From: Flavisolibacter longurius
GTDB lineage: Bacteria; Bacteroidota; Bacteroidia; Chitinophagales; Chitinophagaceae
Assembly (NCBI GenBank): GCA_013327885.1
Contig: JABUMY010000001.1
Span: 310,001-374,000, forward strand
Reading direction: 5' to 3'
DNA: 64,000 bases
Part shown: in pieces, positions 1-64,000 of the stretch
Layout of the letters: every line of letters starts with the position of its first letter
How positions within the stretch are numbered: position 1 is the first letter of the stretch
Program-made: the position numbers and the translations under genes
Notes under the pieces: generated by a model
The model's database searches: none
The model's input: the letters and a program-made list of their open reading frames with translations, nothing else
Told to the model about the DNA's origin: nothing

Positions 1-2
1 CC

Positions 3-434
3 GTGTTGTACCGGCGTTGGGTGTTTGACGAATTCCAGTTTGACACAAGATTAAAAGCATGCGAGGATTACGACCTTTACCTGAACGTGTCCAGGAAATA
101 CCCGGTGATTCATCACCCAGAGGCTTTGGCTTGCTACCGGATGCATGCCAGCAATATGTCGGGAAATGCAACCTTGATGTTAAGCAGTGCCTTGACTGTA
201 TTGACGCGACAGGAAACACAAGTGGCTTCCGTTGCTGAAAAAGATGCATTGCAGGAAGGTATAAAGGGATGGGTGGATTATTATAGCCCGCTTGTTTATT
301 GCCAGGTGCGTGACACCAATAAAAAAGCAGCAAAAGAATCAGTCTCTATTTTAAAAAAATATAAACCAAAACTTTTTTATCGTTATTTAATTGCCAACTG
401 TTATGATAAAATCACTGCAAAAGATCGCTCCTGA
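3..434 (+). CDS. Glycosyltransferase family 2, C-terminal part (5' end outside window)
   Basis: This reading frame is already open at the window edge, so only the last ~143 residues are visible. The segment FDTRLKACEDYDLYLNVSRKY is the ED-Y-DL-L motif typical of the acceptor side of GT-A family 2 transferases, where the Glu-Asp helps bind the acceptor or act as base. A following H-P-E-A-L-A-C-Y-R-M-H segment also fits the family. The last ~60 residues look like a helical tail. It probably transfers a sugar during exopolysaccharide assembly at the cytoplasmic membrane face. The next gene starts 32 nt before this stop, so the two are likely co-translated. The N-terminal nucleotide-sugar domain cannot be checked. 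Confidence 0.8.
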   Translation: MLYRRWVFDEFQFDTRLKACEDYDLYLNVSRKYPVIHHPEALACYRMHASNMSGNATLMLSSALTVLTRQETQVASVAEKDALQEGIKGWVDYYSPLVYCQVRDTNKKAAKESVSILKKYKPKLFYRYLIANCYDKITAKDRS

Positions 435-1131
435 TTTTAGCCGGCGTTTATTGAACCGGTTAGGATTGAACAATGGCTACCGGCCTTCTGTTGGTAGTGT
501 ACGCCGCGGCCATATGAACAGCCTGCATCCTTTCAGCGATGGGTTTGGATACGACCGGGGACTACCGGTAGACCGGTATTATATTGAAAACTTTCTACAG
601 GAAGAATCCGCCAGCATAAAAGGCCGGGTGCTGGAAATCGGCGACAACGAATACACCATGCGCTTTGGCGGAAAGAATGTAACCAAGAGCGATATCCTGC
701 ATGTAAACCACGACAATCCGCATGCAACCATTATCGGTGACCTGAGCGATGTGCCGCAGATTGAAGACAATACGTTTGATGCCATTGTGCTTACGCAAAC
801 GCTACACCTTGTATATGATTATCATAAAGTGATCAGGACTTGTTACCGCATATTGAAACCTGGTGGTGTCTTACTGTTAACAGTACCCGGCATAACACCC
901 GTGAATGTTGATGAATGGAACTTCTTGTATTCCTTTACGGAACGATCACTGAATATGATTCTTTCGGAAACCTTTCCGCATGATAAAGTAGATACCAACT
1001 GTCATGGCAATGTATTCGTAGCCTGTTCATTTTTGTATGGCATGGCCGTAGCAGAAGTCAAAAAAAAGCAGCTCGATTTTAAAGATGACCGTTTCCAGGT
1101 CGTTGTTACCGGCAAAGCTGTCAAACCATAA
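403..1131 (+). CDS. SAM-dependent methyltransferase (type 11)
   Basis: A 242-residue protein with a class I methyltransferase fold. The motif VLEIGDNEY (about residue 75) stands for the SAM-binding E-x-G-x loop, DNTFDAIVLTQTLHLV (about 125) is motif IV, and ILKPGGVLLLTVPG (about 155) is the post-II motif typical of Methyltransf_11. An in-frame TTG lies 12 nt upstream, but the ATG at 403 is preferred. It overlaps the preceding glycosyltransferase and is followed at 6 nt by a deacetylase, so it probably methylates a sugar or lipid-linked intermediate in exopolysaccharide synthesis. The exact acceptor is unknown. Confidence 0.85.
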   Translation: MIKSLQKIAPDFSRRLLNRLGLNNGYRPSVGSVRRGHMNSLHPFSDGFGYDRGLPVDRYYIENFLQEESASIKGRVLEIGDNEYTMRFGGKNVTKSDILHVNHDNPHATIIGDLSDVPQIEDNTFDAIVLTQTLHLVYDYHKVIRTCYRILKPGGVLLLTVPGITPVNVDEWNFLYSFTERSLNMILSETFPHDKVDTNCHGNVFVACSFLYGMAVAEVKKKQLDFKDDRFQVVVTGKAVKP

Positions 1132-1137
1132 AAACAG

Positions 1138-2157
1138 GTGGGATTTTATCATCGGCTTCAGCAATTGATGCCTAAAAAAATAAAGTTTCCTGTTGCCCTG
1201 ATGTATCATCGTGTGGCTTCACCTGAAGTGGATCCCTGGGAACTTTCCGTTAGCGCCGAAAACTTTGAGGCGCAAATGCAGGTGCTAAAAAGCACGGGGT
1301 TGGTAGTGCCGGTAAATGAATTGCTGGAGCAAACCTTTGTCAAACAAAAGTTGAAACCAGCTGTTTGCATTACGTTTGATGACGGCTATACCGACAATTA
1401 CCTTGCTGCCAAACCTGTTTTGGAAAAATATGCATTACCAGCAACGTTTTTCATTGCTACCGGCTATACCGATACCCAAGAACTGTTTTGGTGGGATGAA
1501 CTGGATGCGATTTTTCTTTTACAGGAAACACTGCCTGAACATATTTCACTTCCCATCGGCGATGAGAACTTTACATTTAGCTTAGGTGAAGATGCAAGGT
1601 TGTCTGCAGAAAAGAAACAACTGCACGCAACATGGATGTATGAACAGTCGCCTCCTACCAAACGATGCGAACTTTATCTGGCCATTTGGGAGCGGTTAAA
1701 ACCCCTGCCGGCTACAGAGATAAAAACAACGTTGACCCGCATACGCCAATGGGCAGGTTTCAACAGCATACCGGATGCAGGCAGTATTCCCATGACACGT
1801 AGCCAGGTAAAGGAAATGGCACAACATCATTTGTTTGAGGTCGGTATCCATACACATAGCCATTGTGATCTTCGTTTCAGTAGCGCAACGCGGCAGGCGG
1901 CAGAAATCAGTACCTGCAAAGAAGCTCTCAACCGCAAGTACGGCGTTTCAGCCGATACCATTGCTTATCCTTATGGTAAATACAACGCGGATACGCTTGC
2001 CGTTGTAAAGGAAATGCAACTCAACGCAGCATTCACAACCGATGGAAACGTGCTCATACCACAATCGGATCGTTACCAAGCAGGCAGGTTCCAGGTAAAA
2101 AACTGGAATGGAAAAGAATTTGAAAAACAACTCCGCAACTGGCTTAAAAATAGTTAA
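1138..2157 (+). CDS. Polysaccharide deacetylase family protein (CE4/NodB-like)
   Basis: A 339-residue protein of the carbohydrate esterase 4 type. After an N-terminal VALMYHRV strand, the catalytic TFDDGY motif (about residue 80) gives the Asp pair for base and metal, and HTHSHCDL (about 240) supplies the metal-binding HxxxH-like pair; AYPYGKYN (about 280) is the later conserved strand. There is no clear signal peptide. The start is uncertain: GTG at 1138 lies 6 nt after the previous stop, and an ATG at 1168 would lose only 10 residues. Expected role: removal of N-acetyl groups from a surface polysaccharide or its precursor, in line with the neighbouring glycosyltransferases. Confidence 0.85.
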   Translation: MGFYHRLQQLMPKKIKFPVALMYHRVASPEVDPWELSVSAENFEAQMQVLKSTGLVVPVNELLEQTFVKQKLKPAVCITFDDGYTDNYLAAKPVLEKYALPATFFIATGYTDTQELFWWDELDAIFLLQETLPEHISLPIGDENFTFSLGEDARLSAEKKQLHATWMYEQSPPTKRCELYLAIWERLKPLPATEIKTTLTRIRQWAGFNSIPDAGSIPMTRSQVKEMAQHHLFEVGIHTHSHCDLRFSSATRQAAEISTCKEALNRKYGVSADTIAYPYGKYNADTLAVVKEMQLNAAFTTDGNVLIPQSDRYQAGRFQVKNWNGKEFEKQLRNWLKNS

Positions 2158-2163
2158 CCGTTT

Positions 2164-3075
2164 ATGAGCGCTTTCGCAACACCATTGGTTTCTGTTATTC
2201 TTCCATTCTACAACGAAGTGGATTTTCTGCACGAAACGATCGACAGCGTTCTGCAGCAGGAATATACCAACTGGGAGATTATCCTGATAGATGATGCCGG
2301 TTCTGATGCTTGTACGCAGATCGCAAAAGCATACGCAGAAAACTGGCCCGACAAAATATTTTACAACGATCATCCGAACCACGCTAACAAAGGCCTTTCT
2401 GCCAGCCGTAACGTAGCCATAGCTAAAGCAAAAGGCGAGTTACTTGCTTTTTTGGATGCTGATGATAAATGGTTGCCTGCAAAATTGAAGGAACAGGTGC
2501 AGGTCTTTCAACAGCATCCGGAAGTGAGCATGATCTGCGAAGCGTCGAGTTACTGGTACAGTTGGGAGGACAAAAATGCGCAGGACAATATAATACCGAT
2601 TGGAGCAACTCCTGATAAGTTGTATGCGCCGCCATCGCTTTCCCTGCAACTTTACCCGCTTGGTGAAGGTGCCGCTCCTTGTCCTTCCGCAATCATGGTA
2701 AAAAAAGAGGCGTCTGTTCGGTACCACAATTTCGAGGATTCGTTTACCGGTTATTTGCAGGGCTATGAAGACCAGGTTTTTTTAGGCAAGTTTTACCTTA
2801 ATGAAGTGGTGTATGTTTCAGGTGCCTGCAATAATCTATACCGGCAACGAAACGATTCATTGATGCACCGCATGATAGCGGACGGGAAATATATCAATGC
2901 AAGGCTTCATTTTTTGGAATGGTTGAAGCAATACATGGCAGTAACAAACATCCATTACCCTGAGGTGGACAAACAACTCGCAGTGGCCATCAGGCAATGC
3001 CAGCAGCCGAATCCCTCCTTTCCCAACAGGGTCATTTCGAAGCTGAAAAAAGTGCTGCGCCAGTTGCAGTCTTAA
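2164..3075 (+). CDS. Glycosyltransferase family 2
   Basis: A complete 303-residue GT-A enzyme. VSVILPFYNEVDFL at the N terminus and IILIDDAGSD form the nucleotide-binding part; ASRNVAIAKAKGELLAFLDADDKW contains the D-x-D-D metal and UDP-sugar motif around residue 95; GYEDQVFLGKFYL near residue 200 is the acceptor-side ED motif. It starts 6 nt after the deacetylase and belongs to the same unit. It should add one sugar to a lipid-linked oligosaccharide at the inner membrane. Donor and acceptor cannot be told from sequence. Confidence 0.88.
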   Translation: MSAFATPLVSVILPFYNEVDFLHETIDSVLQQEYTNWEIILIDDAGSDACTQIAKAYAENWPDKIFYNDHPNHANKGLSASRNVAIAKAKGELLAFLDADDKWLPAKLKEQVQVFQQHPEVSMICEASSYWYSWEDKNAQDNIIPIGATPDKLYAPPSLSLQLYPLGEGAAPCPSAIMVKKEASVRYHNFEDSFTGYLQGYEDQVFLGKFYLNEVVYVSGACNNLYRQRNDSLMHRMIADGKYINARLHFLEWLKQYMAVTNIHYPEVDKQLAVAIRQCQQPNPSFPNRVISKLKKVLRQLQS

Positions 3076-3598
3076 CCAAGTGACCTGTTTGAAATATTTT
3101 TGATAGGTTGAACAGAACATCACACATCTCAAACCATCGTCTTCCAAAAGAAGGCGCCCTTCATTCGATTGTTAGAAAGCAATTGTCTTTCGAGTTAAAA
3201 CCATACCGTTTTCGTTTGTGCAAACAAACTTGCACGGCACAGTTTTAGTGTACAGGTGGGGCAGTCTGGAAGGTAGGATTTTACAAACTAACGATAGCAG
3301 GCAACGAGCATGGAGCTGTGAAAACAGAGAGCAACGCAAAGCCTGCGAAATAAAAGTAGAAACAGGTTCAGGTGTATATTGTTCACGTACATCTACGCAT
3401 AATATGCCGAAGCGTTAAACTTTAAAAGGGTAACGTAATCCAATGGCTTCTTATCTATGAACGAAAATCAGATGTTCATTTTTTAATCTTCAGTCGTAGA
3501 AGCGGCAATACTGCTGCTTCTTTTAATAGAAAATGAGTGGAGTGAGTGAGATTTCCGATTGGCGATTTTTAAATGAACAACACCGCAATTAGTAACGA
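3076..3598. other. Intergenic region inside the exopolysaccharide cluster
   Basis: 523 bp without a convincing gene. A 66-codon frame at 3218-3418 has low-complexity, Arg/Ser-rich content unlike its neighbours and is not called. A short palindrome GTTTGTGCAAAC lies near 3212. No strong terminator is seen after the upstream glycosyltransferase, so the cluster may continue through this gap as one transcript or be restarted here. The last 60 nt before the GT4 start are A/T rich, as expected for a promoter. Confidence 0.4.
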
Positions 3599-4909
3599 AT
3601 GGAAAAAGGCAAACGAATTCTTTTAATTGGAGGAAATTTTTCCCCCGAACCAACGGGGATCGGAAAATACAATGGGGAAATGATCAATTGGCTGGCCGCA
3701 AATGGCTATGATTGTACTGTGATAACCACTTATCCTTATTACCCGCATTGGAAAATACAGAGCGACTATAAAAAATATTCATCCTGGTATACGAAAGAAA
3801 GCATCCAGGTTGCAGGACGAAAAACGGTTACGGTTCTCCGTTGCCCGCATTATGTACCAAATAACCCTACCGGTTTGCGCCGGATCGTTTCAGACGCCAC
3901 CTTTTTTCTGAGTGCGTTTTTCCGGTTGCTGCCGCTTTTGTTCTCCCGTAAGTACGACCTGGTAATGAACGTAGCGCCTGCTTTTCACATCGGATTGCTT
4001 GGTTTATTGTACAAAAAGGTGAAAGGCGCTGCTTTTCTTTACCATATCCAGGATTTGCAGATCGAGGCATCGCAGCAACTGCAGATGATAAATTCAAAAA
4101 CGGTTCTGAAACTGCTTTACCGCACCGAAAGGATAATTCTGAATGGTGCAGACCTTGTCAGCACCATTTCGGAAGGCATGCTGAAGAAAGTGCAACGCAA
4201 GACAAAGCGGCCCGTTTGTTTATTTCCAAACTGGGTCGATACAAAACAATTCTATCCCATTGCCGAAAAAGCATTGTTGAAAAAAGAATATGGCTTTGCA
4301 CCCACAGACAAAGTTGTTTTGTATTCCGGCGCTATCGGCGAAAAGCAGGGACTGGAAGCGATCCTGCACGCAGCAAACGCCCTGCAGCAACACAGCGATC
4401 TAAAATTTGTCATCTGCGGCTCGGGACCATACAAACAAAAGCTCGCCGATCTGACGGCAGAACTCAAATTAGCCAACATAACATTTTTACCCTTGCAGCC
4501 ATTCGAAAGCCTGAACAGGTTTCTCAACATGGCAGATGTGCACCTGGTGCTTCAAAAGGCTGACGCAGCCGACCTGGTCATGCCTTCAAAGCTTACCACC
4601 ATTTTGGCCATTGGCGGAATGGTGATAGCTACGGCAAAAGAAGGCACCAGCCTTTTTGAAGTGGTTACCGGCCACGATATGGGGCTTGTAATTGAACCGG
4701 GAGACCAGGCGCTTTTAAACGCCGCTATTTTGCAAACGCTGTGCGAAGGCAATGAAGTGCAGAAAGAGAACGCAAGGAAATACGCACAAAACTTTATTGC
4801 CATCGATGGCATTTTCTCACATTTTCTTTCAGAGGTGGACAAGACTGTTTTGAAACAAAAGCTACTGCCGGCTGCAATACGGCAGCCGGTTGAAGAAACC
4901 GTTGTATAA
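3599..4909 (+). CDS. Glycosyltransferase family 4, WcaI-like
   Basis: A 436-residue GT-B enzyme. The N-terminal GGNFSPEPTGIGKYNGEM, followed by YDCTVITTYPYYPHW, is characteristic of the WcaI group from colanic acid clusters. The C-terminal half has VVLYSGAIGEKQGLEAI (about residue 235) and a nucleotide-sugar loop around VMPSKLTTILAIGG (about 325), where the family places its E-x7-E-like region. It sits between two exopolysaccharide genes and probably adds a hexose or fucose to the lipid-linked repeat unit. The last residues are Gln/Val rich and look dispensable. Confidence 0.87.
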   Translation: MEKGKRILLIGGNFSPEPTGIGKYNGEMINWLAANGYDCTVITTYPYYPHWKIQSDYKKYSSWYTKESIQVAGRKTVTVLRCPHYVPNNPTGLRRIVSDATFFLSAFFRLLPLLFSRKYDLVMNVAPAFHIGLLGLLYKKVKGAAFLYHIQDLQIEASQQLQMINSKTVLKLLYRTERIILNGADLVSTISEGMLKKVQRKTKRPVCLFPNWVDTKQFYPIAEKALLKKEYGFAPTDKVVLYSGAIGEKQGLEAILHAANALQQHSDLKFVICGSGPYKQKLADLTAELKLANITFLPLQPFESLNRFLNMADVHLVLQKADAADLVMPSKLTTILAIGGMVIATAKEGTSLFEVVTGHDMGLVIEPGDQALLNAAILQTLCEGNEVQKENARKYAQNFIAIDGIFSHFLSEVDKTVLKQKLLPAAIRQPVEETVV

Positions 4910-5137
4910 GATTGTTATTAACTGCACACGGCAGCATAACGGCACCTCGTTTTGAACAACTGCGCATGCCAGTCTTGACAGGTTAAGCAGGCAAGCAGTC
5001 AATTCATCTTCCTTGAGTTTTTGGTAAGGCTTTACCAGCCTGGATACACAGGCAAAAAGAGCAGCAAGGCTGCCATTTTATCATCCTAGAATCCAAAACA
5101 AACCAAAGCCTGATTCTTAACCTCATTTTGAACAACA

Positions 5138-6526
5138 ATGAATAATCGTTTCTCCCGTTTACTGCAATTCTTTGGGATAACCCTGGACTTTTTGTCCCTC
5201 AATGCCGTGTACTTTATTACACGTTACCTGATGCAGGATGGAATTGTGTCGGACACGACGGAGTATTCGTATTTCTGGTTGTGGATCAATACATCCTGGC
5301 TCCTGACAAGCTGGATCAGTCACCTGTACAGCGAGAACATCATGGGTTCTTTTGAAATGTTTTCCCGCCGTACCATGCACACCTATTTTTACTGGTTGCT
5401 GTTGATCATGATGTACCTGTTCTTTACCCGCAAACTCGAGATTTCGCGGTTGTTCATCACTGTTATCCTGCTTAGCTATGGTATTATGCTTTTACTGAAC
5501 CGCCTCATGTTCCTGATGGTACGCAGTTACATGCGGGAAAAGCAAATGTTTTGCCGCAAGGTCATCATCATCGGTTATAACGAAACGGCGAAAAAACTGA
5601 CGACTTACCTAGAGGATGAGGACAACCTTACCGAGATCGTTGGTTATTGCGAGAAGGAAGAAAACGTAACAGAGCTGACGCATTACCCGGTGTTGTCGCA
5701 ATTGGAAAATGCAATGGAAATTGCCCACCAGTACAATGTCGAAGAAATTTATTCTACCATTGCCCCCGAGCACAACTTTACAATTTACCAACTCATGAAA
5801 CAGGCAGAGCAGGCCTGTATCCGTTTCCGGTTTATACCCGACCTGAGCTTTTTTATCAACCGCACCTACCATGTTGAGTACATGAAGGACATACCTGTTT
5901 TGACCATGCGCCGCGAACCGCTGGAAGACAGCCTGAACCGCATGAAAAAGCGTGTGCTGGATGTGGTGTTCAGTGCCCTGGTGATCATTTTTATTTTGTC
6001 GTGGCTGATACCGATCCTTGGTTTGCTTATCTGGCTCGAATCACCAGGCCCCATTTTCTTCAGGCAAATGCGCAGCGGCTTAAACAACAAGCCTTTTATG
6101 TGCATCAAGTTTCGGAGTATGCGCAGTAACAACGATGCAAACAAGCGGCAGGCAACAAAGAATGATGACAGGCTCACCAACATTGGCCGTTTTATTCGCA
6201 AAACAAGCCTGGATGAATTTCCGCAATTCCTGAATGTGTTTATGGGTGATATGAGTATTGTGGGACCGCGGCCACACATGCTAAAGCATACCGATGATTA
6301 TTCGCAATTGCTGGAGGAGTACATGGTGCGCCATTTTGCAAAGCCTGGCATAACGGGATGGGCTCAGGTAAATGGTTATCGCGGTGAAACACGAACGCTT
6401 GAGCAAATGAAAGAGCGGGTGGAATATGATATTTGGTACCTCGAAAACTGGAACCTCTGGCTGGATGTAAGGATTATTTTCCTGACTGCCTACAATGTGA
6501 TCCGTGGCGAGAAAAACGCGTTTTAA
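5138..6526 (+). CDS. Undecaprenyl-phosphate sugar phosphotransferase (WcaJ/WbaP-like)
   Basis: A 462-residue polyprenyl glycosyl-1-phosphate transferase that starts repeat-unit assembly by moving a sugar phosphate from UDP-sugar to undecaprenyl phosphate. The N-terminal ~130 residues hold four or five hydrophobic helices, then a CoA-binding-like Rossmann region (KVIIIGYNETAKKL, about 145). The C-terminal catalytic domain starts at KRVLDVVFSALV (about 272), with FFRQMRSG, IKFRSM, TSLDEFPQFLNVFMGDMSIVGPRPH and PGITGWAQVNGYRGE all present. The length matches the WcaJ/ExoY long form. It is the last recognisable gene of the cluster. Confidence 0.93.
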   Translation: MNNRFSRLLQFFGITLDFLSLNAVYFITRYLMQDGIVSDTTEYSYFWLWINTSWLLTSWISHLYSENIMGSFEMFSRRTMHTYFYWLLLIMMYLFFTRKLEISRLFITVILLSYGIMLLLNRLMFLMVRSYMREKQMFCRKVIIIGYNETAKKLTTYLEDEDNLTEIVGYCEKEENVTELTHYPVLSQLENAMEIAHQYNVEEIYSTIAPEHNFTIYQLMKQAEQACIRFRFIPDLSFFINRTYHVEYMKDIPVLTMRREPLEDSLNRMKKRVLDVVFSALVIIFILSWLIPILGLLIWLESPGPIFFRQMRSGLNNKPFMCIKFRSMRSNNDANKRQATKNDDRLTNIGRFIRKTSLDEFPQFLNVFMGDMSIVGPRPHMLKHTDDYSQLLEEYMVRHFAKPGITGWAQVNGYRGETRTLEQMKERVEYDIWYLENWNLWLDVRIIFLTAYNVIRGEKNAF

Positions 6527-6581
6527 CCGTTTGCCTTTCTGAACAATAAATCATCTGATGGGAGAGACGACTCAATGTTTC

Positions 6582-6589
6582 TACTTTTG
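6582..6589 (+). promoter_or_regulatory. Candidate -7 box TACTTTTG
   Basis: An exact match to the Bacteroidota -7 consensus TAnnTTTG, 20 nt before the ATG at 6610. No clear TTTG -33 element is seen at the usual distance. It supports separate transcription of the small downstream gene. Confidence 0.4.
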
Positions 6590-6609
6590 TATCTACCTGC
6601 CAATACTTT

Positions 6610-6801
6610 ATGCTTACGCAACAAACCTATCTGCAGTTTCCCAGCCTTGCCGACCTGAAAAAATTCCGCAATGCCCTGCCTTCACGAAAGGTTTTTATCC
6701 TGTTAGGACAAAACATCCTGTTTGCAGCCTTTACGGAAAAGGAAATTCAGCTTGCCATTGAGCAACACAACGCCGAAGTCATCAACGAGCCGGTTGCCTG
6801 A
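6610..6801 (+). CDS. Small hypothetical protein (63 aa)
   Basis: I do not recognise a named family. The 63 residues form a compact mixed alpha/beta pattern (LQFPSLADLKKFRNAL, KVFILLGQNILFAAFTEKEIQLAI) with no signal peptide or membrane helix, so a small soluble cytoplasmic protein is likely. An exact TAnnTTTG box lies just upstream, which favours a real gene. A frame offset by one from 6558 covers the same DNA but has a much less protein-like composition and was not called. Confidence 0.55.
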   Translation: MLTQQTYLQFPSLADLKKFRNALPSRKVFILLGQNILFAAFTEKEIQLAIEQHNAEVINEPVA

Positions 6802-6871
6802 TAATGCACAAATCGAGCAAAGGCATTGCAATAAACGCAACTGCTGTACACAACTGTCCAACTCAATACAG

Positions 6872-7501
6872 TCAGTGTAGGAGCTTTATGTTCTTTTTGC
6901 AGATGTAAAAATGCCATAGCATCATTGTGGCCAGTGAGCGGTAGGGCCGCCAGTTTTCTGCCTGCGCTAACAAGCTTTCTTTTGGCAATTTTTTCGCTTG
7001 CAGCATGTGCAGGGCATTCACCAGCGCCAGGTCGCCGATGGGAAAAATATCGCTGCGCTGCAGGGCATGCAGCAGGTAAATGTCAACTGTCCAGTTGCCA
7101 ATGCCTTTCAGTGCGGTCAACTCTTTTCGCACAACCTCATCTTCCTCTTTTATAAATTTTTCCAGGTTGATCTTTCCTGAAAGTATGGCGTCGGCTAGCC
7201 CCCGCACATACACAATCTTCTGCCGGCTGAAATAACATCCCCGCAATTCCTCATCCGATAATTGTAACACCGCTTCGGGTGAAATATCTCCAATTTTTTC
7301 CTTTAATTTTTTAAACGCTGCGTAGGCAGAAGTCAGCGAAACCTGCTGCTCCAGGATAGTGAGTACAAGGGTTTCAAATGTGTTTGGCCTTGTCCAGTAG
7401 GGCGGGTAACCATAGGCTGTAAGAATGCTTTGCAGCAGCGGGTCCTTTGCTGCCAGGCCATCGCAAAGGGAGTGAAAATTTTCCCGTGTGAATGTCAGCA
7501 T
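6872..7501 (-). CDS. DNA-3-methyladenine glycosylase II family (AlkA-like, HhH-GPD)
   Basis: A 209-residue base-excision glycosylase. LVLTILEQQVSLTSAYAAFKKL (about residue 45) is the HhH-GPD entry helix, LTALKGIGNWTVDIYLLHAL (about 130) is the helix-hairpin-helix with the conserved G-I-G-x-W-T/S, and the catalytic Asp is in PIGDLAL (about 156). It lacks the long N-terminal domain of E. coli AlkA, as many short bacterial homologues do. Its ATG is only 2 nt after the paaC stop, so it is read with the phenylacetyl-CoA epoxidase genes. Predicted role: release of alkylated purines from DNA. Confidence 0.88.
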   Translation of the reverse strand: MLTFTRENFHSLCDGLAAKDPLLQSILTAYGYPPYWTRPNTFETLVLTILEQQVSLTSAYAAFKKLKEKIGDISPEAVLQLSDEELRGCYFSRQKIVYVRGLADAILSGKINLEKFIKEEDEVVRKELTALKGIGNWTVDIYLLHALQRSDIFPIGDLALVNALHMLQAKKLPKESLLAQAENWRPYRSLATMMLWHFYICKKNIKLLH

Positions 7502-7503
7502 AC

Positions 7504-8349
7504 TTACCAGGTTGCATTGGGGTAAGTGCGTTGCAGGTATTGCATTTCCGCCAATAGGTAGCCAAGGTGCTCCGTATGCCGCCCCTCTTTACCGCCGATT
7601 TGTGTCCAGCTTTGTTTGGGTACTTCCAAGCCTGCTTCTTCAAACACCGCTTCTACTTTTTGCAGCCATTTCACCTTCAGTGATTCGGGTGAAACAGCGT
7701 TGCCTTTCTCATACTCTGCAGGTTGAAACAATTCACCGGTGAACATCCATAGTTCAGATAAAGCTGCCTTTATTCGACGATTACTTTCTTCTGTTCCATC
7801 GCCAAGTCGAATGACCCACTCACCACTCCAGCGCAGGTGGTACGCTACTTCTTTGCTGCTTTTTTCGGCGATGGCGGCCAATTGCTTATCCTCACTTTTT
7901 TGCAACTCTTCGTAAAGAAAGTGCTGCCAGGCACTAAAGAAAAACTGGCGTAGCACGGTAAACGCCCAATCGCCGCGGGGCAATTCAGCCAGCAATACAT
8001 TCAGGCATTGTTGTTCTTCCCGTAAATAGGGGAGATCATCTTCCTGCAATTCGCGGTTGAATGTTTGCCATAAACGTGGAATGTATTTTTCCAGCGCCGC
8101 TTTTTCATCGGCACTGCTTTCGTTGTAAAGGTTTGCTGCGTATTGATAAAAATTACGGGCCTGTCCGAGCAGGTCTAGGGCAATATTAGTAATGGCAATG
8201 TCCTGTTCCAGCACCGGGCCGTGACCTGTCCATTCGCTGTTGCGCTGGGCAAGGAGCAAGGTGTTATCGGCCAGGTGAAGGGTGTATAAAAAGAGTTGCG
8301 GGGTTGACAAGTTGATAAGTTGACTGGTGAAAGCAATCCTGTTGATCAT
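7504..8349 (-). CDS. paaC: 1,2-phenylacetyl-CoA epoxidase subunit PaaC
   Basis: A 281-residue non-catalytic structural partner of PaaA in the di-iron epoxidase that converts phenylacetyl-CoA to its ring-1,2-epoxide. LYTLHLADNTLLLAQRNSEWTGHGP, IALDLLGQARNFYQYA and YHLRWSGEWVIRLGDGTEES match the family over its whole length. The first ~16 residues are unusual: residues 5-16 are encoded by three tandem 8-nt words (8303-8326), and no other start codon is available before the conserved region. It lies between paaB and the glycosylase gene. Confidence 0.92.
   Translation of the reverse strand: MINRIAFTSQLINLSTPQLFLYTLHLADNTLLLAQRNSEWTGHGPVLEQDIAITNIALDLLGQARNFYQYAANLYNESSADEKAALEKYIPRLWQTFNRELQEDDLPYLREEQQCLNVLLAELPRGDWAFTVLRQFFFSAWQHFLYEELQKSEDKQLAAIAEKSSKEVAYHLRWSGEWVIRLGDGTEESNRRIKAALSELWMFTGELFQPAEYEKGNAVSPESLKVKWLQKVEAVFEEAGLEVPKQSWTQIGGKEGRHTEHLGYLLAEMQYLQRTYPNATW
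8303..8326. repeat. Tandem 8-nt word array inside the paaC start
   Basis: Three consecutive units GTTGACAA, GTTGATAA and GTTGACTG on the plus strand. The 24-nt total keeps the reading frame of paaC (minus strand), where it encodes a Ser/Gln/Leu/Asn-rich stretch. Confidence 0.75.
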
Positions 8350-8372
8350 TCAAAAATCCTGCAAATCCGCGG

Positions 8373-8738
8373 TTACATGTGGTTCACTTCGTCGGGCAGG
8401 TCGTAAAAAGTGGGATGACGGTACACTTTATCCTGTGCCGGTTCGTAAAAGCTTTCGGCATCATCGGGATTAGAGGCATGAATGTGTTTGCTCTCCACCA
8501 CCCAAATACTTACACCTTCCAGCCGTCTTGTATAAACGTCCCTTGCGTTTTCAATCGCCATTTGCGCATCGGCTGCATGCAGCGAGCCTACATGCTTATG
8601 ATCGAGGCCTTGCTTGCTGCGAATAAACACTTCCCACAAGGGCCATTCAGCGCCCCTGTCCACCTGAGGTGGAGGAGTGGTCGCTGCACTTTCCTTATCA
8701 CCATAATCACCGTAGAAATATTTTCTGAAGAGGGTCAT
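8373..8738 (-). CDS. paaB: 1,2-phenylacetyl-CoA epoxidase subunit PaaB
   Basis: A 121-residue subunit of the phenylacetyl-CoA epoxidase complex, thought to bridge PaaAC heterodimers. WPLWEVFIRSKQGLDHKHVGSLHAADAQMAIENARDVYTRR and EGVSIWVVES are the family core. The 33-residue leader before the core is longer than usual. Its TPPPQVDRGAE part is encoded by a palindrome (8646-8676) of the type found beside the DUF559 insert at 59.1 kb, so the leader may be repeat-derived. It is 23 nt upstream of paaC and 93 nt downstream of paaA. Confidence 0.92.
   Translation of the reverse strand: MTLFRKYFYGDYGDKESAATTPPPQVDRGAEWPLWEVFIRSKQGLDHKHVGSLHAADAQMAIENARDVYTRRLEGVSIWVVESKHIHASNPDDAESFYEPAQDKVYRHPTFYDLPDEVNHM
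8646..8676 (-). repeat. Palindromic repeat within paaB
   Basis: Read on the minus strand it is a stem CCACC/GGTGG followed by ACAGGGG and GCTGAA. The same order (C-rich arm, CCACC, G-rich arm, GACAGGGG, GCCGAA) occurs at 59139-59165 at the edge of the DUF559 insert. It is translated as part of the PaaB leader. Confidence 0.55.
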
Positions 8739-8831
8739 GTTGTTTGTTGTTTTGCTGAATAGAATTGTTGCTGTACAAGTGTGCGACGCAACCGGTGCTT
8801 AATAGAAGCATTTAAGCCAAGTCCATAAAAA

Positions 8832-9779
8832 TCACGCAGCCTGTTGCTTGGCCCTTAACGCTCTTTTATCGGCATGTGCTTTTGCCGCTTCCCGCACCCA
8901 GGCGCCATCTTCCCAGGCCTTTCTTCTTGCATCCAGCCGTTGCTTGTTACAAGGGCCGTTTCCACTCACTACGTTCCAAAATTCTTCCCAGTTTATCTTT
9001 CCAAAATCGTAATGCTTTCGCTCCTCGTTCCACTTCAAATCCGGGTCAGGAAGCGTCATGCCAAGGAGCTTTACCTGCTCGGCACACATGTCTACAAAAC
9101 GCTGACGCAGTTCGTCGTTGCTGAAGCGCTTGATCTTCCATTTCATGCTGCTTTCCGTATTGGTGCTTTCGGCATCGTGGGGACCAAACATCATGAGACT
9201 TGGCCACCACCAGCGGTCAATAGCATTCTGCACCATAGCCTTTTGTTCCGCTGTGCCCCTGCTTAAAACCAGCAAGGCTTCAAAACCCTGGCGCTGGTGA
9301 AAACTTTCTTCCTTACATACCCTTATCATGGCGCGACTGTACGGACCATACGAAGTACGACAAAGCGGTACCTGGTTCATGATGGCGGCGCCATCTACCA
9401 GCCAGCCAATTACGCCCATATCGGCCCAGGTAAGTGTAGGATAATTAAAGATGGAGGAATATTTGGCTTTGCCGCTGTGCAGTTGCTCGATCATTTCGTC
9501 GCGACTGATGCCAAGGGTTTCGGCAGCGCTGTAGAGATAAAGCCCGTGGCCGGCTTCGTCCTGCACTTTAGCAATCAGTATCTGCTTGCGTTTCAGCGAT
9601 GGCGCCCGGCTGATCCAGTTACCTTCAGGCAACATGCCCACGATCTCGCTGTGCGCATGCTGCGAGATCTGGCGAATGAGGGTTTGCCGGTACTTTTCCG
9701 GCATCCAGTCCTTGGGTTCAATGCGCACTTCATTGTCGATCTTTTGCTGAAATGCAGTTTCAAAATCCTGTGTTATCAT
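8832..9779 (-). CDS. paaA: 1,2-phenylacetyl-CoA epoxidase catalytic subunit PaaA
   Basis: A 315-residue ferritin-fold di-iron oxygenase subunit that epoxidises the ring of phenylacetyl-CoA using O2. The iron ligands lie in [14 protein letters not shown] (about residue 71) and [13 protein letters not shown] (about 155), the two E-x-x-H motifs of the family. [18 protein letters not shown] and [14 protein letters not shown] are further conserved segments. The length is normal. It is the first gene of the minus-strand paaA-paaB-paaC-glycosylase unit, with a TAnnTTTG box about 18 nt upstream. Confidence 0.96.
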
Positions 9780-9796
9780 ATTGCAATCGTTACCCG

Positions 9797-9804
9797 CAAA
9801 TTTA
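9797..9804 (-). promoter_or_regulatory. Candidate -7 box upstream of paaA
   Basis: TAAATTTG on the minus strand, an exact TAnnTTTG match. It would give a leader of only about 10 nt before the paaA ATG. No good TTTG -33 element is seen, so strength is uncertain. Confidence 0.35.
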
Positions 9805-9952
9805 ATGCAACAACGCTGTGGTTGGTGTTAAGAAGTACTAACAACGCAACATACAATAACCGTTTTTGCTTTGTTTAGCCGGCACGGCCGTAAAAGCAAT
9901 TTTGCCTCAACAGAAAGTTATTCGTAATTTTTATCAACTAAAACCACATACC

Positions 9953-10468
9953 ATGAACTTTCAAACAATGAGCAAACAACGCAAATTGATCCTCATTGCG
10001 GCAGCTATTGGCCTAATTGCCATGTTTTTGCCCTGGGTGTCCTTTTCATTCGGGCCGTTTGGCGGTAGCACAAATGGCATGCACGGTTGGGGCATTTTGG
10101 TGTTCTTGTGCTTTTTGGGTGCCGGTGCGCTTACGTTAATGGGCGACCAAACCAAAAACCTGGAGCCGATGTATTGGTTGCTGGCATTGGTGGCCGGCGG
10201 ACTGGCTTCCCTTGTCATGCTGGTAAATTTTATTAACGCCTCCGGTAATCTTGATTTTGTAGGCATTGGTTTTTACGGTGCTATGCTGGCCGCATTTGGT
10301 ATGGCCGCCATGACGTATATGCACCGTTCGGCCAGCGACTCTATCCAGGGTGGTTATGATACGCTGCGAAAGAATTTTAATACACCAACAACCACCAATC
10401 AACCCGAAACAACAGCGCATACAAAAGTGATCAATCCTACGAATGATGCCAGCAAGCAGGATGTCTGA
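9953..10468 (+). CDS. Hypothetical membrane protein with four predicted helices
   Basis: 171 residues from the ATG at 9953 (a second ATG at 9968 is possible). Four hydrophobic stretches are visible: LILIAAAIGLIAMFLPWVSF, GWGILVFLCFLGAGALTLM, WLLALVAGGLASLVMLVNFI and FYGAMLAAFGMAAMTYM, with a polar Thr/Asn-rich tail. I do not recognise a function. The gene lies between the paaABC unit and paaE, on the opposite strand to both. Its stop codon TGA is part of a GTCTGAACCGGGAT repeat. Confidence 0.7.
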   Translation: MNFQTMSKQRKLILIAAAIGLIAMFLPWVSFSFGPFGGSTNGMHGWGILVFLCFLGAGALTLMGDQTKNLEPMYWLLALVAGGLASLVMLVNFINASGNLDFVGIGFYGAMLAAFGMAAMTYMHRSASDSIQGGYDTLRKNFNTPTTTNQPETTAHTKVINPTNDASKQDV

Positions 10469-10490
10469 ACCGGGATGGTCTGAACCGGGA
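10463..10490 (+). repeat. GTCTGAACCGGGAT direct repeat at a stop codon
   Basis: Two near-copies in tandem, the first of which supplies the TGA stop of the upstream membrane-protein gene. An inverted copy lies at 10601-10616 against the paaE stop, so the repeats bracket the shared terminator. Confidence 0.7.
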
Positions 10491-10523
10491 TTTGTTAGAT
10501 GCGTGGGATGGATAGGATATTAA

Positions 10524-10560
10524 AAAGAAGCGTTCATGTAAAGGAACGCTTCTTTGTTTT
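10524..10560. terminator. Terminator between convergent genes
   Basis: A 12-bp perfect stem AAAGAAGCGTTC/GAACGCTTCTTT with an 8-nt loop followed by GTTTT. The A-rich 5' side would give a U tract on the minus strand too, so it can serve both the membrane-protein gene and paaE. Confidence 0.75.
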
Positions 10561-10600
10561 GGAGAAATGGTTCTTCCTGATCATCGCAAAAATCCTGGAC

Positions 10601-10616
10601 ATCCCGGTTCAGACAA
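10601..10616 (-). repeat. Inverted copy of GTCTGAACCGGGAT next to the paaE stop
   Basis: ATCCCGGTTCAGACAA on the plus strand; the paaE stop codon follows directly at 10617-10619. It mirrors the copy at 10463. Confidence 0.65.
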
Positions 10617-11696
10617 TTATTTCGTATCAAAATCAAGAAACACCTTTTCTGTTTGCGGGTGCGACTGGCAAGTGAGCACAAAGCCTTTTTCCACTTCATC
10701 GGGCTCCAATCCCCAGTTTACATCCATCGACACCTTGCCTTCCACCAGTTTTGCTTTACAGGTTGTACACACGCCGCCTTTGCAGGCATACGGCAGGTCG
10801 GCGCCTTGCTTTAGGGCTGCATCCAAAATGGTTTCACTTTCATAGGCAAGATCAAAATCAAAATGGATTCCATCCACTTTTATCGTTACCTGCGCTTTGG
10901 GCCTGGTTTCCTCTAATGTTTCAGTTTTCACGTTTGTCGTCTCACGTTTTTGTCCCGGAACCGTGAACAACTCAAAGTGAATTTTGCTTTCGGCCACTCC
11001 TCTTCCCGCCAGGAAACCGCGAATGCAAAAGATCAGTTCTTCGGGTCCGCACAAATAAAATTCATCGCATCGTTCGAGGTTGATCACCTTGTCAAAAAGA
11101 AGGGAGAGCTTTTCGGTATCGATGCGGCCATGGTTGATGGGCGCATCGGTTTTTTCGCGGCTCAGGATGTGGTAGACCCGGAAACGTTCAATGAATTTAT
11201 CCTTCAGCGCTTCCAGTTCTTCCTTAAAAAGAATGGTAGCCTTGGAGCGGTTGCCATACACCAGCGTAAAGCTGCTTTGCGGTTCTGTGAGCAGCGTTGT
11301 TTTGATAATGGAAAGAAGAGGCGTGATGCCGCTGCCGGCCGCAAAGGCCACGTAATGCTTTTTTTGATCGGGATGGAGCGGTGTGTGAAAATTTCCGGTG
11401 GGCGGCAATACCTCCAGCACATCACCCGCTTTCAGGCTTTCGTTGGCCCAGGTAGAAAAAAGCCCGCCGGCCACTTTTTTTACGGCCACTACCAGGCGGT
11501 TATCGAATGGACTGGTGCAAATGGAATAATTGCGCCGCAACTCCTGCCCATTGATCATTTTTTTGAGGGTAAGATTTTGTCCCTGCGTAAAGCGAAAGGT
11601 TTCTTTGAGGGTTTCCGGTATCTCAAATTCGATGGTCACACAATCTTCGGTTTCCTGCACTGTTTTTTTTACCCGTAGGGAATGAAAATGAATCAT
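10617..11696 (-). CDS. paaE: 1,2-phenylacetyl-CoA epoxidase reductase subunit PaaE
   Basis: A 359-residue reductase that passes electrons from NADPH through FAD and a plant-type [2Fe-2S] cluster to PaaA. RRNYSICTSP (FAD-binding R-x-Y-S) and FAAGSGITPLLSII (NAD(P) site) form the reductase module, and LPYACKGGVCTTCKAKL with a later CQ holds the four cluster cysteines. The start at 11696 is preferred over a start 21 nt upstream because IHFHSLRVKK begins the family alignment. The linker at residues ~250-261 (TTNVKTETLEE) is encoded by 7-nt word repeats. It stands alone, about 1.9 kb from paaABC. Confidence 0.94.
   Translation of the reverse strand: MIHFHSLRVKKTVQETEDCVTIEFEIPETLKETFRFTQGQNLTLKKMINGQELRRNYSICTSPFDNRLVVAVKKVAGGLFSTWANESLKAGDVLEVLPPTGNFHTPLHPDQKKHYVAFAAGSGITPLLSIIKTTLLTEPQSSFTLVYGNRSKATILFKEELEALKDKFIERFRVYHILSREKTDAPINHGRIDTEKLSLLFDKVINLERCDEFYLCGPEELIFCIRGFLAGRGVAESKIHFELFTVPGQKRETTNVKTETLEETRPKAQVTIKVDGIHFDFDLAYESETILDAALKQGADLPYACKGGVCTTCKAKLVEGKVSMDVNWGLEPDEVEKGFVLTCQSHPQTEKVFLDFDTK
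10912..10946. repeat. 7-nt word array inside the paaE linker
   Basis: Five units of 7 nt on the plus strand, including TTTCACG, TTTGTCG and TCTCACG. The same words appear at 38571-38598 and, inverted, at 17303-17351. Here they are translated between the reductase and ferredoxin domains. Confidence 0.65.
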
Positions 11697-11714
11697 ACTG
11701 CAATCGTAAAGCGC

Positions 11715-11749
11715 CAAAGGTAAAGACTGGGCCTTTTTGCGTTGGCAAA
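11715..11749 (-). promoter_or_regulatory. Candidate promoter of paaE
   Basis: On the minus strand TACCTTTG (11715-11722) matches TAnnTTTG and a TTTG lies 23 nt upstream (11746-11749). The spacer is slightly longer than the usual 19-21 nt. Confidence 0.35.
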
Positions 11750-11936
11750 TTGTTGTCGTGTGCGAATTGTCTTCTTTCGGAAAATTTTATCATTTTCTTT
11801 ACCGATGGAAAGCGATGGCAACAAGCTGTTTTGAGCCTCAAAGCTTTCGAAATGGGGCAAAAAGCCGTAGGTTTGCACGCCTTTCTGTTATGGATGGCGT
11901 TCCTGAGTGAACTAAAATCTAAATCTTCAAAAATTT

Positions 11937-12860
11937 ATGTCTGTTATTGTTGTCGGCACCATGGCCTTCGATGCAATTGAAACTCCGTTTGGTAAAACCA
12001 ACCAGATCATCGGCGGCTCGGCCACGTATGTTGCGTACTCTGCATCCAATTTTGTTTCGTCTGTTCAACAGGTTTCCATTGTGGGTTATGATTTTCCCGA
12101 GGAAGAAATGGCCGAACTGCGTTCCCGCGGCGTAGAGCTGGATGGAGTGGAAGTGGTAGAAGATAAAAAGTCGTTTTTCTGGAGTGGTCGTTACCACATG
12201 GATATGAACACCCGCGACACGCTGGTGACTGACCTGAATGTGCTGGCCGATTTCAACCCGCAAATCCCGGATGCTTACCAGGGCGCCGAATTTTTAATGC
12301 TGGGCAACCTGATGCCAAAGCTGCAGAAAAGCGTGATTGACCAACTGAAAGAGCGTCCCAAACTGATTGTGCTGGATACCATGAACTTTTGGATGGAAAG
12401 CGCTATGGACGATCTGCAGGAAGTGCTGAAGCAGGTGGATGTGCTGATGGTGAACGACGCCGAAGCCAGAGAATTGAGCAATGAATTTTCGCTGGTAAAA
12501 GCAGCCAAGGCCATCCTGAAAATGGGACCGAAGTTCCTGATCATTAAAAAAGGCGAGCACGGTGCGCTGCTTTTCCACGAAGACCAGGTGTTTTTTGCAC
12601 CGGCCCTGCCGCTGGAAGATGTATTTGATCCTACCGGTGCCGGTGATACGTTTGCTGGTGGTTTTATTGGTCATATTGCCCGCACAAAAGATATTTCTTT
12701 CGAGAACATGAAAACGGCCATCATTGTTGGCTCGGCCATGGCTTCTTTCTGCGTGGAAAAATTTGGCCCGCAGCGACTGAAAGAGATCACCAAAGAAGAT
12801 ATTGACAAGCGCCTTGCCCAGTTTCAGCAACTGGTAAGCTTTGACATTGAGCTTGTTTGA
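11937..12860 (+). CDS. PfkB/ribokinase-family sugar kinase
   Basis: A 307-residue kinase. GGSATYVAYSASNF (about residue 23) is the N-terminal GG region, LIIKKGEHGALLF (about 200) precedes the ATP site, and DPTGAGDTFAGGFIGH (about 230) is the PfkB signature with the anion hole and catalytic Asp. The substrate cannot be assigned; related Bacteroidota proteins are annotated only as sugar kinases. It is monocistronic, with a strong terminator 27 nt after the stop. Confidence 0.87.
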   Translation: MSVIVVGTMAFDAIETPFGKTNQIIGGSATYVAYSASNFVSSVQQVSIVGYDFPEEEMAELRSRGVELDGVEVVEDKKSFFWSGRYHMDMNTRDTLVTDLNVLADFNPQIPDAYQGAEFLMLGNLMPKLQKSVIDQLKERPKLIVLDTMNFWMESAMDDLQEVLKQVDVLMVNDAEARELSNEFSLVKAAKAILKMGPKFLIIKKGEHGALLFHEDQVFFAPALPLEDVFDPTGAGDTFAGGFIGHIARTKDISFENMKTAIIVGSAMASFCVEKFGPQRLKEITKEDIDKRLAQFQQLVSFDIELV

Positions 12861-12887
12861 AACCTGGTTTCATAACTGTTTTATAAG

Positions 12888-12919
12888 GCGCCGTTCTCAC
12901 AAGGAACGGCGCTTTTTTT
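12888..12919 (+). terminator. Rho-independent terminator after the PfkB gene
   Basis: Perfect 9-bp stem GCGCCGTTC/GAACGGCGC, 7-nt loop, then seven T. The end overlaps the last codon of the convergent membrane-protein gene. Confidence 0.9.
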
Positions 12920-13868
12920 AGTTGGGGGAAAAGAGGGTTGTAAAAACGGTCTTGTATTCCTTTTTCATTTTTTTGTCCCAGGCCACGTAACCACGCAAGC
13001 CATCTGTTTGGAAGGTCTGTACGGTAAGGGTTGTTTTTGTTTTTTTACGGTTCTCTGAAAGGGTGAATCGCACATTCCGGAAAGTTCTGTCTTCGGTGCG
13101 GCATTCCGGGATAAGGTAAAAAGGACTGCCTTCACGCCTTACATAAAGTTGGGAATCCTGTTTCATCGACACAGGCTGCCAGATAGTAGTGGTATCAGTG
13201 GCGGGCCGTATTTTGTAAAAAAGGTCGTGCTGGTTGGTGATAGGATAAAACATTACCGAGTCCATGCGGTAGGTAATTCCTTTGGCCGCAAGGTTCTGCA
13301 GCAGTTCTTCCGCAGGATGCTTTATCGTAATGCTTTCGCCAAAATATACCTCCTCCATGGCGGGATGCGCCTGGAACAGGCCGCGGTAGACCGAGGTAGA
13401 ACAAAGACTAAAAAAGGCAAGAAAACCGAGTGTCCAGCGCAGGCAAATGAGGGCAGTGTCTTGCAGTCGAATGGACTTTGGTTTGATGTGTACTGCTAAT
13501 GGCAAAATAATCAAGGTAAGCAGGTCGCTGTAGTCAACCACACGGTGGAGCGGCCAGGGAGAAAACTGGTTGATACTGTTGATCACCGGTTGTGAAAGAG
13601 GCGACTTAAACCAGGCAAAGAAAACAGCAACCGCCAGGCAAAGCATTTGCTTTGAAACAAGGGGAAACAAAACGCGGCAGAAAACAGGCAATACGATCAA
13701 TCCTGCAACATCTGACAGCTTGCCGGTGAGGAAATTTGGAAACGCATATTTCCAAGAAAAATCATTGGCCAATAAAATAAAAAGAGCAATCAGGAATACG
13801 GGGTGGAACAGCAGGTTTGTCCCTGCATGGTTTTGTTCGGCTGTGTGGTGTCTTTGCTTCTCAGGCAT
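12918..13868 (-). CDS. Hypothetical integral membrane protein
   Basis: 316 residues. The N-terminal half has about four hydrophobic segments (FHPVFLIALFILLAND, KLSDVAGLIVLPVFCRVLF, LAVAVFFAWF, LLTLIILPLAV), with the conserved-looking block FLTGKLSDVAGLIVLP, then another helix near residue 170 and a ~130-residue polar C-terminal domain likely outside the membrane. I recognise the TGKLSDxAGL block from uncharacterised membrane proteins but know no function. Its ATG overlaps the end of hicB by 8 nt, so it may be translated with the toxin-antitoxin pair. Confidence 0.75.
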   Translation of the reverse strand: MPEKQRHHTAEQNHAGTNLLFHPVFLIALFILLANDFSWKYAFPNFLTGKLSDVAGLIVLPVFCRVLFPLVSKQMLCLAVAVFFAWFKSPLSQPVINSINQFSPWPLHRVVDYSDLLTLIILPLAVHIKPKSIRLQDTALICLRWTLGFLAFFSLCSTSVYRGLFQAHPAMEEVYFGESITIKHPAEELLQNLAAKGITYRMDSVMFYPITNQHDLFYKIRPATDTTTIWQPVSMKQDSQLYVRREGSPFYLIPECRTEDRTFRNVRFTLSENRKKTKTTLTVQTFQTDGLRGYVAWDKKMKKEYKTVFTTLFSPN

Positions 13869-14073
13869 ATTTCAGCCGTCCTTTTGGTTCGGGTATGGCA
13901 CGGCCCAATGATCTTGCTGTTTCCATCCATTCTTCCATGATAATCTGAACGTTTTCCAAAGCTTCTAAGTAGGTTTTTCCATCGGCCATACAACCTGCCA
14001 GTTCGGGTACTTCTGCAATAAAAGCTTCATCTTCTTTGCTCCAGTAAAGGATGATCTCGTATTTACTTGTCAT
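13861..14073 (-). CDS. hicB: HicB-family antitoxin
   Basis: 70 residues with the partial RNase-H fold of HicB: YEIILYWSKEDEAFIAEVPELAGC followed by DGKTYLEALENVQIIMEEWMETA. This short form lacks a separate C-terminal DNA-binding domain. It should neutralise the HicA ribonuclease encoded just upstream; the two genes overlap by 11 nt, typical of a type II pair. It overlaps the downstream membrane-protein start by 8 nt. Confidence 0.88.
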   Translation of the reverse strand: MTSKYEIILYWSKEDEAFIAEVPELAGCMADGKTYLEALENVQIIMEEWMETARSLGRAIPEPKGRLKYA

Positions 14074-14323
14074 CAGGTCCGTTTAACTTATAGTGAAGAA
14101 TAATTGTTCGTATTTGCTTTACCTGGTAAGCTTTGGCTTTTCCGTTTTGCGGCTGCAGATTAATGATTTCTTCAACATTCTCCTTCGAGAAAATATGATG
14201 GCTGCCTTTTATTCTTTCAGCAAAACCTAAGCTTAGAAGCAAGTTACACAATTCAGTAAACCCAATATTGTTATCTGATGTGCCGGATAATACCCTTTGC
14301 ACCAATTTTTCAAATTTACTCAT
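14063..14323 (-). CDS. hicA: HicA-family toxin (mRNA interferase)
   Basis: 86 residues. The double-stranded RNA-binding-like fold is shown by ELCNLLLSLGFAERIKGSHHIFSKEN, whose GSHHIF contains the catalytic His, and by the final basic QVKQIRTIILHY helix. HicA cleaves mRNA without the ribosome and is held in check by HicB. The toxin gene comes first, as is usual. The start ATG is 10 nt downstream of the stop of the lamin-tail-domain gene. Confidence 0.88.
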   Translation of the reverse strand: MSKFEKLVQRVLSGTSDNNIGFTELCNLLLSLGFAERIKGSHHIFSKENVEEIINLQPQNGKAKAYQVKQIRTIILHYKLNGPDDK

Positions 14324-14332
14324 GATGTGGAT

Positions 14333-16045
14333 TTACTTTTTCCCAAGCACCACCGTTTTTTTAACGTGTTGGCGTTTGCCTTCCAGGTTAAAGAGTTCAA
14401 CAAAAATGATATAGACACCCATCGGCAGCTGATTCATTCGTTCGCCCAGGCCATCCCATTTCCAAAAGCCTTTTTGCGAAAGCAGGTCATTTTTTACAAG
14501 GTAACGAACCAGCCTGCCGGCGGCGTCAAAAATGGATACGTTGGCCACAAAGCCTGTTTCTGTTAATTGATACTGTATGGTTGCTACATCATCAAAGCCA
14601 TCACCATCCGGTGAAAATACAGGCGGTGAAATGGAAATGGTTGCGGATGCTTTTTCGGTTGCCCTGTACTGTGAGTTCTGGTAGCCGGGTGTGCCGTAGC
14701 CTGCCGTGGCAGCGGCTGAATGCCAGTTGTTCTTATTCTGCGTTGGACCTGCCGGGTCCATGCGTTCCAGCGATACGCCTTCGGGTTCGTTTACAAGCGC
14801 AAAATGCCAGTCCTTATGATAAGCCAGTTCATCTACCACTTCACCTGTGCTATTCAGTAGTACAACTGTTCCTTTGTCATCGGGAAAAGAAGGCAGCGAA
14901 GAAACAGGCATCACGGCATCGCTGTTTTTGACATGGTAGGCTTTGGCAAGGCCGTCTCCGTCTTCGGTTAGAACCATATAATCACCAGGAAAAAGATACA
15001 GGGCTTCTTCGGATAATTTACGAAGCGAAGTGGCGGCACCACTGCTGTTGCGGTTGGCAAGGAAAAGCATGGCCGCATCAATGACCTTATCGCTGCGGTT
15101 AAATATCTCCACGTAATCATTGGCACCCGCTGCCGGATTAAAGAGAATTTCATTGATTACAACATCTGTATTGGTTGCAGGCTGTGGTAGTCCCACTTTT
15201 GCTTTGTTATAGGCACCAATTGAATTGCCTTTGCAGTCGGTAAGGTTGGTAGCTATTACAACGTGTACCTGCCCCGGTTGCAAAGCCGTTTGCAGTTGCA
15301 ACTGCACCTGCTGAAAAAGTGGCGGGATGGGTGTGGCAGAAACGACCGTTAACCCCTGAATGGTGTAATTAGCGGTGATGGCCGCTATACTGCTGTCGAG
15401 TGGCTCATTAAACGAAAGAATGACTTTATCACTGGCAGGGGCAACCGCTTTTTTGAGCTGTGGTGGCGTAGCATCGGCATTGTTTCCTCGCACTGAATTT
15501 TGCTGGCCCGGCGTACCGCCACTGCTGCTGGTGCTGGCCTTCCAGTTATCACCACCACTACAAGGGTTTGAAATGTCTACCATCTCCAGGCTCCATCCGC
15601 CTTCTTTCTTTACTTCATTCTTATACCAACTGCTGTTGTAGAGCACCGCATGGATAACGCTGTTTTGTGGCGATAGCAGTGCAAGCATTTCACCCTCATT
15701 ATCCAGCGAAGGAAAAGAGGTTACACCGATGGTTCGGCCAAAAGAGGAAAACTGTGCCACGTTGCTGTTGGCGCAAAGGATCGCGGCGCTGTCGGGCTGC
15801 AGTACAAAGGCAGTGGTGATGGTGGCCGTACCACCGGCGTCGGCAATGCGCCAGCCCTGCAGGTTGTAAGCGGCCGTAGATACATTCCTGATCTCGATGT
15901 ATTCTGCATTGGGCAGGCCAGCAACGGGACTGGGATCGGCCATTATTTCGGTGATCAAAACATCCAAACGCCGGGCAGTTTGTGCAGCAACAGCGGAGGC
16001 CATGACCATAGCCAGGGTCGCAAGCAGTAGTTTGGCGGGAGACAT
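14333..16045 (-). CDS. Secreted lamin-tail-domain protein with gliding-motility-type C-terminal domain
   Basis: 570 residues. An N-terminal signal peptide (LLLATLAMVMASAVAAQ) is followed by two lamin-tail-like domains: LDVLITEIMADPSP...EYIEIRN (about 30-140) and DVVINEILFNPAAGANDYVEIFN (about 290-410), each with the I-T/N-E-I-hydrophobic start and Y-I/V-E-I-x-N motif. The C terminus (FSPDGDGFDDVATIQY onward) is a CHU_C/FlgD-like beta domain used for type IX secretion and surface attachment. Predicted to be an exported surface protein. It is divergent from asd and precedes the hicAB pair. Confidence 0.88.
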   Translation of the reverse strand: MSPAKLLLATLAMVMASAVAAQTARRLDVLITEIMADPSPVAGLPNAEYIEIRNVSTAAYNLQGWRIADAGGTATITTAFVLQPDSAAILCANSNVAQFSSFGRTIGVTSFPSLDNEGEMLALLSPQNSVIHAVLYNSSWYKNEVKKEGGWSLEMVDISNPCSGGDNWKASTSSSGGTPGQQNSVRGNNADATPPQLKKAVAPASDKVILSFNEPLDSSIAAITANYTIQGLTVVSATPIPPLFQQVQLQLQTALQPGQVHVVIATNLTDCKGNSIGAYNKAKVGLPQPATNTDVVINEILFNPAAGANDYVEIFNRSDKVIDAAMLFLANRNSSGAATSLRKLSEEALYLFPGDYMVLTEDGDGLAKAYHVKNSDAVMPVSSLPSFPDDKGTVVLLNSTGEVVDELAYHKDWHFALVNEPEGVSLERMDPAGPTQNKNNWHSAAATAGYGTPGYQNSQYRATEKASATISISPPVFSPDGDGFDDVATIQYQLTETGFVANVSIFDAAGRLVRYLVKNDLLSQKGFWKWDGLGERMNQLPMGVYIIFVELFNLEGKRQHVKKTVVLGKK

Positions 16046-16085
16046 ATCAACAATATAAAAAATATTACATAAAATGAAAAACGGA

Positions 16086-16117
16086 TTTGGCGCTAATGCC
16101 TTTCTGAATTACATTCG
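16086..16117 (+). promoter_or_regulatory. Candidate asd promoter
   Basis: TTTG at 16086-16089, a 20-nt spacer, and TACATTCG at 16110-16117 (one mismatch to TAnnTTTG). The predicted start of transcription, near 16124, falls at the first base of the leader peptide. Confidence 0.45.
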
Positions 16118-16124
16118 CAACAAC

Positions 16125-16187
16125 ATGAAAGGAGCAAAACATACAAAACGCACAAAGAAACCGGTTCTCGAAAGGGAAGGTGTGTAA
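16125..16187 (+). CDS. Putative Lys/Thr-rich leader peptide of asd (20 aa)
   Basis: A short frame from ATG to TAA whose 20 codons include five Lys and two Thr, arranged mostly as K-x-x-T-K-R-T-K-K. Asd makes the precursor common to lysine and threonine, so starvation for either amino acid would stall a ribosome here. The last codons (AGG GAA GG) form the sequence that can pair with the terminator's 5' arm. It is too short to judge by composition alone; the support is its position between promoter and terminator. Confidence 0.5.
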   Translation: MKGAKHTKRTKKPVLEREGV

Positions 16188-16213
16188 CGTTTGGTATGTC
16201 GATATACTTACAA

Positions 16214-16241
16214 GCCTTCCCTAACGGGAGGGCTTTTTTTT
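16214..16241 (+). terminator. Putative attenuator terminator in the asd leader
   Basis: Stem GCCTTCCC/GGGAGGGC (one G-U pair) with a 4-nt TAAC loop, then eight T, 30 nt before the asd start. No plus-strand gene ends upstream, so a plain 3' terminator makes little sense. GGGAAGG at 16174-16180 is complementary to CCTTCCC at 16215-16221 and could act as antiterminator. Confidence 0.65.
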
Positions 16242-16270
16242 GTTCATTAAAACCATCAAATAAAACAAAC

Positions 16271-17290
16271 ATGAAAGTTGCAGTTGTTGGCGCCACCGGT
16301 CTTGTTGGTACCAAAATGTTACAGGTTCTTGCCGAGCGGAATTTTCCCGTAAGTGAATTGATTCCCGTTGCCTCTGAACGTTCTGTTGGCAAGGAGGTCG
16401 AATTCAAAGGAAAAAAATACACCATCGTAGGCATGCAGGACGCTATTGCACTGAAACCTGCCGTAGCCATTTTTTCGGCCGGCGGCAGCACGTCGCTGGA
16501 GTGGGCACCCAAGTTTGCTGAAGCCGGTATTACAGTCATCGACAACTCTTCCGCCTGGCGTATGGACCCCTCCAAGCCACTGGTTGTTCCGGAAGTGAAT
16601 GCCGACGTTCTTACCGCATCCGACAAGATCATTGCCAACCCCAACTGCTCTACCATTCAAATGGTAGTGGCACTGCAACCCCTGCACAAAAAGTACGGTA
16701 TCAAGCGTGTTGTGGTATCTACCTACCAAAGCGTTACCGGCACCGGTAAAAAAGCCGTCGATCAACTGTTTAATGAGCGGGATAAAAAAGAAGGCGAAAT
16801 GGCCTATAAATATCCCATTGACCTGAACGTGATCCCGCAGATCGATGTGTTCCTTGACAATGGCTATACCAAGGAAGAAATGAAGATGGTGAACGAAACC
16901 AAAAAGATCATGGGTGATGAAAACATCCGGGTAACAGCCACCACGGTTCGCATCCCGGTGATTGGCGGTCACAGCGAAAGCGTAAACATCGAATTTGAAA
17001 ATGACTTTGATCTTGCTGAAGTAAAGCAGATCCTTAGCGAAGCTCCCGGGGTGATTGTCCAGGACGATCCCTCGCAGCAGCAATATCCAATGCCGCTTTG
17101 GGCACACGAAAAAGACGAAGTGTTTGTGGGCCGCATCCGCCGCGATGAAACCCAACCCAATTCGCTGAACATGTGGATCGTAAGCGATAACCTCCGCAAA
17201 GGCGCTGCTACCAACGCCGTTCAGATAGCCGAATACCTGCTGCAAAAAGGCATTCTGGAAAACGCTTCGCAATTGTCAGCAGCATTGTAA
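16271..17290 (+). CDS. asd: Aspartate-semialdehyde dehydrogenase
   Basis: 339 residues. It reduces aspartyl phosphate to aspartate semialdehyde with NADPH, at the branch to lysine/diaminopimelate, threonine and methionine. VAVVGATGLVGTKMLQVL is the NADP-binding GxTGxVG motif; IIANPNCSTIQMV contains the catalytic Cys; the later HSESVNIEFEN holds the catalytic His region. The start at 16271 is set by MKVAVVG; the in-frame extension to 16196 would run through the leader hairpin. The gene is alone, with an attenuator-like leader and its own terminator. Confidence 0.96.
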   Translation: MKVAVVGATGLVGTKMLQVLAERNFPVSELIPVASERSVGKEVEFKGKKYTIVGMQDAIALKPAVAIFSAGGSTSLEWAPKFAEAGITVIDNSSAWRMDPSKPLVVPEVNADVLTASDKIIANPNCSTIQMVVALQPLHKKYGIKRVVVSTYQSVTGTGKKAVDQLFNERDKKEGEMAYKYPIDLNVIPQIDVFLDNGYTKEEMKMVNETKKIMGDENIRVTATTVRIPVIGGHSESVNIEFENDFDLAEVKQILSEAPGVIVQDDPSQQQYPMPLWAHEKDEVFVGRIRRDETQPNSLNMWIVSDNLRKGAATNAVQIAEYLLQKGILENASQLSAAL

Positions 17291-17302
17291 TGTTGGCGAT
17301 AA

Positions 17303-17351
17303 ACGTGAGACGTTAAACGGCAAACGTCAAACGAAAGAAGTGAGACGAGAG
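17303..17351 (+). repeat. 7-nt word array after asd
   Basis: Seven consecutive units: ACGTGAG, ACGTTAA, ACGGCAA, ACGTCAA, ACGAAAG, AAGTGAG, ACGAGAG, beginning 12 nt after the asd stop. The words are the reverse complement of those at 38571 and in the paaE linker. Confidence 0.8.
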
Positions 17352-17446
17352 TGGGAACACGAGCAGTATTGTTTGATTCCGTTACGGGTTAAATGGTCAG
17401 AAGCCAAGATTCTTATCCGTTATTATAGTGGGTTAGTCAATAAAAG

Positions 17447-17480
17447 GAGGTTGTCTTAAAAAGAGGCAGCCTCTTTTATT
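17447..17480 (+). terminator. Terminator downstream of asd
   Basis: An 11-bp stem with three G-U pairs (GAGGTTGTCTT/GAGGCAGCCTC), 5-nt A loop, followed by TTTTATT. A related GAGGCGGCCTCTTTTATT is found inverted at the other side of the RAYT element near 18300. Confidence 0.75.
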
Positions 17481-17555
17481 ACTGGGTAGATGTTGGCTGC
17501 TGTTTTTACAAATAGAACATTCAAGTCCTTTCAAAACCATTTGATACAAATGGCT

Positions 17556-18294
17556 GTTTTCAAGCCCGGAGGGCTTTCCCCTGAATAGCCACCGGTGCAA
17601 CCGGTGGAAGACGATGGCGAGAGGGGCACAGACCCCGGAGGGGTCTCCCGTTTACTACGCTAATCATCTCCAAGTGCCCATTCTGCATAAGATCTCGTTA
17701 CAACAAATACTTTTCTTCGAAGGGAATTTCATTTTCTGTCAACAGCCGTTTGTATTCGTCATAAAAGCTTTCGGTTTTGTGGTGCTCCTTTTGTTGTTTG
17801 ATGTAATCAATAACAGCATCTCTTTCGTTTACCGAACAGGTAAAGGCGCCATAGCCTTCCTGCCAATGGGTAAACAGCGGAAACAGCTTATTCTGCCCCA
17901 TCCAAATGCTGCTGGCTACTTTTATTTCTTTTACATAGTCAGCCAGGGAAATAGAGGGGTGCAGGTCTGAGAAAATATGAAGATGATCTTCTGTGCCGCT
18001 AATGCGGTAAAGGTGGCAGCGGCGGTTGTTTATGACACCCCAGATAAAACGATAAAGAGCTTCCTGGTGGTTTTGAGTTAGGGACGATTCACGGTTTTTT
18101 GTACTGAAGACAAGGTGGTAGAAGATTTGCCGGTAGGTGGTCATGCAGCTAGATTTGGTTCCAAGAAGATAACCAATTTTTTCATGTGATTGAGGATAAA
18201 AGGGTGACCCCTCCGGGGTCAATGAATTCAATCGAACCTCTACCACCGGTTGTACCGGTGGCTATTCAAGGGAAAGCCCTCCGGGCTTGAAATA
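17556..18294 (-). mobile_element. RAYT transposase with inverted REP-like ends
   Basis: The transposase gene is enclosed by ~90-bp inverted arms (17556-17647 and 18203-18294). Each arm contains three small hairpins in mirrored order: AAGCCCGGAGGGCTT, CCACCGGT(t/g)nnACCGGTGG and GACCCCGGAGGGGTC. The arms match at most positions outside their middle. This is the layout of a REP-associated tyrosine transposase locus; target duplications were not identified. Confidence 0.7.
17698..18144 (-). CDS. IS200-like / REP-associated tyrosine transposase
   Basis: 148 residues of the Y1 transposase fold (HUH single-strand nuclease). The metal-binding His pair lies in GTEDHLHIFSDLHPS (about residue 62) and the catalytic Tyr is in VIDYIKQQKEHHK (about 117). 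WQEGYGAFTCS is a further family motif. The ATG at 18144 is preferred: the longer upstream frame runs into the palindromic arm. It belongs to the Q-x-E-HH subfamily, as does the broken copy at 44.6 kb. Such proteins cut REP hairpins on single-stranded DNA. Confidence 0.88.
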   Translation of the reverse strand: MTTYRQIFYHLVFSTKNRESSLTQNHQEALYRFIWGVINNRRCHLYRISGTEDHLHIFSDLHPSISLADYVKEIKVASSIWMGQNKLFPLFTHWQEGYGAFTCSVNERDAVIDYIKQQKEHHKTESFYDEYKRLLTENEIPFEEKYLL

Positions 18295-18300
18295 AAAGAG

Positions 18301-18325
18301 GCCGCCTCAAAATATTTGAGACGGC
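18301..18325 (-). terminator. Terminator of the T9SS-substrate gene
   Basis: Stem GCCGnCTCAAA/TTTGAGnCGGC with one mismatch and a 3-nt loop; on the minus strand it is followed by CTCTTTTATTT. It sits 25 nt beyond the stop at 18350. Confidence 0.75.
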
Positions 18326-18349
18326 TTCTTCTTTGTCTGTTTTTAAAAA

Positions 18350-19435
18350 TTATTCTTTTACAAAGCGTACCGTTTGCTTGCCAAACGAAAGAAAATAAAT
18401 GCCTGGTGCCAGTGAACTGATGTCAGCCATTTCGTTAAGCGTTCGGCCGTTGGATTGGGCGGTAAATGTTTTGATGGTTCGTCCGGACACATCCTGCAAC
18501 GAAACCACTACCGGGCCGGCAGCCGTTGTCAGGCTGATGTTCAGTCGGTCCCTTGCCGGGTTGGGATAAACCGAAAGGCTGCTGTTGCCTCCTGCCATGC
18601 GTACATGGCTCACCGGGCTGTAAGTAAAGCTGCCGTTGTTATCCACCATTTTCAGGCGGTACGATGTGTTGGCAACCAGGTTGCTGTTGTCGGTATGCTG
18701 ATAGGTTTTGCCGCCGTTTCCCGCAGCCTTTACATTTCCTACTACCTGGTAGCGACTGCCATCGGTGCTTTTTTCAATCTCAAAATGCGACACCTGGTCT
18801 TCCTCCGCAGTTTTCCACTGCAGGGCAACGCTTTTGTTGGCTGCTTGTGCCGTAAACGAAAGCAGCTTGAGCGGCAGCGTACTGGAGGTAAACAAGGTAG
18901 TTGCCGGACCACTGGGCGCAGCTACGTTATCCCCCTTTATTTTAAAGGTGTAGGTTTTGGGAATGACCAGTCCTGCACCGGGCTTGATGACCCATTCGTA
19001 TTCCGTTCGCGAACTGGCCGGTAGTTGAATGTTCACCGCATCTGAGCCTGAAACCACTTTTCCGGGGACAAAGGACAAGGCGCCACTGAACTGCGCTGTG
19101 GTAGCTTGGCCATTGGAAAGGTTTGCTGAAGTCACCAGCACAAAAGCACCGTCGGCAGAAGAAGTCACTTGCTTTTCGGTGGTGCCATCGTTATACCAAA
19201 GCGCTATGTTAGAATTGTTAGGCGCACTAACGGAATAATCATTGTAAAGGTCAAACCGGATGCGCAACACATCCGTCGGCTTTATGTTGGAGATTGGTGT
19301 ATTCTGTGCCGCTTTCCAGGTGGCGGTTGTTTCGTTGCCATCGTCGTTGCGCCAGCGATAATTTCCCTGAACAATATTGGCTTGAACCTGCTGGACAAAA
19401 GCCAGCAAAAAGAGGAGGGGTAGAACTTTTCTCAC
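18350..19435 (-). CDS. Secreted protein with type IX secretion sorting tail
   Basis: 361 residues. Signal peptide KVLPLLFLLAFVQQVQA; an N-terminal ~180-residue domain with beta pattern (WRNDDGNETTATWKA is reminiscent of surface-adhesin repeats); a fibronectin-like middle starting at LPLKLLSFTAQAANKSVALQWKTAEEDQVSHFEIEKS; and a type A sorting domain from SLSVYPNPARDRLNIS to APGIYFLSFGKQTVRFVKE. The PNPA-x-D-x-L and PGIYF motifs are diagnostic. Function outside the cell is unknown. It is monocistronic. Confidence 0.9.
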   Translation of the reverse strand: MRKVLPLLFLLAFVQQVQANIVQGNYRWRNDDGNETTATWKAAQNTPISNIKPTDVLRIRFDLYNDYSVSAPNNSNIALWYNDGTTEKQVTSSADGAFVLVTSANLSNGQATTAQFSGALSFVPGKVVSGSDAVNIQLPASSRTEYEWVIKPGAGLVIPKTYTFKIKGDNVAAPSGPATTLFTSSTLPLKLLSFTAQAANKSVALQWKTAEEDQVSHFEIEKSTDGSRYQVVGNVKAAGNGGKTYQHTDNSNLVANTSYRLKMVDNNGSFTYSPVSHVRMAGGNSSLSVYPNPARDRLNISLTTAAGPVVVSLQDVSGRTIKTFTAQSNGRTLNEMADISSLAPGIYFLSFGKQTVRFVKE

Positions 19436-19492
19436 GTTAGAACGGTTTAAAATGAATATTGGATTACGGCGGCAAAATAAAGGGTTTAAAAT

Positions 19493-21001
19493 CTATTTTG
19501 CAATAGCCTTTTTTGCAATATGTAAAGAAATTGTATAAGAAAGAATGACAATGCTCATGTACAGTACAGGAAAAAGAAAAGGGAGCCGCACCCAGTGGGT
19601 GATGCTGCTGTTCAGGCTAACCTGTACCGGGGTGACAATGGGTTCATCGCTTTTCACAGCCTCACCCGTTTTGCCGGAGGCGTAAATAATTCCGCTGTAG
19701 CCCTTGTTGCTGTTTACCAATATGTCCCTCCTTGTTTCTACAGCCCGCAGGCGTGCCTGCAGCCAATGGGCTTCTGCCAGGTAAGAGCCACTGATCCAGC
19801 CATCATTGCTGCTGTTGACAAGAAACTGCGCACCGTTTTGTACTGCCTTGCGGCCCAGCGATGCAATGATCGATTCGTTGCAGATCATCACGCCGGCCTT
19901 GCCCACAGCCGTTGCTATCACCGAAGAGTTTGTACCTTCTTTTACGTTAAAGCCACCGCTGGATAAGAACGGCAACAAAACACCAAGCGCCGGTTTCTCA
20001 ACAAAAAAAAGTGGTTGCTGCTTATGGTAAACGGCAGCTTGTTTTCCGGTGGGGTCAAAGTAATAAGTTGAGTTGTAAACACGATCTGCATCGGCTGCTG
20101 TGTTCATGCCAAGAAGATGGGCCGCGCCGGGTGCCGTCTTCAGCAGCTCTTTGGTGAGGTCGTCGCCGGGGTCATAGGTCCAGGGCAGCACACTTTCGCT
20201 CCAAACGATCAATTGCGGCTGGTGCGTAGCGGCCGTTTGGCCAAGGCCGATCAACTGTTTTGCCAATGCGTTGCCATTGGCTTCATTCCACTTTTCTTCC
20301 GGCGCTAAGTTTTGCGTGGGAATGACAGCTTTGAAGCTGCCTTCGGGCTTGCCAGCCTTTTCAAAGGAGAACAGCAGCAGCCAGCCACCCAAGGCGATTG
20401 CTGCTGCTGCCACAACGGGTTTCCAAGCAAGCCTGTACGCTTTTTGCGCCAGTGCCTGGGCGATGAAAACGTTGAGCAAAACGGCGAGAAAACTGATCAG
20501 TCCTGCACCGCCAACCGATGCATATTGAAGGGCAAAAATATTGTTGCTCAGGCCATGGCCAACCCGAAAGCTAAACCAGGGGAGATTGGGAATAAAGAGG
20601 AAAAAGACCTCTTCGGCCAGGGCCCAGCCGGCACTCAGAAAGAGCGCAGCCAACAGGGGCTGCTTTACTACCTTTTGCGATGAGCGAGCCCAAAGCCAGG
20701 TGGCGCCACCCCAGTAAGCCGAAAAAAACAAGGTGGAGAAAAGAAAAGCGCCAATACCGTAAAGCAGTCCGTTACCGGTAAACCGACCGGCACCGCCAAT
20801 CATCCACGAAAAAAGAAAAAGGGCATTGGTAACCGCGAAAAGAACAGCCTGTAAAAACGAAAGCTTGCCGCTCCGAAAAAGCACCAGCAGCAGGGGCACC
20901 AGGCAAACAAGGCTCAATACCGGGCTTCCGAAAATAAGATTGCCACTGGTAAGGATACCGGAAAGAAAAAGATAAGCAGCTGCGTGGCGTGGCGTTTTCA
21001 T
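19493..21001 (-). CDS. lnt: Apolipoprotein N-acyltransferase-like protein
   Basis: 502 residues. About seven hydrophobic helices (residues 5-210) precede a nitrilase-type CN-hydrolase domain, the architecture of Lnt, which puts the third acyl chain on lipoproteins at the inner membrane's outer face. The nitrilase triad is visible as Glu in LIVWSESVLPW, Lys in FVEKPALGVLLPF and Cys in GVMICNESI, followed by VNSSNDGW. The start ATG at 21001 is chosen over a GTG at 21016. It is followed by no partner; a DUF2461 gene lies 38 nt upstream in the same direction. Confidence 0.88.
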   Translation of the reverse strand: MKTPRHAAAYLFLSGILTSGNLIFGSPVLSLVCLVPLLLVLFRSGKLSFLQAVLFAVTNALFLFSWMIGGAGRFTGNGLLYGIGAFLFSTLFFSAYWGGATWLWARSSQKVVKQPLLAALFLSAGWALAEEVFFLFIPNLPWFSFRVGHGLSNNIFALQYASVGGAGLISFLAVLLNVFIAQALAQKAYRLAWKPVVAAAAIALGGWLLLFSFEKAGKPEGSFKAVIPTQNLAPEEKWNEANGNALAKQLIGLGQTAATHQPQLIVWSESVLPWTYDPGDDLTKELLKTAPGAAHLLGMNTAADADRVYNSTYYFDPTGKQAAVYHKQQPLFFVEKPALGVLLPFLSSGGFNVKEGTNSSVIATAVGKAGVMICNESIIASLGRKAVQNGAQFLVNSSNDGWISGSYLAEAHWLQARLRAVETRRDILVNSNKGYSGIIYASGKTGEAVKSDEPIVTPVQVSLNSSITHWVRLPFLFPVLYMSIVILSYTISLHIAKKAIAK

Positions 21002-21039
21002 TGATCTGGAAGCCACAAAAGTGCAGGAAACCGTCTTGC

Positions 21040-21717
21040 TTATTCTCCTGTTTCGCCGATCGTGCGATTAATAAAGGTTAACAGCGGTTGAATGGCTTCA
21101 AAAGCGGCCAGCGTTTTCTTGTGCAGGCTGCCCTTGGTAAGCTCTTCATCCGAAATCCGCACTTCGGCAATAAAGCTTTTCAGCCGCAGGTAGGGTGCTG
21201 CCGGGTGGTCTTTTTCGTAACCCTTGGGCATGGTGGCCAGGCTAACCTCGCTGCTTTTGTACAGGTCACCAAAGATTTTTTGAAAAGCCTTGTCTTCAAT
21301 AATCCCGCTGAACTCATCGCCGTTGTAATCGATCTCCTGCCGCACGGCTTTTAAGGCCGGGGCTTCGGGCATCCACAAGCCGCCGCCGGCAAAGCTTTGG
21401 CCCGGCTCAAGATGAAAATAATAACCGGCAAAACCCAATTTGCGGCCACCGCGTTTGATGCTGGCGCCAAAGTTGGCTTTGTACGGCGTTTTATCTTTTG
21501 AAAACCGGATGTCGCGGTTGATGCGGAAAAGACAGTCTCTTGCCATCAGGCCGCTTATGGTGGTATCGCTTTTCTGCAGGGCATCGATCACCAGTTGAAT
21601 AAAGTTGGAGAAATCGATGCGGGCCGCTTCGTATTGTGCCCGGTTGGCATCAAACCAGGGTTTGTTGTTATTCTTTTTGAGCTCCGTAAGAAAGCGGAGT
21701 GTTTGTGGTTCTAACAT
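21040..21717 (-). CDS. DUF2461 (TIGR02453) family protein
   Basis: 225 residues of a conserved family of unknown function. ETLxFLxELKKNNNKPWFDANRAQYE-like N terminus, DCLFRINRDIRFSKDKTPYKANFGASI (about 60-90) and GYYFHLEPGQSFAGGGLWMPEAPAL are its usual signature, and the length is normal. No signal peptide or membrane helix is seen, so it should be cytoplasmic. It precedes lnt by 38 nt and may be co-transcribed, without an obvious functional link. Confidence 0.9.
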   Translation of the reverse strand: MLEPQTLRFLTELKKNNNKPWFDANRAQYEAARIDFSNFIQLVIDALQKSDTTISGLMARDCLFRINRDIRFSKDKTPYKANFGASIKRGGRKLGFAGYYFHLEPGQSFAGGGLWMPEAPALKAVRQEIDYNGDEFSGIIEDKAFQKIFGDLYKSSEVSLATMPKGYEKDHPAAPYLRLKSFIAEVRISDEELTKGSLHKKTLAAFEAIQPLLTFINRTIGETGE

Positions 21718-21858
21718 GATTGAGCGAATTTACCGCAGGGCAAAGAAATGCGGTTGTTGGTGCAAACAAATTGTACAGGTCTTGCCGGCCTTTTCGTCGA
21801 AAGAGACAGCACAACGCTTTTTCCTTTTGTACCTTCACCCTGCGTCAAGCAATATTTT

Positions 21859-22311
21859 ATGAAACCTGGCAAATCTCTCTTGCTTCTACTCCCCCTCTTC
21901 CTGCTCTGCAGCCAGGCGGTTGCGCAGCGGGAACAAGCCTTTGCCGGGCAGCATCTCTCTAAAAAAGACCTGGGTGAATTCCTGCTGTACAAAAGCAAGC
22001 GGGAAAAAACAAAAGCCATTGTAACCGTTGTAGCCGGACCGGTGCTGACAGGCATCGGCATTTACCTGTACAAAAAGCCAAACGAGCCCTTGCCCGTTGG
22101 TCCCGGCATGGACGAAAAGCGGTCGCCAACCCGCGTCATTGGCATCCTGATGGCAAGCCTGGGCATTACAACAACCGTGTGCAGCATCCCGTTGTTTGTT
22201 TCGGCCGCATCGCTAAAGCGGGAGGCCCGCCTTGTGTTAACGGAGCCGCCAACTGCTTTTGGCAACAACGGCATTCCGTTGCCGGGACTGGGCCTGCAGG
22301 TAAATTTTTAA
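21859..22311 (+). CDS. Hypothetical exported/membrane protein
   Basis: 150 residues from the ATG at 21859; an in-frame start 111 nt upstream is disregarded because KSLLLLLPLFLLCSQAVAQ is a clear signal peptide right after the later ATG. Two hydrophobic segments follow (AIVTVVAGPVLTGIGIYLY and VIGILMASLGITTTVCSIPLFVSAASL), separated by a polar loop. I know no function. It stands alone between divergent and convergent neighbours. Confidence 0.7.
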   Translation: MKPGKSLLLLLPLFLLCSQAVAQREQAFAGQHLSKKDLGEFLLYKSKREKTKAIVTVVAGPVLTGIGIYLYKKPNEPLPVGPGMDEKRSPTRVIGILMASLGITTTVCSIPLFVSAASLKREARLVLTEPPTAFGNNGIPLPGLGLQVNF

Positions 22312-22339
22312 GCAATTATTTTTTTCTCTTGGAAGGTAT

Positions 22340-22849
22340 CTATTGCAGGCTGGCTGCCGCTACCGGCATATAGCCGCAACTGCAGCCTGTTTCTTTGGTG
22401 CAAGCCTCTGTTGCAAAATGCGTGTTGTGCATAACCTGCTCGGGGGTGAAGATCTGCCCGTTGATGCTTTCGCAATGCGCACAGCAATTGAGTGCTACTG
22501 CCTGCAGGTGAAACGGGTAAGGGAGTTCGGCCTGCCATTGCAGGATCCTGTTCTTGATGATCAGTTGTACCAGGGCGTTGTCCTTTTGTCCCTCCACATT
22601 TACGCGAAACTCCAGCATGAGCAGGTAGATCTCGTGCAGGTTGCGATGGAGATCGGAAGGGTTGGCCACCTGTTTTTTGGTTTCACCAATCAGCACATGA
22701 AACAGGTACCAGAGGTAATCCGTTACAGCCGACTGGCCGCTTTGATTTTTCCATTCCTGGTAATGACTGGTGAGGGTTGTTTTGTCAATTCCAAATTTTT
22801 GGAAGAAAACACCGTACTCTTTTACCAACCAGTCAAGGTCTTTTACCAT
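22340..22849 (-). CDS. Hypothetical Cys-rich C-terminal protein
   Basis: 169 residues. The first ~115 are helical and charged (LVKEYGVFFQKFGID, HRNLHEIYLLMLEFR). The last ~45 carry CCAHCESINGQIF and CTKETGCSCGY, giving seven Cys and nearby His in an arrangement that suggests a zinc or iron-sulfur site. No signal peptide. The opposite strand has an open frame of similar length, but this strand has the more natural composition and a sensible motif. No family is recognised. Confidence 0.65.
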   Translation of the reverse strand: MVKDLDWLVKEYGVFFQKFGIDKTTLTSHYQEWKNQSGQSAVTDYLWYLFHVLIGETKKQVANPSDLHRNLHEIYLLMLEFRVNVEGQKDNALVQLIIKNRILQWQAELPYPFHLQAVALNCCAHCESINGQIFTPEQVMHNTHFATEACTKETGCSCGYMPVAAASLQ

Positions 22850-22926
22850 AGTGCAAAATTCGGGAGGAAAGGCTGTTGTGCAAACTGAAAAAAGAAACAG
22901 CGCAGGCCATTTTTACGTAGGTTTTT

Positions 22927-23139
22927 TTACAGCACTGCAACGGGGCCTGCCAGTTCAATTGTATACTGCTCTTGTACCCGGGCTTTGAAAAGGCGTTTGG
23001 CGGCAAAAACTTCTTCATCAGAAAACTTGCCTGTCAGTGATTTGGCAACAGTATCAATGCGTAGTTCTGTTACCTGCGACTGTTGCTTAAATGCAATCAA
23101 AACCTTTAGGGTAGGAAAGCGTAATTCTATGTCTTGCAT
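22927..23139 (-). CDS. Small hypothetical protein (70 aa)
   Basis: From the ATG at 23139 (preceded by an in-frame GTG). The sequence DIELRFPTLKVLIAFKQQ and KFSDEEVFAAKRLFKARV suggests a small alpha/beta soluble protein. It is 77 nt upstream of the Cys-rich gene in the same direction and may share its transcript. No function is recognised. Confidence 0.5.
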   Translation of the reverse strand: MQDIELRFPTLKVLIAFKQQSQVTELRIDTVAKSLTGKFSDEEVFAAKRLFKARVQEQYTIELAGPVAVL

Positions 23140-23189
23140 CACGTATCTGATTTTTAAAAAGGGTGTAAATGTAGGGGTGGGAAGGTTTT

Positions 23190-23459
23190 GTGGCGTTATT
23201 TTTTTGGTTAAAAGATGCCGTTGCAGGACGAAAAGCCAGGCGATGGCTGTTGATTATAATGCTGTTTGGACCTGCGTTTCGCGTTGTTGCGAACGTGAAG
23301 GTTCCGGATGGTTACACGGGAATAGCCGGCTCCATACAAAAACAAAGCTTTGTTTGGAGACGGAGAAAAACGATCGTTGCCGGGTTGCTTTCTGTGGTTT
23401 CAACGATAGTTTACTCGGCTTCAGCTAAACAAATAAAATTCCTGCGTTTGCTGGCGTAA
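23190..23459 (+). pseudogene. Possible remnant of a membrane protein gene
   Basis: This 89-codon frame opens with GTG and contains one segment (RKARRWLLIIMLFGPAFRVV) that resembles a helix of acyltransferase-3 proteins, followed by unrelated sequence. It has no good start context, but a terminator-like hairpin lies downstream at 23545. I see it as a decayed fragment or chance frame. The rest of 23143-23703 shows no gene; a 10-bp inverted repeat GTTTACTCGG/CCGAGTAAAC spans 23406-23536. Confidence 0.2.
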
Positions 23460-23544
23460 TCTTGCCTTGCAATCAAAACGAGAACAGTACGACTAAGAAT
23501 AAAACTAACGACCAACCTAAACTTTCCGAGTAAACAAAGTAGAG

Positions 23545-23574
23545 GCCTGCAGAAAATGCGGGCTTTTCTTTTTT
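23545..23574 (+). terminator. Weak terminator in the 23.1-23.7 kb gap
   Basis: A 6-bp stem GCCTGC/GCGGGC with one G-U pair and 7-nt loop, followed by TTTTCTTTTTT. It implies some plus-strand transcription across this otherwise empty region. Confidence 0.5.
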
Positions 23575-23703
23575 GTGTACTGCTGTGTGGCTTTTATCCT
23601 GTTGAAAAATGCGGTTGCGGATGATGCAACGGGATGAGCTATTGTAAGAATTAGTTGTGGAAATGCACTTTATTCAATAACATTATACCCAACGAAAACT
23701 AAC

Positions 23704-24009
23704 ATGCGCCACTTTGCGGAACCAGTCATTTGGACGCTAGCTCTCCTGCTGCTTTTCTTTTTAGAACCATCCGCGCAGTCAATTTCTTTTTGTTTGTTCA
23801 AATTCATTGGCTTTGACGCTTGTTTTGGATGTGGGATAGGGCATGCGATCCATTATGTTTTGCACTTTCAATTCAGGCAATCTTTCCAGGAACATGTACT
23901 GGGCGTGCCAGCGACGCTTGGTATTTTATACACGATTCTTAAATCATTTATTTCAGCAAAAAAACCACTCCTACATGGACCAGCAACAAATGCTTATGAT
24001 GCTTCCTGA
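23704..24009 (+). CDS. DUF2752 family membrane protein
   Basis: 101 residues. After a hydrophobic N-terminal helix (VIWTLALLLLFFL), the segment CLFKFIGFDACFGCGIGHAIHYVLHFQF matches the DUF2752 core (C-hydrophobic-G-x-x-C-x-G-C-G-h-x-R/H), with the conserved Cys pair retained. A second helix follows (ATLGILYTILKSF). The function of the family is unknown. The stop lies 35 nt inside the next gene, so the two are translated together; DUF2752 and TM2 genes are often neighbours in this phylum, in my experience of such genomes. Confidence 0.75.
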   Translation: MRHFAEPVIWTLALLLLFFLEPSAQSISFCLFKFIGFDACFGCGIGHAIHYVLHFQFRQSFQEHVLGVPATLGILYTILKSFISAKKPLLHGPATNAYDAS

Positions 24010-24337
24010 TTTGCAACCGGATGAATTGATAATGATACAAAGTCTGACAGCGGGAATGACAGAAAACCAGCAATTTCAATTCTACACGCTTTTTAAAACC
24101 AAGCGTAAGGAAAAAAGGGACCTGCTTATTTTAACCTTGATCGGGTTCTTTGGCGTGGCTGGCATCCAGCGATTTGTGATCAGTGATGTTGGAATGGGTA
24201 TTCTTTATTTGGTAACATTTGGATTTTGCGGTATTGGTACCATCATCGACATTATTAACCTGGATAAGATGGCGTCAAAATTTAATCAAAGGCAAGCTAT
24301 GGAAACTGCTACCATGGTGAAGATGATGACGAGATAA
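23975..24337 (+). CDS. TM2 domain protein
   Basis: 120 residues from the ATG at 23975. A ~50-residue Met/Gln-rich cytoplasmic part precedes the TM2 domain: DLLILTLIGFFGVAGIQRFVISDVGMGILYLVTFGFCGIGTIIDIINL, two helices joined by a short loop with the usual G-x-x-G-x-x-R/H-F-Y-like turn and a D-x-I at the end. The domain's role is not established. It overlaps the DUF2752 gene; the start is supported by this overlap and by lack of conservation upstream. Confidence 0.8.
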   Translation: MDQQQMLMMLPDLQPDELIMIQSLTAGMTENQQFQFYTLFKTKRKEKRDLLILTLIGFFGVAGIQRFVISDVGMGILYLVTFGFCGIGTIIDIINLDKMASKFNQRQAMETATMVKMMTR

Positions 24338-24353
24338 AAGCTTTGCTCTTTTG

Positions 24354-24415
24354 CCTGATGCGTCTCCTGCTGCAGCCACTACACACAATAGGTGAATTTT
24401 GCTGGGACGCATCGG
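24354..24415. repeat. REP-like palindrome, outer left
   Basis: Begins TGATGCGTCTCC and ends GGGACGCATCGG, an imperfect long palindrome with ~40-nt centre. It is a diverged copy of the units at 24483 and 25210. Confidence 0.7.
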
Positions 24416-24482
24416 CCAGCTTTCCAACAGCCTTCCCACTTGCAAAAGCTTGCCAGTCGGTGTATCATACTTTCTCTCTTCC

Positions 24483-24542
24483 CCGATGCGTCTCCCACCA
24501 AAGAATCCTGCGTTTAAAGTTTGTCTCCCGGGGACGCATCGG
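24483..24542. repeat. REP-like palindrome, inner left
   Basis: 60 bp beginning CCGATGCGTCTCCC and ending GGGGACGCATCGG. Its reverse complement matches the unit at 25210-25270 through most of the centre, so the transposase is bracketed by an inverted pair. Confidence 0.8.
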
Positions 24543-24609
24543 CTATCCGGAGCCGCATCAAAATCATCCCATCTTGCAAAACTTTACCGGTTGGTGTAAC
24601 TTAACATGT

Positions 24610-25185
24610 ATGGCCATTCATACACCGGTACACCATTCCGGCATTTATTTTATCACCTTCACCTGTTATCGCTGGCTGCGGCTTTTCGAAATGGTAAATG
24701 CTTACAGCGAAGTCTATAACCTCTTTGGCATTTTAAACAGGCAAGGGCACCAGGCGTTAGGCTATGTTATCATGCCCAACCATGTACACCTGCTTTTATA
24801 CTTCTGTGCAACCGGGCAGCCGCTCAATACCGTTATTGGCAATGGCAAGCGTTTTATAGGTTACGAAATCATAAGGCGCTTAAAAGCAAAAGGTGCCGAT
24901 GCTGTGTTGCATCTGCTCAAAGAAGGCGTGAGTCCTGTGGAAAGCAAAAAAGGCAAGCTGCATCAACTCTGGCAGGATACATTTGATGTGAAAGTATGCC
25001 GCACCGAAAAATTTATTTTACAGAAGCTGAATTACCTGCATGCCAACCCTTGCCGCGGACGGTGGAAGCTTTGCAATGAACCTTATGAATATGAGCACAG
25101 TTCCGCTGAATTTTACGAGATAGGAAAAGGGGATAATATATGGCTGAAAGATTACCGTGATTTTTTAGCGCTGGTGCAGGACTGA
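24610..25185 (+). CDS. REP-associated tyrosine transposase (Y1, NP-type)
   Basis: 191 residues. SGIYFITFTCYRWLRLF opens the Y1 fold, GYVIMPNHVHLLLYF (about residue 57) carries the HUH histidines, and ILQKLNYLHANPCRGRW (about 138) has the catalytic Tyr in the Y-h-x-x-N-P motif of this RAYT subfamily. WQDTFDVKVCRTEKF is also typical. The start at 24610 excludes an upstream open frame that is only REP sequence. It should nick and join the CCGATGCGTC palindromes around it. Confidence 0.9.
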   Translation: MAIHTPVHHSGIYFITFTCYRWLRLFEMVNAYSEVYNLFGILNRQGHQALGYVIMPNHVHLLLYFCATGQPLNTVIGNGKRFIGYEIIRRLKAKGADAVLHLLKEGVSPVESKKGKLHQLWQDTFDVKVCRTEKFILQKLNYLHANPCRGRWKLCNEPYEYEHSSAEFYEIGKGDNIWLKDYRDFLALVQD

Positions 25186-25209
25186 AGGTGATAGATTCAA
25201 CTCCGATAG

Positions 25210-25270
25210 CCGATGCGTCCCCGCAAGGACAATCTTTAGGCGCACGATTTCTTGGCGGGAGACGCATCGG
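25210..25270. repeat. REP-like palindrome, right
   Basis: Begins CCGATGCGTCCCC and ends GGGAGACGCATCGG; inverted relative to the 24483 copy. Confidence 0.8.
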
Positions 25271-25348
25271 AGAAGCGGGGAAACGTACAATGAAAGCTGT
25301 GCCGGAAACGAAAAAAACGCTACCATCTCACCCCCGCTACGGTAAAAG

Positions 25349-25421
25349 AGCCAACTATCGGATTCGAACCGACGACCCTTTCATTACGAATGAAATGCTC
25401 TACCAGCTGAGCTAAGTTGGC
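25349..25421 (-). tRNA. tRNA-Thr (anticodon CGT)
   Basis: A 73-nt cloverleaf on the minus strand. The acceptor stem GCCAACT/AGTTGGC is perfect, the D arm is GCTC-AGCTGGTA-GAGC, the anticodon arm is TTTCA-TTCGTAA-TGAAA with CGT at positions 34-36, and the T arm GTCGG-TTCGAAT-CCGAT has one G-U. The 3' CCA is not encoded. It reads ACG threonine codons. It overlaps only the non-coding upstream side of pncB. Confidence 0.95.
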
Positions 25422-25491
25422 TTGTGCTGCAAAAATAGCAGGCGGCATGTTTTTTTCAACTACCAAAAAGCAATCACCGAATTTTGTTTTT

Positions 25492-26661
25492 ATGGTTACC
25501 CTTCCTTCCCTGCTCGACAATGATTTTTACAAATTCACCATGCAGCAAGGCGTGGTCAAATTATTTCCCAGGGCAAAGGCCCGCTACCGGTTTATCAACC
25601 GCGGAAAGCACGTCTTTCCACCCGGCTTTGTTGAAGCCTTGCAGGCGTCGGTAAACGCCATGGCTACGCTAAAATTGAGCACTGAAGAAAAGGCTTGGCT
25701 GGCGCAAACCTGTCCTTACCTCGATCCGGTTTACCTTGATTTTTTACAAGGCTATTGCTACGATCCTTCCGAGGTACAGATAGCCCAAACCGGCGATGAA
25801 GTGGAGGTGACTGTGGAAGGCTACTGGTACCGCACCATTCTTTGGGAAGTGCCGCTGCTTTGCCTCATCTGCGAAAATTATTATTCGCTGCAAAGCAGTG
25901 AGCGGGAAAGCGATGCGCAGGTGACTGAAAAAACCAGAGACAAAATAGAGACTTATGCAAGGATGGGTGTGAACATTGCCGAATTCGGCACCCGCCGCCG
26001 GCATTCGTTTGCGGTGCACGACCTTGTGGTAAAAACCTTAAAGCAATACGGTCGCACTTTTGTCGGAACCAGCAATGTACACCTGGCAAGGGTACACGGC
26101 ACAAAGCCAATTGGTACGCATGCCCACGAATGGTTTATGTTTCATGCAGCCCGGTTTGGCTTTAAAATGGCCAATACGATGGCGCTGGAGCATTGGATCG
26201 ATGTGTTTCGCGGCGACCTTGGCATAGCCCTTTCCGATACATTTACAACAGAAGAATTCTTTGAGATCTTCGATAAAAAATTTGCACGGTTGTTTGACGG
26301 CGTTCGCCACGACAGCGGTGATCCCCTGGTGTTTGCCGACAAGACCATTGCGCATTATCAAAAGCTGGGTATCGACCCCCGCTCCAAGAACATTATCTTC
26401 TCCGATGGCCTGAACCTCGAAAAAGTTTCGGCCATTGTACAGCACTGCCAAGGGCGCATCGGCATCTCCTTTGGCATTGGCACCAACTTTACCAATGATG
26501 TGGGCTTAAAACCCATGAATATTGTTATGAAAATGACAGAGGCCCTGCCCGAAGGTGAAGACTGGACGCCGGTGGTAAAGCTCTCCGATGAGCCCATGAA
26601 GCATACCGGCGATGCCGAAAGCATCCGACTGGCAAAAGCTATTTTGCAGATCAGAGAGTGA
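25492..26661 (+). CDS. pncB: Nicotinate phosphoribosyltransferase
   Basis: 389 residues. It joins nicotinate and PRPP to nicotinate mononucleotide in NAD salvage. LLDNDFYKFTMQQGV at the N terminus, EFGTRRRHSFAVHD (about 165, the conserved R-R and catalytic His region), VGTSNVHLA, GTHAHEW and VRHDSGDP (PRPP and base-binding loops) are all present. The ATG at 25492 fits the family N terminus; in-frame starts further upstream run into the tRNA gene. Its TGA stop overlaps the first unit of an 8-nt word array. Confidence 0.95.
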   Translation: MVTLPSLLDNDFYKFTMQQGVVKLFPRAKARYRFINRGKHVFPPGFVEALQASVNAMATLKLSTEEKAWLAQTCPYLDPVYLDFLQGYCYDPSEVQIAQTGDEVEVTVEGYWYRTILWEVPLLCLICENYYSLQSSERESDAQVTEKTRDKIETYARMGVNIAEFGTRRRHSFAVHDLVVKTLKQYGRTFVGTSNVHLARVHGTKPIGTHAHEWFMFHAARFGFKMANTMALEHWIDVFRGDLGIALSDTFTTEEFFEIFDKKFARLFDGVRHDSGDPLVFADKTIAHYQKLGIDPRSKNIIFSDGLNLEKVSAIVQHCQGRIGISFGIGTNFTNDVGLKPMNIVMKMTEALPEGEDWTPVVKLSDEPMKHTGDAESIRLAKAILQIRE

Positions 26662-26707
26662 TAATGTGATAATGGGATAATAGGATAATAGGATAATAGG
26701 ATAATGG
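26660..26707 (+). repeat. Six tandem GATAATnn units at the pncB stop
   Basis: Exact period of 8: GATAATGT, GATAATGG, three GATAATAG, GATAATGG. The first GA belongs to the pncB stop TGA. A five-unit relative lies after the M23 gene at 59596. Confidence 0.9.
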
Positions 26708-26740
26708 TTATCCTGGCACATAAATTTTTTGTGGGCAGTG

Positions 26741-26789
26741 CCAATAATTAATAATAAATAACCAATAACCTGTAATCAATTACCAATAT
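26741..26789. repeat. 7-nt word array CCAATAA family
   Basis: Seven units, e.g. CCAATAA, TTAATAA, TAAATAA, CCAATAA, TCAATTA, CCAATAT, ending 13 nt from the stop of the minus-strand gene at 26803. Confidence 0.7.
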
Positions 26790-26802
26790 ACAATCGCCTC
26801 AT

Positions 26803-27021
26803 TTACAAACTCTCCGTTCCCGGAACGTTTCCGCGATCGTCGGTTTCGTTTAAGGGGTTTTTATCACTGCGCTGGTGCTCCTGTGCACTGCGTTCGTTAA
26901 ATGCTCCTTGATTGCTGCCATGCAGGTGGCCTTCGCTGTCCATTCCTTCCACGGTTTTTATACCCATGTTCTTGTGCTTGCCGGCTTCGTCGCCTTCGTT
27001 CCATTTTTTATTCTTATCCAT
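26803..27021 (-). CDS. Small hydrophilic protein (72 aa)
   Basis: Very polar: NEGDEAGKHKN, GHLHGSNQGAFNERSAQEHQRSDKNPLNETDD. No hydrophobic core is visible, which suggests a disordered, heat-stable, stress-type protein, though no family is recognised. The ATG at 27021 starts the hydrophilic part; upstream in-frame sequence crosses the terminator hairpin and is not likely coding. Confidence 0.55.
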   Translation of the reverse strand: MDKNKKWNEGDEAGKHKNMGIKTVEGMDSEGHLHGSNQGAFNERSAQEHQRSDKNPLNETDDRGNVPGTESL

Positions 27022-27078
27022 AATAAGCGGTTTACTATGGGTAGCACAAAATTGCTGCCGCAAATAGACGTAGGCCAA

Positions 27079-27109
27079 AAGCAAAGGCTGGTACAAGACC
27101 AGCCTTTGC
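27079..27109 (-). terminator. Terminator of the S15 hydrolase gene
   Basis: A 12-bp perfect stem GCAAAGGCTGGT/ACCAGCCTTTGC-type hairpin; on the minus strand CTTTTGG follows. It lies 24 nt beyond the hydrolase stop. Confidence 0.7.
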
Positions 27110-27132
27110 TTTGCGTTATGCAAAGAAATGTG

Positions 27133-29019
27133 TTAAAATGCCCGGCCCTTTTTCAGGTCGCCACCGGCTTCCACTACCGATGCAGAGGAAACAGAAATGG
27201 TGGATTTGATAAAGTCTTTTTCATCAGCCTTAAAAATATTGGGCACATATTTCTGCGGGTTGCGGTCGATGTAAGGGAACCAGGTGCTGTGAACCTGTAT
27301 CATAATGCGATGGCCTTTTTTAAACGTGTGCAGCACATCCTGCAGGGGCACGGTTACACTGGTTTGCTGGCCCGGTGAAAAGGGTTCGGGTTTTTCAAAC
27401 GAATTGCGAAAGCGACCGCGAAAGGTTTCGTGCCGCACCAGTTGCTGGTAACCACCCATGGTAATATTCTTCGGGTTGTGTGCATACTCCGGGTGATGCT
27501 GCGGGTACACGTCAATCAGCTTTACGATAAAATCGGCATCAGTTCCGGTCATGGCCACTTTTAACTTAGCGCTGATCTCGCCGGCAATGGTAATGTCTTC
27601 GGTCAGTGTATCGGTTTCAAACGTCAGCACATCTGGCCGGCGGGATGAAGGCCGCTGGTCGTCGCTCATAAAACGTCTTGGCGTAAACGTTAGTCCTTCA
27701 ATCTCGGAGGTGTAAGGCACCGGTTTTAAGGGGTCGCTTACATAACTGAACGATTTTGCTTCCGGTATGGGTTGGTTCACAGAAAGCCTGCCATTCTCAC
27801 CAAAATAAAAGCGCAGCGTTGGTGCGTCTTTTGGTGGCCAGCTGGTAAACTGCTGCCATTGTTTGCTGCCTGTATTGAACATGTAGGCTTCGGGCAGTTT
27901 GTTGGTGCCCTCGTCCTTCAGGTAATAAGCAAAAAAGCGGGCTTCTATTTCCCGTAGGTAAAAGGTGGAAATGCTGTCGCCAAAATAAATGTGGCCGTGT
28001 GTGCTTTGCGCATCTTCCCCGGCCCAGTCGCCGTGTCCCCATGGGCCCATTACGATCGTGTTTTTAGCCGCCGGTGTGCTTTCTTCAATTCGCTTGTAAA
28101 TGTTGAGCGGACCATAGAGGTCTTCGGCATCAAACCAGCCGCCTACCGTCATTACCGCGGGTTTAACATTTACCAGGTGCGGCAGAATGTTGCGGCGCTG
28201 CCAGAAGGTGTCGTAGTTAGGATGCTCAATGATCTGGTTCCAGAAAAAATTATCGTGGTGGAAATTTTTGGTGATGTTTTTCAGTGGTCCCTGGCGAAGA
28301 TAAAAGTCATAGGCATCTTTTACAGGATTGCTGTACAGGCGAACCAGTTCCGGCGTAAACCAGTCGGCCCTTGTCTTTTCTTTTTTCTGGTAGCCAAATA
28401 CGGCAAATGCCGGCGTATAGCTTTGCAGGTAAGCGCCCATGTGGTGAAAATCGTCAAAGAAAAAATCAGAGATCGGTGCCTGCGGCGAAACGGCTTTCAG
28501 CGCCGGGTGCGCATCGGGCAGCGAAGCAGCCGAATAAAAGCCAGGATAGGAAATGCCGTAGATGCCCACCCGCCCGTTGTTGCTCCGGATGTTTTTGATC
28601 ATCCAGTCGATGCTGTCCCAGGTGTCGGAACTTTCATCGATGGCTTTTCTATTCTTTACATCATTGCCCGGTATGTTCGGCGTCATGTTGTTGTATAAGC
28701 CATCGCTCATATAACGGCCACGCACATCCTGGAATGCAAGAATGTAACCCGAGCGAACCAGGTATTGCGAGGGGTGATCATAAGTTTTAAAATCACCGTA
28801 GCTGCTTGCATTGTACGGCGTTCGGTTGAGCAGGATGGGATATTGCTTACTTTTATCCTTTGGAATGTACACCAGTGTAAAAAGCGTGGCACCATCCCGC
28901 ATGGGAATGTTGTACTCCACCTTCTCGTAGTGTTCCTGCATGTAGAGTGAGTCCTGGTTTTGGGCAAATGCGCCTGCTGCAAAAAAGCAGAGGAAAAGAG
29001 TGATCAGCCTTGGGTGCAT
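27133..29019 (-). CDS. Secreted CocE/NonD-family (S15) hydrolase
   Basis: 628 residues with signal peptide LITLFLCFFAAGAFAQ. The alpha/beta-hydrolase Ser is in YGISYPGFY (about residue 155), the Asp in GGWFDAEDLYG (about 295) and the His in MGPWGHGDW (about 330). The C-terminal beta-jellyroll typical of X-Pro dipeptidyl-peptidase/glutaryl-acylase proteins begins near residue 420 (PRRFMSDDQRPSSRRPDVLTF). Likely a periplasmic or surface peptidase/acylase. Divergent from a secreted gamma-glutamyltransferase, so both may serve peptide use. Confidence 0.9.
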   Translation of the reverse strand: MHPRLITLFLCFFAAGAFAQNQDSLYMQEHYEKVEYNIPMRDGATLFTLVYIPKDKSKQYPILLNRTPYNASSYGDFKTYDHPSQYLVRSGYILAFQDVRGRYMSDGLYNNMTPNIPGNDVKNRKAIDESSDTWDSIDWMIKNIRSNNGRVGIYGISYPGFYSAASLPDAHPALKAVSPQAPISDFFFDDFHHMGAYLQSYTPAFAVFGYQKKEKTRADWFTPELVRLYSNPVKDAYDFYLRQGPLKNITKNFHHDNFFWNQIIEHPNYDTFWQRRNILPHLVNVKPAVMTVGGWFDAEDLYGPLNIYKRIEESTPAAKNTIVMGPWGHGDWAGEDAQSTHGHIYFGDSISTFYLREIEARFFAYYLKDEGTNKLPEAYMFNTGSKQWQQFTSWPPKDAPTLRFYFGENGRLSVNQPIPEAKSFSYVSDPLKPVPYTSEIEGLTFTPRRFMSDDQRPSSRRPDVLTFETDTLTEDITIAGEISAKLKVAMTGTDADFIVKLIDVYPQHHPEYAHNPKNITMGGYQQLVRHETFRGRFRNSFEKPEPFSPGQQTSVTVPLQDVLHTFKKGHRIMIQVHSTWFPYIDRNPQKYVPNIFKADEKDFIKSTISVSSASVVEAGGDLKKGRAF

Positions 29020-29130
29020 ACTTGTTGTTTAAGAGATTTCTGTAAGTTAATCATTGGTCGGTAAACTGCTGCAGGCGGCAGCTAAATACAACCTGCAGGG
29101 GCTTATCTTTAAGAACTCAAGCTTACCTGC

Positions 29131-31011
29131 ATGAAACGATTTTTTACAGCGTTCATTTTATCCGGGCTTTTCCTGCCCGCGTTTTCACAACAAACCCAAA
29201 AGCCACCCCTGCACGGTAAACACTGGATGGCCATTACCGGTAAGCCGCTGGCAGCAACGGCAGGCGCCGCCATTTTTCAAAAGGGCGGCAACGCCGTGGA
29301 TGCAGCCTGCGCCATGTTAGCGGCAACGTGCACCATGTGGGATGTGCTCTCCTGGGGAGGCGAAACGCAGGCACTTATCTACAATCCGAAAACAAAAAAG
29401 GTAATTGCTATTAACGCCATGGGTGTTGCTCCCACCGGCGCCACACCGGAATTCTTTAAAAGCAAAGGCTACAATTTCCCACCTGAATACGGTCCACTGG
29501 CAGCTACCACGCCGGGAACGCCGGGCGGCCTTCTCTACATGCTGGCGCAGTATGGTACTATGACACTGGAAGAAGTGCTTGCACCGGCCATGCAACTGGC
29601 GGCCGGTTATCCTATCGATGCACAAACGGCCAACAGCATTGAGCGGGGCAAAGAGCAGATCAAGGAGTGGCCTTACAGCAAAAAGGTTTTTCTGCCGCAC
29701 TTGGGCCAAAAGCGGGAAGCCCCCGAGGCGGGGGAGATCTTTGTGCAAAAAGACCTCCTGCAAACCCTTACCAGAATGGTGGAAGCAGAAAAGGCAGCAA
29801 AGAAAAAAGGCGCCTCCCGGAAGGCGGCTATCATGGCTGCTTACGACCGTTTTTACAAGGGTGATATTGCCAAAGAATTTGTTCGCGGTGCGCACGAGCA
29901 AGGCGGGTTGATTACGCTGCAAAACCTTGCCAACTGGAAACCGCTGGAAGAAGAGCCTTTGAAAGTTTCGTATAAAGGGATTGATGTGTACAAGCTTCAG
30001 CAATGGACGCAGGGTCCCGTGTTGTTGCAGGCCTTGAACATTCTCGAAAATTTTGACCTGAAAGGAATGGGCTACAACAGCACCAAATACATTCATACCG
30101 TTTACCAGGCCATGAACCTGGCGTTTGCCGACAGGGATTTTTATTATGGCGATTCTTATTTTCCGCCGCAGGAACCCATAAAAGGTTTGTTGAGCAAGGA
30201 CTACGCAAAGCAACGGGCAGCACTTATCCGGTTTGACAAGAACGATGCGGCCATTGGTCCCGGTGATCCCTTTCCGTTTGAAGGAAAAAAGAACCCTTAT
30301 GTTGAACTGCTGAAGAACCGGGGTTACGAGATGGATACCAGCGGACGGAATTTTGCCCCGGCGCATGATGTGCGCAACAGCCTTGGCAAAGTTGAATATG
30401 AAGAAAAGCTCTGGGCCGGAACAACCACCGTGGAAGCCGCTGATAAAGAAGGTTGGGTGGTTTCCATTACGCCAAGCGGTGGCTGGGTGCCGGCCACCAT
30501 TGCCGGCAATACCGGTGTGGGCATGAGCCAGCGCATGCAAAGCTTTGTGTTGGATTCAACGCTGAACCCTTTTAACGTGGTGGCGCCTGGCAAGCGGCCA
30601 CGGGTTACGCTAACGCCATCCATGGCGCTGAAAGACGGAAAGCCTTACTTGTCCTTTGCTGTGCAAGGCGGTGATACGCAGGACCAAAACCTGCTGCAGT
30701 TCTTTTTGAACGTGGTGGAATTTGGCATGACGGTGCAAAGGGCTTCCGAAGCCGCCAACATCAACTCCAACCAATTGTGGCTTTCGCTGGGTGGTAGCAA
30801 GACAAGCGATCGCCAACCTAGGCCGGGTAACATCCTGCTGCAAAGCAATACACCGGAAGCGGTACGGGAAGAGCTGAAGAAAATGGGTTATACCCTCAGC
30901 TTTACCGACAGGAGCAGCGGTCCTATCAACGCCATTTATTTTGACTGGAAACACGGCAGCCTTTGGGGCGGCTCCAGCAACCACGGTGAGGATTACGGCA
31001 TTGGGTGGTAG
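29131..31011 (+). CDS. Secreted gamma-glutamyltransferase family protein
   Basis: 626 residues with signal peptide (FTAFILSGLFLPAFSQ). GNAVDAACAMLAATCTMWDV is the N-terminal conserved region. Autoprocessing would occur before the Thr in WAGTTTVEAADKEGWVV (about residue 432), giving the N-terminal nucleophile of the small subunit; GNTGVGMSQRMQ and PSMALKDGKPYLSFAVQGGDTQDQ are further family motifs. The nucleophile context differs from the E. coli T-T-H-Y/F, as in YwrD-like members. Expected to hydrolyse glutathione or gamma-glutamyl peptides outside the cytoplasm. Confidence 0.9.
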   Translation: MKRFFTAFILSGLFLPAFSQQTQKPPLHGKHWMAITGKPLAATAGAAIFQKGGNAVDAACAMLAATCTMWDVLSWGGETQALIYNPKTKKVIAINAMGVAPTGATPEFFKSKGYNFPPEYGPLAATTPGTPGGLLYMLAQYGTMTLEEVLAPAMQLAAGYPIDAQTANSIERGKEQIKEWPYSKKVFLPHLGQKREAPEAGEIFVQKDLLQTLTRMVEAEKAAKKKGASRKAAIMAAYDRFYKGDIAKEFVRGAHEQGGLITLQNLANWKPLEEEPLKVSYKGIDVYKLQQWTQGPVLLQALNILENFDLKGMGYNSTKYIHTVYQAMNLAFADRDFYYGDSYFPPQEPIKGLLSKDYAKQRAALIRFDKNDAAIGPGDPFPFEGKKNPYVELLKNRGYEMDTSGRNFAPAHDVRNSLGKVEYEEKLWAGTTTVEAADKEGWVVSITPSGGWVPATIAGNTGVGMSQRMQSFVLDSTLNPFNVVAPGKRPRVTLTPSMALKDGKPYLSFAVQGGDTQDQNLLQFFLNVVEFGMTVQRASEAANINSNQLWLSLGGSKTSDRQPRPGNILLQSNTPEAVREELKKMGYTLSFTDRSSGPINAIYFDWKHGSLWGGSSNHGEDYGIGW

Positions 31012-31046
31012 GTGAGGAGCGAGTAGTGAATAGCGAGTAGCGAGTA
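31012..31046 (+). repeat. 7-nt word array (GCGAGTA) right after the gamma-glutamyltransferase stop
   Basis: Five units GTGAGGA, GCGAGTA, GTGAATA, GCGAGTA, GCGAGTA starting at the base after TAG. An inverted seven-unit array lies at 31136-31184. Confidence 0.9.
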
Positions 31047-31076
31047 GTCTTTAAAACCGAATATTACTTACCGTAC

Positions 31077-31112
31077 AAATCCCTCCTGAAATCCAGGAGG
31101 GATTTGATTTTT
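31077..31112 (+). terminator. Terminator between convergent genes
   Basis: 12-bp perfect stem AAATCCCTCCTG/CAGGAGGGATTT, 5-nt loop, then GATTTTT. It lies between the two inverted GCGAGTA arrays. Confidence 0.85.
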
Positions 31113-31135
31113 AAAAGAGTTTTACATTGAGTGGC

Positions 31136-31184
31136 TACTCGCTATTCTCTACTCGCTGTTTGCTACTCTCTATTTACTACTCGC
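31136..31184 (-). repeat. Inverted 7-nt array entering the glycerophosphodiesterase 3' end
   Basis: Seven units on the plus strand: TACTCGC, TATTCTC, TACTCGC, TGTTTGC, TACTCTC, TATTTAC, TACTCGC. The last three units encode the final residues and the stop codon of the minus-strand gene. Confidence 0.9.
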
Positions 31185-32461
31185 TTTAGCTTGTATCCCT
31201 CTGTATAATACCAATAGGCTACAACAGGCGATGCATTGGTCACAAGGCCGTCAAACTCTCCTTTTTCCAGGTAATTCTCTACCATAAAAACCCGGTCTAA
31301 CGACCATACATAGGCTTTTTTGCCGGCGGCATGCACCTTTGCTACATCGTCCGACTGAAAACCACCGGTGTATTGCGGTGCCCATACTTCTGCATTCAGG
31401 GAGAGTGCCGTTTCGGGATCCAGTTCACAGAGCGACGGAACGTTTTTGTAATCAGCAAGCCCTTTAAAACAGTTGAGCATAAAGTCGTCGGGAACGCCAA
31501 TGTAAATAACAAATTTGCGGTCGACCGCTTTTGCCTTTTGGTGATAGGCTTCCTGTATGCTGCGGATCTGTTCCAGGTCGCATTCTTTTTTCATGTCGAG
31601 CCAAACAATTTCCAGCGGCGTTTGGTACAGCGCTGTATCCAGTATTTCTTCCAGCGTGGGTATCGTTCCTTCATTGCGCAGCTCCAGTTGCTTTAGCTCT
31701 TTCAGCGTTTTGTTGTGCAGCAGTCCGCCGTAAAGCATGCCCTGCACGGTATGAATGGAAAGAAAGCTGTCGTGGAAGATCACCGGCACATTGTCCTTTG
31801 TCATCCGTACATCGATCTCGATGCCATTGGCGCCGAGTTGCGCCGCCAGTTTTACCATGCCGGTTGTGTTTTCGGAAATGGACAAAAAATCCACGTTGCG
31901 GGAACCACCGCGGTGAGCAATTACATCCAGTGGTGGCACGTCGGGCAGAGGATGATCGTACTGCAGAACAATACTGTTTTGCGGCTGCTTGTCCTTGTCG
32001 CCAAACCATCCCCGCAGCAATTGATTAGTAGTTCCCTCGTTCAGCGACTCCGCGCCTTCCATCACCAGCCATACATGCCCGGTGCCGGGTTCGGAAGCCC
32101 TTCGCCAATGGCCTTTCAGCAAAATGCTGTTGCCCTTTTTTTTGCCTTCGCAAAGAATATAGGCGCCGTCCTTTTCGCAAAAGATCGAAAGATGGTAGAC
32201 CGTTTCTTCATCTTCCACTGTGTAGCTGCATTTGATCACGGCCTTCTCACCAAAAAAAGCAGCGCCTTCTGCAATGGTGTAAAGGCCCTGCAGGGCAGTG
32301 GCGGTGGAAGCGTTCAGCGGCTCTGCCTCGGGGTCGTCGAAGCGGGGCCACCGCCGGCGGGGTGTAGGAATGCGGCGGGTACGGTAAGCAACATAGCCAA
32401 TAAATCCGGCTACAACGAGCAGGGGCACCCAAAGCGGCGCATACTTGCGTAAGGCTTTCAT
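31163..32461 (-). CDS. Membrane-anchored glycerophosphodiester phosphodiesterase family protein
   Basis: 432 residues from the ATG at 32461. An N-terminal helix (APLWVPLLVVAGFIGYVAY) anchors the protein. Residues ~45-170 form a less familiar domain. The GDPD barrel starts at DVIAHRGGSRN (about 185), with the catalytic His-Arg, EIDVRMTKDNVPVIFHD (metal-binding E-x-D and HD) and later VWLDMKKE; YVWSLDRVFMVENYLEKGEFDGLVTNAS closes the barrel. It cleaves glycerophosphodiesters to glycerol phosphate and alcohol. Its last seven codons, with the stop, lie inside a word array. Confidence 0.88.
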   Translation of the reverse strand: MKALRKYAPLWVPLLVVAGFIGYVAYRTRRIPTPRRRWPRFDDPEAEPLNASTATALQGLYTIAEGAAFFGEKAVIKCSYTVEDEETVYHLSIFCEKDGAYILCEGKKKGNSILLKGHWRRASEPGTGHVWLVMEGAESLNEGTTNQLLRGWFGDKDKQPQNSIVLQYDHPLPDVPPLDVIAHRGGSRNVDFLSISENTTGMVKLAAQLGANGIEIDVRMTKDNVPVIFHDSFLSIHTVQGMLYGGLLHNKTLKELKQLELRNEGTIPTLEEILDTALYQTPLEIVWLDMKKECDLEQIRSIQEAYHQKAKAVDRKFVIYIGVPDDFMLNCFKGLADYKNVPSLCELDPETALSLNAEVWAPQYTGGFQSDDVAKVHAAGKKAYVWSLDRVFMVENYLEKGEFDGLVTNASPVVAYWYYTEGYKLKRVVNRE

Positions 32462-32604
32462 GAAAAGATTTTTTTGAACTGCTGCAAGAAACAGACCGTG
32501 GCCAGGCAGGTTGAATGGTAGCAAAGATCGTAGGTGAAAATGTGGTTGTTGCTTTCCTTGCTTTCAGCCTGTAACAACGGCGTATAATTTGTTGTACAAA
32601 ACCT

Positions 32605-33168
32605 ATGGAGGCCGTATTGGAAACGATCAGGGATTTTGCCGACAAAGCGCATGGTTCGCAGCTGCGAAAATATTCTCCTGACCGTTACATTGTGCACCCG
32701 GTGCGGGTGATGGAGATCTGCCGCAGGCACACCAATAGTTTGCCGGTTTTGTCTGCCGCGCTACTACACGATGTGTTGGAAGATACAACGGTTACCGAAC
32801 CGCAACTACACCAATTCCTCACTACTGTAATGAGTGAAGAAGACGCTGCGCAAACAACAAGCCTGGTTGTGGAGCTTACCGATAAATTCACCAAGCTGGC
32901 GTACCCGCGGTGGAACCGTCGCAAGCGAAAAGAAAAAGAATCGGCACGCATCGGGGAAACAAGCGGTTTGTCGCAAACAGTGAAGTACGCCGATATCATT
33001 GACAATTGCCGCGAGATCGTAGAGCAGGACTCCGATTTTGCGCGGGTCTTTTTGCGGGAATGCAAGGCCCTGCTAAAGGTAATGCCAAAAGGTGATAAAA
33101 CACTTTACGAGGAAGCCGTGGAAACCGTAAACAATAGCCTGAAAAGGGTACACACGCAAAGCCGCTAA
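32605..33168 (+). CDS. HD-domain hydrolase, possibly a small alarmone hydrolase
   Basis: 187 residues. LRKYSPDRYIVHPVRVMEI supplies the first metal His, AALLHDVLEDT (about residue 53) the H-D pair and E-D-T, and VKYADIIDNCREIVEQ (about 127) the last Asp; the order and spacing follow the SpoT/Mesh1 hydrolase fold. No synthetase, TGS or ACT domain is present. The likely substrate is (p)ppGpp or another nucleotide, but substrate choice cannot be read from sequence. It runs convergent with the MsrB-like gene at 7 nt. Confidence 0.82.
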   Translation: MEAVLETIRDFADKAHGSQLRKYSPDRYIVHPVRVMEICRRHTNSLPVLSAALLHDVLEDTTVTEPQLHQFLTTVMSEEDAAQTTSLVVELTDKFTKLAYPRWNRRKRKEKESARIGETSGLSQTVKYADIIDNCREIVEQDSDFARVFLRECKALLKVMPKGDKTLYEEAVETVNNSLKRVHTQSR

Positions 33169-33175
33169 AGCAGCG

Positions 33176-33799
33176 TTAAGCAGCTTTCCCAGCCCCTATC
33201 AGCACCCGTTCAAACTGTGTAACAAACTTCTCATAGGCCGGCCATGCGGTACTGCCGGCCGATAGCGCATTTTCATATTCTGGAATATATTTTTCTTTGA
33301 TCTCCTGCAGTTCTGCATGCAGGTTTGTTTCACCCAATTGCGCTGCCGCTGCAATCGCTTTGTCCAGTTCCTTTTGCAGGGTAGAAAAATTGCTTTCGCT
33401 GCTCCTGTTGTCGCGGAGGGTTTGTAAAAAGTTATCGATGGGCAAGTTGGTTGAAGCCATAAATTGATTGCTGAATTCTGTTGTTAAAAAGGAGGTTTCA
33501 TCGGCACGAATGGAAGCGCAGTTGACACAGTAACGGACACCCGTAGGTGTAAATTTGTTCGGGAATAAATGACAGAGGTGAAGCCCGCATTGCCGGCAAC
33601 GAAGCTGAAGGCGTTTACGTCCGTAGGTGGTTAGCTTAACGATCTCCACCCCTGCTTGCAAATGTGCCCAAAAAGAGGGGAAGCCGCAGCCAGCTTCAAA
33701 CCGGGAATTTTCGCCAAACAAAGGGGCGCCACAGGCTGCGCAAACATACCGGCCTGTGGCCTCTTTGTTATCGGTAAAATTGTATTGTTTTTCTTTCAA
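33176..33799 (-). CDS. MsrB-like methionine sulfoxide reductase domain protein, atypical
   Basis: 207 residues. Residues 15-105 resemble MsrB: GRYVCAACGAPLFGENSRFEAGCGFPSFW, RCRQCGLHLCHLFP and PTGVRYCVNCASI, with the two CxxC zinc pairs and the catalytic Cys of RYCVN. The usual GTGWPSF is GCGFPSF, GHVF is CHLF and N-S-A is N-C-A, adding Cys residues. The family's first ~25 residues are missing: the frame opens only after a TAG at 33812 and the sole start is TTG at 33799. A ~95-residue helical tail follows. It may be active or a domesticated variant. Confidence 0.72.
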   Translation of the reverse strand: MKEKQYNFTDNKEATGRYVCAACGAPLFGENSRFEAGCGFPSFWAHLQAGVEIVKLTTYGRKRLQLRCRQCGLHLCHLFPNKFTPTGVRYCVNCASIRADETSFLTTEFSNQFMASTNLPIDNFLQTLRDNRSSESNFSTLQKELDKAIAAAAQLGETNLHAELQEIKEKYIPEYENALSAGSTAWPAYEKFVTQFERVLIGAGKAA

Positions 33800-33838
33800 A
33801 CGTGTTGGCGGCTAAAGCGCCGTTTGGGTTAGCGGCAA

Positions 33839-33991
33839 TCAGGCTTCTTTCCAGATGGAACTGGTATGAGGACGCATTGAATAATTAGCACTTGCAGCCA
33901 CCTGGCCGGGTCTTTCCGAACGCACCAAAACAGGACGACTCATCACCTTTCTTCTTCTTCTTTCTGCACCGTTTTCTTTTCTGTTTTCCAT
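33839..33991 (-). CDS. Small basic hypothetical protein (50 aa)
   Basis: From ATG at 33991: polar and Arg-rich, MENRKENGAERRRRKVMSR, then a Ser/Ala tail. No family is recognised. The upstream extension of this frame is hydrophobic but lacks a plausible start and was left out. Composition is compatible with a nucleic-acid-binding or disordered peptide, but it could also be a chance frame. Confidence 0.35.
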   Translation of the reverse strand: MENRKENGAERRRRKVMSRPVLVRSERPGQVAASANYSMRPHTSSIWKEA

Positions 33992-34101
33992 ATTACAATT
34001 CGTTTCCAAACTGTAAAAACAAAATAGTGCCAAAAATGAAAACCGGCTGCTGATGTGGAAAAGAGCTTCGCTAAAAAAAGCCTGTAGCATAACAGCCAAC
34101 C

Positions 34102-34425
34102 TTACTTGCATTCCTTGGCCATGGCCGCCACTTCCGTCGTATCACTCAGGTAGGTGATAAGAGCTGCGCTATCGGCACCGGGATATTTTTTCTGCACCTG
34201 TCCAAGCACACATTTGCACAGTGCATAAGCTTGTGCATCGCCAAGGTTTTCCTTGGCATTGTCAACACATTCGGCCAGTATCTCCAACTCACTTTCTTTT
34301 GAAAAGGAAGTCGTTACCTCACCCGGCGCGGCCGGCGTGGCTGCTTTTTCGGAGGCGGTATCGGCGGCATCGTTGCTGCACGAAAAGCAAAAGATGTAGG
34401 CAACAAGACAAAATCGTTTGAACAT
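34102..34425 (-). CDS. Small putative lipoprotein
   Basis: 107 residues from the ATG at 34425. MFKRFCLVAYIFCFSCSND is a lipoprotein signal peptide with the modified Cys at residue 16, followed by an Ala/Thr-rich linker and a ~65-residue domain with spaced Cys (ILAECVDNAKENLGDAQAYALCKCVLGQVQKKYPGAD ... AKECK) that could form two disulfides. It resembles small periplasmic Cys proteins of this phylum with no known function. Confidence 0.7.
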   Translation of the reverse strand: MFKRFCLVAYIFCFSCSNDAADTASEKAATPAAPGEVTTSFSKESELEILAECVDNAKENLGDAQAYALCKCVLGQVQKKYPGADSAALITYLSDTTEVAAMAKECK

Positions 34426-34617
34426 AACAGAAGAGTTTAGTGTGAGTAAACAACGCTGCAAAAGCAATACCACCGGTCGAACGGAAAGCAGTTCGCAGTG
34501 GTTTATTACGGCATTGTTTCGCCTTCTTTCTTCGTTAGCGCAATACAAAAAGTTTAGAACAATTGTGTTCTTGAATACTGATTCGTGTGAAAGAAGAACG
34601 CTTTCTCCTGTAAGTTC

Positions 34618-36255
34618 TTAAGGAGTTTGCTGAAAGTCTTCGGGGCGAAAGGTGGGGAAGCTGCGATAAACGAACATGGATGATTTTGCCTTGATAGAAA
34701 ACTCGCCTTTTGTTTCCTGGAGCACAATCTCTGCAAAGCCCTCGTCACCGTATCCCTTCCTGTTGTCTTTTTCATTCAGGAGTGTGTAAAAAAGCTTGTG
34801 GCCTGAGGAACTGGTTTGCTGCTCAATGTTCGTGATCAAAAGATCATGCTGGAGATAGGGCTGCTCCGGCGATACGTTTTTAAAAAAATCTGGTATGGTC
34901 CACACCGCCGGCTCGTTCTGCACCTGGCCAATGAGAGGAATATCGTTGGAGCCTGTTTGAATAGCAAACGACGCCGGCATATCCATCTTAACCCATTCTT
35001 TGCCAAACACGAAATTGAACCGTCCGAAATCAGGCTGAAACCGGCAGCGGTATTCTTCTCCGCGTCGTATGAACACCGATACAATACGTGAGTTTTTATT
35101 CACCAGCAGGTTGTCGCTGCCAAAATAAAAAAGCAGGGCATCGGAGCCGGTTTCGTTGCGTACGGTGAGGGTGCTGTTACCATCGTTGGCCGGTAGTTTG
35201 GTAAGACCCGGCAGGGGTGTGGCACCGGTTTCCAGCAGCATGGGCGTGCCAACGTTTTTCTGCTTTGTCGACAAATAAAGAAACCCTTTGAGATTGCGTT
35301 CATTCACACTGCTGTTTAACTGGTCAGAAGCGGATGCAGATTCTACCGCTTCCATGTATTTATCTTCCGGTTGCTCCGGACGTTGCCCTTTTTTCCCCGC
35401 AAGATAGACCCACAAAAATGCCGTGGCCAGCAACAGTGCCGCACCGCCGCCAATGTACAGTGCCCAGGGCCGGCTTGCTGGTTCCGCTGCCTCTTTCTTT
35501 GCAGGTTGCGGGGAGCGAAAGCTGGCTGCATAGTCCTGTAGTTCCTGCTTTGCTTCTGGCTCCATTTTCAGGCTATACACGCAGCGACAAAAAGCTTTCA
35601 GATAGTCAGGAGACGCATCCAGCCGGAAACGTTTCAAAATTTGCAGCAGCGTGTTTATCATCTCGTTCCGTTGGGCTGCACAGGCATCAGGCAGGCCATT
35701 CATCAATGCGATCCAATCACTGGAAAACACAAAACCCAGTTGCTCCTCGTTTGCTACAAATTGTTCCCAGCTTAGCAAAGCCAGGGAGCGGGTATGTTGC
35801 TGCAGGTATGCATTGATCGACGTAAAGGCGAATGCTTCGTGTTGGGGTAAGATAAAAGTGGCATAGTTGAGCAGTTTTCGCAGGGCTGGATACACTTCTT
35901 TTTCCTGGCAGATGGTAGCAGAAGCTTTTTGAAAAGCCACGGCAAACGGCCCGGAAATAAATTGTACAAATGAAGGATTGTAACGGAGAAAAAAAGCTTT
36001 TTCCAGTGCGGCTTCATCAAACCGGCCTTCCTCCAAAAACAGCAGCAGTCCTTCCTGCTCCCGAATCGTTTTATGAAACGGCCAGGTACTTGCATTGACA
36101 TTGTGAAGGGCTGCTTCCAGTTCTTCGTTTAGCGGCGTTTGGCCGGCAAGCTTTTGTTTCGCCTGGAGAAGTATTTTTTCTGAAAAGTTTGCACTTTCCG
36201 CTGCGCTTAACGAAAGCAGGGTGATAGGTGAGCGATAGGCAGTTAGGTTGTTCAC
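34618..36255 (-). CDS. Hypothetical single-pass membrane protein
   Basis: 545 residues. The N-terminal ~250 are helical and probably cytoplasmic (ILLQAKQKLAGQTPLNEELEAALHNV, QFISGPFAVAFQKASATIC). One membrane helix, ALYIGGGAALLLATAFLWVYLAG, lies near residue 280. The C-terminal ~240 have a beta-rich pattern (NLLVNKNSRIVSVFIRRGEEYRCRFQPDFGRFNFVFGKEWVKMDM) and should be extracytoplasmic. No known family is recognised. It has no close neighbours in the same direction. Confidence 0.75.
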   Translation of the reverse strand: MNNLTAYRSPITLLSLSAAESANFSEKILLQAKQKLAGQTPLNEELEAALHNVNASTWPFHKTIREQEGLLLFLEEGRFDEAALEKAFFLRYNPSFVQFISGPFAVAFQKASATICQEKEVYPALRKLLNYATFILPQHEAFAFTSINAYLQQHTRSLALLSWEQFVANEEQLGFVFSSDWIALMNGLPDACAAQRNEMINTLLQILKRFRLDASPDYLKAFCRCVYSLKMEPEAKQELQDYAASFRSPQPAKKEAAEPASRPWALYIGGGAALLLATAFLWVYLAGKKGQRPEQPEDKYMEAVESASASDQLNSSVNERNLKGFLYLSTKQKNVGTPMLLETGATPLPGLTKLPANDGNSTLTVRNETGSDALLFYFGSDNLLVNKNSRIVSVFIRRGEEYRCRFQPDFGRFNFVFGKEWVKMDMPASFAIQTGSNDIPLIGQVQNEPAVWTIPDFFKNVSPEQPYLQHDLLITNIEQQTSSSGHKLFYTLLNEKDNRKGYGDEGFAEIVLQETKGEFSIKAKSSMFVYRSFPTFRPEDFQQTP

Positions 36256-36440
36256 AACAAGTTGTTTGGTTGGTGATGACAGCTGAAAAACAGTCAGCTA
36301 CAAATAAAGAAAAAATTGTTGAAAGTTTAGCCCTGCAAGCCTTTGAGGCTGATTTCGCCTTTTTCTTCCGCGATTCATAACTATGAAAATGAAATCCAAT
36401 TTCGCTTGCGGACAACTGATGATTTATTTGCAAATCATCC

Positions 36441-36478
36441 CTTAAAACAAAAGCCTTTACCGGTTGGATAAAGGCTTT
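36441..36478 (-). terminator. Terminator of pdxA
   Basis: Stem AAAGCCTTTA/TAAAGGCTTT with a short loop; on the minus strand it is followed by TTTTGTTTT. The rest of 36256-36520 shows no gene. Confidence 0.75.
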
Positions 36479-36520
36479 GCCATTGCAACTTTTACCTGCA
36501 GCAGCAGGAAGGATTCATTC

Positions 36521-37594
36521 CTATTCTTCGATCTTTTCGTCCTCTACATTCTTGAGTACTTCGGCCGTGATCTTGCGCAGCGGGTTTTTTGTTCGCTCTT
36601 CGTACTCACCCCGACGGCGGATAATGTCAACGCATTCAAAAACGGCTGTCATAAAGGAGGTATGGTCGGCAATGTTTTTTCCGGCAATGTCAAAGGCGGT
36701 TCCGTGGTCGGGAGAGGTACGAACAAACTGCAGACCCGCTGTATAATTGACGCCTTCGCCACCGGCAATGGTTTTGAACGGGATCAAACCCTGGTCGTGG
36801 TACATGGCCAGCACCGCATCAAACTGCAGGTAACTGCGACGGGCAAAAAAAGCATCGGCACTGTAAGGGCCAAAGGCAAATATCTTGTGCTTGGCATCCT
36901 TCATAGCCGGCAAAATGATCTTTTGCTCCTCATCGCCAACAAGGCCTTCATCACCCGCGTGGGGGTTTAGTCCGAGTACGGCGATGCGGGGTTTGTCAAT
37001 TCCAAAATCTTTGCGCAGGCAGTTGTGCAGCAGTTGCAGTTTCGACAGCACGGCCTCTCTTGTGATCTGCGGTCCCACATCTTTCAGCGGGAGGTGCTCT
37101 GTTACCAGGGCCACACGCAGGTTATCGGCATAAAGCAGCATCAGCACATCTTTTGCCCCGCCAACCGCTTTTAAAAACGGCGTATGGCCGGTAAAAGCAA
37201 AGGCTTCGCTCTGCACATTTTTTTTATGAATGGGCGCTGTAACCAGTCCCTGTATATGACCGGCCCGCAAGGCATCGGCAGCAGCCAGCAGGGATTTTAC
37301 CGCGTAAGCGCCGCCTGTTTCGGTAAGTTGCCCCGGCGTAACCGCGACGTCATCTTCCCACACACTTAAAATATTTACCTGCTTGGGACTGAGCTTTGAA
37401 AAATCCCGGATGCTTTGGTAGTTGAAATGGGCATCGGGCACCGCCTTGCGGTAAAAGTTCAGGAGCTTGGGTGAAGCAAAAATCACGGGTGTGCAATATT
37501 CCAGGATGCGATGATCCGAAAAGGTTTTGATGATGATCTCCGGTCCAACGCCGTTTATATCGCCGCAGGAAATACCAATGACAGGTTTGTTCAT
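36521..37594 (-). CDS. pdxA: 4-hydroxythreonine-4-phosphate dehydrogenase
   Basis: 358 residues. It oxidises 4-phosphohydroxy-L-threonine with NAD in the DXP-dependent route to pyridoxal phosphate. GISCGDINGVGPEIIIKTF, the substrate loop FTGHTPFLKAV, LNPHAGDEGLVGDEE and MYHDQGLIPFKTIAGGEGVNYTAGL contain the metal-binding His residues of PdxA. The ATG at 37594 is preferred to an upstream start 36 nt away. It is divergent from rsmA, an arrangement like the E. coli pdxA-rsmA linkage, although there the two share a direction. Confidence 0.95.
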   Translation of the reverse strand: MNKPVIGISCGDINGVGPEIIIKTFSDHRILEYCTPVIFASPKLLNFYRKAVPDAHFNYQSIRDFSKLSPKQVNILSVWEDDVAVTPGQLTETGGAYAVKSLLAAADALRAGHIQGLVTAPIHKKNVQSEAFAFTGHTPFLKAVGGAKDVLMLLYADNLRVALVTEHLPLKDVGPQITREAVLSKLQLLHNCLRKDFGIDKPRIAVLGLNPHAGDEGLVGDEEQKIILPAMKDAKHKIFAFGPYSADAFFARRSYLQFDAVLAMYHDQGLIPFKTIAGGEGVNYTAGLQFVRTSPDHGTAFDIAGKNIADHTSFMTAVFECVDIIRRRGEYEERTKNPLRKITAEVLKNVEDEKIEE

Positions 37595-37728
37595 AGTGCA
37601 AATATGCTCAAAGAATTGCAATGATGGCAAACGGCGCTGGTGGTCGCTTTGCAGTGTGTCATTGACCGCATTTGTCCTCCACTACTTGCGAACGGTTTAG
37701 CACTACACGGCATTCTTTGCCCCTGGCG

Positions 37729-37736
37729 TACTTTTG
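37729..37736 (+). promoter_or_regulatory. Candidate -7 box directly before rsmA
   Basis: TACTTTTG, an exact TAnnTTTG, ends 5 nt before the rsmA ATG. Transcription from it would give a leaderless or nearly leaderless message. Confidence 0.35.
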
Positions 37737-37741
37737 TGCCG

Positions 37742-38494
37742 ATGTACACATTGAAAAAATCGCTGGGACAGCATTTTTTAAAAGATGAAAATGTTTGTCG
37801 CAAAATTGTGGATGCCTTGCAGCAGTTCCCGTTTACCCACTTGCTGGAAGTAGGCCCCGGCGGCGGTGCGCTGACGAAATACCTGGTGGAACTGCCCGGC
37901 GTCACCTTTAAAGCCGTAGAGCTTGACGAAGAAAAAGTGGTGTACCTGAAACAGCAATATCCTGTGCTGCAGGACAAGATCATTCACCAAAGTTTTCTCG
38001 ACATCGACAAGCCGTTTGAAGAGCCGTTTACAGTGGTGGGCAATTTTCCATACAACATTTCCACGCAGATATTGTTTAAGATACTGGAATGGGAAGGTGG
38101 CGTGGAATGTGTGATCGGCATGTTTCAAAAAGAAGTGGCACAGCGTGTAGCTGCAAAGGAAGGGAATAAAGTGTACGGCGTTACTTCTGTGCTGGTGCAG
38201 GCGTTCTACGATGTGGAATACCTTTTCGATGTAAGCGAAAAAAGCTTTAACCCGCCACCGAAGGTGATGAGTGGGGTGATACGGCTGCTGCCGCGCAAAG
38301 AACCGCTGTCCATCAAAAGCCGCAAAGCTTTTTTTAACCTGGTGAAGACGGCTTTTAACCAGCGGCGCAAAACCCTGCGCAATGCCTGCAAGGGTTTGTT
38401 TGACAGCGATACGCTGCAGGATCCCCTTTTCAACAAACGGGCGGAGCAGCTTAGTATAGACGATTTTGCTGCGCTGAGTTTTCGAATAACATGA
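37742..38494 (+). CDS. rsmA: 16S rRNA (adenine1518-N6/adenine1519-N6)-dimethyltransferase
   Basis: 251 residues. It dimethylates the two adjacent adenines in the 3'-terminal 16S hairpin. KSLGQHFLKDENV is the N-terminal signature, LLEVGPGGGALTKYL (about residue 32) the SAM site, and VVGNFPYNISTQILFKIL (about 98) the catalytic N-x-P-Y loop. The C-terminal all-helical domain is complete. The ATG at 37742 matches family starts; the longer frame would overlap pdxA's promoter region. An 8-nt word array starts at the base after its stop. Confidence 0.96.
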   Translation: MYTLKKSLGQHFLKDENVCRKIVDALQQFPFTHLLEVGPGGGALTKYLVELPGVTFKAVELDEEKVVYLKQQYPVLQDKIIHQSFLDIDKPFEEPFTVVGNFPYNISTQILFKILEWEGGVECVIGMFQKEVAQRVAAKEGNKVYGVTSVLVQAFYDVEYLFDVSEKSFNPPPKVMSGVIRLLPRKEPLSIKSRKAFFNLVKTAFNQRRKTLRNACKGLFDSDTLQDPLFNKRAEQLSIDDFAALSFRIT

Positions 38495-38526
38495 TGGGTT
38501 GAATAGTTAATAGGTTAATAGATTGA
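38495..38526 (+). repeat. 8-nt word array directly after rsmA
   Basis: Four units TGGGTTGA, ATAGTTAA, TAGGTTAA, TAGATTGA, starting at the first base after the rsmA TGA. Confidence 0.75.
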
Positions 38527-38570
38527 AATAAGCTACTCTAAAACAAATTTGAATAAGAAAGACACTACAG

Positions 38571-38598
38571 TTTCACGTTTGGCGTCTCATGTTTGACG
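38571..38598 (-). repeat. 7-nt word array TTTCACG family before the dehydrogenase
   Basis: Units TTTCACG, TTTGGCG, TCTCATG, TTTGACG. The same words occur in the paaE linker; inverted, they match the array after asd. Confidence 0.75.
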
Positions 38599-38624
38599 TC
38601 AACGCGGTCATCTAATTTTTTTCC

Positions 38625-39572
38625 ATGAACATTATTATCACAGCCCCGGTACACGATTATTTGCGGGAGGTATTTGAAAAGAATGGCTATACCGTTGATT
38701 ACCGTCCTGCTATTACGTATGAAGAACTGCTCGGCGTTATTCCGGGTGCACAGGGCCTGGTGGTAACCACCCGTATCAAAATTGATAAAGCAATGCTGGA
38801 TGCCGCTACCAACCTGCAATGGATCGGTCGCCTCGGCAGCGGCATGGAACTGATAGACGATGTGTATGCAGCCGAAAAAGGCATTCGCCTGATCAGCACA
38901 CCCGAAGGCAACCGCAATGCCGTGGCCGAGCAGGTGTTGGGCATGTTGCTTTGCCTGCTCAATAATATTTCCCACTCGTTTAACGAAGTAAAAGAAGGGC
39001 TTTGGCTGCGGGCTGAGAACCGTGGCATTGAACTGCGCGGAAAAACCGTGGGTATCATTGGCTATGGCAACAACGGCTCGCAGTTTGCCAAACTGCTGGC
39101 ACCGTTTGCTGTGACTGTGCTGGCTTACGACAAATACAAGCAGGGTTTCGGCAATGAATACGTGAAAGAAGCGACGCTGGAAGAAATTTTTGCGCAGGCC
39201 CACGTGGTGAGTATGCACATTCCATTAACGGAAGAAACCCATCATTTTGCGAACGAAACTTTTTTCAACAGCTTTTGGCAGCCGCCGTTCTTTCTTTCGG
39301 CTTGTCGCGGGGCGGTTACCGATACGGCAGCTCTCATCAAAGCCCTACAGGAAAAAAAGCTGGCCGGCGCAGCGCTGGATGTGTTGGAAAATGAAAAGCT
39401 GGCAACCTACACCGAAGCGGAAAAAGAGCAGTTGCGTTTTCTGACGGCGCAGCCTAATGTGTTGATCACACCACACATTGCCGGCTACAGCCACGAAGGT
39501 TATTTGCGCATGGCAGAAGTGCTGCTGGCAAAGCTGGGGCTTGTGCAGGGATGGTCCGGCGCTGGAAGCTGA
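38625..39572 (+). CDS. D-2-hydroxyacid dehydrogenase (SerA-like)
   Basis: 315 residues. The NAD-binding fold shows [20 protein letters not shown] (about residue 145), and the catalytic Arg lies in [15 protein letters not shown], Glu in the following LDVLENEKL region and His in [12 protein letters not shown]. No C-terminal ACT domain is present, so it is the short form. It probably oxidises 3-phosphoglycerate or another D-2-hydroxyacid; substrate is uncertain. Upstream lie two word arrays in opposite order and no clear promoter. Confidence 0.86.
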
Positions 39573-39781
39573 GGCGTACACAAGCGGCAATGTTTTGATT
39601 GGACAACGGCTGGTGAAAAGCAAACCGAGAAAAAGTGTTTTGCTGTTCGAATTTCTGCCGGAATAATACCTTGAATAACGAGCTGCACAGGCAACGAAGC
39701 TGGCAGCAGGCAAAAAAACTGAAGGGTTAAACGTTGTTTTTCGCTGGCTGGAAACTCAGCTGTTAGCCTGCAAAAGGCCGT

Positions 39782-39810
39782 TTTGTAAATAAGTTTTTCC
39801 TTTATATTTG
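39782..39810 (+). promoter_or_regulatory. Candidate greA promoter
   Basis: TTTG at 39782-39785, 17-nt spacer, TATATTTG at 39803-39810 (exact TAnnTTTG). The expected start of transcription, about 39817, is only a few bases before a strong hairpin. 39573-39781 contains no gene. Confidence 0.6.
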
Positions 39811-39821
39811 TAACAATTGAG

Positions 39822-39856
39822 GCAACGCTCCCGGAACGGAGCGTTGCTATTTTTTT
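39822..39856 (+). terminator. Terminator-like hairpin in the greA leader
   Basis: A perfect 10-bp stem GCAACGCTCC/GGAGCGTTGC with 6-nt loop, followed by TATTTTTTT, ending 25 nt before greA. Because the promoter lies just upstream, this would terminate greA's own transcript early. Confidence 0.75.
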
Positions 39857-39880
39857 CATTTCTATCTAAACCTGTTTGAT

Positions 39881-40354
39881 ATGAGCGGAGTTAACTACAT
39901 GACCAAGGATGCATTGGAGCAACTGAAAGCTGACCTGCAGCGCATGAAAGGTGTAGAGCGGCCGGCAGCGGCCAGGGCTATTGCCGAAGCAAGGGAAAAA
40001 GGTGACCTGCGGGAAAATGCTGAATACGATGCTGCCAAAGAAGCCCAGGGCATCCTGGAAGCAAAGATCGCCGTCATGGAAGGTCAATTGGCGCAGGCCC
40101 GTGTTTTAGACGAGTCAGCCGTTGATACCAGCAAGGTGTCTATTCTCACCAAGGTTAAGCTCACCAACATGAGCACCAAAAAACAAGTAACCTACCAGAT
40201 CGTTAGCGAAACAGAGGCCGACCTGAAGGCCGGAAAAATATCCGTTACTTCACCTATTGGCAAAGGCCTGCTGGGCAAAGCCGTTGGCGAAGTAGCCGAA
40301 GTAACCGTTCCCGCCGGTGTGATGAAGTTTAAAGTAGAAGATATTTCTATCTGA
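39881..40354 (+). CDS. greA: Transcription elongation factor GreA
   Basis: 157 residues. It enters the RNA polymerase secondary channel and makes the enzyme cleave backtracked RNA. The N-terminal coiled coil (YMTKDALEQLKADLQRMKGVERPAAARAIAEAREKGDLRENAEYDAAKEAQGILEAKI-type sequence, residues 5-75) carries the acidic tip in GDLRENAEYDAAK, and the C-terminal FKBP-like domain ends VEDISI. The length is the family standard. It is preceded by a terminator-like leader, and an 8-nt word array starts at the base after its stop. Confidence 0.96.
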   Translation: MSGVNYMTKDALEQLKADLQRMKGVERPAAARAIAEAREKGDLRENAEYDAAKEAQGILEAKIAVMEGQLAQARVLDESAVDTSKVSILTKVKLTNMSTKKQVTYQIVSETEADLKAGKISVTSPIGKGLLGKAVGEVAEVTVPAGVMKFKVEDISI

Positions 40355-40394
40355 TATGCGGATAAAGTAATATGCGGATGTGCGGATGGATAAA
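40355..40394 (+). repeat. 8-nt word array (TATGCGGA) after greA
   Basis: Five units TATGCGGA, TAAAGTAA, TATGCGGA, TGTGCGGA, TGGATAAA starting right after the stop. An inverted partner lies at 40489-40520. Confidence 0.85.
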
Positions 40395-40469
40395 GTGACT
40401 GATCTTTTACCTGCAATTCTGGTGAAACGTCTCTAGGAATTTCCCTCACGTTTACAAGAATCACATCCA

Positions 40470-40477
40470 TACATTTG
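40470..40477 (+). promoter_or_regulatory. Candidate -7 box before the HIT gene
   Basis: TACATTTG, exact TAnnTTTG, between the two inverted arrays and 55 nt before the HIT start. Confidence 0.35.
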
Positions 40478-40488
40478 CACGTCCCGAA

Positions 40489-40520
40489 TCCGCACATTCG
40501 CCTATCTTCATATTCGCATA
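40489..40520 (-). repeat. Inverted 8-nt array before the HIT gene
   Basis: Units TCCGCACA, TTCGCCTA, TCTTCATA, TTCGCATA; reversed they read TATGCGAA, TATGAAGA, TAGGCGAA, TGTGCGGA, matching the greA-side array. Confidence 0.85.
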
Positions 40521-40531
40521 TTCCTGAACAC

Positions 40532-40930
40532 ATGACCCTTTTCAGCAAAATCATCCAGGGAGAAATTCCAGCTTTTAAGATCGCCGAGAATGAAAAGTTT
40601 TTTGCTTTCCTGGATGTGTTTCCGCTCCGGCAGGGCCATGTGCTGGTGATACCCAAAACAGAAGTGGACAACCTCTTTGACCTCGGCGAAGACTACCTCT
40701 CCGAAATTTTGGTTTTTGCCCAACCCATTGCCAAGGCTATTGAAAAAGCGTTTTCCTGCAACCGCTGCGGCATATCGGTCATTGGCCTTGAAGTGCCGCA
40801 TGCACACATTCACCTCGTTCCCATCAATTCATCCAACGACCTGAATTTTACCCAGCCTAAACCCAAAGCCGCGGAAGAAGACCTTCGCAACGCCCAGGAA
40901 AAAATCCTTTCAATTTTAAATCAATCATAA
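40532..40930 (+). CDS. HIT-family nucleotide hydrolase
   Basis: 132 residues. The His triad is seen in VPHAHIHLVPI (about residue 93), with LFSKIIQGEIPAFKIAENE at the N terminus and HVLVIPKTEVDNLFDL in the middle; this is the Hint/HIT branch that hydrolyses nucleoside phosphoramidates or dinucleotides. The ATG at 40532 fits family starts, and the longer frame runs into the word array. The stop overlaps the next start (TAATG). Confidence 0.92.
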   Translation: MTLFSKIIQGEIPAFKIAENEKFFAFLDVFPLRQGHVLVIPKTEVDNLFDLGEDYLSEILVFAQPIAKAIEKAFSCNRCGISVIGLEVPHAHIHLVPINSSNDLNFTQPKPKAAEEDLRNAQEKILSILNQS

Positions 40931-41709
40931 TGAAAATCACCAAGCCTTTTGTATTCCTGGTTGCTTTGCTGGCAACGGGGCCTCTTCTTCATGCGCAGGT
41001 AAAAACCCCCGACAGTCTTGTGCACCGGATCTTTGCTACCCTCAAGGCCAAGGATGAAAAAGCCTTTGTTTCACTTTATCCCAACGGGCAGCAATTTGGC
41101 CGCTTTATGCGCACCATTATGGAAGGCGCCATGAAGTCGGAGCAGATGCAGGAAGTCATGGGCATGGATGAAAAAACAAAGAACCTCAATATCGACAGCT
41201 TGATCGATACACAGGTAGCCATGTTCATGCAGCCCGAAATGGTGAACAAAATGCAGGAAGATTTTTCAAAGACCTTTCACCGCATCATTGAAAAAGGCGA
41301 GCAAAAAGGTGTGAACTGGAGCCAGGCACAACTTACCAGCTTTAGCCTTGATACATCGGCTGTAAAAGGCGATGAAAACATGCCGTTTGAACTCTCGGGC
41401 CTGAAAGAAGCCAAAGGTGTCATTGACTTTACGGTTGGTGATTCGGCTTACCAGCTGGCCTTTGGTAAAATGATGTACATCCAAAGCGAAGGCGGGTGGT
41501 TTGGCGCCGAGTTTCCGCAACTGGCCCGCAAAGGCGAGAGCCTGACACCGGATGCAACAGCCAAAGAAGAGGGAGATGAAGACGAGGCAACCGTGACAAA
41601 GGAAGCACCGGCAAAAAAACCGGTGGCCGCTTCAAAAGCAAAGGCCGCAGCAAAGAAGCCTGCTGCAAAACCAAAAGCAGCGCCGGCAAAGAAAAAGCCT
41701 ACAGCTTAA
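40930..41709 (+). CDS. Exported hypothetical protein with Lys/Ala/Pro tail
   Basis: 259 residues. Signal peptide KPFVFLVALLATGPLLHAQ, then a ~185-residue mostly helical domain (LVHRIFATLKAKDEKAFVSLYPNGQQFGRFMR, MQPEMVNKMQEDFSKTFHRIIEKG) and a ~45-residue tail of APAKKPVAASKAKAAAKKP type, like histone H1 tails. The core is of unknown function. Its ATG overlaps the HIT stop, so it is translated with that gene, and its 3' end overlaps the convergent ruvC by 11 nt. How a H1-like tail serves an exported protein is unclear. Confidence 0.75.
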   Translation: MKITKPFVFLVALLATGPLLHAQVKTPDSLVHRIFATLKAKDEKAFVSLYPNGQQFGRFMRTIMEGAMKSEQMQEVMGMDEKTKNLNIDSLIDTQVAMFMQPEMVNKMQEDFSKTFHRIIEKGEQKGVNWSQAQLTSFSLDTSAVKGDENMPFELSGLKEAKGVIDFTVGDSAYQLAFGKMMYIQSEGGWFGAEFPQLARKGESLTPDATAKEEGDEDEATVTKEAPAKKPVAASKAKAAAKKPAAKPKAAPAKKKPTA

Positions 41710-42280
41710 TGCGGTGTGCGTTGGCAGTTACAAATTGATCCCAGCTAGCTTTTGATTTCTTTTTTGCCAACGGCTTGGATACCATCTTCAGGCCGGGAAT
41801 GCGGGTGCTGTAGTGATGACACACTGCTACGGCCAACGCATCCGTCGCATCGAACTGGGCTGGCTTTTCGGGTAGGCCCGTGATCTGCTGCAGCATCAGC
41901 CAAACCTGCTCTTTATCGGCGTTTCCGTTCCCGGTGATGGATTGCTTTACTTTTTTCGGTGAGTATTCGGTAATCGGAACGCCTTTTTCCATCGCGGCAG
42001 CAATGGCCACTCCCTGTGCTCTTCCCAGCTTCAGCATACTTTGTACGTTCTTGCCATAAAAAGGCGCTTCAATGGCAAATTCATCGGGGTTGAAATTGTT
42101 CATCAACAGCATCACCTTTTGGTGGATCTTTTGCAGCCGGTAGTAATTGTCTTTGGAACTGGCGAGTTTCAATACATCCATTTCGCGGATGGTGATGGTG
42201 TTGGCCACCACTTCTATCACACTGTATCCCATGAACAGGGTGCCCGGATCGATACCTAATATGGTCAAAGGCTTTTGCAA
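41699..42280 (-). CDS. ruvC: Holliday junction resolvase RuvC
   Basis: 193 residues. It cleaves four-way junctions with RuvAB. The four acidic catalytic residues are in LGIDPGT (Asp), AIEAPFYGKN (Glu) and FDATDALAVAVCHH (two Asp). The C-terminal ~25 basic residues extend beyond E. coli RuvC. The only start near the conserved N terminus is TTG at 42280, since a TAA lies three codons upstream. It shares an 11-nt overlap with the exported-protein gene on the other strand. Confidence 0.93.
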   Translation of the reverse strand: MQKPLTILGIDPGTLFMGYSVIEVVANTITIREMDVLKLASSKDNYYRLQKIHQKVMLLMNNFNPDEFAIEAPFYGKNVQSMLKLGRAQGVAIAAAMEKGVPITEYSPKKVKQSITGNGNADKEQVWLMLQQITGLPEKPAQFDATDALAVAVCHHYSTRIPGLKMVSKPLAKKKSKASWDQFVTANAHRIKL

Positions 42281-42371
42281 GGAAGGTTATTTTAAAGGCA
42301 AAAGTCGAAATTCAAAAAACGCTCTGTTTGAAAGAAATACCCTTTTTGAATTTTGTCCGCCTCTGGCGAAT

Positions 42372-42379
42372 TACTTTTG
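42372..42379 (+). promoter_or_regulatory. Candidate -7 box before the flippase-like gene
   Basis: TACTTTTG, exact TAnnTTTG, 10 nt before the ATG at 42390; a TTTG lies 23 nt upstream of it. Confidence 0.35.
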
Positions 42380-42389
42380 ATGTTTTTCA

Positions 42390-43382
42390 ATGGTCCGGAA
42401 CAAAACTATCAAAATTTTTCTCAAATACTTTTTGGGTCCCCTGTTATTCGCCGGATTGTCGTTTTCTATCTTTCAGCAAATTCGTCATCAGCCCCATTTA
42501 GCGCAGTCGTGGGAGGGAATCAAAGCTTCTTTTCTTTCTGTTAAAATCCTTTACCTGGTGGTAACGGTAGCCCTCATTTTTGTCAACTGGGGACTGGAAG
42601 CGCAAAAATGGAGGCTGCTGGTAAGTACTGTGCGGCCGACACGTTTTTCTACCGCTTACAAAGCCGTGCTGTCGGGTGTTTCGTTTTCGGTGGCGCTGCC
42701 CAACCGCATTGGTGAATACCTGGGCCGCATGGTGTACCAACCCGAAGGAAGCCGCCTTAAAACCATTTCGCTGGCCATTGTAGGCAGCATTGCGCAATTG
42801 CTGGTAACACTTTGCGCCGGTATGACCGGCTTGGTGCTGTTGAAGAAAGAATTGCTCCAGGCTTACCCGCATGCCCTGATCTGGTACCAGTTTTTTTTGT
42901 ACGGGTTGCTCTTTGTCACCGCCTGTATATTTTTTGTTTACTACAAGGTGAGTGCGGTGGTGAGATTTTTCAGCCGTTGGCTGCGCACCCATCATTTTTT
43001 ATACCTGGTGGAGTCCTTGCAAAAGTTTAACGGTTCTTTTTTAACAAAAATATTGTTGCTTTCGTCTCTTCGTTATGGCGTATTCCTGCTGCAGTACACG
43101 GCAATGTTTTATCTTTTCGAAGTAAACCTGTCGCCGGGTGTGGCCATGTCGGTTATGAGCGTGGTGTTTTTAGCGCTTGCCGTCATTCCGTCCATTGCCC
43201 TGATAGAAGTGGGGCTGCGCGGGGAGATCAGCTTGCGGCTGCTAGGATTGTTCAGTGCCAACAGTCTGGGGATTGGCCTTACATCGGTCACCATCTGGTT
43301 TTTGAACCTGATACTGCCGGCACTGATTGGAGCGCTGCTGCTTTTGAACATTAAACTGCTTTCGAAAAATGAAGAAACTTAG
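42390..43382 (+). CDS. Lysylphosphatidylglycerol synthase TM-region / UPF0104-like protein
   Basis: 330 residues with about eight membrane helices, e.g. YFLGPLLFAGLSFSIF, VKILYLVVTVALIFVNWGL, ISLAIVGSIAQLLVTLCAGMTGLVLL, MSVMSVVFLALAVIPSIALIEVGLRGEI. ALPNRIGEYLGRMVY and the later IEVGLRGE block are the family's polar motifs. Related proteins flip or move lipids; there is no C-terminal synthase domain, so lysyl transfer is not expected. It overlaps the DUF3108 gene by 14 nt. Confidence 0.85.
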   Translation: MVRNKTIKIFLKYFLGPLLFAGLSFSIFQQIRHQPHLAQSWEGIKASFLSVKILYLVVTVALIFVNWGLEAQKWRLLVSTVRPTRFSTAYKAVLSGVSFSVALPNRIGEYLGRMVYQPEGSRLKTISLAIVGSIAQLLVTLCAGMTGLVLLKKELLQAYPHALIWYQFFLYGLLFVTACIFFVYYKVSAVVRFFSRWLRTHHFLYLVESLQKFNGSFLTKILLLSSLRYGVFLLQYTAMFYLFEVNLSPGVAMSVMSVVFLALAVIPSIALIEVGLRGEISLRLLGLFSANSLGIGLTSVTIWFLNLILPALIGALLLLNIKLLSKNEET

Positions 43383-44199
43383 TATTTGTTTTGTGCTTGC
43401 TATTTGTTTGTTGGGTCCTGGTGCCACTACAAAAGCCCCGTTGCCACAAGCTGAGATCTGCGGGGGCCGCAACGTAACCACCCAAAACAGCGAACAGATC
43501 ATGTACATTGTGTATTACACCGTGGCCGGTATTTATGTAAATGCGGGCAATGCTACCTTTACCAATTCGGTAGAGCGGTTGAACGGCAAACCGGTCTTTC
43601 ACATCACGGCTAACGGTGCCACCAATACGAAGTACGACTGGATCTTTAAAGTGCGTGACAAGTACGAATCGTACATTGATACCACCACCATGCAGCCCCT
43701 GAAGTTTGTGCGGGATGTAAGCGAGGGAAATCACAAGCATTACGAGAACATCACCTTCAATCACGCGGCCAATACGGCGGTTACCAAAAACGGCGTGTAC
43801 AAAGTACCGGACTGTGTGCAGGATGTGATCAGTGCTGTGTACAGTGCCCGCAACATTGACTTTGACAAATACAAAAAAGACGATAAGATTCCCTTTAAGC
43901 TTTTCCTGGATAATGAAGTGTACGACATGTACATCCGCTACATGGGCCGGGAAGATGTAAAGACAAAATACGGTAAGTTCAAAGCGCACAAATTCAGGCC
44001 GCTGCTGATCAAGGGAACCATCTTTGAAGGCGGCGAAAAAATGACCGTTTGGGTAAGTGATGATGCCAACCGGGTACCCCTGCGCATTGAAAGCCCTATT
44101 GTTGTGGGAAGCGTAAAGATCGACATGATGAGTTACCGCAACCTGCGGTACCCGCTGAGCAGCTTAAAAAAATTTAACGGGCAGAATTTGTCGCAGTAA
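43369..44199 (+). CDS. DUF3108 family exported protein
   Basis: 276 residues. A signal peptide (LSICFVLAICLLGPGATTKA) precedes a beta-rich domain: YIVYYTVAGIYVNAGNATF, GATNTKYDWIFKVRDKYESYID and IKGTIFEGGEKMTVWVSDDANRVPLRIE are the DUF3108 pattern, in which the substrate loops resemble LolA-like or lipid-handling beta folds. The overlap with the flippase-like gene suggests a joint envelope function. A 7-nt array begins 2 nt after the stop. Confidence 0.85.
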   Translation: MKKLSICFVLAICLLGPGATTKAPLPQAEICGGRNVTTQNSEQIMYIVYYTVAGIYVNAGNATFTNSVERLNGKPVFHITANGATNTKYDWIFKVRDKYESYIDTTTMQPLKFVRDVSEGNHKHYENITFNHAANTAVTKNGVYKVPDCVQDVISAVYSARNIDFDKYKKDDKIPFKLFLDNEVYDMYIRYMGREDVKTKYGKFKAHKFRPLLIKGTIFEGGEKMTVWVSDDANRVPLRIESPIVVGSVKIDMMSYRNLRYPLSSLKKFNGQNLSQ

Positions 44200-44201
44200 T
44201 G

Positions 44202-44229
44202 AGGATAAAGGATAAGAGATTGCGATAAG
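44202..44229 (+). repeat. 7-nt word array after the DUF3108 gene
   Basis: Units AGGATAA, AGGATAA, GAGATTG, CGATAAG, beginning 2 nt after the stop codon. Confidence 0.6.
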
Positions 44230-44320
44230 GCCTGAAAGGCCGACATAAATTAGCCCAGGGTTGCAAGCCCTGGGCTAAACATTTATAGCGAGAACAAAGA
44301 GCCCTGAAGGGGCGACATAG
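44229..44320. repeat. Cluster of three REP-like hairpins
   Basis: GGCCTGAAAGGCC then GACATAAA (44229-44249); an 11-bp stem TTAGCCCAGGG/CCCTGGGCTAA (44250-44278); GCCCTGAAGGGGC then GACATAG (44301-44320). The first and last share a hairpin-plus-GACATA form and differ from the hairpins next to the transposase at 44588. Confidence 0.7.
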
Positions 44321-44471
44321 TTTTCTAGATGCTTTATTATGCAGACCTCTCTGTTTTGCCCCTAAGGACTGTCAGGTTGTACAGAAGACATCAAGTAGAA
44401 TAATAGGTCCAAACCAGCAACTTATTTATAGAAGGCGCCCACCACGATAAAGAAACCGCCGCAATAAAGCA

Positions 44472-45126
44472 GGCTCCAAAGGAGCCCCGTGTTTATAGAA
44501 ATAATCCAAAACAATTTGACCTGACTCCGAAGGAGTCTCGTGTTACCTGCCGCCGTCGTATCTTAGAAGACACCAAATCTTCTGTTTATGGCCGGAACCT
44601 ACTCCCGCATTTACCTGCACTTTGTATTTGCTGTGCAGGGCCGTCAAAGCCTCATTCCAAAACACTGCCGTGAAGAACTACATAAGTACATAAACAGGGC
44701 TGGTGGAAGCAAGAGGCGCCAAAATGCTGGCCGTCTATTGCATGCCCGATCATCTGCATCTCTTTGCCAGCGTCAAGCCTTCGCTCATTATCCCAAATTT
44801 TGTCAAAGAGATCAAAGTGCAGAGCAATGAATTTATCCGGGCCAAGAACTGGGTCAGGGGAGTTTTTCACTGGCAGGAAGGGTATGGTGTGTTTTCTTAT
44901 GGTCATTCACAAGTCGAACGTGTTTGCAGCTATGTGTTTAATCAGGAAGAGCATCACAAAAAGAAAACGTTCAAGGAAGAATATCATTCGTTCCTGGAGA
45001 AGTTCAGTGTGCCATTCGAGGAAAGATATTTGTTTTCATGGGTAGATTGACAGGCGACACGAGGCTCCTTCGGAGCCGGTTTCTACTACATCTTGGTTTC
45101 TATAAACACGAGACTCCTTCGGAGTC
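44472..45126 (+). mobile_element. RAYT locus with double REP hairpins on each side
   Basis: Left side: GGCTCCAAAGGAGCC at 44472-44486 and GACTCCGAAGGAGTC at 44523-44537, each followed by C(C/T)CGTGTT. Right side, inverted: GGCTCCTTCGGAGCC at 45063-45077 and GACTCCTTCGGAGTC at 45112-45126. The conserved CGTGTTTATAGAAA tail occurs on both sides. The transposase inside is frameshifted. Confidence 0.75.
44588..45050 (+). pseudogene. Frameshifted IS200-like / RAYT transposase
   Basis: The first 35 or so codons (MAGTYSRIYLHFVFAVQGRQSLI ... ELHKYIN) are normal, then the frame must move by one base near 44696 to reach GLVEARGAKMLAVYCMPDHLHLFASVKPS, which holds the HUH histidines, and the rest, including YVFNQEEHHKKK with the catalytic Tyr. 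Removing one A from AAC-AGG-GCT restores the family reading. No slippery run or strong signal for programmed shifting is seen, so a single-base insertion in an old copy is the simplest reading. Same subfamily as the intact copy at 17.7 kb. Confidence 0.8.
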
Positions 45127-45284
45127 AGTGAGTGTTCCATGCTGGATCAGCCATGCTGCGCTTATATAGATGGTTTGTAATTCCGGTTACAAATGAATCA
45201 GGAGAACAGTATCGTTTTATGAGCTAAGCGAAATCCAAAACGATACCGGGTAAAATGTTAGCCTTTCGTGGTGCGCATTTACAC

Positions 45285-46157
45285 TTACCCCAACTCCTCC
45301 AACCTCAAAAACTCTTTTGGCCGGATGCCTTTTTCTGTTTGTTGCAGGGTGCAGCATTCGTGCTGCGCATCATGCTCAAAAAATAAAATGTAATCCTTCT
45401 CCACAGCCTCCGTCAAAAAGCTTTTCTTTTCCTGCAGCGTGGTTAGCGGAAACATATCATAGGCCATTACATAAGGCAGGGGAATATGGCCTGCGCTGGG
45501 CAGCAGGTCGGCCATAAATACAATTGTTTTATCCTTGTAAGTGATTTGCGGTAGCATCATGCCGGCCGTATGTCCTTCTACAAACCTGAGCGAAATGTTC
45601 GCCGCGAATGTTTGTTCCGGCAGCGGTTTGGTGGCATCCCAATCGACATTGGGCAGTTCAACAAACTGCAACTGACCGCTTTCCTGTATGGGTAGAATAT
45701 TTTCTTTCAGGAAAGAAGCCTTTTCCCTGTCGTTCGGGTTCACAGCCCATTCCCAATGCTCTTCGTTGCTCCAATAGGTGGCGTTTTTAAATGCAGGCAA
45801 CAGTTTGTCACCTTCGCGGATAATGGAGCCGCCACAATGATCAAAATGCAAATGAGTAAGAATAACATCGGTGATATCATCGCGGTGAAAACCGTGCTGC
45901 GCCAGCGACGCATCCAGCGAGGCATCGCCATGCAGGTGATAATGTCCAAAGAATTTTGCATCCTGCTTGTTGCCGATGCCGTTGTCAATCAAGATCAGCT
46001 TTCCTTCTTCTTCAAGCAGCAGGCAGCGCATAGCCCAGGTGCAAAGGTTGGCCTCGTCAGCAGGGTTGATCTTGTTCCATAGGCTTTTGGGCACCACGCC
46101 AAACATAGCGCCGCCGTCAAGCTTAAAGTTGCCGGTGTTTATGGTATAAAGTTTCAT
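45285..46157 (-). CDS. MBL-fold metallo-hydrolase
   Basis: 290 residues. THLHFDHCGG (about residue 95) is the H-x-H-x-D-H zinc motif; VEGHTAGMMLP (about 197), FMADLLP and a final FFEHD give further ligands. It resembles lactonase/quorum-quenching or general glyoxalase-II-like hydrolases, but substrate is not assignable. The ATG at 46157 is preferred; it overlaps the upstream transporter's stop by 4 nt, so the pair is co-translated. Confidence 0.88.
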   Translation of the reverse strand: MKLYTINTGNFKLDGGAMFGVVPKSLWNKINPADEANLCTWAMRCLLLEEEGKLILIDNGIGNKQDAKFFGHYHLHGDASLDASLAQHGFHRDDITDVILTHLHFDHCGGSIIREGDKLLPAFKNATYWSNEEHWEWAVNPNDREKASFLKENILPIQESGQLQFVELPNVDWDATKPLPEQTFAANISLRFVEGHTAGMMLPQITYKDKTIVFMADLLPSAGHIPLPYVMAYDMFPLTTLQEKKSFLTEAVEKDYILFFEHDAQHECCTLQQTEKGIRPKEFLRLEELG

Positions 46158-47434
46158 TGCTGTGCAAGCCGTTTTGATGTTTGAATGGTAAACCACAAAA
46201 GAATAAAACCGATCACAAAAAACACCACCAGCGCCAGGATCGAATTGCGCATGGATCCCGTAGCGCCTTCAATAAAGCCAAAGGCAAAAAGGCCGATCAC
46301 AATGGCAAATTTTTCGGTGATGTCGTAAAAGCTAAAGAACGATGCCGTGTCTTTTGTGGGTGGCATCAGCTTGGCGTAGGTAGAGCGGCTGAGCGATTGC
46401 ACACCACCCATTACCAATCCTACCAGTGCAGCAAGAATATAAAAATGCATTTCGGTTTGCATAAAATAGCCGCCGATGCAAAGACAGATCCACAGGGCTA
46501 CTGTCAGCATCAGTACCTGGAAGTTGCCCCAATGTGCGGAAAGGCGCGACATGCCAATGGCGCCGGCAATGGCCACCACCTGTATGATAACAGCCGTAAT
46601 GATAAGATTGGTGTCGGGCAGTTGCAGTTCTTTAATGCCAAAATCAATGGCCACTAGCATCACCGTTTGTACGCCCATGCTGTAAAAAAGAAACGAAACA
46701 AGAAAGCGTTTCAGCACAGGCATGTGCTTGATCTGGTCCCACACTTTTTGCAGTTCGTGAAAACCGTTGGTCAGAATATTCTTGCGCTCTGATCCGGCAG
46801 GCTGTGAGCGGGGCAGTCGCTTAAACGGGATCTGTGCAAAGCCGATCCACCACAAGCCAACGATCAAAAACGTAAGCTTGAGTGGCAGGGCCGAATTGGG
46901 CATGGCTATCACAAGGCCAAAGCCAATGATCTGCATGAGCACACTACCGATATAACCAAAGGTGTAACCCCGTGCACTGATGCGGTCAATGTCTTTTTCG
47001 GCGGCGATCTCCGGCAGGTAAGAATTGTAAAACACCTGGCTGCCATAAAACCCAACGCAGGCCATCAGCAGCATAAACAAGCCAAACAGCACATTGCTTT
47101 CATCGAAAAAAAACATCAGCGAGCAGGCGGTTGCGCCGAGGTAACAGAAAAAGCGCATGAAAGATTTCTTATTGCCTTTGTAGTCGGCAATGGAAGAAAG
47201 AATTGGCGATAAAAGAATAATGATAATGTAGGCAAACGCTAAAAAATAATCTTTCAGTTCTGTGTTGACAAAATTGCGGCCAAGAAAGTTGATGCCACCT
47301 TTGAACTTTTCGGTGGACGTGACCGCAGCATAATAAGCAGGGAAAAAAGTGGTGGTGATAACCAGGTTATAAACGCTGTTGGCCCAATCGTACATTGCCC
47401 AGCCGTTGATAACTTTTTTGGAGGCAGTTTGCAT
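46154..47434 (-). CDS. MFS transporter, UMF1 (Atg22-like) family
   Basis: 426 residues with twelve predicted helices. INGWAMYDWANSVYNLVITTTFFPAYY at the N terminus is the hallmark W-x-x-Y-D-W-A-N-S of the UMF1 family, and GYIGSVLMQIIGFGLVIAMP and SRSTYAKLMPP are also typical. Related eukaryotic proteins export amino acids from the vacuole; the bacterial substrate is unknown. Overlaps the MBL hydrolase gene by 4 nt. Confidence 0.9.
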   Translation of the reverse strand: MQTASKKVINGWAMYDWANSVYNLVITTTFFPAYYAAVTSTEKFKGGINFLGRNFVNTELKDYFLAFAYIIIILLSPILSSIADYKGNKKSFMRFFCYLGATACSLMFFFDESNVLFGLFMLLMACVGFYGSQVFYNSYLPEIAAEKDIDRISARGYTFGYIGSVLMQIIGFGLVIAMPNSALPLKLTFLIVGLWWIGFAQIPFKRLPRSQPAGSERKNILTNGFHELQKVWDQIKHMPVLKRFLVSFLFYSMGVQTVMLVAIDFGIKELQLPDTNLIITAVIIQVVAIAGAIGMSRLSAHWGNFQVLMLTVALWICLCIGGYFMQTEMHFYILAALVGLVMGGVQSLSRSTYAKLMPPTKDTASFFSFYDITEKFAIVIGLFAFGFIEGATGSMRNSILALVVFFVIGFILLWFTIQTSKRLAQQ

Positions 47435-47450
47435 ATAGGCATAAAAATAT

Positions 47451-47478
47451 AAAAAGACACCGCAGCGGGTGTCTTTTT
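47451..47478 (-). terminator. Terminator of the uppP operon
   Basis: 11-bp stem AAAAAGACACC/GGTGTCTTTTT, 6-nt loop; T-rich on both strands. It lies beyond the uppP stop and just before the transporter start. Confidence 0.8.
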
Positions 47479-47554
47479 TATTTCTTGTTGATGATAGTAA
47501 GATGAATTGGTGGCTCCTGTTGCAAAGCTGTCAACACGTTTTTGCAACCGGCAC

Positions 47555-48421
47555 TTAGGTAAGATAACCTGTATACGCCAGTGCCAGCAGGATAATGCCT
47601 GCAATAATGCGGTACCAGCCAAACAGGCGGAAGCCATGCTTTTGCAGGTAGCCGATAAAAAATTTGATGGCCAGCAGGGCTACAACAAAAGCAACCACAT
47701 TGCCTACAACAAATGCTGTGATGTTTTCCTGCGAAGCCATGATGACTTCATAACCTTTTTGCTTTTCTTCTCCCCAGTCTTTCATCACCAGTGAATAAAT
47801 GGTGGCGGCAAACATGGTTGGCACGGCTAGAAAAAACGAGAACTCCGCGGCAAAGTTGCGGCTAAGCTTTTGCTGCATGCCACCGATGATGGAAGCCGCA
47901 CTGCGACTCACGCCAGGGATCATGGCCAGCACCTGCCAAAAGCCAATGATAAAGGCTTTTTTAAAGCTTAGCTTTTCTTCGGCTTCCACTACTTCCTGTT
48001 TGGTAAGATGGTGGGCCAGGATGTCCTGCTCTTCATTTTTTGCGGCTTGGGGAAACCAGTTGTCAACAAACAAGAGCACAATGCCGCCCAGTACCAGCGA
48101 TACGGCTACGATCACCGGGCTGCCCAGCATCTGGTCGATAAAATCGTTGAACAAAAAACCAAAAAAAAGTGCAGGGATCACGCTGACAAGCAGCTTGAGA
48201 TAAAACTGGTAGCGGGTGAAATGAAAGAATTTTTTCCAGTACAGCACCACCACCGCAAGGATAGCTCCCAACTGGATGGAAACTTCGAAGATCTTGGTGA
48301 AGTCTTCATGGCCAATGCCGAATGCCGAACTGGCAATGATCATGTGGCCGGTGGAGGATACGGGTAAAAACTCGGTGAGGCCTTCTACAATGGCGATAAT
48401 GATGGCTTCAAAAAGATTCAT
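47555..48421 (-). CDS. uppP: Undecaprenyl-diphosphate phosphatase
   Basis: 288 residues with eight helices. [17 protein letters not shown] (about residue 13, with the E-x-x-x-E and the conserved Ser/His) and [14 protein letters not shown] (about 168) are the two BacA/UppP catalytic loops. It recycles undecaprenyl phosphate for peptidoglycan and polysaccharide synthesis. Its start overlaps the stop of the DUF3098 gene by one base. The order ftsX-DUF3098-uppP recurs in Bacteroidota. Resistance to bacitracin is a known effect of the family. Confidence 0.96.
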
Positions 48422-48705
48422 TAGTCCGCAGCTCCCCTGTTTTTCGGTTGGCAGAAGAGGGCATAGATCTCAATGGCAAGACCGATCAGGATAACGATAG
48501 GAGCAATAGTAATGCGCCGTGTGCTGTACACCTCCGAAGGGTTGAAAACGTTCGGGTCTTCGCTGCCGCCACCGGCCATCAGCAAAAAGCCAAGGGTAAG
48601 AACGGCCACGCCGATCAGCATCCACTTGTAATTCTCTTTGCCAAAAAGCGCTTCGGCTTTTGGCTTTGGTGCTTTCACCGGTGCGATAGGTTTTGTTGCT
48701 TTCAT
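48421..48705 (-). CDS. DUF3098 family membrane protein
   Basis: 94 residues. A basic Lys/Pro-rich N terminus is followed by [65 protein letters not shown]: two helices around a short extracytoplasmic loop. This is the full DUF3098 pattern. It overlaps uppP by one base. Function is unknown, but the conserved placement between ftsX and uppP points to envelope or division. Confidence 0.88.
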
Positions 48706-48737
48706 TCGAAATTCAATTGAGGGGCAAAGTAAAGGAA

Positions 48738-48765
48738 GTTTGTGGTTTGTCGTTTATAGTTTGTG
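48738..48765 (+). repeat. 7-nt word array (GTTTGTG) between ftsX and the DUF3098 gene
   Basis: Units GTTTGTG, GTTTGTC, GTTTATA, GTTTGTG. Inverted partner at 48799-48826. Confidence 0.8.
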
Positions 48766-48798
48766 GTTGCCGAGCATTTGTCTAAAAAAGGCGTCCCT

Positions 48799-48826
48799 AA
48801 CTACAAACCACTAACCACAAACTACA
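48799..48826 (-). repeat. Inverted 7-nt array 5 nt behind the ftsX stop
   Basis: Units AACTACA, AACCACT, AACCACA, AACTACA on the plus strand; with 48738-48765 it can form a long interrupted hairpin inside the operon. Confidence 0.8.
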
Positions 48827-48831
48827 AACCC

Positions 48832-49713
48832 TTAATACAGGTCATCCAGCTTCATGCGCAGGTATTTGGATACGCTTCGCCAGGTGCTGAGAAACGTAAT
48901 GGTAATGCCAATGATCATCAGTACCAGGAACAGGATCAGCAGCGTGGAGCTCGATCGAACCACTTTGAGCCAGGGAATAAAATTCTCGGCCACCACCATT
49001 ACAATATAAATCAGCAGGATGGCAATGCCGGCGCTGATGGCGCCATTGATAATGGCACGTACCGTCAACGGACGGGCAATAAACTGCCGGGTGGCACCCA
49101 CCATCTGCATGGTTTTGATCAAAAAGCGGTTGCTGAACATGGCCAGGCGAATGGTGTTATCAATCAGGAAGATCACCACAATGGAAAGAATAATGGCGAT
49201 ACCCAGGATGATCAGGCTGATGTTGCGGAAATTTTTGTTCATGTTCGACACCAGTTCCTGCGGGTACGAAACATCGGAGACCAATCCTGTGCTTTGTCCC
49301 TGCTTGATGTCGGCGGCTACTTTCTGCAGGCTGTCCGGGTCAACATATTCCGTCTTCAGGCGAAAGTAGATACCGTCCGGAAGCGGGTTAAAGTCGAGGA
49401 TGGTGCTGAAATCTTCGTTGCCTTCGTCGAGATATTTTTTCTTGGCTTCGTCCTTGGTCACATATTCATAGCTGCGGATGTAAGGCCGCGAGGCAATAAA
49501 AGCCATCAGCGCCGCGCTGTCCTTGGCCGCAACTTTGTTGGCTAAGTACACCTTTACCTCTACATTTTCTTTAAAGTATTCACTTAGCTGGTTGGTGTTG
49601 ATCACCATCCACCCTACAATTCCCAGGAGAAACAACACCAGCGTAACGCCGATGATGCTCATTACATAGGACGGTTTTCCCCGCTTTGACGAACCTTTGC
49701 CGATTTGTGCCAT
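48832..49713 (-). CDS. ftsX: Cell division permease-like protein FtsX
   Basis: 293 residues. One N-terminal helix (YVMSIIGVTLVLFLLGIVGWMVI), a ~100-residue periplasmic loop, and three C-terminal helices (ISLIILGIAIILSIVVIFLI, IINGAISAGIAILLIYIVMV, LLILFLVLMIIGITITFL). FtsX with the ATPase FtsE controls peptidoglycan hydrolases at the septum; ftsE is not next to it here, as is common in Bacteroidota. The frame stays open to 50553, but MAQIGKGSSKRGKPS is the family start and a good promoter lies directly upstream. Confidence 0.93.
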   Translation of the reverse strand: MAQIGKGSSKRGKPSYVMSIIGVTLVLFLLGIVGWMVINTNQLSEYFKENVEVKVYLANKVAAKDSAALMAFIASRPYIRSYEYVTKDEAKKKYLDEGNEDFSTILDFNPLPDGIYFRLKTEYVDPDSLQKVAADIKQGQSTGLVSDVSYPQELVSNMNKNFRNISLIILGIAIILSIVVIFLIDNTIRLAMFSNRFLIKTMQMVGATRQFIARPLTVRAIINGAISAGIAILLIYIVMVVAENFIPWLKVVRSSSTLLILFLVLMIIGITITFLSTWRSVSKYLRMKLDDLY

Positions 49714-49736
49714 GCTGTAAACTCGTTTGAAGTGGA

Positions 49737-49767
49737 CAAAAATAAAGGTTTGCCTGTATGCGTCAAG
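49737..49767 (-). promoter_or_regulatory. Promoter of the ftsX-DUF3098-uppP operon
   Basis: On the minus strand: CTTG (one mismatch to TTTG) at 49764-49767, 19-nt spacer, TATTTTTG at 49737-49744 (exact TAnnTTTG). Predicted leader about 17 nt. Clearest promoter of the window. Confidence 0.6.
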
Positions 49768-49780
49768 TCCGCAACCGGCA

Positions 49781-49816
49781 TTTGCGCAGAATAAAAGGCT
49801 GAAACAGTTATTTTTG
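49781..49816 (+). promoter_or_regulatory. Candidate leuS promoter
   Basis: TTTG at 49781-49784 and TATTTTTG at 49809-49816, spacer 24 nt. It would leave a leader of about 170 nt before leuS, in which I see no T-box features. Confidence 0.3.
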
Positions 49817-49995
49817 CCTTTCCCTAACGATTGCTGCAGCAGTATATTGCTATCCGAACCGCTATTTATAAGAGGTTTGTGGTGAGGAAGATCGCAAAGC
49901 CGTTCCACCAGAACGACTTTTCTGTTTTTAAAGATGTCCGGGTGCTTCTCCCTTGCAAATTGTGCGTGGTGTGCAGCAGTCAAAATAAATGTAAC

Positions 49996-52809
49996 ATGAG
50001 CGAAACCGTCAATACAGGAACAACAGGAGCCGGGAGTGTGGAGTATGCCTTCCGGGCCATTGAGCAAAAGTGGCAGCAGCAGTGGATCAGCAGTGAGGCC
50101 TACAAAGTGTCTAACCAAAGCGACAAGCCCAAGTATTATGTACTGGATATGTTTCCCTATCCAAGCGGCGCGGGCCTGCATGTGGGACACCCTTTGGGAT
50201 ATATCGCCTCCGATATTTTTGCCCGCTACAAGCGGCTGAAAGGCTTTAACGTGCTGCACCCAATGGGTTATGATGCCTTTGGCCTGCCGGCCGAACAGTA
50301 CGCCATCGAGCACGGTGTGCACCCGGCAGAAAGCACGGCAAAAAACATTGCCACCTTTCGCAGCCAGTTGGATAAGATCGGTTTCAGTTACGACTGGAGC
50401 CGCGAAGTGAACACCTCCAACCCGGCCTATTACAAGTGGACGCAATGGATCTTTTTGCAATTGTTCAAAAGCTGGTACAACCGTAAAACGGCCAAAACAG
50501 AACCCATCGAAGGCCTGGTCAAAATTTTTGAGGAAGAAGGAAACTTTAATCACCCCATTCCCAACAGCCAGTTCCAGATACCGGAATACCCGAATGTTAC
50601 CTTCACTTCCGATGCCTGGTTCAGCTTTACCGAAAAGCAGCAGCAGGCCATCTTAATGGAATACCGCGTAGCCTATTGCGGCTATGGCGAGGTGAACTGG
50701 TGCGAAGCTCTGGGTACGGTGCTGGCCAACGATGAAGTGGTGAACGGCGTGAGCGAACGCGGTGGTTATCCCGTGGTAAAAAAGAAGCTGCGCCAGTGGT
50801 ACCTGCGCATTACCGAATACGCCGACCGCCTGCTCGAAGGCCTGCAGCGTGTGGACTTCAGCGATGCGATGAAGGAAATGCAGACCAACTGGATCGGCAA
50901 AAGCAGCGGTGCTGAAATTGATTTTGCCATTGCTGAACAAAACGAGTTGTTACGGGTATACACCACCCGTCCCGACACCATTTTTGGTGTGGATTTTATG
51001 GTGGTGGCGCCTGAGCACGAACTGGTAGAAAAAATAACCACGGCGGATCAGAAAGCAGCCGTAGAAGAATACATTGCTTATGTAAAAAGCCGCAGCGAAC
51101 GCGAACGCATGGCCGAGAAAAAGATCAGCGGTGTGCCAACCGGCGCTTTTGCGGTAAACCCCTTCAACAAAAAACAGATCCCGATCTGGATTTCTGAATA
51201 TGTGCTGGCGGGATATGGTACCGGGGCCATTATGGCCGTGCCCAGTGGCGATGAACGTGACTTTAAATTTGCCAATCATTTCAATATTCATATCACCAAT
51301 ATTTTGGGTGATGCCTTTAACGGCGAAGAAGCCAATCCTACCAAAGATGCCGTTCTTACCAACAGCGGTTTTTTAGACGGCATGGTGATGCGGGATGCTG
51401 TTGACGTGGTGATTACAAAACTGGAAGAACTGGGCATTGGCAAACGCAAAGTAAACTTTAGAATGCGGGATGCGGCGTTTAGCCGGCAGCGTTATTGGGG
51501 CGAACCCTTTCCGGTGAAGTGGATCGAAGGCATTGCTTACCCGCTCGATGAAAGCGAGCTGCCGCTGGAACTGCCTTACGTGGAAAGTTATGGTCCGGGG
51601 CCGGAAGGCGAAGGGCCGCTGGCCAACATTCCTGAGTGGACAGCGCAGGACCTGGAGACGAATACGATGCCTGGTTATGCCGGTTCTTCGTGGTACTTTC
51701 TCCGTTACATGGACCCGCACAACGGGGAAACTTTTTGCGATAAAAGCATCAGCAGTTATTGGAACCAGGTTGATTTGTATGTGGGTGGAACCGAACATGC
51801 GGTGGGTCACCTGTTGTACAGCCGCATGTGGACAAAAGCCTTGTACGACCTGGGCTTGATCACCTTTGATGAACCGTTTAAGAAATTGCTGAACCAGGGG
51901 ATGATCCAAGGTTCGAGTCGTTTTGTGTACAGGGTGCGGGGAACGCACCAGTATGTTTCGGCTGGGCAGAAAGAGCAATATGAAACAGATGAACTGCATG
52001 TGGATGTAAACATTGTTGATGGTTTGGAACTGAATGTTGATGCGTTCAGAAACTGGAGAGAAGATTTCAAGGACGCAGAGTTTATTTTAGAAGACGGTAA
52101 GTACATCTGCGGAACGATGACGGAAAAGATGAGCAAGCGTCTTTACAATACCGTGAATCCCGATACAATTGTAGAACGTTACGGTGCCGACACCTTCCGC
52201 ATGTACGAAATGTTCCTTGGGCCCGTGGAGATGAGCAAGCCCTGGGATACCAAAGGCATTGAAGGCGTTCACCGTTTTTTGAAAAAACTATGGCGCCTCT
52301 TTTTTGATGAGGTAAAAGGCAAACTGGTAACAGAAGAAAAAGCAACACCCGAAGAACTAAAAGTGTTGCACCGCACCATCAAAAAAATTGAAGAAGACAC
52401 CGAACGGTTTTCCTTCAATACCTGCGTCAGTGCCTTTATGGTTTGTGTGAATGAACTGACCGACCTTAAATGCCACAAGCGGGAGGTACTGGAGCCCTTG
52501 CTGGTCCTGTTAACGCCGTATGCGCCGCACATTGCCGAAGAGCTGTGGCAGCAGTTGGGTAATACAACCTCCGTACTGGATGCTACTTATCCCAAATTCG
52601 AAAGCAGCTACCTGGTAGAGTCCACCAAAGAATACCCCGTTTCCATCAATGGTAAATTGCGGACCACCTTGGTGCTTGATCTAGCGGCTACGCAGGAGCA
52701 GGTGCAGGACGTGGTGCTGCAGCATGAAGTGGTGCAAAAATGGATGGAGGGCAAGCCCTTGAAGAAGCTGATCTTTGTAAAAGGAAAGATGATCAACGTG
52801 GTCGTATAA
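49996..52809 (+). CDS. leuS: Leucyl-tRNA synthetase
   Basis: 937 residues. MFPYPSGAGLHVGHPLGY carries the HIGH-equivalent, TEKMSKRLYN the KMSKS loop (here KMSKR), with the CP1 editing domain between (about 300-480, including VYTTRPDTIFGVDFMVVAPEHEL), and the anticodon-binding and C-terminal domains complete. The ATG at 49996 fits bacterial starts. Residues ~186-201 (HPIPNSQFQIPEYPN) look like an insertion derived from 7-nt word repeats compared with the expected family sequence. A terminator follows. Confidence 0.96.
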   Translation: MSETVNTGTTGAGSVEYAFRAIEQKWQQQWISSEAYKVSNQSDKPKYYVLDMFPYPSGAGLHVGHPLGYIASDIFARYKRLKGFNVLHPMGYDAFGLPAEQYAIEHGVHPAESTAKNIATFRSQLDKIGFSYDWSREVNTSNPAYYKWTQWIFLQLFKSWYNRKTAKTEPIEGLVKIFEEEGNFNHPIPNSQFQIPEYPNVTFTSDAWFSFTEKQQQAILMEYRVAYCGYGEVNWCEALGTVLANDEVVNGVSERGGYPVVKKKLRQWYLRITEYADRLLEGLQRVDFSDAMKEMQTNWIGKSSGAEIDFAIAEQNELLRVYTTRPDTIFGVDFMVVAPEHELVEKITTADQKAAVEEYIAYVKSRSERERMAEKKISGVPTGAFAVNPFNKKQIPIWISEYVLAGYGTGAIMAVPSGDERDFKFANHFNIHITNILGDAFNGEEANPTKDAVLTNSGFLDGMVMRDAVDVVITKLEELGIGKRKVNFRMRDAAFSRQRYWGEPFPVKWIEGIAYPLDESELPLELPYVESYGPGPEGEGPLANIPEWTAQDLETNTMPGYAGSSWYFLRYMDPHNGETFCDKSISSYWNQVDLYVGGTEHAVGHLLYSRMWTKALYDLGLITFDEPFKKLLNQGMIQGSSRFVYRVRGTHQYVSAGQKEQYETDELHVDVNIVDGLELNVDAFRNWREDFKDAEFILEDGKYICGTMTEKMSKRLYNTVNPDTIVERYGADTFRMYEMFLGPVEMSKPWDTKGIEGVHRFLKKLWRLFFDEVKGKLVTEEKATPEELKVLHRTIKKIEEDTERFSFNTCVSAFMVCVNELTDLKCHKREVLEPLLVLLTPYAPHIAEELWQQLGNTTSVLDATYPKFESSYLVESTKEYPVSINGKLRTTLVLDLAATQEQVQDVVLQHEVVQKWMEGKPLKKLIFVKGKMINVVV
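50554..50595 (+). repeat. Degenerate 7-nt array within leuS
   Basis: Six 7-nt steps: CCCATTC, CCAACAG, CCAGTTC, CAGATAC, CGGAATA, CCCGAAT. 42 nt keep the frame. Periodicity is weaker than in the intergenic arrays. Confidence 0.4.
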
Positions 52810-52828
52810 ACGTAAACAAAACATAAGT

Positions 52829-52866
52829 AAAAGGCGCTGTCAGTTTTTGATGGCGCCTTTTTTTGG
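52829..52866 (+). terminator. Terminator after leuS
   Basis: Stem AAAAGGCGC/GGCGCCTTTT around a ~14-nt loop, followed by a T run. Confidence 0.8.
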
Positions 52867-52869
52867 GAG

Positions 52870-52944
52870 CACGAAGAACACAAGGTAAGCACAAAGGTCA
52901 CAAAGCTTTGTGTTCGCTATGCTCCTTTGTGCACGTTGTGTTAC
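52870..52944. repeat. CACAAAGGT-type word repeat with inverted half
   Basis: Words of about 9 nt such as CACGAAGAA, CACAAGGTAA, CACAAAGGT, CACAAAG on one side, then CTTTGTGTT and CTCCTTTGTG on the other; together a long imperfect hairpin downstream of leuS. Confidence 0.65.
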
Positions 52945-53068
52945 AGAAATGGGGAATAGAATTCCTGAACGTAAAAGAGTGCGACGCAACAGAAGTTCAA
53001 TAGTAGTACAGCCGCTGGTCACACAAAAACAATCCTTGTTTCCCACCATTTTCTGTAAACTTGCCGGT

Positions 53069-53914
53069 ATGAAAAAGACAAGCCTTTTTTTCTTTTGCTG
53101 CCTGTTTACATTTTCGCTCCTGGCGCAGGACCTGCAGGTGATGACCTTCAACATTCGCCTCAATACCGAGAGGGACAGCCTGAATGCCTGGCCCCACCGC
53201 AAAGACAATGTAGCGGCACAGATTCTTTTTCATGACGTGCACCTTTTGGGTGTGCAGGAAGCCTTGCACAACCAGATGGTGGACCTAAGGGAGCGCCTGC
53301 CGCAGTTCAAGTCCATTGGCGTGGGCCGCGATGATGGCAAGGAAAAAGGCGAGTACTCCGCTATTTTTTATGATACCACGAGACTGCAGCTATTGCAGTC
53401 CAGCACGTTTTGGTTGTCGCTAACACCGGAAGTTGCCGGCAGCAAAAGCTGGGATGCGGCCATTACCCGCATTGTAAGCTGGGCGCAATTCCGCGATAAA
53501 AAAACAAGGAAAACATTTTACGCATTCAACACGCATTTCGATCATATCGGCAAAGAAGCAAGACGCGAAAGTGCAAAGCTTCTCCTGCAAAAAGTGGCCT
53601 CGCTTGCGGGAAAAACACCGGCCATTGTTACCGGTGATTTTAACGCCGTCCCAAGCGACGAACCCATTATGGTCATTACCGATAATGCCAATCCCTTGCA
53701 CTTAACAGACGCCAAATCGGTTTCGGCCACACCGCATTACGGGCCTTCCGGTACGTTCACCGGTTTTGGTTCAAAGGAGTCGAATGACCTGCCCATTGAT
53801 TATATTTTCCTGAAAGGACCGTGGAAAGTAAAGAAGCATGCAACACTTTCGCAAACCTGGGGTGGCCGTTTTGCCTCCGATCATTTTGCCGTGCTGGCAA
53901 CCCTGTCGCTGTAA
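53069..53914 (+). CDS. Exported endonuclease/exonuclease/phosphatase family protein
   Basis: 281 residues. Signal peptide (TSLFFFCCLFTFSLLAQ) followed by the EEP fold: VMTFNIRLN (metal-binding Asn), GVQEALHNQM (Glu), FYAFNTHFDHIG (His), IVTGDFNAVPSDEPI (D-x-N) and a terminal ASDHFAVLATL (D-H). All catalytic residues are present. Likely a periplasmic or secreted phosphodiesterase, phosphatase or nuclease; the substrate is not evident. The ATG at 53069 is fixed by the signal peptide. Confidence 0.92.
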   Translation: MKKTSLFFFCCLFTFSLLAQDLQVMTFNIRLNTERDSLNAWPHRKDNVAAQILFHDVHLLGVQEALHNQMVDLRERLPQFKSIGVGRDDGKEKGEYSAIFYDTTRLQLLQSSTFWLSLTPEVAGSKSWDAAITRIVSWAQFRDKKTRKTFYAFNTHFDHIGKEARRESAKLLLQKVASLAGKTPAIVTGDFNAVPSDEPIMVITDNANPLHLTDAKSVSATPHYGPSGTFTGFGSKESNDLPIDYIFLKGPWKVKKHATLSQTWGGRFASDHFAVLATLSL

Positions 53915-53932
53915 GAAAAATCGCTGTTCGCT

Positions 53933-54217
53933 TCAAACTTTTAGCCAGCGAAAATCATCCGGCAGGCGCAGGATGGTATCGGTAAATTCCAGTGCGGGAT
54001 CTATTTCCTTGAACGCATAATTGGTGTATTCGTCCCAGTGCTCAAAATTGGCGTCGGTGCCCAGGATGCAATAGCTTTTATCCACCGGCCAAAAGACGAT
54101 CACCAGGAAATCCGGTGCCTTTGGCATTTTGGTTTGCAACTGCGTTTTGTACGGCCGTACATCGGCGTAATAAAGCGATTGCATGTCCTCGATCTGTGCC
54201 GGTGGTTTGCGTGTCAT
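53933..54217 (-). CDS. Hypothetical protein (94 aa)
   Basis: A small soluble protein, mixed alpha/beta: LYYADVRPYKTQLQTKMP, DFLVIVFWPVDKSYCILGTD, HWDEYTNYAFKEIDPALEF. No signal, no membrane helix, no family recognised. It is 9 nt downstream of the exported protein gene at 54227-55267 and likely shares its transcript. Confidence 0.6.
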   Translation of the reverse strand: MTRKPPAQIEDMQSLYYADVRPYKTQLQTKMPKAPDFLVIVFWPVDKSYCILGTDANFEHWDEYTNYAFKEIDPALEFTDTILRLPDDFRWLKV

Positions 54218-54226
54218 GCGCCAAAG

Positions 54227-55267
54227 TTACCGCCCCGGCTTTTTTAACCGTATCACGGCACTGGTATCTTCTGTGCTTGATAAATTAGCGATATGCCGCT
54301 TGTCGCCAACCAGCGCCACCATGTACGAGGTATTGGGCGGAATGGCCCCCAGGTTTTCGGCTACCATGGTCAGTTCACTTTCTTCACCAATATCCGCTAC
54401 GGCAATTTTTACAGTATACGGCTTGTCAGAAAGTTTTACATGCGTGAACAACATGCGTCCATCCAGAAAAAGCGAAATAGAATCGCCGTCGACGATGGCG
54501 TTGTCGTAAAAAGAAAGGCTGATGGAATCGCCTTGCACCGGGATGGTGGTAAAGACCTTTTTCTTGCGGGTGATGAATTTTTGCTCCACCGTTTTAGGCA
54601 GGTTGACAGCAACGGTTTCTTCCGGTTTGGGCCTTGCTTCTGTTGGTGCCGGTGCAGGGATGGACACCATGCCGGGTTTGCGTGGCCTTTCAGCCGGCGG
54701 CTCGCTGGGCATTGTTGTTTTGGGGCGATACGCAACCAGCGAAATGCTGTCGATGATAGTGGGATCGTTGGTGCCGGCGGTAAAGTTGTCGATTACCCAA
54801 TCCCATTCATCGCGAAACCGAGGGCCTTTTTCTGTTTTTTGCAGGTGCACCGTGCCTTCCTTGATCTCTTCGTTCTTTTCGTTGCTTGATCCGTCTAAAA
54901 GCATAATGCCGCTGCCGGGACAATTAAAATCGGCTCTTGACAGGAGAGGGGTTTTGCCCGGAACGCCAAACAGGCCGCCTTCTTTTTCTTCCAGCAGGCG
55001 GTCATCCCACCAAACGGCCTGGTTGGTCTTTTCGTCAAAATAGCCGCGGATGCTGTAACGGCGGTAATTGCCAAAAGAGGAATAATAGTAGGATGTGCCG
55101 GTAATGCTATCGCCGCTTCTGACAAGCTTTACTTCTACCGTTTGCTTGTTGATCTTGCCATGCCAGACGCCGGTGAGCATTTGGGCATTGCCTTGAGAAA
55201 AAAGGAAGGGTAACAGCAAGATGAACAGAACAGCTTTTGGTGGGTTGGTGGTTTTTACAGGATTCAT
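54227..55267 (-). CDS. Exported hypothetical protein
   Basis: 346 residues from ATG at 55267. Signal peptide KAVLFILLLPFLFSQGNAQ; then an N-terminal beta domain (LTGVWHGKINKQTVEVKLVRSGDSITGTSYYYSSFGNYRRYSIRG), a Pro/Glu-rich linker (residues ~185-230) and a C-terminal domain with VQGDSISLSFYDNAIVDGDSISLFLDGRML. No named family. The longer frame upstream consists of REP palindrome and is not used. Confidence 0.7.
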   Translation of the reverse strand: MNPVKTTNPPKAVLFILLLPFLFSQGNAQMLTGVWHGKINKQTVEVKLVRSGDSITGTSYYYSSFGNYRRYSIRGYFDEKTNQAVWWDDRLLEEKEGGLFGVPGKTPLLSRADFNCPGSGIMLLDGSSNEKNEEIKEGTVHLQKTEKGPRFRDEWDWVIDNFTAGTNDPTIIDSISLVAYRPKTTMPSEPPAERPRKPGMVSIPAPAPTEARPKPEETVAVNLPKTVEQKFITRKKKVFTTIPVQGDSISLSFYDNAIVDGDSISLFLDGRMLFTHVKLSDKPYTVKIAVADIGEESELTMVAENLGAIPPNTSYMVALVGDKRHIANLSSTEDTSAVIRLKKPGR

Positions 55268-55314
55268 GTTTCGTAAGAACGAAAAAGCGGGAAGATTAGT
55301 ATCGGTGTGCTGGA

Positions 55315-55345
55315 GGTATTCCATATCTGCCAGATATGGAATACC
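55315..55345. repeat. Perfect REP palindrome, left of the fourth RAYT
   Basis: GGTATTCCATATCTG and its exact reverse complement around one C: 15-bp arms. Related to the palindrome at 55986. Confidence 0.85.
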
Positions 55346-55355
55346 CTGGTGACGC

Positions 55356-55979
55356 TCATTCAATCTTAAGATAATCGTCCGAATTGTTCACTGGATTGGT
55401 AAGATGAAACCGCACAAACTCCTCCCTGCCGCCAAACATATCCAGCACTTCTTGCCGTTTTAGCTTTGTTGGGATGTCGCATAAAATGGAGGCATAAGAA
55501 CTGTAAGGATAGCTTTTGAAATCAGCAACAACGCCATGTGTTTCCGGGTTGCGGTGAATGTAATTGACAAGCCAGTAAAGGTGATCGCTGTTGGTGACTT
55601 CTATGCGTTTAAAATTTTTTTCAAACAGGCTGCCGGTTCTCCCTTCCTGTATTTTGATGGACTTAGCATAACAAAGAAAAAACCGGCGGAATGCTTCGCT
55701 TATAACCTGTGAGAAGTCGGAAAGTATCTTGTTGCCGGTTTGAACCCGGAGTAGCGTCGCGTCTATTTCATCCTGCCGTTTTGTTTTTACCAGAAAATGA
55801 AAATGATTTCTCAGTAGACAATAGGCGTATACATCGAGGTAAGGCGTAAGGTAGCCTGCCAGTTTTTGTAAAAAGTAACCGTAGTTCTCTTCCCTGAAAA
55901 AAATGGGTTCACCGTTGTTGCCACGGTTGAAGATATGGTAAAAGGCTCCGGGCTGCAGGGGCAGGTAAGTTTTGGTCAT
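55356..55979 (-). CDS. REP-associated tyrosine transposase (Y1, NP-type)
   Basis: 207 residues. GAFYHIFNRGNNGEPIFFREENYGYFL is the N-terminal family motif, YAYCLLRNHFHFLVKT (about residue 65) has the HUH histidines, and YWLVNYIHRNPETHGVV (about 150) the catalytic Tyr with N-P. GRTGSLFEKNFKRIEV is also typical. The start at 55979 leaves out upstream codons made of REP sequence. It is flanked by perfect palindromes and is of the same subfamily as the copy at 24.6 kb. Confidence 0.9.
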   Translation of the reverse strand: MTKTYLPLQPGAFYHIFNRGNNGEPIFFREENYGYFLQKLAGYLTPYLDVYAYCLLRNHFHFLVKTKRQDEIDATLLRVQTGNKILSDFSQVISEAFRRFFLCYAKSIKIQEGRTGSLFEKNFKRIEVTNSDHLYWLVNYIHRNPETHGVVADFKSYPYSSYASILCDIPTKLKRQEVLDMFGGREEFVRFHLTNPVNNSDDYLKIE

Positions 55980-55985
55980 TCCTTT

Positions 55986-56020
55986 AAGATATTCCATATC
56001 TCTGAGATATGGAATATCTT
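55986..56020. repeat. Perfect REP palindrome, right of the fourth RAYT
   Basis: AAGATATTCCATATCTC with an exact reverse complement around one T: 17-bp arms. It contains an ATG in frame with the LytTR gene. Confidence 0.85.
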
Positions 56021-56026
56021 CCCGCC

Positions 56027-56926
56027 ATGCGATCCTTTCTTCAACAGCCATACCCGTTCAGCGAAAATGCGGGCCGAAAACTGGTTGTTTGTAGCGGCGT
56101 GGGCCTCTTCATAACGTTTTTCCTGGTTGTGTTTGCGCCCTATGGCCTGGATGAATTGCCCGCAGGACAAAAATGGCTGCATGCCCTGGCCTTTGGTGCG
56201 GTAACCTTTGTGGTGGCTTCGCTGGTACAGATCGTCGCTCCCAAGCTTTTCCCGACCCTTTTTCGCGAAGAGGGCTGGCGCACCTGGAAGGAGATCGTTT
56301 ACCTTCTTTTTACGACCGCCGTAGTTGGCGCCGCCAATTATGTGCTGATGCTTCGGCTTTACCCGCAAAAAACAGAGATGGCCAGCTTTCTGCAGGCCGA
56401 GCTCATCACCCTGCAGGTTGGCATTTTTCCTGTTTGCTTTCTTGTTTTTCTAAAGCAGATGCTTTTGTACCGGCGTTTTGCCACGGAAGCTAGTGCGGTA
56501 ACAACTGACATCCGCGAAGAAGAACAACCGGTGATCGCCGGGCAGGCTCTTTCGGTTCCAGCCATTGTTTTGCGGGGCGATAATCAAAAAGAGGAGGTCA
56601 GCGTTCAGCCCCAAAACCTCCTTTACCTTTCCGCGGCCGACAATTATGTAACGGTCCATTTTCTTGAAAGCGGCAAGCCCGCTACGCAGTTACTCCGCGG
56701 CTCACTCAAAAAAATGGAGGAGCAACTGGCCGGTCAGTCCGCCTTCTTTCGTTGCCACCGTACCTATATCGTCAACCTGCAGCAGGTGCACACGGTAAGC
56801 GGAAATGCCCAGGGACTAAAGCTGCACCTCGACGGGCAGGAAGAGCCCATTCCTGTCAGCCGCAGTCTCACCGATGTGGTCAAAGAAAAGCTTCACCAGC
56901 TTTCCCATTCACCCCAAAAAGCCTGA
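56027..56926 (+). CDS. Membrane-bound LytTR-family transcriptional regulator
   Basis: 299 residues from ATG at 56027 (an in-frame ATG at 56009 lies inside the REP palindrome). Four helices occupy residues ~20-145 (VVCSGVGLFITFFLVVFAPYG, ALAFGAVTFVVASLVQIV, EIVYLLFTTAVVGAANYVLML, VGIFPVCFLVFLKQMLLY). The C-terminal LytTR domain starts at VSVQPQNLLYLSAADNYVTVHF and contains LRGSLKKMEEQL, FFRCHRTYIVNLQQV and IPVSRSLTDVV. It should bind paired direct repeats; a fitting pair lies just downstream. Confidence 0.88.
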   Translation: MRSFLQQPYPFSENAGRKLVVCSGVGLFITFFLVVFAPYGLDELPAGQKWLHALAFGAVTFVVASLVQIVAPKLFPTLFREEGWRTWKEIVYLLFTTAVVGAANYVLMLRLYPQKTEMASFLQAELITLQVGIFPVCFLVFLKQMLLYRRFATEASAVTTDIREEEQPVIAGQALSVPAIVLRGDNQKEEVSVQPQNLLYLSAADNYVTVHFLESGKPATQLLRGSLKKMEEQLAGQSAFFRCHRTYIVNLQQVHTVSGNAQGLKLHLDGQEEPIPVSRSLTDVVKEKLHQLSHSPQKA

Positions 56927-56938
56927 TAATCAGTGCTG

Positions 56939-56966
56939 TTCGCCCCGCAAGCCGGCAATTCGCCCC
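56939..56966 (+). promoter_or_regulatory. Candidate LytTR operator
   Basis: Two identical direct repeats TTCGCCCC at 56939-56946 and 56959-56966, separated by 12 nt, the spacing known for LytTR-bound pairs. They lie between the LytTR gene and a promoter for the next gene, within a larger dyad (AATCAGTG/CACTGATT and GCAAGCC/GGCTTGC). Confidence 0.5.
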
Positions 56967-56991
56967 AAAGGCTTGCCGGTGATACCACTGA

Positions 56992-57024
56992 TTTGGAAAG
57001 GCCCTTTGCAGCCGGTCATTTTTG
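56992..57024 (+). promoter_or_regulatory. Candidate promoter of the 57040 membrane-protein gene
   Basis: TTTG at 56992-56995, 21-nt spacer, CATTTTTG at 57017-57024 (one mismatch to TAnnTTTG); start codon 16 nt further on. Confidence 0.45.
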
Positions 57025-57039
57025 TAAAAAACATCGACC

Positions 57040-57711
57040 ATGCAAACGTTAACAACTGTTCTTTTGATCTTCCATGTATTGGCCGGCTTTGTGGCCTTGA
57101 TCGCCGGCGGCATTGCATCCGCAACCAAAAAAGGCGGAAGCGGCCATCGCCGTTCCGGCAAATGGTATTTCTGGGGCATGACCGGCGTTTTTGTCACCGC
57201 CGTTGCCGTTTCCATTTTAAAAAGCCTGGCGTTCCTGTTTATGATTGGTTTTTTCAGTTATTATTTCGTGGTGCGAGGCTATCGTATCCTCTACCTCAAA
57301 AAGCTGGGAAAGAGCCAAAAAGCAACAAGCCTCGATTGGGCCATTACCGCCGTGGCCATGCTCTTTGGTCTTGGCCTGGTAACCTGGGCTTATTTGCAGT
57401 TTAGGAGCGGTAGCAGTTTCTGGCCGGTGCCCCTGGTGTTTGGTCTTGTTTCGTCAGGATTTGCCCTGGCCGACATCCGGCTTTTTGTAAAAGGCCCGGC
57501 TACAAAGCTCCACTGGATCACTGGGCATATCACCAGCATGGGTGCCGGTTATATTGCCACCTGGACGGCTTTCATCGTTACCAATGTAACGTTTCTGCCG
57601 CCGGTTTTGGTCTGGCTGCTCCCCAGCCTCATCGGTTCCATCCTGATTGCACAAAGCACCCGCCGTTACACAAAATCCAAAACAAGCACACTGGTTGTTT
57701 CGCCAGCCTAA
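57040..57711 (+). CDS. Hypothetical polytopic membrane protein (DUF2306-like)
   Basis: 223 residues with about seven helices: TVLLIFHVLAGFVALIAGGIA, YFWGMTGVFVTAVAVSIL, FLFMIGFFSYYFVV, LDWAITAVAMLFGLGLVTWA, WPVPLVFGLVSSGFALAD, HWITGHITSMGAGYIATWTAF, LVWLLPSLIGSILI. The spaced His residues (FHVLAG, KLHWITGHI) could bind a metal or haem. Function unknown. The LytTR operator and promoter upstream suggest control by the neighbouring regulator. Confidence 0.72.
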   Translation: MQTLTTVLLIFHVLAGFVALIAGGIASATKKGGSGHRRSGKWYFWGMTGVFVTAVAVSILKSLAFLFMIGFFSYYFVVRGYRILYLKKLGKSQKATSLDWAITAVAMLFGLGLVTWAYLQFRSGSSFWPVPLVFGLVSSGFALADIRLFVKGPATKLHWITGHITSMGAGYIATWTAFIVTNVTFLPPVLVWLLPSLIGSILIAQSTRRYTKSKTSTLVVSPA

Positions 57712-57803
57712 GGAAATGCGCACCTTTTTTGCGGGAAATCTTTAACCCGGTTGCTGGCAGCGGCAACCATTTGGTGCTTTAACTGTTTTACAAAAAAACG
57801 CTC

Positions 57804-58283
57804 ATGGCTTATCCTTCCTTTGCTCTTGTGAATGCCCTGCGGCAGGCGGCCCAGAACCTGCGCAACGGGGCTCCGTATGCCTGGGGACATCACGGTTCGT
57901 GCAATTGCGGACACCTGCTGCAGGTGGTAACGCAGTTGAGTCGCGAAGAAATTGTTCGGCATGCGCAAACCGTGCAGGGCGAGTGGACCGAGATTGCCGA
58001 AGACTACTGTGGTGTTACCAATGTGCCGGCTTACCTGCTGGTGTCGAAGTTGGAAGGCCTGGGACTAACCCCAACGGATATTCACAACCTGGAATACCTG
58101 GAAGACCGCAAGGTATTGGAAGCGTTGCCGGGTGGTTTTCGCTGGCTGAAAAAAAATCAGCGGGAGGACGTGGTTCTTTATTTTGAAACCTTTGGCGCCT
58201 TGCTCGAAGAAAGATTGCTTTCTTCGGTTCCGTTGCCCAAAATAGAAGAATGGCAGCAGTGTTACCAACCGGCGGAAGCTTAA
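57804..58283 (+). CDS. Conserved hypothetical protein (159 aa)
   Basis: A soluble protein with LRNGAPYAWGHHGSCNCGHLLQVVTQLSREEIVRHAQ (an H-H-x-x-C-x-C-x-H metal-site candidate at residues ~29-37) and LTPTDIHNLEYLEDRKVLEALPGGFRWLKKNQREDVVLYFE. No signal peptide or helices. I recognise the pattern from unannotated Bacteroidota proteins but know no function. 95 nt upstream of the M23-DUF559 gene. Confidence 0.7.
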   Translation: MAYPSFALVNALRQAAQNLRNGAPYAWGHHGSCNCGHLLQVVTQLSREEIVRHAQTVQGEWTEIAEDYCGVTNVPAYLLVSKLEGLGLTPTDIHNLEYLEDRKVLEALPGGFRWLKKNQREDVVLYFETFGALLEERLLSSVPLPKIEEWQQCYQPAEA

Positions 58284-58377
58284 ACCGTATACAACTTCAA
58301 CAAGAAGGGTCATTTTCTGAACCCATTTTTTTACTGGACAGGCATAACGCTGTTTCTTCGCAGCAAAGAAACCGGTT

Positions 58378-59592
58378 ATGCCATCGACAATCCTGGAAGA
58401 AGTCTTGAAAGCATCTGCTGCCCATTTTCACCCTGTGGTTCCCTGGCAAAAATGTGACCGGTTGCTGCTTATGGACTTTACAGCTTCAAATATCGAATTG
58501 ACAGATGACACACTCACCAATACCCAACTCTTTTCAGATTACGTAAACAGGAAACTGGCTGAGGTCGGGGCACTTTACGGCATTGGTGGCTACAATGAGC
58601 ACAGGAAGGTGTATAGTCGCAGCAAGCTTTTCGGCCCATCCCCGACAACCACTCCGGTTGTGCAAGATGGTGCTAAAGCCCCTTCCCAGTGGGAAGGGGA
58701 GGAAGAGCGTGAGCTTTCGTTGGCGGAAGAAGAAACAATTGGATACAGGTTTGCTGATCCCAACTTTTATGGAATGTTGCGGGAGTATGCGTTGCAACAC
58801 CGTGCCGTACCAACGGAAGCCGAGGCTATTTTGTGGAACGCCTTAAAAACAAAACAGCTTGCCCACTATAAGTTCCGTCGTCAGCATATTATTGACCGTT
58901 ACATTACCGATTTTGTTTGCTTAAAAAAGAAGCTGGTTGTTGAGGTGGATGGACTTATTCATCAATTACCGAAAAATGCAGAAAGTGATGAACAGCGAAC
59001 GAGGCGTTTAAAGGAGTTAGGCTTTGATGTCATCCGCTTCAGCAACGAAGAAGTGGTAAATAACTTGGAAAACGTTCTTCAGCAAATTCTCATTGCTTTA
59101 GAACAGGTAACCGAAGAAAAAAGTGTCTCCCACCTAAGTTCCCCCACCGGGGGACAGGGGGCCGAACCCCGCCGCCTTCACCTCGGCATCGACATTTGGG
59201 GTAAACCCTACACCAAGGTCATGGCGCCGCTGGATGGCATTGTGCACAGTTTTGCTTTCAACAATGCTTACGGCGATTACGGGGCTACCATCATTATTAC
59301 TCATCAACTGGATGGCATTTCGTTTCATACGCTATATGGGCATCTTAGCTTGAACTCCCTGAAAAATTTACACGAAGGCGATGTAGTGCGAAAGGGCGAT
59401 GTTTTTTGCGAATTTGGAATTCCGTTCGAGAATGGGCAATGGCCGCCGCACCTGCACTTTCAGATTATAAAGGACATGCAGGGCTGGAAAGGCGATTATC
59501 CCGGTGTGTGCCGGTTTTCGGAAAGAGAACAGTACCTGCAGAACTGCCCCGATGCTGATCTTATTTTGGGAATGATGGGAGAGGCAGGGTGA
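58378..59592 (+). CDS. M23-type peptidase with an in-frame DUF559 nuclease-like insert
   Basis: 404 residues. Residues 1-86 (ending VYSRSKLFG) and 263-404 (EPRRLHLGIDIWG onward) make one cytoplasm-like M23 metallopeptidase protein: zinc residues H268 and D272 in HLGID, H358/H360 in PPHLHFQ. Residues ~87-262 are a DUF559 domain, with PTEAEAILWNALK (145-157), FRRQHIIDRYITDFVC and VVEVDGLIHQ (about 187-195, the E-x-D catalytic-like strand) and FDVIRFSNEEV. Both edges hold G/C-rich palindromes. All M23 ligands and the whole frame are kept, so the host protein may still fold. A GATAATnn array follows the stop. Confidence 0.85.
   Translation: MPSTILEEVLKASAAHFHPVVPWQKCDRLLLMDFTASNIELTDDTLTNTQLFSDYVNRKLAEVGALYGIGGYNEHRKVYSRSKLFGPSPTTTPVVQDGAKAPSQWEGEEERELSLAEEETIGYRFADPNFYGMLREYALQHRAVPTEAEAILWNALKTKQLAHYKFRRQHIIDRYITDFVCLKKKLVVEVDGLIHQLPKNAESDEQRTRRLKELGFDVIRFSNEEVVNNLENVLQQILIALEQVTEEKSVSHLSSPTGGQGAEPRRLHLGIDIWGKPYTKVMAPLDGIVHSFAFNNAYGDYGATIIITHQLDGISFHTLYGHLSLNSLKNLHEGDVVRKGDVFCEFGIPFENGQWPPHLHFQIIKDMQGWKGDYPGVCRFSEREQYLQNCPDADLILGMMGEAG
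58636..59163 (+). mobile_element. DUF559 cassette inserted in the M23 gene
   Basis: About 528 bp (176 codons, a multiple of three). Left edge: after TTC GGC; contains a perfect palindrome CCCCTTCCCA-G-TGGGAAGGGG at 58679-58699. Right edge: before GAA CCC CGC; contains CCCCCACCGGGGGACAGGGG with GCCGAA at 59143-59165. DUF559 belongs to the restriction-endonuclease-like superfamily. The interior looks more A/T rich than the flanks. Mobility is inferred. Confidence 0.6.
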
Positions 59593-59595
59593 AGA

Positions 59596-59635
59596 GATAA
59601 TGCGATAATATGATAATGTGATAATTGGATAATGG
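59596..59635 (+). repeat. Five tandem GATAATnn units after the M23 gene
   Basis: GATAATGC, GATAATAT, GATAATGT, GATAATTG, GATAATGG, starting 3 nt after the stop; same word as at 26660. Confidence 0.9.
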
Positions 59636-59724
59636 AGCGATGTCACTTTAGTTTTCCCCCGTGAGATTTATCCGTGTTACTATAAATAAAACAACTCCTT
59701 TTTGCTAAAATATTTCAATAGCTG

Positions 59725-59994
59725 TTAACTAAGCGAACAAACGGAAAAGCCAATGAGCAATATTAAACCGGAGAGCAGAAAATAATATTGGCCATCACCG
59801 GTGCGGTTACGGTTGCGAATCATACCTATTACAAAATTGACAGGCGCCAGAAGCAAGATCAGGGTGCCACTTGTAAATAACCGGGGCATGGTGTACCCGC
59901 CGGAAGAAGAGGAACTGCCAAGCAAAAGATCCAGCAGAACCAGCAACAAGGCAATGCCTGCATTGATCAACAGCGGTCGTTTCATCTTTTGCAT
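59725..59994 (-). CDS. Small membrane protein, paralogue A
   Basis: 89 residues (alternative start at 59985). Three hydrophobic segments: LLINAGIALLLVLLDLLLG, LILLLAPVNFVIGMI and YYFLLSGLILLIGFSVCSLS. The end GFSVCSLS is shared with the next protein (GFSVCSALIR). The two genes are 32 nt apart in one direction. No function known. Confidence 0.6.
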   Translation of the reverse strand: MQKMKRPLLINAGIALLLVLLDLLLGSSSSSGGYTMPRLFTSGTLILLLAPVNFVIGMIRNRNRTGDGQYYFLLSGLILLIGFSVCSLS

Positions 59995-60026
59995 GAGCGT
60001 AATTGTTGGTTAGTAAAAAATATATT

Positions 60027-60287
60027 CTACCGGATAAGGGCACTGCACACAGAAAAGCCAATCACCAGGCTAAGCAAGGTTCCCAGCAGAAGTCCCTGTC
60101 CCGTGGGTCTTAACCTTTCAATGAAAACAAATACAACACCCAGCATAAATTGAACGATCATCCCAAAGATCCACAGGAGCCCGATGCTGATAAATGTGCC
60201 TTCGGTATTTTGGCCGAGCAGCATCAGTACCACCAGCACCATGTTGATGCCAAAAACAATGGCTGTTGTGCGCATCGCTTTGTTCAT
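60027..60287 (-). CDS. Small membrane protein, paralogue B
   Basis: 86 residues with three hydrophobic segments: TAIVFGINMVLVVLMLL, FISIGLLWIFGMIVQFMLGVVFVFI and GLLLGTLLSLVIGFSVCSALIR. Same layout and C-terminal motif as its downstream neighbour, so the pair probably arose by duplication. It follows the radical SAM gene by 20 nt and may belong to that operon. Confidence 0.6.
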   Translation of the reverse strand: MNKAMRTTAIVFGINMVLVVLMLLGQNTEGTFISIGLLWIFGMIVQFMLGVVFVFIERLRPTGQGLLLGTLLSLVIGFSVCSALIR

Positions 60288-60307
60288 GAGACTTCGATTT
60301 CAGTTGG

Positions 60308-61705
60308 CTATGACCCGTAAGCCGGTACCAGTTGTTTCAGGTATTCTTCTTTTTCATCGCGGTAAAACAGGTTCATCGTTTCAAAAGGGATAATGCGACC
60401 GTCTTTGTGCACAATGTGCACGCAGCTTTTTTTAATGGCCCGCACATCAAAATCCCAGGCATCAATAAACCGCATAATGATGATGCGAAAAAGATTGTTG
60501 TAGCCCAATCCTGGTGCATGCACTTCGGGCAGGCAGCAAAGCAATTGCTTGAATTTTTCCTCGGTTCGGTCCACCGATATACCCGTGCTGAAGATCTGTA
60601 GCATCTGCTCGTGCAATCCCCTGTCCTGCTCGTACACGATGGTATTCTTGCTGCTGTTCAGCAAAAGTTCGGGATCAACATACCGCGTCAGCGGAAAAAC
60701 CTGCCCGTTCAATTTCAGGGCATAACCCATTGCCAGCGCATCGGGGTTGCAAGGCACAGGCAGCAGGTCGTTGGGCTGAAAGATGCTTGTTTGCGCCAGG
60801 ATCTTTTTTCGTACATCCGTCAGCGTTATACGGTCGGTTGCGGGGTTAAAGCTTTCGTTACGGCCGGCAACCTGCGTGGGCTGAAACGTAACGCCTCTCA
60901 CGCAAGGTTGCTTTAATGCGTATTCAATGATCTCACCAATCTCGTCATCGTTCACACCTTGCTGCAGGGTGACCACCAGTGTGGTGGAAAGGTTCAATTT
61001 GTTCAGGTTCTCCAATGCCTGTTTTCGAATCTCCGTCAGGTCTTTTCCTCGCATCTGCAGCAGTGCTTCCGGCTTAAAAGAATCAAACTGCAGGTATACC
61101 TCAAAGTCGGGTTGGTAAGAGGCCAGCCGTTTGGCAAATTCAAAATCTTTGGCAATGCGAATACCGTTGGTATTTACCATCAGGTGCTTGATGGGTTTTG
61201 TTTTGGCGATAGCAAGAATCGCAAAAAAATCGGGATGGATCGTTGGTTCGCCGCCGCTGATCTGCACCACATCGGGTTCGCCTTCGTTGGCTACTATGAT
61301 GTCCAGCATCTTTTCCACTTCTTCTACCGTGCGGTGGCGGCCATGATGCGGCGAACTCATGGCATAGCAGGTAGGACAACTAAGGTTGCACCGGTCTGTG
61401 ATCTCGACAACGGTAAGACAACTGTGCTGTTCATGATCGGCGCACAGGCCGCAATCGTAAGGGCAGCCGTGCTGCGTTTTTGTGTTGAAGCGCAGCGGCA
61501 CTTCGGAGGGTTTGTTGTAGTTGCGGATGTTTTTGTAATACGCACTGTCGGTGGCAATGAGCACTTTCTGAAAGCCGTGTTCGGGACAGGATTTCAGCAT
61601 ATATACCATCTCGCCTTCAAACACAATTTTGGCGTCCACCCGTTTGAGGCAGTGCGGACAAAGGCTGATGGTAAAGTCGTAGTAAGTATGTGAACGTTCA
61701 GGCAT
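60308..61705 (-). CDS. Radical SAM enzyme related to tetraether lipid synthase (MJ0619/Tes type)
   Basis: 465 residues. N-terminal CPHC (16-19) and SCPEHG (C40) form a rubredoxin-like zinc site; HGCPYDCGLC has a C-x3-C-x2-C at C81/C85/C88; EITDRCNLSCPTCYA holds the radical SAM motif C106/C110/C113; ISGGEPT is the SAM-binding GGE. The C-terminal FIDAWDFDVRAIKKSCVHIVHKDGRIIPFETMN block also matches the MJ0619 group. Tes joins two lipid tails by C-C bond formation. Here the true substrate is unknown, but the 8-nt overlap with an Lgt-like gene points to a lipid or lipid-linked target. Confidence 0.82.
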   Translation of the reverse strand: MPERSHTYYDFTISLCPHCLKRVDAKIVFEGEMVYMLKSCPEHGFQKVLIATDSAYYKNIRNYNKPSEVPLRFNTKTQHGCPYDCGLCADHEQHSCLTVVEITDRCNLSCPTCYAMSSPHHGRHRTVEEVEKMLDIIVANEGEPDVVQISGGEPTIHPDFFAILAIAKTKPIKHLMVNTNGIRIAKDFEFAKRLASYQPDFEVYLQFDSFKPEALLQMRGKDLTEIRKQALENLNKLNLSTTLVVTLQQGVNDDEIGEIIEYALKQPCVRGVTFQPTQVAGRNESFNPATDRITLTDVRKKILAQTSIFQPNDLLPVPCNPDALAMGYALKLNGQVFPLTRYVDPELLLNSSKNTIVYEQDRGLHEQMLQIFSTGISVDRTEEKFKQLLCCLPEVHAPGLGYNNLFRIIIMRFIDAWDFDVRAIKKSCVHIVHKDGRIIPFETMNLFYRDEKEEYLKQLVPAYGS

Positions 61706-62453
61706 AAGAGGCCAGTAGTTTTTTGGGATGAATTAAAAACGGTGAATAATAAAGCAAGCCCGCCGCACAGGTCAACTGGATGGTGGACAAGCCAACAAAC
61801 ACCGGGTAATGCGGTTTGATCAACTCAACAAAAAACCGGAACACCAGGTAGTTGATCATAAAAAGTTTAAACAGCGCACCGGGTTCCAGCGAAAGGTTTT
61901 GCTGTACCTTTTTCAGCACCATCCAAAGGGTCAGGAGAAAACCAATCTCGTACAACATCACTGGATGCCTCTGTATGCCATCGCCTAGGTTCATGGCCCA
62001 GGGCAGGCTGCTTTCCAGTCCATAGGTTTCTTCGTACACACCCATGCTAAAACAACCGACCCGCCCAATGAGCAGGGCCAGGATCATGGGGTAAACAAAC
62101 AGGTCGCCGGACGAGCGGCTTTCGCCCATCAGTTTCTTGGTGATCTCCACACCGGTCAGCCCGCCTAAAAAACCACCCACCACTGTTTTGTTGTTGTAAA
62201 AATATGCCAATAGGTTGTCCGTCAACGTTAGTTCGTAAGGCCGTTCCAAAGAACCAATCAGGCGTGAACCCAGCAGGGCGCCAAAGATGGCTCCAATGAT
62301 CACCCAAAGCCGTGCCGGCGTTGAAAAGTTATCGCCTCCCTTTTTACGCAGGAAAAGAAAATACCGGAAGCCAATAAAAAATGCAAGCGTTTCCAGCACG
62401 GCGTGCAGCGATAGCGAAAGGGACCCAATTTGTATGTCGACAGGAAATTGCAC
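61698..62453 (-). CDS. Prolipoprotein diacylglyceryl transferase-like protein (Lgt family)
   Basis: 251 residues with about seven helices. LGSRLIGSLERPYEL, KTVVGGFLGGLTGVEITKKL (the Y/G-G-hydrophobic-GG core), and LLIGRVGCFSMGVYEETYGL (the R-x-G-x-F/C-x-N/M-G region of Lgt) are present, as is HPVMLYEIGFLL. Lgt moves diacylglycerol from phosphatidylglycerol onto lipoprotein Cys. Start is GTG at 62453, because a TAA precedes it. Being fused by overlap to the Tes-like gene, it may have a different, lipid-related role from the housekeeping Lgt. Confidence 0.8.
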   Translation of the reverse strand: MQFPVDIQIGSLSLSLHAVLETLAFFIGFRYFLFLRKKGGDNFSTPARLWVIIGAIFGALLGSRLIGSLERPYELTLTDNLLAYFYNNKTVVGGFLGGLTGVEITKKLMGESRSSGDLFVYPMILALLIGRVGCFSMGVYEETYGLESSLPWAMNLGDGIQRHPVMLYEIGFLLTLWMVLKKVQQNLSLEPGALFKLFMINYLVFRFFVELIKPHYPVFVGLSTIQLTCAAGLLYYSPFLIHPKKLLASYA

Positions 62454-62779
62454 CGCTTTATTGTTTTATCCAGGGATTACTGCACATACCGCAGGAAACA
62501 AAAACTGCGGTTAGAAAGAGAAATAAAAACCATGCATAAGCAGTCCGGATATTCATAAAGGCCAAGTTATTTCATATCCCGTAAAGATGGAAACCTGTCC
62601 TTTGTGTTTTCGCAGAACGGTTTTTTTTAAAGAAGCTTGCATGAATTTAAAAAGGGTATCCCAAACCGTTGCCCTGTCGTTAATTTATTTTTTAATTGAA
62701 TATTACCGGTAAGATTGGGTAACTTAGGAAAGCTGAACCGTCGGGCAAACGTTTTCCCTTAACCTTTAAATATTCAACT
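62454..62779. other. Divergent intergenic region
   Basis: 326 bp between the Lgt-like gene and the DUF937-OmpA gene. It should hold promoters for both. I see an AT-rich stretch around 62680-62720 and the partial box TAACTTAG near 62718, but no exact TAnnTTTG on the plus strand, no terminator and no small gene. Confidence 0.4.
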
Positions 62780-64000
62780 ATGGCCTTTAATCTTTTGGAT
62801 GCGTTCCGCAATTACCTCACGCCTGATCTTGTTGACAAAGCCAGCAGTCACCTTGGCGAAAACAGTTCCGGTATCAGCCGTGCTCTCAGTGCAGCGGTAC
62901 CGGCCTTGCTCGGTCTTTTTATCAACCGTTCGGAAAGAGGCGATACGCAAGGCTTGCTGGATGATGCCCGCAACGCCGCCGGCAGCAATGCCTTCCGGCA
63001 CCCGCAAAACCTTTTTAGTGGCGGCATGGGTTCGGCGTTAACCGACGGGGTCAATTGGTTGCAAACTACGTTTGGCGGCGCCGGCAACGATGTTGTTTCG
63101 GCCATTTCAAACTTTGCCGGTATCAAGTCCGATTCGGCCCGCGGGCTGTTTGGCATGCTGGCTCCGCTGGGACTTGGCGTGCTGGGCCGGCATGCCCAGG
63201 AATCCAACCTTTCCGCGCAGGGACTTAGTTCTTACCTGGCCGATCAAAAGCCATCGATCATGAATGCGCTGCCGGCCGGCCTCAACCTCGGTTTTCTTTT
63301 TGGCGATGAGCCCAGGAAAGTACATACGGCGGCTACGCCACACGTGGCGGAAACACGCCGCACCGAAACCGTGCACGAGGAAAAGCGCACCAACTGGCTG
63401 CCCTGGCTCCTGTTGGCGCTGGGTGCCATTGCACTGATTTATTTTTTGACCCGCAATGGTTGCAACAACGATGATGCGTTGGTGACGGATAGAGATACAA
63501 CAGCCGTAACGCCAACGGTAACCGATACAGGTACAACGGTTACAGCACCTGTGGTGACGGCGCCAACCCGCGAAAGCACACGGGTGCAATTGGCCGGTGG
63601 TACAGAGATCAATGCCTTCAGGGGCGGGGTAGAAGACCAACTGGTTGCCTGCCTCAACGATGCCGGCTGCACAGCGGGAACCGACAAGTGGTTTGATTTT
63701 GACAACATCAATTTTGAGTTGGGAAGTGCAAGGCTCACTGATTCAAGCCAGGTGCAAGTGCAGAACATTGCAGCCATTTTAAAAGCCTATCCCAATGCCA
63801 AGATCAAGATTGGTGGTTATACCGACAGAACCGGCAACGATGCCGATAACAAGCGGCTGAGCCAGCAGCGGGCCGATGCCGTGATGAATGCGATCAAAGC
63901 AGCTGGTGCCAATGCAGGCCAACTGGTAGGTGCCGAAGGATACGGATCGGAGTTTGCCAAGATGCCCGCCACCGCTACGGATGAAGAACGCAGGCAGGAC
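62780..64000 (+). CDS. DUF937-OmpA fusion protein (3' end outside window)
   Basis: 407 codons visible without a stop. Residues 1-190 are DUF937/YidB-like: NLLDAFRNYLTPDLVDKASSHLGENSSGISRALSAAVPALLGLF, with ILA/G-rich repeats. A single helix (WLPWLLLALGAIALIYFLT) lies at ~213-231, then a Thr-rich linker and an OmpA domain (KWFDFDNINFELGSARLTDSSQVQVQNIAAIL, IGGYTDRTGNDADNKRLSQQRADAVMNAI) with peptidoglycan-binding D and R. The protein likely anchors the inner membrane to the cell wall from the periplasm. Confidence 0.88.
   Translation, partial: MAFNLLDAFRNYLTPDLVDKASSHLGENSSGISRALSAAVPALLGLFINRSERGDTQGLLDDARNAAGSNAFRHPQNLFSGGMGSALTDGVNWLQTTFGGAGNDVVSAISNFAGIKSDSARGLFGMLAPLGLGVLGRHAQESNLSAQGLSSYLADQKPSIMNALPAGLNLGFLFGDEPRKVHTAATPHVAETRRTETVHEEKRTNWLPWLLLALGAIALIYFLTRNGCNNDDALVTDRDTTAVTPTVTDTGTTVTAPVVTAPTRESTRVQLAGGTEINAFRGGVEDQLVACLNDAGCTAGTDKWFDFDNINFELGSARLTDSSQVQVQNIAAILKAYPNAKIKIGGYTDRTGNDADNKRLSQQRADAVMNAIKAAGANAGQLVGAEGYGSEFAKMPATATDEERRQD

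Follow-up and report, generated by a model that had tools for sequence, protein, structure and literature searches.

An in-frame DUF559 nuclease cassette in an M23 peptidase gene of Flavisolibacter longurius, probably a homing-like mobile element of Bacteroidota

The window analysed here, a 64,000-nucleotide stretch of Flavisolibacter longurius DNA, contains an open reading frame of 404 residues at 58378..59592 (+) which, from the ORF list and Pfam, encodes an M23 peptidase homologue with a DUF559 (Vsr/EDxHD-type) nuclease in its linker. The insert is probably a splice-free, in-frame, homing-like selfish mobile element of Bacteroidota, one that would be translated with its host, cleave DNA and move. 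DUF559 cassettes are present or absent at fixed sites, are scattered over the host trees, recur in unrelated genes, have paired ends and conserve catalytic-type residues.

The cassette within its host gene

Pfam matches both parts of the protein, DUF559 at residues 135-241 (58780..59100 (+), E 6.5e-34) and Peptidase_M23 at residues 267-366 (E 2.3e-14); the score for DUF559 (PF04480) is 116.5 bits, above the curated cut-off of 20.6. This bears out the initial annotation, made from the sequence alone, which had placed a DUF559 domain inside an M23 peptidase. As it also stated, 176 codons separate FG from EPRRLHLGID and the zinc ligands are kept: HxxxD (in LHLGID) and HxH (in PPHLHF), which we take to be the M23 zinc-ligand motifs, are both found in the peptidase part.

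The host N-terminal region (about residues 1-85, 58378..58633 (+)) is kept in uninterrupted orthologues, and comparison with these orthologues places the cassette at 58634..59162 (+), about 529 nt running from GCCCATCCCC to GGGGGC; since it stands in place of native linker, its borders may be off by a few bases. The host M23 domain, located by Pfam and orthologue comparison, begins EPRRLHLGIDIWG and occupies 59164..59592 (+). Between the same anchors there are 555 nt in the window and 42 nt in the uninterrupted locus L007, a net difference of 513 nt or 171 codons; the linker is also 42 nt in L009, L010 and L012, and measures 555, 609 and 576 nt in three carriers. The view that a cassette had been spliced into an otherwise complete gene therefore holds as regards the in-frame cassette, and fails as regards addition to an intact linker, since most of the short native linker has been replaced.

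The G/C-rich palindromes reported at both borders are real, each pattern occurring once in the window where 100 shuffles give an expectation of 0.00. The left palindrome, CTAAAGCCCCTTCCCAGTGGGAAGGGG (arms and spacer CTAAAGCCCCTTCCC-AGT-GGGAAGGGG), lies at 58673..58699 (+); the right one, CCTAAGTTCCCCCACCGGGGGACAGGGGG (CCTAAGTTCCCCC-ACC-GGGGGACAGGGGG), lies at 59133..59161 (+). An outer left end, GCCCATCCCC (58634..58643 (+)), was recognised by comparing cassettes, and stands to the left of those in IspG (L052), MetH (L054) and M23 (L062), and, as GCCCAACCCC, in another MetH (L051). In many relatives the left and right palindromes are copies of each other; in contrast, those of the window copy are unlike each other (as judged by eye, the copy being outside the best 40 paired flanks), and this copy may be composite or decayed.

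The predicted structure of the protein has a mean pLDDT of 86.4 and shows two confident domains; on either side of the insert, where it meets the host, a stretch is disordered (pLDDT <50). The left linker (residues 93-118, 58654..58731 (+)) spans the left palindrome, and the 3' end of the right linker (residues 248-254, 59119..59139 (+)) overlaps the right palindrome. The DUF559 part resembles 3hrl (TMt 0.91; profile E 1.9e-33) and the homing endonuclease I-Bth0305I (3r3p_B: TMt 0.74, rmsd 5.6, E 7.4e-4; profile E 2e-6). Residues E24, Q44, D53, D66 and H70 are present in all 42 embedded copies, and E64 in 41 of the 42, the copies having been found by HMM and not by motif; this retention suggests selection for nuclease function rather than a structural filler. 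The Vsr-like catalytic fold and the conserved catalytic-type residues of EDxHD homing endonucleases are thus both found in the cassette.

Since the same arrangement occurs in G003 and G015, both listed as single-contig genomes, it is unlikely to be an assembly artefact of the window genome (G000; 5.75 Mb, 52 contigs).

Empty sites and unrelated hosts

Comparison of 31 orthologous M23 ORFs (the best 30 loci) shows DUF559 in the linker of three (G000, G003 and G015), a nuclease-free palindromic insert in one (G011) and neither in 27, so that carrying DUF559 at this place is not general among the orthologues. The 27 include a moderately longer linker in L013, L028 and the second ORF of L019, and also L011 and L014, where contig ends cut in before the N-terminal side of the linker is complete. 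The window ORF is the sole close M23 match in its genome, two further matches having E values of 3.7e-7 and 4.7e-6. In TDO the window genome has a plain loop, G006 and G009 have a cassette and G011 has a nuclease-free mini, in a comparison of which three rows were read in part. Insert-free orthologues were found for M23, TDO, RecG and MetH. The minis of G011 (L021 and L211), about 45-50 codons in M23 and TDO, occupy loops that hold DUF559 cassettes in relatives; at the right end the two minis resemble each other.

Nearly identical border palindromes accompany DUF559 in MetH (L051) and IspG (L052) besides the M23 gene of the window genome. The initial proposal of a mobile cassette had made this recurrence a test; the insert-free orthologues and the recurrence of DUF559 cassettes in unrelated genes support it well. 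In total, 112 embedded domain copies fall under 23 host labels, or 18 after removal of terminal fusions (ArgB, Gmk, HemE) and two restriction-enzyme hosts. Hosts named by Pfam are MetH, LeuRS, MetRS, RecG, UvrA, CinA, IspG (GcpE), adenine deaminase, an Aldedh-MaoC protein, a B12/MeaB mutase, UDP-GlcNAc 2-epimerase, guanylate kinase, DegT, AroC, TDO, HsdR, an Eco57I-type methylase and HemE (URO-D); the putative IleRS, RecQ and ArgB hosts were assigned by us from Pfam matches of broader scope (tRNA-synt_1 with DUF5915, DEAD with Helicase_C, and AA_kinase, respectively). In the epimerase, DegT, amidohydrolase, chorismate synthase and TDO, a single Pfam domain is matched as two stretches with the insert between them.

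The window genome has five DUF559 matches: the window copy, one further in-frame copy, two intergenic copies and a weak one inside a long ORF. A small Cys-rich gene, presumably DUF5522, holds the second in-frame copy close to its start. In L003 and L147 the cassette follows the second codon of such a gene, the start of which overlaps the end of a TrmB-like gene (named by eye); as read in L003, the cassette supplies the last codons and the stop of the upstream gene.

A DUF559 match is present in 49 of 98 relatives. Above 80 bits the HMM survey yielded 92 domain copies, of which 42 are embedded and 50 free-standing; lower-scoring, weaker or fragmentary matches were left aside. Of the embedded copies, 35 of the 42 are in hosts other than ArgB, HemE and the restriction-enzyme ones. 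The scan of named genomes gave 80 loci (the best 80 of 571 confirmed stretches), 68 of them embedded, a proportion that is not a frequency since the motifs were drawn mostly from embedded copies. The titles of these best 80 stretches are of Bacteroidota type in all but one, which is labelled Nitrotoga. Rows L006, L008 and L025 (the same places as L002, L062 and L064) and L042 (the same place as L169) were left out. One of two L180 copies was omitted from the host-label count, the nuclease tree and the residue count, giving 62 free rows, and retained in the hairpin count and inverted-end scoring, giving 63. The phage collection yielded 2 records and the plasmid collection 36, all below 60% identity and none covering 80% of the query.

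Some genes carry two DUF559 cassettes (LeuRS in L169, from G029; MetH in L097 and L134), and the LeuRS genes in L042, L047 and L049 also have, by eye, nuclease-free palindrome-like insertions at further sites. A GIY-YIG nuclease in an HsdR ORF that also holds DUF559 (L158, residues 275-343) was considered as a second cargo and rejected, the domain having no inverted repeats around it.

On a nuclease tree of 174 domains and 116 columns, the embedded host label requires at least 31 changes, where 22 is the minimum for 23 labels. The copies cluster by host gene, although many forks are open: those of RecG, CinA, ArgB, DUF5522 and TDO each form one side of a branch (SH-aLRT 92 for the RecG cassettes, which come from five genera). 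MetH accounts for 9 host changes, LeuRS for 8 and IleRS for 5, starred branches alone forcing one each. Nuclease lineages thus seem to stay long with one host site and sometimes to change host.

Copies detected as open frames are bound to be in frame, so host-gene queries give the fairer test of reading frame; every cassette found that way is open and in frame (RecG 5/5, M23 3/3, TDO 2/2 and MetH 7/7, the last including L273, which is cut by its contig). All 17 hand-read inserts are a multiple of three in length; as 16 of these had been chosen for lying in one open frame, the lengths were not used as an independent test.

Flavobacterium RecG, compared at KLW..PPHVLVMTATP in 30 loci, carries a cassette in 5, a linker of 11-14 residues in 3 and a plain five-residue linker in 22. 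Of these 30 loci, the ones nearest to the occupied F. cucumis (G123, G166 and G112) are empty, and G100 differs from G123 and G166 in cassette occupancy although the hosts are very close. F. cucumis DSM 18830 has cassettes in both RecG and MetH, and Winogradskyella sediminis DSM 28134 has one in MetH. G189 falls into one clade with F. difficile, which is occupied; the RecG of G189 retains AKASPSPSNDGASV, encoded by DNA that matches the cassette's left end. This is an in-frame remnant (footprint) and shows that cassettes can be lost. A cassette is present in 7 of 30 Flavobacterium MetH loci, the right junction being at the same place in all seven and the left one varying. No target-site duplication is evident at the RecG or MetH junctions, where very short ones could be hidden by the replacement of host bases.

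On the RecG tree (30 loci) the five carriers need five changes, at least three of them forced by starred branches; on the MetH tree (30 loci) the seven carriers need five, at least four of them forced, with L273 included on the basis of a separate MetH reading in which its cassette was seen, its left part being cut by the contig. Shuffled labels give a mean of 4.8 changes for RecG and of 6.4 for MetH, with values as low as the observed one in 52 of 500 shuffles for the latter. The scatter is what random labels also give and therefore carries little sign of vertical descent; on its own it cannot separate gain from loss. Cassette identity is nearly uncoupled from host identity in MetH (rho 0.19 over 171 pairs, from 19 of 22 loci, with L121 and L268 in the same genome): L268 and L272 have hosts 84% alike and cassettes 51% alike, and L082 and L065 have hosts 57% alike and cassettes 70% alike. 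In RecG the two are correlated (rho 0.60 over 15 pairs, 6 of 9 loci). The fixed site, empty alleles and host-tree scatter of a homing element are all found here (RecG 5/30, MetH 7/30), and repeated loss could contribute to the scatter.

Palindromic ends and nuclease-free pairs

Scoring of each copy's own left flank against its own right flank gives 16 or more in 43 of 111 embedded copies (one row of the 112 being too short) and 41 of 63 free-standing ones. The control, a left flank against a foreign right flank, reaches this score in 52 of 1110 and 15 of 630 comparisons, respectively. In the HMM survey alone, 21 of the 42 embedded copies pass the threshold. The inverted flanks are perfect over 40 nt in L040 (LeuRS) and over 28 nt in L043 (TDO). 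Terminal inverted repeats, as in IS elements and classical transposons, are found across copies; in the window copy the ends are unmatched. A count of hairpins with a GC stem of at least 8 on both sides separated the groups weakly (5/112 embedded, 3/63 free, 0/112 shuffled) and was set aside in favour of the inverted-end scores. Palindromic target sites were also dropped: flanking bases looked complementary in a few cassettes and may belong to the repeat.

Reading frames differ between copies: CCTCAYCCC, the strict left motif, occurs in two (7 and 4 of 11 cases) and the right motif, CCCCC..GGGGG, in three (20, 16 and 5 of 41). The left count is the safer one, since the loose right motif combines arms of length five with arms of length six, a mixture that can shift its phase. 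As the palindromes are read in several frames, it is the DNA rather than the peptide that is conserved.

When up to 3 mismatches are allowed, the right end of the window copy, CCTAAGTTCCCCCACCGGGGGACAGGGGG, has 53 matches in its own genome, 27 of them exact, against 0 for the control. The surroundings of the 30 matches given as loci (L328-L357) contain 15 distinct inverted pairs of 204-769 bp, 13 with stops in all six frames and 2 open in one frame. These nuclease-free pairs look like MITE-type units. Twelve of the 15 measure 204-285 bp, and several have, by eye, a terminator-like hairpin inside.

Mode of spread and related systems

The element, which has no recognisable splicing function, appears to consist of a Vsr-like DUF559 nuclease, about 120 codons long, flanked by GC-rich palindromes; in many copies these ends are terminal inverted repeats. 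Its survival in conserved genes would depend on a permissive loop or linker, an open host frame, and flexible linkers around a compact folded domain, so that the host protein would tolerate the cassette as an extra domain. Spread is most likely homing-like: the retained nuclease would cut cassette-free alleles near the site, whereupon repair would copy the cassette in; new host sites may be founded by rarer ectopic events. The nuclease-free minis and the footprints would be decay products or non-autonomous relatives. Of this reading, the translation of the fused protein, the cleavage, the repair-mediated copying and the identity of the protein responsible for the first insertion are inferred; what makes new insertions is a separate question from homing-like spread. 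An old insertion with repeated loss could also give the patchiness, and the end scores pass in only 43 of 111 embedded copies; both points count against a homing-like reading, as do the unmatched ends of the window copy and the lack, by Pfam, of a DNA-binding domain. The replacement of host residues means, moreover, that insertion is not simple.

Ordinary domain accretion, in which DUF559 was fused long ago for a function and then inherited vertically with losses, is unlikely. The clustering of cassettes by host gene, the deletion footprint of the G189 RecG and the correlated RecG identities speak for it, and the terminal fusions to ArgB-, Gmk-, HemE- and (L124) IspG-type proteins, together with the restriction-enzyme DUF559, may fit it as well. 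It thus explains part of the pattern, but not the host range across functionally unrelated enzymes, the paired palindromic ends, their reading in several frames or the uncoupled divergence of MetH cassettes and hosts; the very close RecG hosts that differ in the cassette also stand against it. It is rather unlikely that the palindromic ends are moved by another enzyme, such as a RAYT/Y1 or DDE transposase, with DUF559 as a passenger or repair factor. The abundance of nuclease-free inverted pairs with the same 29-mer ends (53 matches, 15 distinct pairs) and the eight Y1 transposase matches of the window genome would suit such an arrangement; yet the 29-mer is at none of the eight Y1 loci, five of which have inverted repeats (score above 16) of other sequence, the REP-type transposase of the window is flanked by an AT-rich palindrome, and neither RecG nor MetH shows an evident target duplication. 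Mobility driven by a RAYT was accordingly rejected. The window transposase in question, a REP-associated tyrosine transposase-like ORF at 55356-56051 (-), matches NF047646 with 44 bits, below the cut-off of 80; the palindrome on both its sides (ATTCCATATCT..AGATATGGAAT) is unlike those of DUF559.

Leucyl-tRNA synthetase (LeuRS) is an essential enzyme, and the cassette-bearing genomes G004, G011 and G017 (drafts) show one strong LeuRS match each, which would suit a reading in which the insert is removed from the RNA or protein by cryptic splicing, or skipped by the ribosome. That reading is very improbable. Cassettes from host-gene queries are all open and in frame, which a bypass would not need, and since the inserts are in frame neither splicing nor bypass is needed. 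The initial annotation had seen no intein or intron motifs, and Pfam and Rfam agree: no intein splicing domain was found by Pfam in the window ORF or the host ORFs examined, no intron by Rfam within 57000-61000, and no constant junction residue or junction nucleophile by eye in the hand-read cassettes.

The homing-like element favoured here shares features with several known systems. Rickettsia palindromic elements are described as palindromic selfish DNA lying in frame inside unrelated genes, about 150 bp long with an ORF for a conserved peptide, and no nuclease is mentioned in the portion of the account consulted (PMC10969869). DUF559 cassettes are likewise palindromic, in frame and in unrelated genes; they differ, in a comparison by description only, in their size of roughly 440-570 bp, conserved nuclease and often paired ends. 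From the sections available of the respective papers, a DUF559-containing gene has been placed in the EDxHD/Vsr-like homing endonuclease family (PMC9403480), whose members reside with self-splicing introns or as free-standing genes (PMC3943268). With these enzymes (I-Bth0305I) the cassettes share the catalytic fold, fixed sites in conserved genes and a patchy distribution; unlike them, they have no splicing element, intron or intein residence not being found by Rfam (57000-61000) or Pfam, and, by Pfam, no extra DNA-binding domain such as is described for EDxHD enzymes. Inteins are also in-frame nucleases inside conserved proteins, but the cassettes have GC-rich palindromic ends instead of a splicing domain or constant junction residue. 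As with REP/RAYT systems and MITEs, there are many-copy hairpin palindromes and nuclease-free inverted pairs; here, however, the palindrome goes with DUF559 and not with the Y1 transposases of the genome (0/8 loci). VsrA of Caulobacter, also a DUF559 protein, differs in being free-standing; in the parts of its description consulted it is linked to DNA damage in vivo and proposed for mismatch repair, with no report of mobility (PMC12907096). Among the titles and abstract openings of open-licence papers, no description of DUF559 cassettes inside other genes was recognised.

We consider it an evenly balanced possibility that these cassettes are selfish elements of a new class, homing in frame and without splicing, which invade essential genes and escape purging as translated, harmless domains, their lineages staying long at one site with occasional jumps and leaving minis and in-frame footprints that lengthen protein loops. 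If true, this would give selfish DNA a further route into essential genes, among them those of aminoacyl-tRNA synthetases, that needs no splicing. In Bacteroidota it would also supply protein insertions generally and explain odd domain insertions, and the occupied loops would be natural domain-insertion sites for protein engineers. The matched empty and occupied alleles make it testable how proteins acquire inserted domains.
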